Shown in pieces: positions 1 to 32,925 of a stretch of DNA of 32,925 nucleotides; positions within the stretch are counted from its first letter, which is position 1; every line of letters begins with the position of its first letter. The translations under genes were made by a program, and so were the position numbers. The DNA comes from Methanohalobium sp. (GTDB lineage Archaea > Halobacteriota > Methanosarcinia > Methanosarcinales > Methanosarcinaceae), in assembly GCF_018609725.1 (NCBI RefSeq), contig NZ_JAHENT010000136.1, positions 1-32,925 of the forward strand, written 5' to 3'. The notes under the pieces are model-generated. The model did not search any database. It had not been told where the DNA came from and was given only the letters and a program-made list of their open reading frames with translations.

Positions 1-305
1 GAACCTAAAGCACCCAATAGTAGTATAATTTTTGAATCATCGATATCGTTTTCATCCTTTATACCCTGAAATTCTTTTCTCAGCACATAAAACATTACTG
101 TCAAAAACAGGGGATATAATTTAACCTCCCATGAAAGTGGATAATTAAGATTAAAATATTCAATTAAGAATACGGCAACCGAAGATACCAAAGCCAGTAA
201 AAGACAGAAATAGATGAAAACCATTACCATAAATGGTGAAAGATTAAATTGATTTGTTTTTTTCTCAATATATTCACTTTCATAATACATTCCGTTTTTA
301 TTCAT
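1..305 (-). CDS. Hypothetical membrane protein, truncated by the window edge (N-terminus present)
   Basis: Reverse strand reads MNKNGMYYESEYIEKKTNQFNLSPFMVMVFIYFCLLLALVSSVAVFLIEYF... open to position 1; two hydrophobic segments; not in the ORF track because it lacks a stop in the window. Confidence 0.6.
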   Translation of the reverse strand, partial: MNKNGMYYESEYIEKKTNQFNLSPFMVMVFIYFCLLLALVSSVAVFLIEYFNLNYPLSWEVKLYPLFLTVMFYVLRKEFQGIKDENDIDDSKIILLLGALG

Positions 306-371
306 GGATTCTCACATATCTGTCTTTTTACTGATAGGTTGTAACTGGATTTAATCAATCTGGTAAAGGTT

Positions 372-806
372 TTAGGCCATCACAATCTGGACAGCACTTG
401 GATATTTCTTCTTGATGGAATACGCAATAGCTTTTCCCATCCAGTGACGGTTGTTTCGAAATTCCCGTTTATATCCAATTTCACCAAGAATTTGAAGGGC
501 TTCAAAAGCTGTTTTATCATTTATATAACAGCTATCATCTACCTGCAGGTCAAAGAAAAATAATATCGGGAGTTTTAATCTTTTTTGTATATGTTCTGGA
601 AGCCTATTTCCGAGTTCGTTAATGATTTCTTTTTTGAACAAATACTCTCTTCCATCTTTTGTTTTTGAAGATGGATTATCTTCTTCAAGTAGCTGGGAAA
701 GAGTTTTCCTTGCAGTTACAATGCTGTTGTTTATTTTACTTATTTCAAGGTTCATCCATCGGTTGATGATTGAATCATCGGTAATTGAAGCTCTTCTTTC
801 AGACAT
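372..806 (-). CDS. Conserved hypothetical protein, 144 aa
   Basis: ORF with coherent composition; the overlapping + ORF 622..870 is low-complexity antisense. Confidence 0.6.
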   Translation of the reverse strand: MSERRASITDDSIINRWMNLEISKINNSIVTARKTLSQLLEEDNPSSKTKDGREYLFKKEIINELGNRLPEHIQKRLKLPILFFFDLQVDDSCYINDKTAFEALQILGEIGYKREFRNNRHWMGKAIAYSIKKKYPSAVQIVMA

Positions 807-1046
807 TTTAGATTTGTGTCCTTTTTTCTTTGAAATTATTGGGGCTGATAATAATATAGTTTTCCATTAATATGCAAAAATTTTAGCCTGTAATTTTGTA
901 CACTCAAACATTTTTTATAAATAATGCTTTATAATAGTAAATAACTAACGTTAAATCGTTTATAACCTATGTATTATATATAGAATTGATGATGCTTTCT
1001 GAAGCTGAAATCGACAAAACGTTTGATATTAAACTTAGTGATATAA

Positions 1047-1967
1047 ATGAAAACAAACAAAAATATATTATCTGTATTTATAATATGTCTGTTGCTCATA
1101 TTTTCCCTTGCTTCAGCTGGATGTATGCAGCAAAATAGTGAGCAAACACCAAACAATGAAGAATCTACACCCGATAAATCCGAAACAATAAAACTTGGCT
1201 CAACTACTTGGGATGATGGTCGGGCAACATCTAACGTGTTCAAACATATACTGGAATCTGAAGGTTATAATGTAGAACTGGTATATGGTGACCTCGGTGG
1301 TGTATATCAGGGTTTGTCTGATAAAGACCTTGATTTTTATGTAAGTGCATGGTTGCCAGGCACACAGGGAAATTACTGGGATAGGTACAGTGAAGACCTG
1401 ATTATTGTAAATAATCTTTCATCGGGAGCTAGAACAGGACTTGTAGTTCCATCCTATGTACCGGTGGATACCATTAATGGTTTAAAAGAACACAGGGACA
1501 AATTCGATGGTCAGATACAGGGAATAGAGCCAGGTGCAGGCATTATGGAACAGACTGAAACTGCAATTTCTGAATACAACCTTGATTATAAATTGCAATC
1601 AAGTAGTACGGTTGCGATGTCTACTGAATTGGGTGATGATATAAAAGATGAAGAATGGATTGTTGTAACCCTCTGGAATCCTCACTGGTCTTTTAGCCGT
1701 ATGAAACAGGTGTATGGTGCTGACCTGAAATATCTTGAAGATCCAAAGGGTGTTTACGGTAAAAGCGATAATATCACTATGATAGCAAGAGAAGGTTTCA
1801 ATGAGGATTATCCAAAAATTTATAAACTGGCATCAAATGCCAATATGGATATTTCAGAAATCGAATCCATGATGCTTGATATAGAAAATGGTGTGAGCCC
1901 TGCAGATGCAGCTCAAAAATGGATTGACAACAATCCTGAAAAAGTAAGTAAATGGCTTGGTGAATGA
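1047..1967 (+). CDS. Glycine betaine/proline-type ABC transporter substrate-binding lipoprotein (OpuAC-like)
   Basis: Signal peptide with lipobox-like LASAGC, then KLGSTTWDDGRATSNVFKHILESEGYNVELVYGDLGGVYQGLSDKDLDFYVSAWLPGTQGNYWD, typical of the OpuAC family. Confidence 0.9.
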   Translation: MKTNKNILSVFIICLLLIFSLASAGCMQQNSEQTPNNEESTPDKSETIKLGSTTWDDGRATSNVFKHILESEGYNVELVYGDLGGVYQGLSDKDLDFYVSAWLPGTQGNYWDRYSEDLIIVNNLSSGARTGLVVPSYVPVDTINGLKEHRDKFDGQIQGIEPGAGIMEQTETAISEYNLDYKLQSSSTVAMSTELGDDIKDEEWIVVTLWNPHWSFSRMKQVYGADLKYLEDPKGVYGKSDNITMIAREGFNEDYPKIYKLASNANMDISEIESMMLDIENGVSPADAAQKWIDNNPEKVSKWLGE

Positions 1968-2178
1968 TATCCATCCCATTTTTTCTTTATTAATTTTTGT
2001 AATTGTTCATATTTACAGTATTTTTAACCTCTTTTTTCAATAATCTGAGCTATTGAGCCAGTATCCTACCTTTATGACTTTTTGCTGGTCTTTTATTTTT
2101 TCAATTAAAGTCTATGAAAAAATTAATATATCATTAATTGTTTGGAGCTATGAATACTCTTAATAAAAATAGTGAAAA

Positions 2179-2424
2179 GTGGTGAAAATGCTCTCTGAAC
2201 AAGTACAGGTCCCTTATAACAAAAAAATAAACAAAATACATCGTTTTGGATGTAAGCCCGTAGCAGAATTGATATCCTATACAGATGGAACTTCTTGTCT
2301 CATTAACAGAATTACAGGAGATGAAGAAGTGTTTGAAGAGGAAAAAAAGGATTTAGCCTTCTCAATAGCCCAATCAATATCTGAAAAATACGATATAGAC
2401 AATCCCATAACAGGGGGATGGTGA
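2179..2424 (+). CDS. Small hypothetical protein; likely start ATG 2188
   Basis: ORF with a GTG or ATG start, followed by a terminator-like hairpin. Confidence 0.5.
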   Translation: MVKMLSEQVQVPYNKKINKIHRFGCKPVAELISYTDGTSCLINRITGDEEVFEEEKKDLAFSIAQSISEKYDIDNPITGGW

Positions 2425-2440
2425 ATTCAACCATCCTTTT
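2416..2440 (+). terminator. Hairpin plus T-run at the end of the 2179 ORF
   Basis: GGATGGT (2416-2422) / ACCATCC (2430-2436) followed by TTTT. Confidence 0.4.
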
Positions 2441-2447
2441 ATTGCAA

Positions 2448-4460
2448 TTACACTCGTTTACTCTGGTAATCATAATCCCATGATATACCCAGTTTGTCCT
2501 CATAGGATTTTAAAAACAACTCCCAGTATTTTCTGGCGGTATTAGTTTTGTCATTTTCAAATTCATCCCACCATTTCATGTTGCCGAATTCTTTTGCACC
2601 ATAAGCAACAATATCCAAAACTCTATGGCTGTCCCAGAACGAAGGTTTTATCCCAGCTTTTTTATCGTATTCTACCATTTTTCTAATAATTTCTTCGTTG
2701 TGGCTTTTATCTATGTCAATATCCCATGCTTTTTTCAAAAGCAGTGGTATGACCTCGGTTGCCCAGTTTCTGTGAAATCTGCACATGCCGGTATTTTCAG
2801 AATAGAGTTCATATACAGCTTTTTTGAAACATTCTTCTGCCAGAGTTTGCGGGTCGAAAAATCCAAACTGATAATAGGTGAGATATTTACCCTGTATTGG
2901 AACAGGCACAAAATTTCCAACTGCCCAGTACATAGTTGGAGCGATACATCCGTCTTCACCTAAGGGTACGTAGACTGCAAAATCTTTGTAGCTATTATAA
3001 CCAGAATTATGATTTTTAATTCTTTCTTTAAATATCTCATCAAATTTGCTGGCGGCTTTTCTTATACCCTGTCTCAAAACTTTACAAACTTCAGTTTTAC
3101 CATAAGCTACATTATCGGCAAGTTCTGCTACAAGATTTGCGTTTATTTCTGAATCTTTTTCATAATCAAAATTTTTCATGTCAAATCTTGGGTTGGCGGA
3201 CAATCCAAGCTCTTCTGCTGATAATAGTCCTTCAGATATCAGTTCAAGTATCCATGCTGAAAGATTGCCAAACTCTATGGCATCAAATCCTATAGTATCG
3301 ATTTTTTTTACCGAAACATCAGTTTTGTGAATCTCATATGAACCGGTCAGAGGACCATCCGCTTCGTAAGGTTCATAATCAACATGTTGCCCTTCACGAT
3401 GTTTTTTACATACCACAGGACAGGGCTCCCCACAGGTAGTCCAGTTTCTTGGTTCCATAGATTCTTTGTTGAACGGTTTCCAGTATTTATCTAACAGTTT
3501 TTCATGGATGTTTATCCTTTCATCTCTGGGCATGTAAATCATTTTCCAGTTCATTAAGGGTATGAATTCACCTAGACAATGAATATTGGAACCAAATGTG
3601 CCCCCACTTTCGATTTTTGGATTATATCTGTATTTGGTGGTTCTTTTTTTGATGACCTTTATATATGATTCATTGTAATATGTGTCAAGAATATCCTTGA
3701 CGTTATCCATATCTGAAAGGTCTACACCAGGAAATATTCTTTCCATATCTCCTCCAAAAACAATGCCGGCAACACCATGACCCTGATATAAAACAGAGCC
3801 GCTTCCACCTCTACCAGCCCATTCTTCAGAACCTACAACCATTTCATTGTTTTTTAAAGTGGCTGAAAATGTTGCGCCCATGTTGGAATACAATGAACCT
3901 GGGCCAACGACCATACATCTATAATCATTATTATACCTGGATGAAAAGTTGCTTATTAAATATTCAGATAATGCGTAAACACCTTCTTTACCATTGTATC
4001 CTTTGTAGATGTTTAGCAATTCGTTTTCTGTAATTTCGTGAAACTCTACATCTACAACTCCTCCTTTCCCGCCTTTTAGTACTATGATTGATGGTTTTTC
4101 TGACCTCCCTTCAATTGTTACATAATCAACACCCACTCTTTTGAATACATGTGCTGCACCACCCAGTGCAGAAACAAAAAAACCTTTCCAAAGCGGTGAA
4201 CGGAAGGAAAATATTAATCTTTGAGTACCGGGAAGTTTGCTTCCAGCAAGTTTACCTAGACCAAAACACAATACATTGTTTTTACTGTATTCTGAATATT
4301 CATAACTTCTGTAGTCAAAATGATTCTTCAATCCCCAGTCCACCGGTCCTACTATATCTTTATCAGCAAAACTAACGGTTTTGGTTTTGTCACCAGGGTT
4401 TAGGTATAGTGATCTAACCTTGTAGTTTTTCTTTTCTTCTGAAACACTCAATAAATTCAC
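2448..4460 (-). CDS. Aldehyde ferredoxin oxidoreductase family protein (tungsten-pterin type)
   Basis: 670 aa; AOR-like N-terminal region (GKLAGSKLPGTQRLIFSFRSPLWKGFFVSALGGAAHVFKRVGVDYVTIEGRSEKP), CGEPCPVVCKK cluster motif, late Cys in NTGMCRFHR. Confidence 0.9.
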   Translation of the reverse strand: MNLLSVSEEKKNYKVRSLYLNPGDKTKTVSFADKDIVGPVDWGLKNHFDYRSYEYSEYSKNNVLCFGLGKLAGSKLPGTQRLIFSFRSPLWKGFFVSALGGAAHVFKRVGVDYVTIEGRSEKPSIIVLKGGKGGVVDVEFHEITENELLNIYKGYNGKEGVYALSEYLISNFSSRYNNDYRCMVVGPGSLYSNMGATFSATLKNNEMVVGSEEWAGRGGSGSVLYQGHGVAGIVFGGDMERIFPGVDLSDMDNVKDILDTYYNESYIKVIKKRTTKYRYNPKIESGGTFGSNIHCLGEFIPLMNWKMIYMPRDERINIHEKLLDKYWKPFNKESMEPRNWTTCGEPCPVVCKKHREGQHVDYEPYEADGPLTGSYEIHKTDVSVKKIDTIGFDAIEFGNLSAWILELISEGLLSAEELGLSANPRFDMKNFDYEKDSEINANLVAELADNVAYGKTEVCKVLRQGIRKAASKFDEIFKERIKNHNSGYNSYKDFAVYVPLGEDGCIAPTMYWAVGNFVPVPIQGKYLTYYQFGFFDPQTLAEECFKKAVYELYSENTGMCRFHRNWATEVIPLLLKKAWDIDIDKSHNEEIIRKMVEYDKKAGIKPSFWDSHRVLDIVAYGAKEFGNMKWWDEFENDKTNTARKYWELFLKSYEDKLGISWDYDYQSKRV

Positions 4461-4579
4461 ACTCCCATGATATACGTAAAACTATTGAAATCCCCTATTA
4501 TAGTTAAGTGTAGTTCATATTAAATTTGTTGACAAAAAAACAATTATTCAAAAACTAACTTTACAATAAAAATAGTATG

Positions 4580-4657
4580 TGGCGGACCCGGTGGGATTTG
4601 AACCCACGACCTCCGGGTTAGAAGCCCGGTGCTATATCCTGGCTAAGCCACGGGACC
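4580..4657 (-). tRNA. tRNA-Arg(UCU), 3' CCA encoded
   Basis: Reverse strand GGTCCCGTGGCTTAGCC...CCGGG-CTTCTAA-CCCGG...GTGGGTTCAAATCCCACCGGGTCCGCCA; cloverleaf with anticodon TCT. Confidence 0.93.
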
Positions 4658-4829
4658 TTATGCCAAAGATAGCAGAGATACTTAATTGTTGTTTATCCAT
4701 AAAAGGTTTTTTGTTGAATCTTCCATTAATCCGTCTGTAATAATTGTTTTCTTCTGTTGAATTCACAAATATACATATATAACATTGAAAATATCAAAAG
4801 TGATATAAATAATATAAAAATAGCATTGG

Positions 4830-5741
4830 ATGAGGCTTAAACAGATGAGCGAGTTATTGATTTATTTCAACGGTGAGTTTGTTCCAAAATCCCAGGCGAC
4901 GACATCGATTTATGATCACGGGTTCCTCTATGGAGATGGTGTTTTTGAAGGTATCAGGGCCTACAACGGTCGGGTTTTCAAAATGGATGAACATATCGAT
5001 AGACTGTACGACTCTGCGAAGGCTATTGTACTTGACATACCATTGACAAAGGATGAGATGATAGAGGCAATACTTCAAACGTTGAGAAAGAACAACCTTA
5101 TGGATGCCTATATCCGCCCGATTGTATCAAGAGGAATCGGAGACCTTGGACTTGACCCGAGAAAATGTACAAAACCAAATGTATTCATTATAACCCAACA
5201 ATGGGATGCGCTCTATGGCGACCTTTACGAAGTGGGACTTACTGCAGTAACGGTAACAACCCGCAGGAACGCTCCGGATGCACTTTCTCCAAATATAAAA
5301 TCCATGAATTATCTCAACAATATACTGGCTAAAGTTGAGGCGAATAATAAAGGTGGAGATGAGGCTATATTCCTGGACAACAATGGATATGTTTCTGAAG
5401 GCTCAGGAGACAATATATTTGTAGTAAATAATGGTAAAGTTTACACACCACCGACCATCAATAATCTGAAAGGGATTACAAGAGCGGTTTCAATTGAAAT
5501 TTTAAAGGATATGGGATATGAGGTTAATGAACAGCACATGGGACTTTTCGATTTATATACAGCAGATGAGATTTTTGTAACAGGTACAGCGGCTGAAGCA
5601 GCTCCTATAAATCAGGTAGATGGACGAAGTATAGGCAATGGAAAACCTGGAAAGGTGACTAACAAAGTTATTGAGGCTTTTAAAGAAGTCACGAGAAACA
5701 AAGGAACACCTATATACCCTGAAAACGAGGTTAAAGTTTAA
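4830..5741 (+). CDS. ilvE: Branched-chain amino acid aminotransferase; likely start at the second Met (MSELLIYF, 4845)
   Basis: Fold-type IV aminotransferase motifs: [55 protein letters not shown]. Confidence 0.93.
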
Positions 5742-5769
5742 AAACTCTTATTTTTTGTTTTAAAAAATC

Positions 5770-7683
5770 ATGGCACATAAAGAATTTAGAACGTTGATTC
5801 CTGTGGATGAAGCACACAGGTTGTTAAAACAAATCCCTATTAATCATTCCACAAAATCTCTTCCTTTGGAGGAAGCACTGGGATATACCTTAGCGGAACA
5901 TGTTGTTTCAAGTATAGATGTACCATCGTTTGATAAATCAATAATGGATGGTTATGCTGTTCGTGCAGGTGATACCTATCAGGCAGGAGAAACAAATCCA
6001 GTAACTCTATGTTTTACAGGTTCAATAGATGCTGGATTCGTTGGTGATTTTTATTTAAACGAGGGTGAAGCGATATCCATAGCTACAGGAGCACCAATAC
6101 CTGACGGTGCTGATGCAATGGTGAAGGTGGAAGATACAAAAAGAGCAAACAGTAAGGTATCGATTTACAGACCTGTTCATACCGGTGAGAATATCATGTC
6201 CAGAGGTTCGGATATTATGAGGGGTGAACAGGTGCTTTGTCGAAATACACGAATAGGTTCACGTGAGATAGGAGTTCTTTCAGCGATAGGAAAACGGTAT
6301 GTTGATGTTGATACAATAAAAGTGGGTATTATATCTACAGGAAATGAATTGATTACTCCTGGAAATTCTCTGGATAAAGGGATGATTTATGACACGAATT
6401 CTTATGCTCTTTCTACCAGTGTTAAGGAGTGCGGTGCAACACCATTAATGTATGGAATTGTAGAAGATGAAGAAAAGGCAATGTTTAATGCAATAAACAG
6501 GGCTGTACAAGAATGCAACCTTGTCCTTACCTCTGGCAGCACTTCTGCAGGTGCTGGAGATATTATGTATAAGGTAATAGAGGAAAAGGGTAGAACTCTG
6601 TTTCATGGAATTAATATCAAACCCGGTAAACCGGTTGTTGCAGGTATGATAAATGATGTGCCTACTATAGGACTTCCAGGAAACCCTACATCAGCACTAA
6701 CTATATTCAATGAATTCATAGTACCTCTTATTCATAATACACAGGATACGTTTGACAATACTAAAGATGAATTGACAGTTACTGCTGTTCTTGGAACTGG
6801 TATAAATTCACAGGGTAGACAGCAACTACTGCCAGTTGGCATGATACGTGGAAAAGTATACCCTGCTGATAAAGGATCGGGGGCAATAACTACCCTTGCC
6901 GATGCAGACGGATTTATACAAATCTCAGCAGAAACCGAATATATTGAACCCGACACATCCGTAAATGTAACACTGTTTGGAAATGTGGATGAACCAGATT
7001 TGTTGTTTACAGGTGGATATTGTCCGGGAATAGATATCCTTGAAGAACTTTCAGGGCTTAAATTCAGGGTTTTGAATAATGGTTCTTCTGGAGGTTTTAG
7101 TTCAGTATCAACAGGTTTTTCAGACATTGCAGGGGTAAATATGCCGGATGATTCTGGTAATTATAACATATCTATGATCAAGAAAATGAAATTATCTGAT
7201 GTGGTACTTGTCAAAGGTTACAAAAGGGAACAGGGTTTAATCGTTCGTCAAAATAGTGATATTTCTGGAATTGATGATATACTGGACAAACGACTGATAA
7301 ATCGTAATAGAGGCTCAGGGACACGAAGTTTACTGGATTTGAACCTTAAACAGTTTGCTGATAAGATGGGGATGTCATTTAATAATTTAAAGCAATCTCT
7401 TGATGGATATAACAGTGGGGCAAAATCACATCTTGCAGTTTGTAATGCTGTCAAGGAAGAATTCGCAGATGTGGGTTTTGGTCTTAGAACTATGGCTGAA
7501 AATTCCGGGTTAAAATTTATCAGTATTTGTGAAGAAGAATTTGATTTCTTGGTTCAAAAAGAAGCAATGGATTTAACTGAAATAAAGACATCGATTTCCT
7601 GCCTTTCATCAAAATATTTTGCTGATAATCTCCCATCCGGACTTTCGGTCTATGAACGAACTGGCGAAATAATCGAGTTTTAA
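5770..7683 (+). CDS. moeA: Molybdopterin molybdotransferase MoeA fused to a C-terminal periplasmic-binding-protein-like domain
   Basis: MoeA motifs (SIMDGYAVRAGDT, ATGAPIPDGADAMVKVEDT, IISTGNEL, SAGAGDIM, GLPGNPTSAL), then a ~220 aa PBP-like region (RNRGSGTRSLLD, SHLAVCNAVKEEFADVGFG). Confidence 0.92.
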   Translation: MAHKEFRTLIPVDEAHRLLKQIPINHSTKSLPLEEALGYTLAEHVVSSIDVPSFDKSIMDGYAVRAGDTYQAGETNPVTLCFTGSIDAGFVGDFYLNEGEAISIATGAPIPDGADAMVKVEDTKRANSKVSIYRPVHTGENIMSRGSDIMRGEQVLCRNTRIGSREIGVLSAIGKRYVDVDTIKVGIISTGNELITPGNSLDKGMIYDTNSYALSTSVKECGATPLMYGIVEDEEKAMFNAINRAVQECNLVLTSGSTSAGAGDIMYKVIEEKGRTLFHGINIKPGKPVVAGMINDVPTIGLPGNPTSALTIFNEFIVPLIHNTQDTFDNTKDELTVTAVLGTGINSQGRQQLLPVGMIRGKVYPADKGSGAITTLADADGFIQISAETEYIEPDTSVNVTLFGNVDEPDLLFTGGYCPGIDILEELSGLKFRVLNNGSSGGFSSVSTGFSDIAGVNMPDDSGNYNISMIKKMKLSDVVLVKGYKREQGLIVRQNSDISGIDDILDKRLINRNRGSGTRSLLDLNLKQFADKMGMSFNNLKQSLDGYNSGAKSHLAVCNAVKEEFADVGFGLRTMAENSGLKFISICEEEFDFLVQKEAMDLTEIKTSISCLSSKYFADNLPSGLSVYERTGEIIEF

Positions 7684-7776
7684 TCATCAGTTTTATAAAT
7701 TATAACCAATACAATAAATATACGATTTTTCAATTAGACTTCAATAAGGATAAAAACCTTTTTTATTTTTGAAGCA

Positions 7777-8886
7777 GTGTCGGGGTACAAAATGAGTATA
7801 CATGAAGAGATAAATAAAGTACAGGAAGAAATAAAAAATACCCCATATAACAAGGCAACATCTCATCACATAGGTCGGCTCAAGGCAAAGCTTGCACGTC
7901 TTCGGGATGAGGCAGAGAGAAAGGAATCCGGTAAATCCAAAGGAGCAGGATACTCTGTAAAACGATCTGGTGATGCTACAGTATCGCTGGTTGGTTTTCC
8001 ATCAGTGGGTAAATCCACCCTTTTAAATAAATTAACAGGAGCACAGTCCGAGGTAGCAGATTATGAATTTACAACACTCGAGGTGATACCCGGTGTACTG
8101 GAATATAAGGGTGCAAAAATACAGATGCTGGATGTTCCAGGACTTGTGAAAGGAGCCGCATCTGGAAGAGGTAGAGGAAAGGAAGTAATATCAGTTATTA
8201 GAAACTCAAACCTTGTAGTCTTTATTCTGGACGTTTTCCAGATATATCAGTATGATGTATTGAAACAGGAACTGTATGATGCGGGTGTTCGTATTAATGA
8301 AAATCCACCTGATGTTACAATAAAGAGAATGGATCGTGGAGGCGTAATTGTAGACAGTACGGTAGACCTTGATTATCTTTCAGTTGATACTATAAAAACG
8401 GTCCTTGGCGAATACAAAATCCATAATGCACATGTTCTAATCAGGGAGAATATAACAGTAGACCAGCTTATAGATGCAGTGCTTGAAAACAGAGTATATA
8501 TACCGGGATTGCCGATAATTAATAAAGTAGATTTGGCTGACGAGGGTACAATAGAATATTGTGTACAGAATTTCCCTGAAGCTATTATGATATCTGCAGA
8601 CCAGGAGATGAATATAGAAGGTGTAAAAGAGGGTATCTTTTCATTGATTGATTTTATAAGGGTTTATATGAAGCCCCAAGGTGAATCTGCAGATTTGGAA
8701 GAACCAATGATTATAAGAAAGGGTTCTACCGTAGAGGATGTTTGTGAAAGCCTCCATAGGGATTTTAAAAAGAAATTTAGATACGCAAGAGTATGGGGTT
8801 CATCAGCAAAGCATCCTGGTCAAAGAGCAGGTCTCGATCATGTATTGCATGATAAGGACATACTTAGCCTTATAATCCAAAAATAA
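7777..8886 (+). CDS. DRG-family (OBG-type) GTP-binding protein with TGS domain; likely start MSIHEE (7792)
   Basis: VSLVGFPSVGKSTLLNKLTG (G1), LDVPGLVKGAASGRGRGKEV (G3), NKVD (G4), C-terminal TGS region ending KDILSLIIQK. Confidence 0.93.
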   Translation: MSGYKMSIHEEINKVQEEIKNTPYNKATSHHIGRLKAKLARLRDEAERKESGKSKGAGYSVKRSGDATVSLVGFPSVGKSTLLNKLTGAQSEVADYEFTTLEVIPGVLEYKGAKIQMLDVPGLVKGAASGRGRGKEVISVIRNSNLVVFILDVFQIYQYDVLKQELYDAGVRINENPPDVTIKRMDRGGVIVDSTVDLDYLSVDTIKTVLGEYKIHNAHVLIRENITVDQLIDAVLENRVYIPGLPIINKVDLADEGTIEYCVQNFPEAIMISADQEMNIEGVKEGIFSLIDFIRVYMKPQGESADLEEPMIIRKGSTVEDVCESLHRDFKKKFRYARVWGSSAKHPGQRAGLDHVLHDKDILSLIIQK

Positions 8887-8977
8887 TATTTTTTTATAAT
8901 ATGAAAACTTTCAGGATTATGTCCTGAATTTGCATAACAATTAAGTATTAGTTTGTCTGTATGGCATAAGGCAAAGT

Positions 8978-9050
8978 AGTCCCGTAGGGTAGCGGTCAAT
9001 CCTGCAGGCCTTTGGAGCCTGCGACGGCGGTTCGAATCCGCCCGGGACTA
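8978..9050 (+). tRNA. tRNA-Gln(UUG)
   Basis: AGTCCCG...CAGGC-CTTTGGA-GCCTG...GGCGGTTCGAATCCGCCCGGGACTA; anticodon TTG; CCA not encoded. Confidence 0.9.
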
Positions 9051-9161
9051 TATTATCACAATTGATAGTCCTTTTTTATACACTAAAATTCAATCATATA
9101 TATTGGATTGGATACCACAAATATGAAGTTAGTTTTGTAAAACAATGAATAAAAGGGATTT

Positions 9162-9539
9162 TTACTGCTGTAAATCCCTTTTTACTTTGTCCATACACTC
9201 GGATACAACCGAATCATTGGGTTCAAGATTTTTATCTTTTTTAACACCATAATCGGTTATTACTATATGGTGACTAACATCAATTCCTGCAAGTTCAAGG
9301 GTTTGTTTTGAACAATGAAGTGGACATCCATCGATGGCTACAACAGAATCACACCCTTCAGCAGATTTCATAAGACCTGAGATTCTGCCACCGATTCCAA
9401 CAGTACACATCATTTTCCCAACATCTTGCTTTGTAAGCTCAACTGCAATTTTGTTTGATATCTGTCCAACATTGGAACCACCAGAGCAGGGAAAAACTCC
9501 TGCATTTGATGATTCACACAGGCATCTATCTTCTTCCAT
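9162..9539 (-). CDS. Putative zinc-binding (DGC domain) protein
   Basis: FPCSGGSNVGQISNKIAVELTKQDVGKMMCTVGIGG...VVAIDGCPLHCSKQTLELAG, with the DGCPLHC signature. Confidence 0.75.
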   Translation of the reverse strand: MEEDRCLCESSNAGVFPCSGGSNVGQISNKIAVELTKQDVGKMMCTVGIGGRISGLMKSAEGCDSVVAIDGCPLHCSKQTLELAGIDVSHHIVITDYGVKKDKNLEPNDSVVSECMDKVKRDLQQ

Positions 9540-9554
9540 ACATTTTCACCCCGT

Positions 9555-9797
9555 TTAACCAGATATCCATTTTTTAACATCATCTTCACTGGGAATTTTG
9601 CCAGCTACTTTCACGTCACCATCAACTGCAAGTGCAGGTGTGACCATGACACCGTAGCTCATAATTTTGTCCATATCTTCTACCTTCACAACCTCGGCAT
9701 CGATTCCTGTATCTTTGACTACTTTGTCTACTATTTCTTTTGTTTTTTTACATTTAGGGCATCCTGTTCCAAGTATTTCTATCTTCATTTTTATCAC
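9555..9797 (-). CDS. Thioredoxin-like small redox protein (redox-active disulfide protein 2 type)
   Basis: MKIEILGTGCPKCKKTKEIVDKVVKD...YGVMVTPALAVDGDVKVAGKIPS; CPKC motif and cis-Pro (VTPA). Confidence 0.9.
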   Translation of the reverse strand: MIKMKIEILGTGCPKCKKTKEIVDKVVKDTGIDAEVVKVEDMDKIMSYGVMVTPALAVDGDVKVAGKIPSEDDVKKWISG

Positions 9798-10078
9798 CTA
9801 TCTATCCCTACACCATGTTGGTAGATTCCAGCAAACAGGGGAAGCATAGTACAGCTACAAACATCCAGCGCTGTTCCTGAATCCGCTGCGATTGGATAGG
9901 AAATATATTTAGCTACATCTTTACCAAAAAATTGCAGAACTGATTCTTCTGAAAACAGTGCTACAATTGCACCAGCCAGGAAAAATGCAGGTACAAGACA
10001 CATTATGATATGTAGTGCCAGATATTCCTGGACTGATGCTAGTCCTATCTCAGTTAGACGAATTATATAATCTGGCAT
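9794..10078 (-). pseudogene. Truncated permease: N-terminal part only, ending just after VCSCTMLPLFAGIYQHGVGI
   Basis: Reads MPDYIIRLTEIGLASVQEYLALHIIMCLVPAFFLAGAIVALF...DSGTALDVCSCTMLPLFAGIYQHGVGIDR*, ending inside a recognisable permease motif; its stop overlaps the thioredoxin start. Confidence 0.65.
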
Positions 10079-10092
10079 ATTAATCCGTATCC

Positions 10093-10112
10093 ATTTCAAA
10101 TATAATTGAAAT
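10093..10112. promoter_or_regulatory. Palindromic operator candidate ATTTCAAATATAATTGAAAT
   Basis: One base from the perfect palindrome at 12259-12278; lies 15 bp upstream of ATG 10078. Confidence 0.55.
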
Positions 10113-10136
10113 AAGTTATATATAGATTTTCATTAT

Positions 10137-11066
10137 TCAAAATATGAAGTTAAATATAATTCCCATCAATGTAATACCTACACCAACAATAGCACCATAG
10201 GCTATAATAAGTTGCTTTTTCATAGCTTTTTTAAGCATTATAAATTCAGGAAGTGATAAAGCGGCTACAGACATCATGAATGCGAGTGACGTACCGACTG
10301 GAAGACCTTTACCAATCAAACTCTCGATTACAGGTATAACACCCATTATGTTGGTATATATTGGAATGCCTACAATTACAGCCCCAGGAACAGCAAGAGA
10401 ACCAGTTAAATAATTGGTTATAATCTCTCTGGGAACGAATCCGTGTATTAGTGCACCTATACCTACTCCAATAAGCACATAGGGAGTTATTTGTTTAACG
10501 ATATCTTTTGCTTCGGTGTAGGCTATATTGCACCTTTCTTTTATGGATGTTTCATCTTCACAATAGGTCTGGGCTCCAAAATCAAACTTTTCTACATATT
10601 TCTCAAAACCAAGGTTGTTTAACAAGAATCCACCAAATGAACCTACAATCACTCCTCCCAGTACATAAAGTGAAGTAATTTTCCAGCCAAGGGTACCCAG
10701 CAGAACTACAATAGCAGCTTCATTCACCATCGGTGATACAAACAGAAATGTAATTATCATACCAAATGGAACACCTGCACTGACAAAACCAAGGAACAGT
10801 GGTATTGTTGAGCATGAGCAAAAAGGCGACACAATACCCAGTAGTGCAGCAGCACCATATCCAAAAATACTATGTTTCCCTTTAAGATAATCTCTCAGTT
10901 TTTCAGGGGCAAGGTAAGTTCTCAAGAATCCAATGGCAAATATGACCAGCAGTAAAATAGTAATAATTTTCAGACTATCGTATATCCAGAAGTGGAGAGC
11001 ATCTGCAGCATTACCTGTCAATCCAGTTGCAGTAACGATATAATCTGCTATCATTTCAAATACCAT
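10137..11066 (-). CDS. Permease, ArsP/DUF318 (UPF0718) family
   Basis: 309 aa polytopic; GIVSPFCSCSTIPLFLGFVSAGVPFGMIITFLFVSPMVNEAAIVVL. Confidence 0.85.
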   Translation of the reverse strand: MVFEMIADYIVTATGLTGNAADALHFWIYDSLKIITILLLVIFAIGFLRTYLAPEKLRDYLKGKHSIFGYGAAALLGIVSPFCSCSTIPLFLGFVSAGVPFGMIITFLFVSPMVNEAAIVVLLGTLGWKITSLYVLGGVIVGSFGGFLLNNLGFEKYVEKFDFGAQTYCEDETSIKERCNIAYTEAKDIVKQITPYVLIGVGIGALIHGFVPREIITNYLTGSLAVPGAVIVGIPIYTNIMGVIPVIESLIGKGLPVGTSLAFMMSVAALSLPEFIMLKKAMKKQLIIAYGAIVGVGITLMGIIFNFIF

Positions 11067-11201
11067 GATTTATACTCCTCGATTTTTGTTAACGTTAAAA
11101 ATCCATTACAATTAAATTATCTTAGTTATACTTCTTTGGAAATGTAAACAGCTGGTTGTTAGTTTGTCAGTCTACAATGTATCCCTTCGTTTCATCTGTG
11201 G

Positions 11202-11363
11202 TCACCTGCAGCAACTGCATCCTCTGTCCAAATGATTCAGTTTGTTTTTGTCTTTCTCTGCAGTCCAACAATCTAAACAGAGTTTTATGGCTCCTAAATC
11301 TCTGTGATTAGCTTTGAGCATAGAATTATTTTTTTTCCCGCATATAGTACACTTAAAGTTCAT
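11202..11363 (-). CDS. Small Cys-rich CxxC protein, 53 aa (below the ORF-track cutoff)
   Basis: Reverse strand MNFKCTICGKKNNSMLKANHRDLGAIKLCLDCWTAEKDKNKLNHLDRGCSCCR*; CxxC ... CxxC ... CxCC. Confidence 0.5.
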   Translation of the reverse strand: MNFKCTICGKKNNSMLKANHRDLGAIKLCLDCWTAEKDKNKLNHLDRGCSCCR

Positions 11364-11480
11364 TTTGAAACCTTCTGACTAATTCATGGATGTTTAACGG
11401 TTGTGATCTGTACTTACAATCATCAATTTATTCTCATACCGATAAAAGAAAAAATTGATAGACTTTCGTATATCTTTTTA

Positions 11481-12244
11481 TTATTTACTTTCGCATGAAG
11501 TCGATTGGTTGTCTTTTTCCTGCAATGTTCTTAGAGCGTTTTTTTCTCGTGAGTGAGGTATAGCTTTTTCACCAAGATATTTCACATGTTCGGTAATCTC
11601 AGGGAGGTAATTGACAGGAAATCCAAGTGATGCTTCTCCAGGACCTATATCTGTGGCATCTCTGCATCCGTAACATCCGTAACTAAAGTTCATGGAATTA
11701 TTAATATAGGGAATTATTGTGGAATCCACACATATTGCTTGCAATACAACGGTAGAACTTTCTACCCTTTTGCCGCCAATACTATGCATATACCCCAGCA
11801 AAATCCACATCAATTTCTCTACTTTATCCTCTACAAAGACAATATCTGGTATGTCTTCAGCCATGTTAAGGGGGAATAAATCGATGCTTTTGATCTGTCC
11901 CATTTCCAACGTTGGCATGTTTTCAAACATAGATTTTCCAACAGAGTCAACATTTGTAATGCCAAATTTAACCAATCCTTTGCCACTTTTTAGTTTTTCA
12001 GGAAGTTGTCGGAATCCAAATGCTCTAGCAGCGGCTGGGCAAGATATTGTGTCAGCATTTACAAGCATGTGCTGGCCGTGGCGCGCTTTCATCGCTGCCT
12101 GGCAATAGCGATGTCCTTCTGCAGGGATAGCATCATTCACTGAAATGTCATCTGTTAGAAAACGTACACCTACGGGATAACCATCCAGATTCAGGACGTT
12201 TTTTAACGTTTGACCGAAATTTCTGACTTCTTTTATAGTGGGCA
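11481..12244 (-). CDS. DUF169 family protein; start proposed at TTG 12244 (track ORF extends to 12335)
   Basis: YPVGVRFL...HRYCQAAMKARHGQHMLVNADTISCPAAARAFGF...YGCYGCRDATDIGPGEASLGFP; the longer ORF would run through the 12254-12317 palindromes. Confidence 0.75.
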
Positions 12245-12253
12245 ATATATCAC

Positions 12254-12283
12254 TTTTTATTTCAAATATATTTGAAATAAAAA
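12254..12283. promoter_or_regulatory. 30-bp perfect palindrome TTTTTATTTCAAATATATTTGAAATAAAAA
   Basis: Checked base by base; in the divergent DUF169 / 12367 intergenic region. Confidence 0.6.
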
Positions 12284-12299
12284 TATATATATTTTCCTG

Positions 12300-12317
12300 T
12301 TTCAAATTGATTTGAAA
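12300..12317. promoter_or_regulatory. Second copy of the same palindrome, TTTCAAAT-TG-ATTTGAAA
   Basis: Same half-sites, 16 nt after the first copy. Confidence 0.55.
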
Positions 12318-12366
12318 TAGTTTTATGTAGGTCAAATTTCAATATAATTATCAAAAAGGTGAGTTA

Positions 12367-12663
12367 ATGAAGGTTCAGTCAATCGAGAAAGTTTTACCAT
12401 GCGTTGCAGATCCATGGAAATTAAGGGTTATAGCTCATCTGGATGAAGAACCTGACCTTGAATTTTTATCCAGATATATCGATGGAAGGTATTCTGAAAA
12501 ACTGGGTGTGTTGATGGTAGAGATGGGGTGCAAACAGGCCAATATCTTCAACACAGGCAAGGTTACTGTGAAAATGGTGGATACGGAAGAAGAATGCGAA
12601 AATTTCGTAAATTCTCTTCTTGCAATGGCCTATCACAAATCTCTTATTGCTGGGGAATTATGA
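12367..12663 (+). CDS. Conserved hypothetical protein, 98 aa
   Basis: AGGTGA ribosome-binding site before ATG; IEKVLPCVADPWKLRVIAHLDEE...ANIFNTGKVTVKMVDTEEEC. Confidence 0.65.
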   Translation: MKVQSIEKVLPCVADPWKLRVIAHLDEEPDLEFLSRYIDGRYSEKLGVLMVEMGCKQANIFNTGKVTVKMVDTEEECENFVNSLLAMAYHKSLIAGEL

Positions 12664-12899
12664 ATATAAGTAATATGTAAGGGTTTCCTGAACTGTTCAT
12701 CCTTTCTAAGGGGACAAGTTAACAGGTCTGTCAGAGCGCCCAGTTTTTTATCTATCATTGTAATATGTAATATAATTCAGGTTTTAATTTATAATAATTA
12801 TAATCAGATATATTGCAGGAATCAACAAGTTCGTTGTGTTTCATAATAGATAAGTGATATGATACTAGGTTTTGTTTTTTATGAAAGAATCCGCAGAAA

Positions 12900-13004
12900 A
12901 TGATGAGCGAAATGATGCCTCTATGTCAGGATATGATGCGTAACATGGATATGTCAAAGATGATGAATAATGATGGGAAACCAGCAAAAAAAAAGAATGA
13001 ATAA
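12900..13004 (+). CDS. Met-rich mini-ORF, 34 aa (10 Met)
   Basis: MMSEMMPLCQDMMRNMDMSKMMNNDGKPAKKKNE*. Confidence 0.25.
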   Translation: MMSEMMPLCQDMMRNMDMSKMMNNDGKPAKKKNE

Positions 13005-13131
13005 AAATGTATTAATAGTATTGCATTTTATTCCATTTTTCTTTGATTGTTTTTCACTCCTGTAAATAAAACATATATAGCAGTTTCAATAATATTTAAA
13101 ATAACAAGTTAACAGGGTTACTCGTGCAAGG

Positions 13132-13976
13132 TGGGATTACATCATAAAAAGCATACTTATCCCTATAGATTTTACAATACAAAGCCATGACTTGCTTGAA
13201 TGTGTGGGCAATTCAAAACACTTGGACTGGAAAGAGCGATACTTCTTCATGTTGTAGATATTTACCATGCACAGGGTCTTGCACCCATGTTCGAGAAAAA
13301 TGCAAAGGAAATGATTAAAGAGTATAAACAGTATCTTGATGATTTATATATCGATGTGCAAACCCTTGTCATACAGGGTGAGGTTAAAAGTACAATTGCA
13401 AATGTTGCCCATGAATATGATATCGATTGCATCATAATGGGATCTACCATTAAAAATCCGATTAAAGGTCGAATGCTTGGAAGGACCACTGATTACATAG
13501 CAAACAACTCTGGAAAAATGCTGCTTGTTGAAAAGTACGAACTGTCAGAAATAGGGGATAAAGAAATCTATGGAAAGGTCTGTACTCCCACATTTAAAAG
13601 ACCGCTTATTTCACTGGATTTATCCAAAAAATCGATGGACATAATCACAAAACTTACCCCGGTCCAGGATTATTTGGACAAGGTTTATCTGATAAATGTT
13701 ATTGAAACAACAAAGGACAGTCCTGAATTAAAACAACTGATAAAAGAAAATAAATCAAAGCTTGCAGAGATAGGAGAAAAATTTGAAGGAGTAACGATTG
13801 AAACCATAGTTTCCAGCGGCAATCCTGCAGAAGAAATTAACAACACTGCAGAAGATAAGGATGTTACATTGATTATTCTTGGAGCAACCGGTAAGGGACT
13901 GAAAAAGCTGATCCTTGGAAGTACATCCTATGAACTTCTGAATAAAACCAGAAAACCGGTGCTGTTGATTTCCTAA
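13132..13976 (+). pseudogene. Tandem-domain universal stress protein with degraded 5' end; intact ORF 13200..13976
   Basis: IIKSILIPIDFTIQSHDLLECVG in one frame continues as QFKTLGLERAILLHVVDIYHAQG in another; two UspA domains in the intact ORF. Confidence 0.7.
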
Positions 13977-13987
13977 GAGGTGAAAAT

Positions 13988-15061
13988 ATGGAAGAAGAAA
14001 GAGAGCTTGATTTTTTCAGTAAATACCTCTCGATTTGGGTTGGTATTTGTATAATTCTGGGTACTTTTATAGGATATTTCTTCCCGAGTTTTGCAAATAC
14101 CCTTGGAAAATTTGAAATTGCAAATGTATCGATACCAATCGCTATCGTACTGCTTGTGATGATGTATCCCATCATGCTTAAAATCAGTTTTAGTGAGATA
14201 CTAAATGTTAGAAGAAACTCCAAACCACTGTCGCTTACAGTATTTGTTAACTGGGCAATTAAACCATTCACTATGACACTTATTGCTGTCTTATTTATCA
14301 GTATGGTATTTGGCGGATTTATACCTGCTGACCTGCAGTCCGAATATATTGCAGGTTTAATTATACTTGGGCTTGCACCCTGCACAGCCATGGTGCTTGT
14401 ATGGACATTTCTTGCGAACGGAAACATCAGCTATGCCCTTGTCCAGGTTTCTGTCAACGATTTAATTATTCTGATATTATTCGCACCACTGGGTGCATTT
14501 CTTGTAGGTGAAACCACCGATTTTCCAATACCAGTAAGCACTATCTTCTATTCAGTCCTATTCTATGTGGCTATACCACTGGGATTAGCTGTATTGACCC
14601 GGTACATTGCAATACAGAAAAAAGGAATCAACTGGCTCGAAAACAAATTAATTAAAGACTTGGAATGGGTCACTCCTGCAGGACTTCTTGTAACACTTGT
14701 TCTGATTTTCACACTCCAGGGTGAGAGGATAGTTAATTATCCGGTACATATTGTATTTATAGCAATTCCTATCATCGTACAGACATACTTTATCTTTGGA
14801 ATCAGTTACACTGGTGCAAAATTACTGAAAATTCCCTATTATGAAGCTGCTCCATCGACTTTCATAGCACCCAGCAATTTCTTTGAACTTGCTGTTGCAA
14901 CAACCCTGATACTGTTTGGAGCAGGTTCTGGTGCAACACTTGCAACTGTTGTTGGAGTACTCGTTGAAGTACCTGTGATGCTCTCGCTTGTTAGAATTAT
15001 GAGGAGCAGACATGATAAATTCAACTTTGAAAGCTACAAAATATATGAAAATGAAGGCTAA
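13988..15061 (+). CDS. acr3: Arsenite efflux transporter, ACR3 family
   Basis: MMYPIMLKISFSEI, LAPCTAMVLVWTFLANGN, ASTFIAPSNFFELAVA-like segment (APSTFIAPSNFFELAVATTLILFGAGSGATLATVVGVLVEVPVML). Confidence 0.93.
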   Translation: MEEERELDFFSKYLSIWVGICIILGTFIGYFFPSFANTLGKFEIANVSIPIAIVLLVMMYPIMLKISFSEILNVRRNSKPLSLTVFVNWAIKPFTMTLIAVLFISMVFGGFIPADLQSEYIAGLIILGLAPCTAMVLVWTFLANGNISYALVQVSVNDLIILILFAPLGAFLVGETTDFPIPVSTIFYSVLFYVAIPLGLAVLTRYIAIQKKGINWLENKLIKDLEWVTPAGLLVTLVLIFTLQGERIVNYPVHIVFIAIPIIVQTYFIFGISYTGAKLLKIPYYEAAPSTFIAPSNFFELAVATTLILFGAGSGATLATVVGVLVEVPVMLSLVRIMRSRHDKFNFESYKIYENEG

Positions 15062-15064
15062 AAA

Positions 15065-15379
15065 ATGTCAGAAGTTACTGTGAATTCAACTATCTGTGGA
15101 TTTGTGCATAATATAAAAGGAGAAATTAAAGGAGATAAAATCCTTGTCGAAATAGATTCGGATTGTAAAAAAATCAAACAGATGTCTCCAATGGAAGTTC
15201 CAATGATGGATACATTCGATATTAAAGAAAATTATGTAATAAACAAAGCTCAAGAAGCAAAATGCTCAGCTACTTGTCTTGTCCCCCGTGGAATTCTTCA
15301 TGTCTGCCGGTTAGAAGCAGGGTTCTTGGCTCAGTCTCTGGTAGATAAATCCGGAAGTATCAGTATAGATTTCAAATAA
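15065..15379 (+). CDS. Small Cys-containing conserved protein, resembling DUF6951; coupled to acr3
   Basis: Starts 3 nt after the acr3 stop; TICGFVHNIKGEIKGDKILVEIDSDCKKIK...AKCSATCLVPRGILHVCRLEAGF. Confidence 0.65.
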   Translation: MSEVTVNSTICGFVHNIKGEIKGDKILVEIDSDCKKIKQMSPMEVPMMDTFDIKENYVINKAQEAKCSATCLVPRGILHVCRLEAGFLAQSLVDKSGSISIDFK

Positions 15380-15446
15380 CTTCCAGTTATCTGGTAGTCC
15401 ATTAATATTTAGTTGACATTTTATACTATATGAATAATGGTTTTGT

Positions 15447-15644
15447 AAAACCGATATCTAGCATGAACATTCCGACATCATCCAATCGTCGAGGCATATT
15501 CATCTCGACCATAAGAATCGTCTTGAGGTAACCATACTGGATGGTGAAGGTTCCAGTTTCAAGGAATTTGGAGAGAAAGTAATGGCTCTAAAAGGTGTAA
15601 AATATTCAAAACTAAACACCGCCAAACCCTCAGATGAAGTCTAA
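15447..15644 (+). pseudogene. Remnant of NikR-type nickel-responsive regulator (C-terminal domain)
   Basis: KTDI*HEHSDIIQSSRHIHLDHKNRLEVTILDGEGSSFKEFGEKVMALKGVKYSKLNTAKPSDEV*; HIHLDH and LEV..LDGEG match the NikR metal-binding domain; N-terminal RHH domain absent. Confidence 0.75.
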
Positions 15645-15645
15645 T

Positions 15646-16002
15646 TCACATATCTTTGAATTCTTTATCTATAGATTCCAGGAGTTCATGTCCAAAATCT
15701 GTCAGATAGTATGTCTGAAAACTTTTGTCACGTCTTGACCCTACAAGATACTCATCCTTTAACAATTTCAAGTGATAGGACAGTGCTGAATACTTATAAT
15801 CGGTGATTTCCACAAGCACACATACACATAACTCCTGTATTTCAAGTGTTTTTAAGATTTTGAGCCTTATAGGGTCAGAAAGAACTTTAAAAAGGTACAC
15901 CATATCGTCTACATCTTCAGACATGACAGCATGGACTTTATCAAGGGATTCTTTAGAGATGGAATAGGATCCAAAAAATGTAACATTTTGTTTGCTGGTC
16001 AT
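15646..16002 (-). CDS. arsR: ArsR family transcriptional regulator
   Basis: LFKVLSDPIRLKILKTLEIQELCVCVLVEITDYKYSALSYHLKLLKDEYLVGSRRDKSFQTYYL; ELCVCVL metal-binding motif. Confidence 0.92.
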   Translation of the reverse strand: MTSKQNVTFFGSYSISKESLDKVHAVMSEDVDDMVYLFKVLSDPIRLKILKTLEIQELCVCVLVEITDYKYSALSYHLKLLKDEYLVGSRRDKSFQTYYLTDFGHELLESIDKEFKDM

Positions 16003-16042
16003 TGTGATCCTTTAAAAGTTACTATTCGATTAATATTTTGGG

Positions 16043-16116
16043 TTACGAATATGGGGTAACAGTGGTACGTGAAAGCCAACGTTTTCTAACCGTTTTCTTT
16101 AAATCAAAACACTCTA
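16043..16116 (+). mobile_element. Solo left-end-like remnant of the same element family as the tnpB element at 18549
   Basis: ttacgaatatggggtaacagtggtacgtgaaagccaacg...aaatcaaaacactcta aligns with 18549-18621 with few mismatches and one indel. Confidence 0.65.
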
Positions 16117-16632
16117 TATACCTGATATAAGACATTGTTCAGTAGGTTGTTTGTGTATCATCAAGTTCCATCCTAGTATTACTTGGTGTTGAATAGACGC
16201 CCTTTCTAATATTATTCCAGTCAATAAATTTGTTTTATACTATAATATCCCTGAAGTTTTTCCAGAATTAAGCCAATCATTCAAATGAAAACTTCTAAAA
16301 ACCACTTGTATGATACATGTTGTCTGGATACCACCACTTTTCCTTAATCTACAGTGAATCTACACTAAACTATAAATTTTTGAATTAAAGTTTTACGTTT
16401 GTTGCAAAATTTTGTTAAACTTTGTATTTTTGTTTTGGATTTTTCCAATTGATATTACCCACTAAATTTAACAATAAATGTGCTATGTTTAACCAGTTTT
16501 TATTTTTGTAAAGCACTGTTTTTACAGTTTTAACTTTCTGGAAAATTGGTTTTTAATCATCAATAAATTAAAGATTTTGTAAATAGTGGAAAATATAATT
16601 AATTTCCGTACTGTTTTTGAGTATTTTTGCAT

Positions 16633-16663
16633 AAAAAAGAGATACCACCTGATAGTAGGTGGT
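16633..16663 (-). terminator. Intrinsic-type terminator of the BCCT gene
   Basis: On the minus strand ACCACCT-ACTATC-AGGTGGT followed closely by TTTTTT. Confidence 0.6.
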
Positions 16664-16670
16664 TGTTAAA

Positions 16671-18317
16671 TCATTCGTTTTTTGTTTCTGATTCTTTTAG
16701 TTCCCGAAGTTCACTGAATAACGATTCAAGTCTAGCCCTTTCAAATGGTAGTGTACCTTCATGTAACTCTTTTCTCAGGGAAATAACAAGGCAGTAAAGC
16801 ATTAATGCCATAATTATCATGAAAGGAAATCCTCCAATAAGAGATGCAGTCTGCAGAGCTCCTAATCCACCAGCAAGAAGTAGAATTGCAGCAAAAGCAC
16901 CTTCCATAACTCCCCAGATAATGCGCAGAGGGAGGGGAGGATTAGGGTTGCCTTTTGAGGTAAGCATACCGATAACATAAGTTCCCGAGTCTGATGACGT
17001 TATGAAAAATACCGCCACAGAAATCATGGCTACTGCTATAAGTATACCTGATATCGGGAAATGGCTGAGTGCTGTAAAGAACCCTAATGCTTCATCTTGG
17101 GCAACCACGTCACCGATTCCTGCCGCACCAAAGTGTTCGATAAACAAAGCAGCACCTCCGAATACACTGAACCATATCATACTAACGATAGTGGGCACAA
17201 GCATGACACCAATTACAAAACTGCGTATTGTTCTTCCTCTTGAAACTCTTGCTATAAACGAACCAACAAAAGGCGACCAAGCAATCCACCATGCCCAGTA
17301 GAAGATAGTCCAATCTCCATGCCATCCTTCAGGACTAACACCTGCAGGGTCTATACTGAAGGACATGTAGAGGAAATTTTGCAGATATCCTCCAATGGAA
17401 TGAGTGAACAAATCAAGTATGAAAAGTGTTGGACCCACTATTAATATAAAGATAAGTAATAGTGCTGCTGCAGTTATATTAATTTCACTAAGCCATTTTA
17501 TACCTCTGTCGATACCTGTAACAGTGGACATAATTGCCAAAATTGTAACAACTGTAATTATGGAGAGCCAAAGTATGGAGTTGCTGGGTATACCAAATAA
17601 GGATTCCAGACCTCCTCCAATCTGTATAACACCCAAACCAAGTGTTGTGGATATACCAAATAGTGTTGCTAGGACACCGATTGTATTAATGGTTATACCC
17701 CATGGACCATCTATACCTTTGCGACCCAGAATAGGCTCTAAACAGGAGCTTAGCAGCATTGGAAGTCCTTTTCTATATGAAAAGTACGCCAGTGAACCTG
17801 CAACTACTGCATATATAGCCCATGGATGAAAACCCCAATGGAAGAAGGAGTACCTTACAGCAGTATAAATTGCTTCATTAGTCCCCCCTTCACCAAGTGG
17901 TGGCACCATGTAGTGTGAGATAGGCTCTGAGACTCCCCAGAATAGTAAACCTATACCCATACCACAGCTAAACAGCATGGAGAACCATGCCATATATGAA
18001 TAAGCAGGTTCTTCATCATCCCCTCCGAGTTTTATATCTCCCATTGGGCTTAACATCAAATATACAATCAAAAACAAGAACGTACTACTTCCAAGAATAA
18101 ATGTCCATCCCAGACTATCTACAATCCAATTGAATGTTAAATCCATTCTGTCACTAAATGGTTCTTGGAATACAATTCCGATAAACACAAATCCGACTGC
18201 CAAAGCAATCGAAACCAGGAATGTAGGTGTTTTAAGAGTATCTGTAAATGAGCTCAATCCTTTTTGTTTACGTACCATTGTTTTGCCTCGATTATTGTAT
18301 AAAATTAATAGATTCAA
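16671..18317 (-). CDS. BCCT family (betaine/carnitine/choline) transporter; likely start MVRKQK
   Basis: MLFSCGMGIGLLFWGVSEPISHY, YSFFHWGFHPWAIYA, WTIFYWAWWIAWSPFVGSFIARVSRGRTIR, FFITSSDSGTYVIGML. Confidence 0.95.
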   Translation of the reverse strand: MNLLILYNNRGKTMVRKQKGLSSFTDTLKTPTFLVSIALAVGFVFIGIVFQEPFSDRMDLTFNWIVDSLGWTFILGSSTFLFLIVYLMLSPMGDIKLGGDDEEPAYSYMAWFSMLFSCGMGIGLLFWGVSEPISHYMVPPLGEGGTNEAIYTAVRYSFFHWGFHPWAIYAVVAGSLAYFSYRKGLPMLLSSCLEPILGRKGIDGPWGITINTIGVLATLFGISTTLGLGVIQIGGGLESLFGIPSNSILWLSIITVVTILAIMSTVTGIDRGIKWLSEINITAAALLLIFILIVGPTLFILDLFTHSIGGYLQNFLYMSFSIDPAGVSPEGWHGDWTIFYWAWWIAWSPFVGSFIARVSRGRTIRSFVIGVMLVPTIVSMIWFSVFGGAALFIEHFGAAGIGDVVAQDEALGFFTALSHFPISGILIAVAMISVAVFFITSSDSGTYVIGMLTSKGNPNPPLPLRIIWGVMEGAFAAILLLAGGLGALQTASLIGGFPFMIIMALMLYCLVISLRKELHEGTLPFERARLESLFSELRELKESETKNE

Positions 18318-18583
18318 AACCGATTAACTTGAATAACAACATTTATGTGTCGGTTGTTTAGGTAATGGGTACTCATATATTCTACTATTTTTTACTAACT
18401 ATTTTAAACTAATTTTTTAATGTAAACACTTTAAATGAAACTTAGTTGACAATATATAAATATTGTATTTGATTGAATTAAAAATATATTTTTAAAAAAG
18501 CGATTAATAATTTGTCAGTTTATAGTTATTTCGTGAAAGTGCTAACCCTTACGAAAGTGGGGCAACAGGGGTACGTGAAAGTC

Positions 18584-18696
18584 AACGACTTCAGTCGTTC
18601 TCTTAAAATCAAAACACTCTAAATTAAAAATTTAGAGTTAAACTTAAATCGAAGATTTAAGTTGTTTAAAAGATATCTTTAAACTTCGTTTAAAGA
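18584..18696 (+). repeat. Row of four short-loop hairpins in the left end
   Basis: AACGAC-TTCA-GTCGTT (18584-18599); ACTCTAAATT-AAA-AATTTAGAGT (18616-18638); AACTTAAATC-GAA-GATTTAAGTT (18641-18663); TCTTTAAAC-TTC-GTTTAAAGA (18676-18696). Confidence 0.75.
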
Positions 18697-18809
18697 GTGA
18701 TGAAACAACCCCGTTGACGTTTGATAAGTTTTATGATAAACATTATAATCGCTAACAGTAAGTAAATTTTATATAGTTTCAAAACGTATAATCAGTATCG
18801 AGGGAATGG

Positions 18810-20159
18810 GTGGAGTCGATGGTTAATAAAGAAAATCAAAACTGCAGGAACCTGAGATTCAAGATACATCCTACTCCTGAACAGGAGAGAGAACTGGATG
18901 AGACTCTGGAATACTGCAGGTCGATCTGGAACCATCTTCTGTCCATCAGAGTAGATTTATACGATAGGTTTGGTCTGTCAGTATCTAAATCATCTCTGGA
19001 AAGATACCTTAAGCATCTGGACTATCCAATCCATTCATCAGTAAGACTGGATGTACACCAGAGGTTATGTTTTGCCTTTGACAAGTTCTTTGATGACATC
19101 AAGAATGGTAGACTGAAAAACACCAGGCCTAAAAAAGGAACATTTATCAAGAGAAAGGATGTTCCCTGTGGGAACAATTCTTCCAGATTCATCAAATACG
19201 ATGGAATCCTGCCTAAAGGCCACCCGAAATTCAAGAGTAAAGAAGATTTCACCAGTTTCAGATACAAACAGCACGGAAACGGTTGGCATCTGGATGGGAA
19301 CTGGTTATATTTATCCAAGATAACACAAAAATCGAATCCCATCAAAATTGATATTGACAGACCTCTGGATGGCGAACTGAAGACATGTACCCTGAAAAAA
19401 TAAGGTAAACAATGGTTCGCTTATCTGACCGTAGAACTGCCGGACAATCCCACTCCTGAAACACCAGAAAATGCTGTAGGCATTGATCTGGGACTCAAAT
19501 CTTTCATAACAACCTCGGATGATGATTTTGTCGAACCGCCAAAATTCCTCAGAAAAGCTGAGAAAAAACTGGCTAAGGAACAGCGAAAATTGTCGAGAAT
19601 GGAATTCAGATCAAACAACTATCAAAAGCAGAAGCAGAAAGTGAACAGGATTCACAAGAAAGTAGCATCTGCAAGAAACCATTTCTCGCATTGTTTGAGT
19701 AAACTGTTGGTAGAAAAATACGACTTGATTGTGTTCGAAGATCTGAAAATAAAAAATCTTGTTAAAAACAATAGATTAGCTAAATCAATCTCCGATGTAA
19801 GCTGGAACAAACTAGTCCAGCACGTAACATACAAAGCTGCTGAAAGAGGTAAAATAGTAGATAAAGTCAATCCCAACAACACTACCTAGGTCTGTTTTCA
19901 TTGCGGAACTAAAAAGAAAGAGAAACTGAAACTAGAGGACAGAACGTTCCACTGCAGTAATTGTGGATTAGAGATAGACAGAGACCTTAACGCTGCAGTC
20001 AATATACTGACAAAATCATCACACTATGACTCAACAATGCATACCGTGGGGCTCGCGGGAATCAATGGCTGTGAAGATGGTACCTCTACGACTAGTCCCG
20101 TTATCAGTTCGCAAGTACCGTCTATGAATCAGCAAATGCTCAACCTGGTAAGAAGTTGA
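18810..20159 (+). pseudogene. tnpB: TnpB, interrupted by TAA (19401-19403) and TAG (19887-19889)
   Basis: Single frame reads IHPTPEQERELDETLEYCRSIWNHLL...TLKK*GKQWFAYLTVELPDNP...GIDLGLKSF...IVFEDLKIKNL...VNPNNTT*VCFHCG...FHCSNCGLEIDRDLNAAVNIL...LVRS*. Confidence 0.88.
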
Positions 20160-20200
20160 GGCTCTCAAGGTTCAACAGAACCCCACGACTTCAGAGCTTG
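20045..20200 (+). ncRNA. Possible omegaRNA-like region at the tnpB 3' end
   Basis: CGTGGGG (20045-20051) can pair with CCCCACG (20181-20187) across the tnpB stop; analogy with IS605 right-end guide RNAs. Confidence 0.3.
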
Positions 20201-20545
20201 TCCGACAATTCGATACTATTAATTTATTTTATCTACTATTTAAATAAATATAAGAGGAATAATAAGTTATTTACCAATGACATTTATCCAATAATCCAAA
20301 AATCATACATGGATACTACCAAATGATATAAGATAAATGATTAGGACTAATAATTTATGTTACTTGGTAAACCCCTTTGTAGAATATATCTGCTTTAACA
20401 TTAATTACCGGACAGGCTGTTCAGTCGTGGGAGAGTAGTCAGAATTCTATCAACTCCACATCTTTATCTGTGGATTATTAGGAGACAATATATTTATACC
20501 CAATGAAATGGACACATTAATGACAAATAAGAAAGGGGTATATCT

Positions 20546-21079
20546 ATGAAAACCGAAAAAGAAGATGATAGTCAACCGTTAAGTGACATCCTTGTGTCCG
20601 ATACATCAGATATAGAGGAACTTGAAAGCCTTTTCAATGTTGAAGAAGAATATGATACTTACTTGGATGCTGTAGAATTTTCGATTGCGCATTATTATTG
20701 TGAAAAAAATCCGGAATTAAAAGATGATGATGTAATTACAGTACTACTTAATATAAAAAACAATTACGATAAAGGTATTGAATCTTTCAGTGGTCTGGAA
20801 AGAGATATTATTGAGAACCTAAAGGATGCCATCAATGAAGATCCCATAACTCATCATGAGTTTAAACTGGTGATTGATTATATATTATGGTCAATAAGGA
20901 ACAGGTCATGGATGGAAGATGATCAAGCTTATGTTAAATGGGTATCTTATTATTGTGATATGTTTACAGATAAAGAGGAAGAAGATTATAAAGAATATAT
21001 TATGAAAGTGGCAGATGAACTTGGATTGTCAAAAGAGGATACAGATACGATACTAATAAAACAAAAATCTCTACAATAA
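20546..21079 (+). CDS. Acidic hypothetical protein, 177 aa
   Basis: ORF preceded by GAAAGGGG; no family recognised. Confidence 0.65.
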   Translation: MKTEKEDDSQPLSDILVSDTSDIEELESLFNVEEEYDTYLDAVEFSIAHYYCEKNPELKDDDVITVLLNIKNNYDKGIESFSGLERDIIENLKDAINEDPITHHEFKLVIDYILWSIRNRSWMEDDQAYVKWVSYYCDMFTDKEEEDYKEYIMKVADELGLSKEDTDTILIKQKSLQ

Positions 21080-21259
21080 AACAGTCAAAAGTTTTAAAAT
21101 TATAAAACCATTTACTCTTATAACTTATTATTGTTATAAATTTTTCAGAAGATTCTCCATTGAATGAAATTATAAACTTATAGTTTTATCAATGCTATTA
21201 CAATTATTTTCATTTTGATATTTTCTCAAATGATCATACTAATTTATTAATCATCTATT

Positions 21260-21670
21260 TTATGGAACAATAAGTACTTCCGAACTGGCATGTTTTAAAA
21301 CATTATCCGACACACTGCCAAGTAAAAACCTTACAACACCTGATTTACCCAAAGAACCCATAACTATAAGGTCGATTTCATTTTTTTCTGCAAATTCTAC
21401 AATTTCTTCTGCAGGGTTTCCAATAATAACAACGGATTCAACATTTATCCCTTTATTGTTGCCAATATCTTCGACATGGTCAGTTGTATATCTGCGAGCT
21501 TTTTGTTTATCAAATACCGGTTCATCAAAGTAAGTACCAGTATTCAGTACATAGATAGCATAAACTTTAGCACCTGTCATCTTTGCAAGGTCAATTCCTC
21601 TATATATTGCGTTTTCACTATTATCAGAACCGTCCGTAGCAATCAACATTTTATTATAATGTGTTTTCAT
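21260..21670 (-). CDS. Universal stress protein (UspA family)
   Basis: MLIATDGSDNSENAIYRGIDLAK...DLIVMGSLGKSGVVRFLLGSVSDNVLKHASSEVLIV. Confidence 0.93.
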   Translation of the reverse strand: MKTHYNKMLIATDGSDNSENAIYRGIDLAKMTGAKVYAIYVLNTGTYFDEPVFDKQKARRYTTDHVEDIGNNKGINVESVVIIGNPAEEIVEFAEKNEIDLIVMGSLGKSGVVRFLLGSVSDNVLKHASSEVLIVP

Positions 21671-21904
21671 AAATCTATACTCCCCTTATAAAATCAGGTC
21701 TATCATCGTATATATCTTTTATTAACACAGATACAAACGATGAAAAATGGTTTAATACATAAAACTACATTATGCCAGAATTTACGTCCTATTATGTAGA
21801 AAAAATGTTACAAATAAAAAATTAAAGATGTAGACATCGATTCAATTAAGTATCTCAATATTTCTACATCAGTCATGTTCTATATTTTTTATAGGATTAT
21901 AAAT

Positions 21905-22840
21905 TTAGATATCTTCAAAATCAGCCATCTGAGTACTCAAATAGCGTTCACCAGTGTCGGGAAGAACTACAACGATTGTTTTATCTTTGTTTTCAGGTCT
22001 TCCGGCAACTTTCAACGCTGCACATAGAGCCGCACCAGATGAAATTCCTGCAAGGATACCTTCTCTTTTAGCCAATTCTCTGGCTGTTTCAAAGGATTCA
22101 TCATTACTAATCTGGATAATTTCATCTACAAGGCTAACATCCAGAATATCTGGTACAAATCCAGCACCAAGACCCTGTATTTTATGAGGACCAGGACTTC
22201 CGCCGGATAAAACAGGTGAATTTTCAGGTTCAACAGCTATGGCTTTAAACTCAGGTTTTTTTTCTTTTATAACATCTGCAACACCTGTAATAGTTCCGCC
22301 TGTACCCACACCAGCTACAAGTATGTCTACATCGCCTTCGGTATCATTCCAGATTTCTTCAGCAGTAGTTTTGCGGTGTATTTCCGGATTTGCAGGGTTC
22401 ATGAATTGCTGGGGTATAAATGCCTTATCGTATTCATTTGCCAGTTGGTTTGCTTTTTCAACTGCTCCATTCATGCCTTTTGAGCCGGTAGTAAGAACAA
22501 TTTCCGCTCCAAATAGTTTGAGGATTTTTCGCCTTTCTACACTCATAGTGTCAGGCATTGTAAGAATCAACCTGTACCCTTTGGAGGCACAGACAAAAGC
22601 CAGACCAATTCCTGTGTTTCCTGATGTGGGCTCGATAATAACAGTGTCACTGGTCAAACATCCGTCTTTTTCAGCGGATTCTATCATATTATAGGCTATT
22701 CTGTCCTTAACCGAGCTTAAAGGATTAAAGGATTCAAGTTTGGCAATTATTGTTGCCTGAGAGTCATCTGTTATATTGTTTAGCTGTATAAGCGGAGTAT
22801 TTCCAATTGTTTCTGTAATATTTGTATATATGTTCTTCAT
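21905..22840 (-). CDS. cysK: Cysteine synthase (O-acetylserine sulfhydrylase)
   Basis: [20 protein letters not shown] (PLP Lys), [37 protein letters not shown]. Confidence 0.95.
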
Positions 22841-22859
22841 TTTAGCCCCCCCTAACTAT

Positions 22860-23837
22860 TTATTTACGGTGTTTTTTATATATTAATTTAGGTTCTTCAA
22901 TAATTACGGTGTTATCTGGTGGAACTGATTTAGTAAGCCAAACGTTACCTCCTATGACCGATCGTTCACCGATCACAGTGTCCCCACCCAGTATAGTAGC
23001 ACCAGCATAAATGATAACATCATCTTTTATTGTAGGATGGCGTTTATGGCCACGTACTATGTTTCCAGTTTCATCCTTGGGAAAACTCATAGCCCCCAGT
23101 GTTACTCCCTGATAAATTCTAACATTGTCTCCAATTTGACAAGTTTCACCTATGACTACTCCTGTTCCATGGTCTATAAAAAAATGTTCTCCTATCTCAG
23201 CACCAGGATGAATATCAATACCTACAATACTATGGGCATATTCAGTCATAATACGCGGCAGAATTGTAATGTTTTGTTTATATAATTCATGTGCAATGCG
23301 GTAGATGGTTACTGCTAATACACCGGGATAACTGAATATTATTTCGTCGTAACTTTTAGCAGCTGGATCGCCCTCATAAGCGGCAAGAATATCAGACGCT
23401 AGTACTTCACGTAATTCAGGTATTTTTTTCAAAAAATCAAGGGTTTCTTTTTTTCCACTGGAGAGGCATTGAGAACATTTCTCTCCATAACGCTGGCAAT
23501 CATGCATGATACTATTAGCTATTTGCTTGGAAAGTTTTTCAAAAAGGTCATTAACTTCTCCCCCAAGTTGATAGGATAAATTTGCTCTGTCAATCACCTG
23601 ATTTTCAAAATATCCCGGATACAATATACGTTTTGTAATATCAATAATTTCAATGACAGCATCTCTTGATGGAATTATCGCAGCATCAACATGCTCAAAA
23701 CAAGCTTTTCTGGAACAACTTTCCACTATAGTGTCAACAACGTTTGGGATTTCTGCCCTGTATTCACTTTTGACATCATCTCCAATAAGCATGCATTTGT
23801 TTGAATTTGTATCTTGTTCTGTATTGCTGGTTGTCAT
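22860..23837 (-). CDS. cysE: Serine O-acetyltransferase, long (EpsC-like) form
   Basis: Left-handed beta-helix: GIDIHPGAEIGEHFFIDHGTGVVIGETCQIGDNVRIYQGVTLGA...RHPTIKDDVIIYAGATILGG. Confidence 0.94.
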   Translation of the reverse strand: MTTSNTEQDTNSNKCMLIGDDVKSEYRAEIPNVVDTIVESCSRKACFEHVDAAIIPSRDAVIEIIDITKRILYPGYFENQVIDRANLSYQLGGEVNDLFEKLSKQIANSIMHDCQRYGEKCSQCLSSGKKETLDFLKKIPELREVLASDILAAYEGDPAAKSYDEIIFSYPGVLAVTIYRIAHELYKQNITILPRIMTEYAHSIVGIDIHPGAEIGEHFFIDHGTGVVIGETCQIGDNVRIYQGVTLGAMSFPKDETGNIVRGHKRHPTIKDDVIIYAGATILGGDTVIGERSVIGGNVWLTKSVPPDNTVIIEEPKLIYKKHRK

Positions 23838-23904
23838 ATGAAGTCCCTGTAAGAAACCATGTTATTCGTTACAATTTACAATTATAATATAGGGGTTTCA
23901 TCTT

Positions 23905-24111
23905 TTATTTAGCTTTATAGCCTGCATTTGAGACTGCTGATTTGATTTTATCAATATCTGTCTTTTCAGGGTCGTAATTAACTGTGGCACTACCTTCTTC
24001 AAGATTGATGTCTACTGATAATACCCCGTTAACAGAATTCAGAGCATTTTCAACATTTTCCTGACAACCAGCACATTTCAGTCCTTCTATTTTTATTGTT
24101 ACTTCACTCAT
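23905..24111 (-). CDS. Heavy-metal-associated (HMA) domain protein, CopZ-like
   Basis: VTIKIEGLKCAGCQENVENALNSVNGVLSVDINLEEGSATVNYDPEKTD; CxxC. Confidence 0.9.
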   Translation of the reverse strand: MSEVTIKIEGLKCAGCQENVENALNSVNGVLSVDINLEEGSATVNYDPEKTDIDKIKSAVSNAGYKAK

Positions 24112-24154
24112 GAATAATCACCTTTGTAAATACGAAATGAGGGTATAAATATTT

Positions 24155-24171
24155 AATTCACACTGTGAATT
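24155..24171. promoter_or_regulatory. Palindrome AATTCAC-ACT-GTGAATT upstream of the HMA gene
   Basis: Perfect half-sites; just upstream of the TATA-like stretch of the minus-strand HMA promoter. Confidence 0.55.
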
Positions 24172-24261
24172 TATAATCGATTCTAAAAGTTTATTGAAAT
24201 GCTGTATAGGTCGTTTTTATAAGCATATGGGTGTTAGTCTGCCAAAATTATAAATATCATG

Positions 24262-24289
24262 TTCACGATTGTGAATTCACATACGTGAA
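24262..24289. promoter_or_regulatory. Two abutting palindromes TTCAC-GATT-GTGAA / TTCAC-ATAC-GTGAA upstream of thi4
   Basis: Consecutive copies of the TTCAC-N4-GTGAA motif. Confidence 0.6.
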
Positions 24290-24370
24290 TAACTATTTAA
24301 TATCATATGGTAATGAAAGTTTGAAGATATGTCTACTTATCGTCTTGCATAAATTAGAGGTGAAATAAAT

Positions 24371-25153
24371 ATGGAAGAGTTTACAAAAATATCAGAAAAA
24401 GATGTAACAAACGCTATAATAGAAAATTTTACCAGCGAAATATTATCCTATACTTCCAGTGATGTTATTGTTGTAGGAGGTGGACCAAGCGGTTTAATGG
24501 CTGCCAGAACACTGGCAAATAAAGGAATTAAAACACTGGTTATCGAAAGCAACAATTACTTTGGTGGAGGATTCTGGGTGGGTGGCTACCTTATGAACAA
24601 ACTTACTGTAAGAGATCCCGGTCAAAAACTCCTTGATGAAATAGGTGTTCCATATGAAGAAGTAAAAGATGGGCTCTATGTTGCTAATGCACCATCTGCC
24701 TGTTCAAAACTGGTATCATCAGCCTGTGATTCAGGAGCATTTCTCCTTAACATGAATAAATTTGATGATGTAGTCCTTAAAAACGACAGTGTAGCAGGTA
24801 TCGTTACAAACTGGACACCGGTATCAGCACTTCCAAGAGCAATAACCTGCGTGGATCCGGTAGCCCTTGAATCAAAATGTGTTATTGATGCTACAGGTCA
24901 TGATGCTGTTGTAGCGGAAACTTTGAGATCAAGGGGATATATTGATTTGAAAGGATTTGATGGGATGCATGTAGAACCATCTGAAAATGCTATTGTTGAA
25001 CAAACATCTGAGATATATCCGGGGCTTATAGTAACCGGAATGTCGGTTGCAACTGCATTTGGACTGCCGCGAATGGGACCCACATTTGGAGGAATGCTTT
25101 ATTCGGGTGTAAAAGCTGCAGAAATTGCAGAGAAAGTGATAAAAAGTAAATAA
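24371..25153 (+). CDS. thi4: Thiazole synthase Thi4 (ribose-1,5-bisphosphate-type archaeal homologue)
   Basis: SDVIVVGGGPSGLMAARTLANKGIKTLVIESNNYFGGGFWVGGYLMNKLTVRDPGQKLLDEIGVPYEE; NWTPVSALPRAITCVDPVALESKCVIDATGHDA. Confidence 0.93.
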   Translation: MEEFTKISEKDVTNAIIENFTSEILSYTSSDVIVVGGGPSGLMAARTLANKGIKTLVIESNNYFGGGFWVGGYLMNKLTVRDPGQKLLDEIGVPYEEVKDGLYVANAPSACSKLVSSACDSGAFLLNMNKFDDVVLKNDSVAGIVTNWTPVSALPRAITCVDPVALESKCVIDATGHDAVVAETLRSRGYIDLKGFDGMHVEPSENAIVEQTSEIYPGLIVTGMSVATAFGLPRMGPTFGGMLYSGVKAAEIAEKVIKSK

Positions 25154-25249
25154 TCGTTTTTCCTAATTGTAGTTAAACGAATTATTTTATTTGCTGGTAT
25201 CATTCTGATACTGGTTTATTTATCACTATATTAAAACGGAGGTTTTTCA

Positions 25250-26350
25250 GTGACCGATTACTGGCTTGTGAGATATTCAGAGATTTTTTTAAAATCAAAC
25301 CATGTACAAAAACGGTGGGTCAATAAACTTGTAGATAATATATACAAACATATCCCTAACTGCCATGTCAGAACTGAAAGAGGAAGGATATGGCTTTATG
25401 GTGATGTAGAGCCTGAAAAGCTAAAAAATGTTTTTGGCATAAGGTCATATTCTCCTTGTATCTATTGTTCACTCGACGAATTAAATGAATGTTTACTTGA
25501 ATATTGTGAAAAAAAAAACCTTGGTGATGTACAAACTTTTGCACTTCGCATCAAACGTGTAGGTACTCATGATTTTTCATCACAGGATAAGGCAAGGGAG
25601 CTGGGTAATTTAATAAGGAAACATTATCCACATCTTAAGGTAGACCTTGATAGTCCAGAAAAGGAGATATTTATAGAAATAAGAGACAGTGATTGTTATC
25701 TGTTTTCTGAAAAAATAGCAGGTCCTGGAGGCATACCACTTGGTGTAGAGGGTAGCCTTGTTGCTTTAATGTCTGGAGGTATTGATTCACCTGTTGCCGC
25801 TTATATGATGATGAAACGTGGATGCAGTATTATACCTATCTATGTGGACATAGACCCGTATCTTGGAGAAAAAGGGAAAGAACGTGCATTTAAGGTTGTG
25901 GATGCTCTCAAGCAATATCAACCTGGTATAGAACTTGAAGTAATTAGTGATGATTACCTCTACAATGCTAAAAAAATACTTAAACAGTATAATTCTGATA
26001 AATACACCTGCCTTATGTGTAAACGTCGGTTATACCGGGTTGCAGAAGGTTTAGCGAACAAATACGGAGCACTGGGTATTGTAACAGGGGATTCACTTGG
26101 TCAGGTTGCATCTCAAACACTTGACAATCTTTATGTACTGGATGAAGCTACAAATCTACCAGTCTATCGACCGCTAATCAGTTTTGATAAAGAAGAGGTA
26201 ATTGATATTGCACGCAGGATAGGAACATACTCATTATCTACTATATCTACTGGTGGTTGTGGAGCTGTTCCTGAAAAACCAGCGACAAAAGCTAAATTAG
26301 ATATTGTAAAATCTTTTGAAAATATGTATAATGAACAGTTTAAGGTATAA
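25250..26350 (+). CDS. thiI: tRNA sulfurtransferase ThiI (THUMP + PP-loop, no rhodanese domain)
   Basis: VRYSEIFLKSNHVQKRWVNKLVDNI, LVALMSGGIDSPVAAYMMMKRGC, YTCLMCKRRLYRVAE, TGDSLGQVASQTLDNL. Confidence 0.94.
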   Translation: MTDYWLVRYSEIFLKSNHVQKRWVNKLVDNIYKHIPNCHVRTERGRIWLYGDVEPEKLKNVFGIRSYSPCIYCSLDELNECLLEYCEKKNLGDVQTFALRIKRVGTHDFSSQDKARELGNLIRKHYPHLKVDLDSPEKEIFIEIRDSDCYLFSEKIAGPGGIPLGVEGSLVALMSGGIDSPVAAYMMMKRGCSIIPIYVDIDPYLGEKGKERAFKVVDALKQYQPGIELEVISDDYLYNAKKILKQYNSDKYTCLMCKRRLYRVAEGLANKYGALGIVTGDSLGQVASQTLDNLYVLDEATNLPVYRPLISFDKEEVIDIARRIGTYSLSTISTGGCGAVPEKPATKAKLDIVKSFENMYNEQFKV

Positions 26351-26399
26351 TTTGCCTTATTCACTATTTTTATATACCAAAAAACCATTGCATTAAATG

Positions 26400-26413
26400 T
26401 TCACAATTGTGAA
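26400..26413. promoter_or_regulatory. Palindrome TTCACAATTGTGAA immediately upstream of tRNA-Cys
   Basis: Perfect 14-bp palindrome ending 8 bp before the tRNA; ~25-30 bp after TATATA at 26371-26376. Confidence 0.6.
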
Positions 26414-26421
26414 ATCCAGAT

Positions 26422-26492
26422 GGCTGGGTGGCAGAGTGGCTATGCATCCGACTGCAGATCGGGTTACGTGAGTTCGATTCTCACCCCGGCCT
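26422..26492 (+). tRNA. tRNA-Cys(GCA)
   Basis: GGCTGGG...CCGA-CTGCAGA-TCGG...GTGAGTTCGATTCTCACCCCGGCCT; discriminator U73. Confidence 0.92.
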
Positions 26493-26518
26493 TTTTAACT
26501 AAAATAGGATGAATCAAT

Positions 26519-27535
26519 ATGTATGAAATTGATAATTCTGATTTGGAGCTTACACCTGAAATCAAAGCATTTCTTGTAAGTATTGGGTCTGTACAGGTTG
26601 ACCTTTCAATTGAATTACCTGGACATACTACAACCGCAACTGCAGGACCGGGAGCAGGTGGAACATCTATATTTTTCAAATCCAACAATAGAAGAGTCCG
26701 TTTGTCCATCAACAATAAATCTCCTCTTTATCTTACAGAAAATGAAAATGTTGCAACTATAAGCTATAGAGGAAAACCGATTGTACGTGGTGAACTTGAA
26801 AAACCACTCTATCATTGTCCAAAACAGGCTTACATTACTATTTCTGAAAGTTGTATCTACAACTGTAAATTCTGTCCAGTACCAGAAATTCCTGGTGATG
26901 TAAAGGATACTGATACAATTTTAAAAATGGTTGATGAGGCGTATTCAACCGGTGAATTGGAGGCGGTGTCTCTTACCAGTGGGGTGGCGGAATCTCCGTA
27001 TAGGGAAGTAGAAAAAACAACAGAAATCGTAAAACAAATTTCAAAACGTTATGATATACCCATTGGAGTATCAGTTTATCCCACATGGACATCTACACAT
27101 GACCTTTTTGAAGTAGGTGCAACGGAAATCAAGTACAATGTAGAAACCATGGATATGTCGGTTTTTAAAAAAGTATGTCCAGATTTTGATTTAAGGCATA
27201 TACTTGATTCACTGGATGAAGCGGTAAATATTTTCGGTAAAAACCGCGTTTCTTCTAATTTCCTCATTGGATTGGGTGAAGATGATGCATGTGTCAAAGA
27301 AGGTGTAACTTTCCTTGCAAAAAAAGGTGTAATCCCGGTGTTGAGACCTGTATCCCCTGCATCATTACAAAGGAATGAAATATCTGCTAAAAGACCAGGA
27401 TTTGAGCGATTGTTGAAATTATCTCAAATGTCAAAGGATATCCTTGATAAATATGGATTAAGAGCTGATAGAGCAAAAACGATGTGTGTTCCTTGTACAG
27501 GTTGTGACATAACACCACACCATGATATCAGATAA
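26519..27535 (+). CDS. Radical SAM protein (methanogen type)
   Basis: SESCIYNCKFCPVPE (CX3CX2C), C-terminal CVPCTGCDITPHHD. Confidence 0.9.
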   Translation: MYEIDNSDLELTPEIKAFLVSIGSVQVDLSIELPGHTTTATAGPGAGGTSIFFKSNNRRVRLSINNKSPLYLTENENVATISYRGKPIVRGELEKPLYHCPKQAYITISESCIYNCKFCPVPEIPGDVKDTDTILKMVDEAYSTGELEAVSLTSGVAESPYREVEKTTEIVKQISKRYDIPIGVSVYPTWTSTHDLFEVGATEIKYNVETMDMSVFKKVCPDFDLRHILDSLDEAVNIFGKNRVSSNFLIGLGEDDACVKEGVTFLAKKGVIPVLRPVSPASLQRNEISAKRPGFERLLKLSQMSKDILDKYGLRADRAKTMCVPCTGCDITPHHDIR

Positions 27536-28286
27536 CGTTTATTCGTTTTTTACCTGTATAGATATTCATTTTCTTTCCTCTAACACGACCAATCAGGGTC
27601 ATCTTACACGATTGAGCTATATTTTTGGCAGTATCGGTTGTAGCTCCTTTGGATACTACAACAGGGACACCGGAAACAGCACATTTATAAACCATTTCTG
27701 AAGATATTCTTCCTGAAGACACAACAAAAGTGCTGGAAAAATCAATTTCTTTTTTTAGTCCGTAACCTATTATCTTATCAAGAGCATTATGTCTCCCGAT
27801 ATCTTCTGATATACAGAGATTTTCATCTTTTGAAAACATGCCTACTGTATGATTGCCTCTTGTTTTTTGATAAAGTTCTGAATCAAGGACAGTGTTAAGT
27901 CCATTGATAATCTCTTCAGGTTTTAGTATTAAATTGGATTCGATTTGTGGTAATTTTTTTGTATCCAGAAAAGTAGAAACTCCTCCACAACCGCTTGTGA
28001 TAGTTTTTCCGGAAAAAAGGATAGGATACGGGTTTTTTGTGTGAATATTGATTTCATTTTCATAAACCCGTATTGATTGGATTTCTTCATAGTTACCTAT
28101 TATTTTTTCTGTAAACAGGTGACCAATTGCAAATGAATCCAGCATATCGGGAGTTATCATTGCAGAGGTTGCATATCTGCCATTAATATAAACAGAAACT
28201 GGATATTCTTTAATGATTTCATGGCTGTTATAACTACATCCATTATCATCTATTGTTAAACAGTTGATTTTTTTTAACATATTCAT
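27528..28286 (-). CDS. fdhD: FdhD-family sulfurtransferase / accessory protein
   Basis: SFAIGHLFTEKII, TSGCGG, GMFSKDENLCISEDIGRHNALDKIIGYGL, SSGRISSEMVYKCAVSGVPVVVSKGATTDTA. Confidence 0.93.
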   Translation of the reverse strand: MNMLKKINCLTIDDNGCSYNSHEIIKEYPVSVYINGRYATSAMITPDMLDSFAIGHLFTEKIIGNYEEIQSIRVYENEINIHTKNPYPILFSGKTITSGCGGVSTFLDTKKLPQIESNLILKPEEIINGLNTVLDSELYQKTRGNHTVGMFSKDENLCISEDIGRHNALDKIIGYGLKKEIDFSSTFVVSSGRISSEMVYKCAVSGVPVVVSKGATTDTAKNIAQSCKMTLIGRVRGKKMNIYTGKKRINVI

Positions 28287-28292
28287 CGTTAT

Positions 28293-29096
28293 TTAAAGAA
28301 TCTCGTCCATACTACCACTGCGGTAACCCTCAATATCGACTGTTATATAGGTTATACCAAGATTTTTAAGTTCTGATACCACATTTTTTCTGTAGTTTAA
28401 AAAGGACTCCAGCTCTTTTTCCGGTATTTCTATTCGGGCTATTGCACCCTCACCATGTAACCTGACTCTCCCCTGGGTAAATCCGAATGAAGACAGTAGA
28501 TTTTCCGCCCTGTCAACATTTTTGAGTTTATCTTCTGTAAGGATTTCATTGTATGGTATCCGGGAAGCAAGGCATGCGGATGATGGTAAATTCCAGAAAT
28601 TATAGCCTCTTTTTTTTGCGATTTTTCGGATATCTGGTTTACTTATTTCTGCATCTACAAACGGATGTGCTATATCTTCTTCATCTCCGGCGGCAAGTCC
28701 TGGTCGATATTCACCAAGGTCTGAAAGATTTGTACCATCAGCTATACAATTAAATCCTATATTTAATGCATAGGATTTTAACAATTGTGATGAAGCCTTT
28801 TTACAATGATAACATCTATCTTTTGGGTTATTAACTATCCCGGATTTGCTAAGAGCTTTAAACGGTAATATTTCAAAATTTAAACCAAATTCATTTGCTA
28901 TTATTTTAGCCTGTTCTATACTGTGTTGGGGAACAAGCGGTGAATCAAGAAGTATGCACAGATGTTGGTTGCCGAGTGTTTCTTTTGCAACCAGAGAAAG
29001 CAGACTGCTGTCAACACCGCCTGAAAACGCTATAACCATTGGTCCTTTTTTAGCGATAACCTCTTTCAGTGTATCTACTGGTTCATAAGGGGTCAT
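28293..29096 (-). CDS. larE: LarE-family ATP-dependent sacrificial sulfur transferase (PP-loop)
   Basis: MVIAFSGGVDSSLLSLVAKE, NPKDRCYHCKKA, IADGTNLSDLGEYRPGLAA, SSACLASRIPYNE. Confidence 0.9.
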   Translation of the reverse strand: MTPYEPVDTLKEVIAKKGPMVIAFSGGVDSSLLSLVAKETLGNQHLCILLDSPLVPQHSIEQAKIIANEFGLNFEILPFKALSKSGIVNNPKDRCYHCKKASSQLLKSYALNIGFNCIADGTNLSDLGEYRPGLAAGDEEDIAHPFVDAEISKPDIRKIAKKRGYNFWNLPSSACLASRIPYNEILTEDKLKNVDRAENLLSSFGFTQGRVRLHGEGAIARIEIPEKELESFLNYRKNVVSELKNLGITYITVDIEGYRSGSMDEIL

Positions 29097-29120
29097 TTTT
29101 ACTCTGAATGTTTTGGTTGA

Positions 29121-29534
29121 TTATTCTGGTTTTTCTTCTTCTTTTTCTCCCCATAGTGAAAGGTTCTGTTTTTGACGGTAATCGTTAATAGCTTTATGGA
29201 TAGCTTCTTCTGCCAGAACTGAACAATGCATTTTTATTGATGGTAGACCTTCAAGTGCATCAGCAACAGCTTTGTTGGAAACATCCCATGCATCTTCCAG
29301 TGTTTTTCCTTTTATAAGTTCTGTAGCCATGCTGCTTGATGCGATTGCTGCACCGCATCCAAAGGTCATAAATTTTGCATCCTGTATTATATTATCCTCT
29401 ATTTTGAGATACATTCGCATAATGTCTCCACATTTCGGATTACCAACTTCCCCCACTCCGTCGGGATTTTCCATTTCTCCTACATTTCTTGGGTTCATGA
29501 AATGGTCCATTACTTTTTTACTGTACATTGCCAT
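29121..29534 (-). CDS. nifU: NifU/IscU-type Fe-S scaffold protein
   Basis: YSKKVMDHFMNPRNVGEMENPDGVGEVGNPKCGDIMRMYLK, FMTFGCGAAIASSSM, IKMHCSVLAEEAI. Confidence 0.94.
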   Translation of the reverse strand: MAMYSKKVMDHFMNPRNVGEMENPDGVGEVGNPKCGDIMRMYLKIEDNIIQDAKFMTFGCGAAIASSSMATELIKGKTLEDAWDVSNKAVADALEGLPSIKMHCSVLAEEAIHKAINDYRQKQNLSLWGEKEEEKPE

Positions 29535-29550
29535 AAAATATTCCTCTTTA

Positions 29551-30747
29551 TTATTTTGTAGCCATAGGTGACATTGAACGTAACCGTTCGATTATATTTG
29601 GTACTACTGAAAGCACATAATCCACATCTTCTTCGGTATTTTCTTTGCCCAGTGACAGACGAAGTGAACCATGGGCAATTTCATGCGGCAGACCGCAACC
29701 TACCAGTACATGGGATGGTTCAAGTGATGCGGATGTACATGCACTTCCTGTAGATGCTGCAATTGAATATGAATCAAGCATAAGAAGTATTGATTCCCCT
29801 TCTATATATTCAAAAACAATATTAACATTATTGGGCAATCTCTCTGTCGGGTGACCACAAAGATGTGTTTTCGGTATTTCCAAAAGTCCATTTATAAGGC
29901 GGTCACGTAGAGCTTGCATCCTTTTGGCATGGTTTTCTATATCACTTGTGACACGTTCTATAGCTTCTCCTAATCCAACTATTCCCGGAACATTTTCAGT
30001 TCCAGCACGGCGCTGTTTTTCTTGTGCACCCCCGTGCATGAAATTGTCAATTTTAACACCTTTTTTTATGTAAAGTGCACCAGTGCCTTTTGGTCCATAG
30101 AATTTATGACCTGATAATGATAGCAGATCGATGTTCATATCTTCTACATCAACAGGCACCTGACCTATAGCCTGGACTGCATCAGTATGGAAATATACAC
30201 CATTCTCTCTTGCAATCTTGCCAATTTCCTTAATTGGCTCAATGGTACCAATTTCGTTATTTGCAAACATTACGGTAATAAGTATGGTCTGGTCTGTTAT
30301 CGCATCCCTGACATCATCTACATTTACATGTCCATATTTATCAACTGGTAGATATGTAACATCAAACCCCTGTTTTTCAAGCCACTCACATGGGTGTAGA
30401 ACTGCATGGTGTTCAATAGCAGTAGTTATAATGTGGTTTCCTTTATTTTTGTTTGCAAAGGCAACTCCTTTGATTGCCCAGTTATCAGATTCCGTTCCTC
30501 CACTTGTAAAAAACACACTGTCGGTTTTGGCATTTATCGCATTTGCTACCTTTTCCCTTGCTTTTTCAATTGCATCTTCTGACTCTTTTGCAATTGTGTA
30601 TGGTGATGATGGATTTCCGAAATATTCTGTAAAATATGGAACCATTGCATTTACTACTTCTGGATCTGTATATGTAGTAGCGGCATGGTCCATGTAAACC
30701 AATTTTTGTCCTTCTTCATTGTTCTGCATAAACAACCTCATTATCAA
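29551..30747 (-). CDS. nifS: Cysteine desulfurase NifS/IscS
   Basis: VYMDHAATTYTDPEVVNAM, SGGTESDNWAIKG, SLSGHKFYGPKGTGALYIKKG, ASTGSACTS. Confidence 0.95.
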   Translation of the reverse strand: MIMRLFMQNNEEGQKLVYMDHAATTYTDPEVVNAMVPYFTEYFGNPSSPYTIAKESEDAIEKAREKVANAINAKTDSVFFTSGGTESDNWAIKGVAFANKNKGNHIITTAIEHHAVLHPCEWLEKQGFDVTYLPVDKYGHVNVDDVRDAITDQTILITVMFANNEIGTIEPIKEIGKIARENGVYFHTDAVQAIGQVPVDVEDMNIDLLSLSGHKFYGPKGTGALYIKKGVKIDNFMHGGAQEKQRRAGTENVPGIVGLGEAIERVTSDIENHAKRMQALRDRLINGLLEIPKTHLCGHPTERLPNNVNIVFEYIEGESILLMLDSYSIAASTGSACTSASLEPSHVLVGCGLPHEIAHGSLRLSLGKENTEEDVDYVLSVVPNIIERLRSMSPMATK

Positions 30748-30826
30748 TTATTGGTTTCAAATTAGTTATAATTTAATGTTGGTAAGCCAAAATCTTTATA
30801 CCATTAGATGTTTATAAGGTATATTA

Positions 30827-30838
30827 TCACAATTGTGA
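30827..30838. promoter_or_regulatory. Palindrome TCACAATTGTGA in the nifS/HTH intergenic region
   Basis: Perfect 12-bp palindrome; ATCACAATTGTGAAT, 11/12 or better match to the motif at 26400. Confidence 0.6.
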
Positions 30839-31025
30839 ATGCCATCTATATAATTAATGTGGTTTAAACGTTGTGGTAAGAGATGTTTTAATATAAACGC
30901 TGAAAATTTGTGGTAGTTAGTATATTTTATATAGCCAAAAATTATATGTCAGATGATATAAAATCTTATGTACCTACACTTCTGTGGATTACTGTTTACA
31001 TCCTTTAAAATAACCAAGTGATAAA

Positions 31026-31370
31026 ATGAAAATGAATACACCATGTCAGGTAATAGTATGGGACGTTCTTCCTGCTATCCGAGCGGCGCTTGCATCAGAA
31101 CTGGTTAAAAACGGAGTTTCTCAACGTAAAGTTGCAGAATTGTTTGATATGGCGCCCTCTGCTGTTTCGCAATATATAACCAAAAAACGGGGATATCGTA
31201 TTGAATTCGATGAAGATATTAAAAATTCTATAGCACAGCTTGCATCTGAAATTCAGAAGGGAACTGTAGATGATGTGTCCGACAAAATATGTGAAATCTG
31301 TAAACAGCTTAGAAGCAATGATGGAGGTTGTCCTACCAGTTCAAATAATAATGTAACACTGGTCAACTAA
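31026..31370 (+). CDS. HTH transcriptional regulator with C-terminal Cys motif
   Basis: LVKNGVSQRKVAELFDMAPSAVSQYITKKRGYRI (HTH) and CEICKQLRSNDGGC. Confidence 0.8.
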   Translation: MKMNTPCQVIVWDVLPAIRAALASELVKNGVSQRKVAELFDMAPSAVSQYITKKRGYRIEFDEDIKNSIAQLASEIQKGTVDDVSDKICEICKQLRSNDGGCPTSSNNNVTLVN

Positions 31371-31538
31371 ATATCTAATATTAACTGGTACTTTTTCTGT
31401 CTTTTGGGTTTAATAATTTGTGAATGTCTGTGACCTCAATCAACCTGTAAAAATTTTAAAATATTCTTAATTGGGTTACAGTAAAATTACTGATAGGATT
31501 AATAATAATCAAGTAATATTTATAAGCAATATTTAAAT

Positions 31539-32219
31539 ATGTATAATATCTTTCTGATATTATGGGGTGTATCTATACCAAACAGGTCTTTTATTACATC
31601 AAAAAATATTCTGATTTTTTTATTGGTCATGGTTGTTGTAATTTCAACTTTTTTGTTTCTGGATTTTAAAGCTGCTACAAGTCAAACTAATTCTAATACC
31701 CAGTCCAATTCGTATTCTACTAACAATACTGGTATAAATTTTTCAAAAGAAGTATTTGTGTATATTGATGGTAATGGCAATATATCAAAAGGTACAGGTT
31801 CTGAGATAATAAAGGGTTTTAATAATGCAGGTATGCAAATATCCCAAATTGATGAATTCAAAAACAATTATCAAAAACCTGTTTTCATTGTAACAATCAA
31901 GAATTTTGATATTTTGTATACTCCTTTCTATTCAACAGCAAATATTGAAGCTTTTTATTTTTATTCTTCTGAAGGTGATACCAAATATTACAAGGGTTTT
32001 AAAAGAGATAAAAATCCGACTGTACGGTTTTACAGTAATGAATCAAAAAGCGGTGAATATATAAAACAGGGAGCACTTAGTATGAAGGATTCTACTAAAG
32101 GGATTATATCATTAAAAGCATATACCAATCATCTGGAAAAAAACCTTGCTACAAATGTTATCAAGAGTTTCCTCCCTGTTGAACAACAATGGAGACTAAA
32201 ATGGATGGGCCTATATTGA
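31539..32219 (+). CDS. Hypothetical protein with one N-terminal transmembrane segment
   Basis: NILIFLLVMVVVISTFLFLDF anchor, Ser/Asn/Thr-rich linker, globular C-terminal region. Confidence 0.6.
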   Translation: MYNIFLILWGVSIPNRSFITSKNILIFLLVMVVVISTFLFLDFKAATSQTNSNTQSNSYSTNNTGINFSKEVFVYIDGNGNISKGTGSEIIKGFNNAGMQISQIDEFKNNYQKPVFIVTIKNFDILYTPFYSTANIEAFYFYSSEGDTKYYKGFKRDKNPTVRFYSNESKSGEYIKQGALSMKDSTKGIISLKAYTNHLEKNLATNVIKSFLPVEQQWRLKWMGLY

Positions 32220-32281
32220 TAAATACAGAAATAGTAGAATATTTTGAAAATTTTGACAACTATAGATAAAAGATTCACTAC

Positions 32282-32318
32282 CCAATCTGTAAATAACCCC
32301 TTGAATTATACAGATTGG
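32282..32318. repeat. Inverted repeat, 10-bp stem
   Basis: CCAATCTGTA (32282-32291) / TACAGATTGG (32309-32318). Confidence 0.6.
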
Positions 32319-32794
32319 ATATATAAGGCTACTTTAATACCTTTAACCAACATTTGCCTGATGGTTGAACCCCACTCAACCATAAACTCCGCTCATCCAC
32401 TACTTTTAACAGATGTAGCGTTTCCTTCATTTTCTACATCTGCAATCTGAACCTATAATAGATGATATAAATATATATAATAAATGATGCAATTATTTTC
32501 CCAGCGTTAAATATTATAAAGGCTCTAAAAAATTTAAAGCTTCATATAAGTTTAAAATCAGGATTTATTGGTAATTTGCTGATTTTTAATCATTTATTGT
32601 TTCTTTGATTTTTCTGCATTATTATTTTAGAGAGTTTGGATTTTTTTAAAGCAGAATGGATTAACTTATATAAATCAATAATATAATTGTATACGTATCT
32701 GAAATGCACTTACAATAATATTTATATGTAGTTTTGACATAATTAGTATGTTTAAAAGTGCTTATTGTTGTGGGTGTGTTATGCACAACGTTAT

Positions 32795-32846
32795 TGTAAT
32801 TGATAAAATCAAATTCATTTTCTATCAATTTTTATTATCAATTACA
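32795..32846. repeat. Inverted repeat, 12-bp stem
   Basis: TGTAATTGATAA (32795-32806) / TTATCAATTACA (32835-32846). Confidence 0.6.
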
Positions 32847-32925
32847 TTCATGAGATATACTCACTGGGTGTAACGCTACACCCTCTATCCCATCTAAATC
32901 AGGGATTGCTTTTTTCATAATATTA

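Follow-up and report, generated by a model that had tools for sequence, protein, structure and literature searches.

The window, by which we mean the whole stretch of 32,925 nucleotides analysed here (Methanohalobium sp., contig NZ_JAHENT010000136.1), carries genes for cysteine synthesis, thiazole synthesis and iron-sulfur (Fe-S) cluster assembly, a cysteine tRNA gene and a small helix-turn-helix gene, HTH-A, and their control regions share an inverted repeat built from the half-site TTCAC (Table 1). An earlier note on this DNA had listed five such TTCAC/GTGAA palindromes at four control regions, all of which were found in place; we took TTCACAATTGTGAA as the consensus and TCACNATNGTGA as the core. 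The HMA gene, named in that note as a target, does adjoin a site and proved to be the head of an hma-cysE-cysK operon, in which the identity of cysE is probable from its hexapeptide repeats and its position together. The thiI gene, 97 nt from thi4, is probably the operon partner of the latter.

Table 1. Genes and putative operators of the proposed regulon in the window
Feature	Position	Strand	Basis or remark
cysK, cysteine synthase A	21905..22840	-	TIGR01139
probable serine O-acetyltransferase cysE, hexapeptide-repeat protein	22860..23837	-	PF00132 repeats, adjoins cysK
hma, small HMA-domain metal-binding protein	23905..24111	-	domain match; first gene of hma-cysE-cysK
putative operator TTCAC-ACT-GTGAA, TTCACACTGTGAA	24157..24169	none	3-nt spacer; promoter of hma-cysE-cysK (minus-strand operon)
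putative operator TTCACGATTGTGAA	24262..24275	none	thi4(-thiI) promoter
second putative operator TTCACATACGTGAA	24276..24289	none	abuts the first at thi4
thi4, thiazole synthase	24371..25153	+	TIGR00292
thiI, tRNA uracil 4-sulfurtransferase	25250..26350	+	TIGR00342
putative operator TTCACAATTGTGAA	26400..26413	none	between TATA box and tRNA-Cys
tRNA-Cys (GCA)	26422..26492	+	proposed regulon member
radical SAM protein	26519..27535	+	domain match; directly 3' of tRNA-Cys
fdhD sulfurtransferase	27528..28286	-	TIGR00129
larE-type sulfur transferase	28293..29096	-	TIGR00268
nifU/iscU-type scaffold	29121..29534	-	TIGR03419
nifS-type cysteine desulfurase	29551..30747	-	TIGR03402
putative operator ATCACAATTGTGAA	30826..30839	none	one mismatch; between divergent nifS and HTH-A
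HTH-A, 114-aa helix-turn-helix protein	31026..31370	+	proposed regulator

The palindrome in the window and in the genome

The palindromes in the window are not due to chance: four exact copies are present against 0.15 expected, a number reached in none of 100 shuffles. Over the 2.09-Mb genome, exact TTCACN4GTGAA occurs eight times, versus zero for the reversed-pattern control and about 2.3 expected from base composition alone; all eight sites are intergenic and seven lie at sulfur loci. The core TCACNATNGTGA has eight genome copies, all but one on either the window contig or C109, versus two for its reversed control. Once a single mismatch is allowed, the genome yields 56 matches and the control 85, that is, no excess, so that the informative sites are the strict ones or those with a conserved AT centre. 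The statement in the earlier note that the window has no other comparable pair is right for exact matches; a single one-mismatch site, at 13053, is uninformative. Another one-mismatch site (C61:353) precedes a ferredoxin-like ORF. Two strict matches were set aside: the exact site at C152:1075, ahead of an S-layer-like gene, is probably due to chance since the same letters occur within coding sequence of two relatives, and the C79 core site, judged to be chance as well, sits within an ORF.

Elsewhere in the genome, sites are found within a sulfate/sulfite-assimilation cluster and ahead of a homocysteine-biosynthesis gene (HcyBio), the genes marked being those for a Na/sulfate symporter-type carrier, TusA, sulfite reductase, PAPS reductase and HcyBio. 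With intergenic sites that adjoin sulfur genes, the genome-wide scan agrees with the cross-genome comparison in supporting the sulfur/cysteine regulon that had been suggested from the window. In the same-genus genome G005, sites are kept ahead of hma-cysE-cysK (TTCACAGTGTGAA at L126:12603), thi4 (L126:12498) and tRNA-Cys and between nifS and HTH-A (L126:6263), and conservation at orthologous promoters reaches other genera, in which thi4 also keeps its site, and another order. Neither of the two outcomes named in the earlier note as speaking against a regulon was thus observed. Abutting or closely spaced site pairs recur in Methanohalophilus and Methanococcoides, sites with a 3-nt spacer stand ahead of HTH-A in Methanospirillum-like loci, and homologs of the radical SAM protein (about 50%) are found near sites in other genera. 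Judged from sequence, the palindrome is a mark of cysteine, iron-sulfur and sulfur-metabolism genes and of the cysteine tRNA gene across many methanogens.

This gene content bears on the possibility that HTH-A is a regulator of the ThiR type, with a regulon primarily related to thiamine. Sites do precede thi4 and thiM/thiE, and ThiR has palindromic motifs and a related N-terminal HTH; the targets, however, are mostly cysteine, Fe-S and sulfur genes plus tRNA-Cys, and HTH-A, with its 114 residues, has no ThiN domain. We hold a thiamine regulator to be very improbable.

Co-occurrence of the palindrome with HTH-A

Of 61 genomes of the family, 34 have an HTH-A ortholog; TTCACNATNGTGAA is present in 31 of these and in none of the other 27 (Fisher p 2.6e-14 over the same 61 genomes, not corrected for phylogeny), and the match also holds within genera g6, g7, g11 and g14. 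Three HTH-A genomes have no exact site; relaxed sites occur in G031 and in a locus of Methanolobus vulcani that matches G060. Of 78 HTH-A loci from Methanosarcinaceae and Methanomicrobiales, 54 have TCACNATNGTGA no more than 260 nt upstream of the gene, with about -60 as the commonest position, versus 0 for the control and 7 for the next-best palindrome, and most of the remaining loci, devoid of the core, have variants in this region. TTCAC also ranks first of the 1024 half-sites at 4-nt spacing over 80 named HTH-A loci, with 71 copies, the next having 28.

With its perfect 5-bp arms on either side of 4 nt the palindrome could fold, and the half-sites are short, as would be expected of RNA hairpins or chance AT-rich repeats. 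The half-site letters and the AT centre upstream of HTH-A are nevertheless mostly fixed instead of freely covarying, the sites serve divergent promoters and are close to start sites, and genomes without HTH-A lack the AT-centred pattern; an origin as hairpins or chance repeats is almost certainly wrong.

Some other regulator might bind the palindrome and leave HTH-A as a mere target, for example the winged-helix HTH_B of the C109 sulfate-assimilation cluster, which sits between two sites and in other genera often has one upstream. Yet six genomes have HTH_B but not the motif, and fourteen have the motif but not HTH_B, whereas the motif tracks HTH-A and stands upstream of HTH-A in two orders. 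We rejected HTH_B on this phylogenetic profile, and there is only a slight chance that a regulator other than HTH-A is the binding protein. HTH-A, put forward in the earlier note, is favoured over other candidates by its phylogenetic profile and its conserved upstream site; sequence, conservation, co-occurrence and gene content together suggest that the palindrome is probably the operator that HTH-A would bind.

HTH-A has no match above cut-off in Pfam or NCBIfam, only non-significant HTH matches by Foldseek and nothing significant in a PDB sequence search; it belongs to no curated family and has no solved structure, and no paper on it turned up in the literature searched. Its AlphaFold model consists of five helices at moderate confidence (pLDDT 76). 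Cysteines C7, C89 and C92 are invariant and C102 is near-invariant; the Cys motif is also found in a paralog (about 35%; C149) and is therefore not specific to sulfur sensing.

The cysteine tRNA gene

The most unusual putative target of the regulon is tRNA-Cys. Its site had been assigned jointly to the tRNA and the radical SAM gene; the site is present, and the tRNA gene is a conserved target in itself and not a mere neighbour of the radical SAM gene. It is the only intact tRNA-Cys found in the 97% complete assembly. The putative operator ends 8 nt before the mature tRNA and a TATA-like box ends 23 nt upstream, so that the operator likely covers the start site. A palindrome lies at most 100 nt upstream of 15 of the 18 tRNA-Cys genes near HTH-A, versus 0 of 17 other tRNAs, and the site is kept in several genera of two orders. 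Some tRNA-Cys genes of HTH-A genomes have no site within 100 nt, and the second tRNA-Cys of some lineages, of A73 or G73 type, is mostly without one.

Discussion

The best explanation overall, and one that we consider quite likely from the sequence comparisons, is that the palindrome is the operator through which HTH-A governs a sulfur regulon, presumably as a dimer that represses in response to a sulfur or cysteine signal. Besides its own gene, controlled through the upstream site, HTH-A would regulate cysE-cysK, thi4-thiI, nifS-nifU-larE-fdhD, the sulfate/sulfite cluster, the homocysteine gene and tRNA-Cys. At promoters with a clear TATA box, the site is mostly found downstream of the box, on or close to the start site, and from this position only we infer that HTH-A mostly represses, with release under shortage of reduced sulfur or cysteine. 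It is conceivable, though unlikely, that HTH-A binds the palindrome and mainly activates, or that it senses iron or redox state instead of sulfur: the conserved cysteines, targets that include nifSU as well as Fe-S enzymes (NadA, radical SAM, sulfite reductase) and a site geometry that is ambiguous at the nifS, tusA and hma promoters would suit such a protein. Activation, however, agrees poorly with sites mostly downstream of the TATA box, and the genes for cysteine synthase, sulfhydrylase, carrier and tRNA-Cys fit sulfur/cysteine supply better than iron.

If HTH-A is indeed a sulfur-responsive repressor, its three invariant and one near-invariant cysteines suggest that a bound metal, an Fe-S cluster or reactive thiols could serve as the sensor of sulfur, cysteine or Fe-S status. 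It is tempting to go one step further and to propose, with somewhat better than even confidence, that HTH-A founds an unnamed archaeal family of sulfur/cysteine or Fe-S sensors (Methanosarcinaceae, Methanomicrobiales) that directly control sulfur assimilation, cysteine synthesis, Fe-S assembly and, along with these, the transcription of tRNA-Cys. In many methanogens tRNA-Cys doubles as the platform of tRNA-dependent cysteine synthesis. Its control by HTH-A would match the amount of tRNA to sulfur supply; if true, a metabolic transcription factor dedicated to this role would set the supply of one tRNA, and would also shift the balance of tRNA-Cys isoacceptors where the second, A73- or G73-type copy is mostly without a site. 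For a dedicated transcription factor to act on a single tRNA gene, in two orders alike, would be unusual, and such control ties into the question of how tRNA-Cys isoacceptors are divided between CysRS and SepRS/SepCysS (PMC8762117).

The control of sulfur, cysteine and Fe-S supply in methanogens is poorly known, and can be tested directly now that there are a defined operator, a candidate protein and listed targets to work from. Our literature searches, which are weak evidence as they covered few subscription papers and not RegPrecise, returned nothing on a methanogen sulfur regulon, no match for COG2522 with archaea and, for the letters of the operator, only papers on unrelated subjects; no description of a sulfur-control switch of this kind was found in the literature searched. 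In the available text on the ISC system of M. acetivorans (PMC7585200), neither a transcriptional regulator nor an HTH is named. The archaeal thiamine regulator ThiR is the subject of Rodionov et al. (2017, J Bacteriol, as cited in PMC12029414).

Like IscR, the bacterial Fe-S-sensing regulator of isc genes, HTH-A is a small HTH protein with conserved cysteines beside nifS/iscS and nifU/iscU, and would be autoregulated through its putative site; it differs in belonging to another family (no Rrf2 match in the profile search), in a regulon extending to cysteine synthesis, sulfate assimilation and tRNA-Cys, and in that its cluster is only putative, from cysteine conservation. Cysteine synthase, PAPS and sulfite reduction and carriers recall the regulons of the bacterial cysteine/sulfur regulators CysB, CymR and CysR, but the architecture of HTH-A is unrelated, with no effector domain seen and no match to the LysR type of CysB in its 114 residues, and its promoters are archaeal TATA promoters. 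SurR of Thermococcales is an archaeal HTH regulator that responds to sulfur and senses through cysteines, and whose operator GTTn3AAC and targets differ from TTCACN4GTGAA and the targets of HTH-A. ThiR carries a C-terminal ThiN effector domain, to which HTH-A has no match, and acts on palindromic, lineage-specific operators; both are archaeal HTH proteins with palindromic operators, and some thiamine genes are common to the two regulons. MsvR, the methanogen redox regulator, belongs to another protein family and has a TTCG...CGAA site, and it resembles HTH-A as a methanogen regulator whose sensing is cysteine-based, as that of HTH-A may be.

A probable sulfur and cysteine regulon

The repeated palindrome TTCAC-N3/4-GTGAA had been read in the earlier note as the mark of a possible sulfur/cysteine regulon, and our analyses support such a regulon, one larger than had been claimed. 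A specific protein can be proposed as its regulator, and one of its putative targets, a tRNA gene, was unexpected. All five palindromes of the window were recovered at the positions that had been reported for them (see table). The window holds four exact matches to TTCACN3-5GTGAA against 0.15 in shuffled sequences, and none of 100 shuffles reached four. The whole assembly (2,086,548 bases in 161 contigs, completeness 97%) contains eight copies of TTCACN4GTGAA and none of the reversed control; according to ORF maps, all eight exact sites are intergenic and seven of them lie at sulfur genes. The core with an AT centre, TCACNATNGTGA, has eight copies, seven of which fall on the contig of the window (C136) and on a second contig, C109. 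When one mismatch is allowed, the excess is gone (56 copies versus 85 in the control), and weak sites were therefore left out as evidence.

Positions of the palindromic sites and of the features discussed in the text (L numbers, fetched sequence stretches; C22, C109 and C149, other contigs of the assembly)
Feature	Position	Strand	Description
Site	window 24155-24171		upstream of hma-cysE-cysK
Two sites	window 24262-24289		upstream of thi4-thiI
Site	window 26400-26413		upstream of tRNA-Cys, then radical SAM gene
Site	window 30827-30838		upstream of divergent nifS-nifU-larE-fdhD and HTH-A
One-mismatch palindrome	window 13053-13066		TTCACTCCTGTAAA, intergenic, upstream of putative UspA-like and arsenite-permease-like ORFs
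Radical SAM protein	window 26519-27535; L138:5094-6483
HTH-A	window 31026-31370	+	candidate regulator
Sites on C109			adjoin Na/sulfate-symporter-type carrier, HTH_B, TusA, sulfite-reductase-type protein and PAPS reductase
Sulfate/sulfite-assimilation cluster	C109 (L045:8946-13598)		carrier, TusA, sulfite-reductase-type protein and PAPS reductase
Site on C109			upstream of degenerate tRNA-Cys-like sequence
Degenerate tRNA-Cys-like sequence	C109:30485-30549 (L045:16486-16550)	minus	80% identity, apparent anticodon letters GCG
Site on C109			upstream of putative cytochrome-c-biogenesis-like gene pair
Site on C22			upstream of HcyBio homocysteine-biosynthesis gene
HTH-A paralog	C149 (L250:503-871)		about 35%
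Palindrome at tRNA-Val	L136:1307		TTCACTTGGGTGAA, 23 nt upstream, Methanohalophilus
tRNA-Cys of same-genus genome	L126:10331-10403		acceptor stem poorly paired, 5 of 7

In other genomes, sites stand upstream of nifS/nifU, joined by nadA in Methanosarcina-like genomes, of thi4, a ThiF-like gene, larE and thiM-thiE, of cysteine desulfurase-fdhD and cysK-cysE, of an O-acetylhomoserine-sulfhydrylase-type gene and its neighbour, and of HTH_B/tusA/sulfite reductase/PAPS reductase. The radical SAM protein is found repeatedly beside the sites at tRNA-Cys or tusA, in many cases together with a JAB-domain protein, and is possibly an uncharacterised sulfur-transfer enzyme. It is also worth mentioning that the assimilation cluster on C109 belongs to a methylotrophic-type methanogen.

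The candidate regulator

The 114-residue protein HTH-A, already suggested as the regulator by the earlier note, matches none of the curated families above cut-off. A strong ortholog (E below 1e-20) is encoded by 34 of 61 genomes of the family, and TTCACNATNGTGAA is present in 31 of these 34 genomes and in none of the 27 others; the same contrast is seen within four genera (g6, g7, g11 and g14), and the co-occurrence has a Fisher p of 2.6e-14 with kinship between genomes ignored. HTH_B, the winged-helix protein of the C109 cluster and a rival candidate, fails the co-occurrence test that HTH-A passes; G005, a genome of the same genus, yielded no HTH_B.

The association also holds outside the family. 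When named genomes were scanned, 80 HTH-A loci (1.05 Mb) were recovered, from Methanosarcinaceae (Methanohalophilus, Methanococcoides, Methanolobus, Methanosalsum and Methanomethylovorans) and from Methanomicrobiales (Methanoregula, Methanoculleus, Methanospirillum, Methanomicrobium, Methanofollis and others). With a spacer of 4, TTCAC ranks first among the 1024 half-sites over these 80 loci, with 71 copies in 49 loci, the next having 28. Within 260 nt upstream of HTH-A, TCACNATNGTGA is present at 54 of 78 loci, most commonly at about -60, and its reversed control at none; over all loci the counts are 115 and 0, and the next-best palindrome of the same form scores 7. Most of the loci without TCACNATNGTGA carry variants at the same place, namely GTTAACAATTGTTAAC in Methanoculleus, TCCACAATTGTGAA in Methanolobus and TTCAC-N3-GTGAA in Methanospirillum-like loci, the last being the form of the hma site in the window.

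HTH-A is predicted to fold as a five-helix HTH protein (pLDDT 76). Cysteines C7, C89 and C92 are invariant among 60 sequences and a fourth is near-invariant, its position shifting, and it is a reasonable guess that the protein senses a metal, an Fe-S cluster or a thiol. Against this reading, however, the same cysteine pattern occurs in a paralog of presumably different function. The paralog on C149, present in most genomes of the family, also has PC, CxxC and further cysteines.

Promoter geometry

The distance from the end of a TATA-like box to the site downstream of it is 23-27 nt at tRNA-Cys, HTH_B and the degenerate tRNA-Cys, where the site would therefore lie over the start. It is 5-11 nt at the thi4, ccm, hcyBio and carrier promoters; the geometry is ambiguous at those of nifS, tusA and hma. 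Judged from these positions, repression would be the favoured mode of control.

tRNA-Cys as a probable target

The window carries the only intact tRNA-Cys of the assembly in a tRNA census. The site recurs at tRNA-Cys of other genera and of Methanomicrobiales, typically starting 17-40 nt upstream of the tRNA. Near HTH-A in the named genomes, 15 of 18 tRNA-Cys genes have a site within 100 nt, versus none of 17 other tRNAs. Over all fetched loci, the pattern lies within 60 nt of 1 of 88 other tRNAs, a tRNA-Val; this Methanohalophilus palindrome has a non-AT centre and is possibly due to chance.

The degenerate tRNA-Cys-like sequence on C109, not called by ARAGORN, has kept its TATA box and palindrome. 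The tRNA-Cys listed for G005 is the only one seen in that genome.

Both copies of G73 tRNA-Cys are without a site, and the A73-type copies (read against G019) mostly so, the Methanosalsum copy having one at -74. Since the discriminator base, called by script, is ambiguous in the Methanolobus copies (printed as T), we treat this pattern as a lead only; methanogens are known to have both A73 and G73 tRNA-Cys (PMC8762117).
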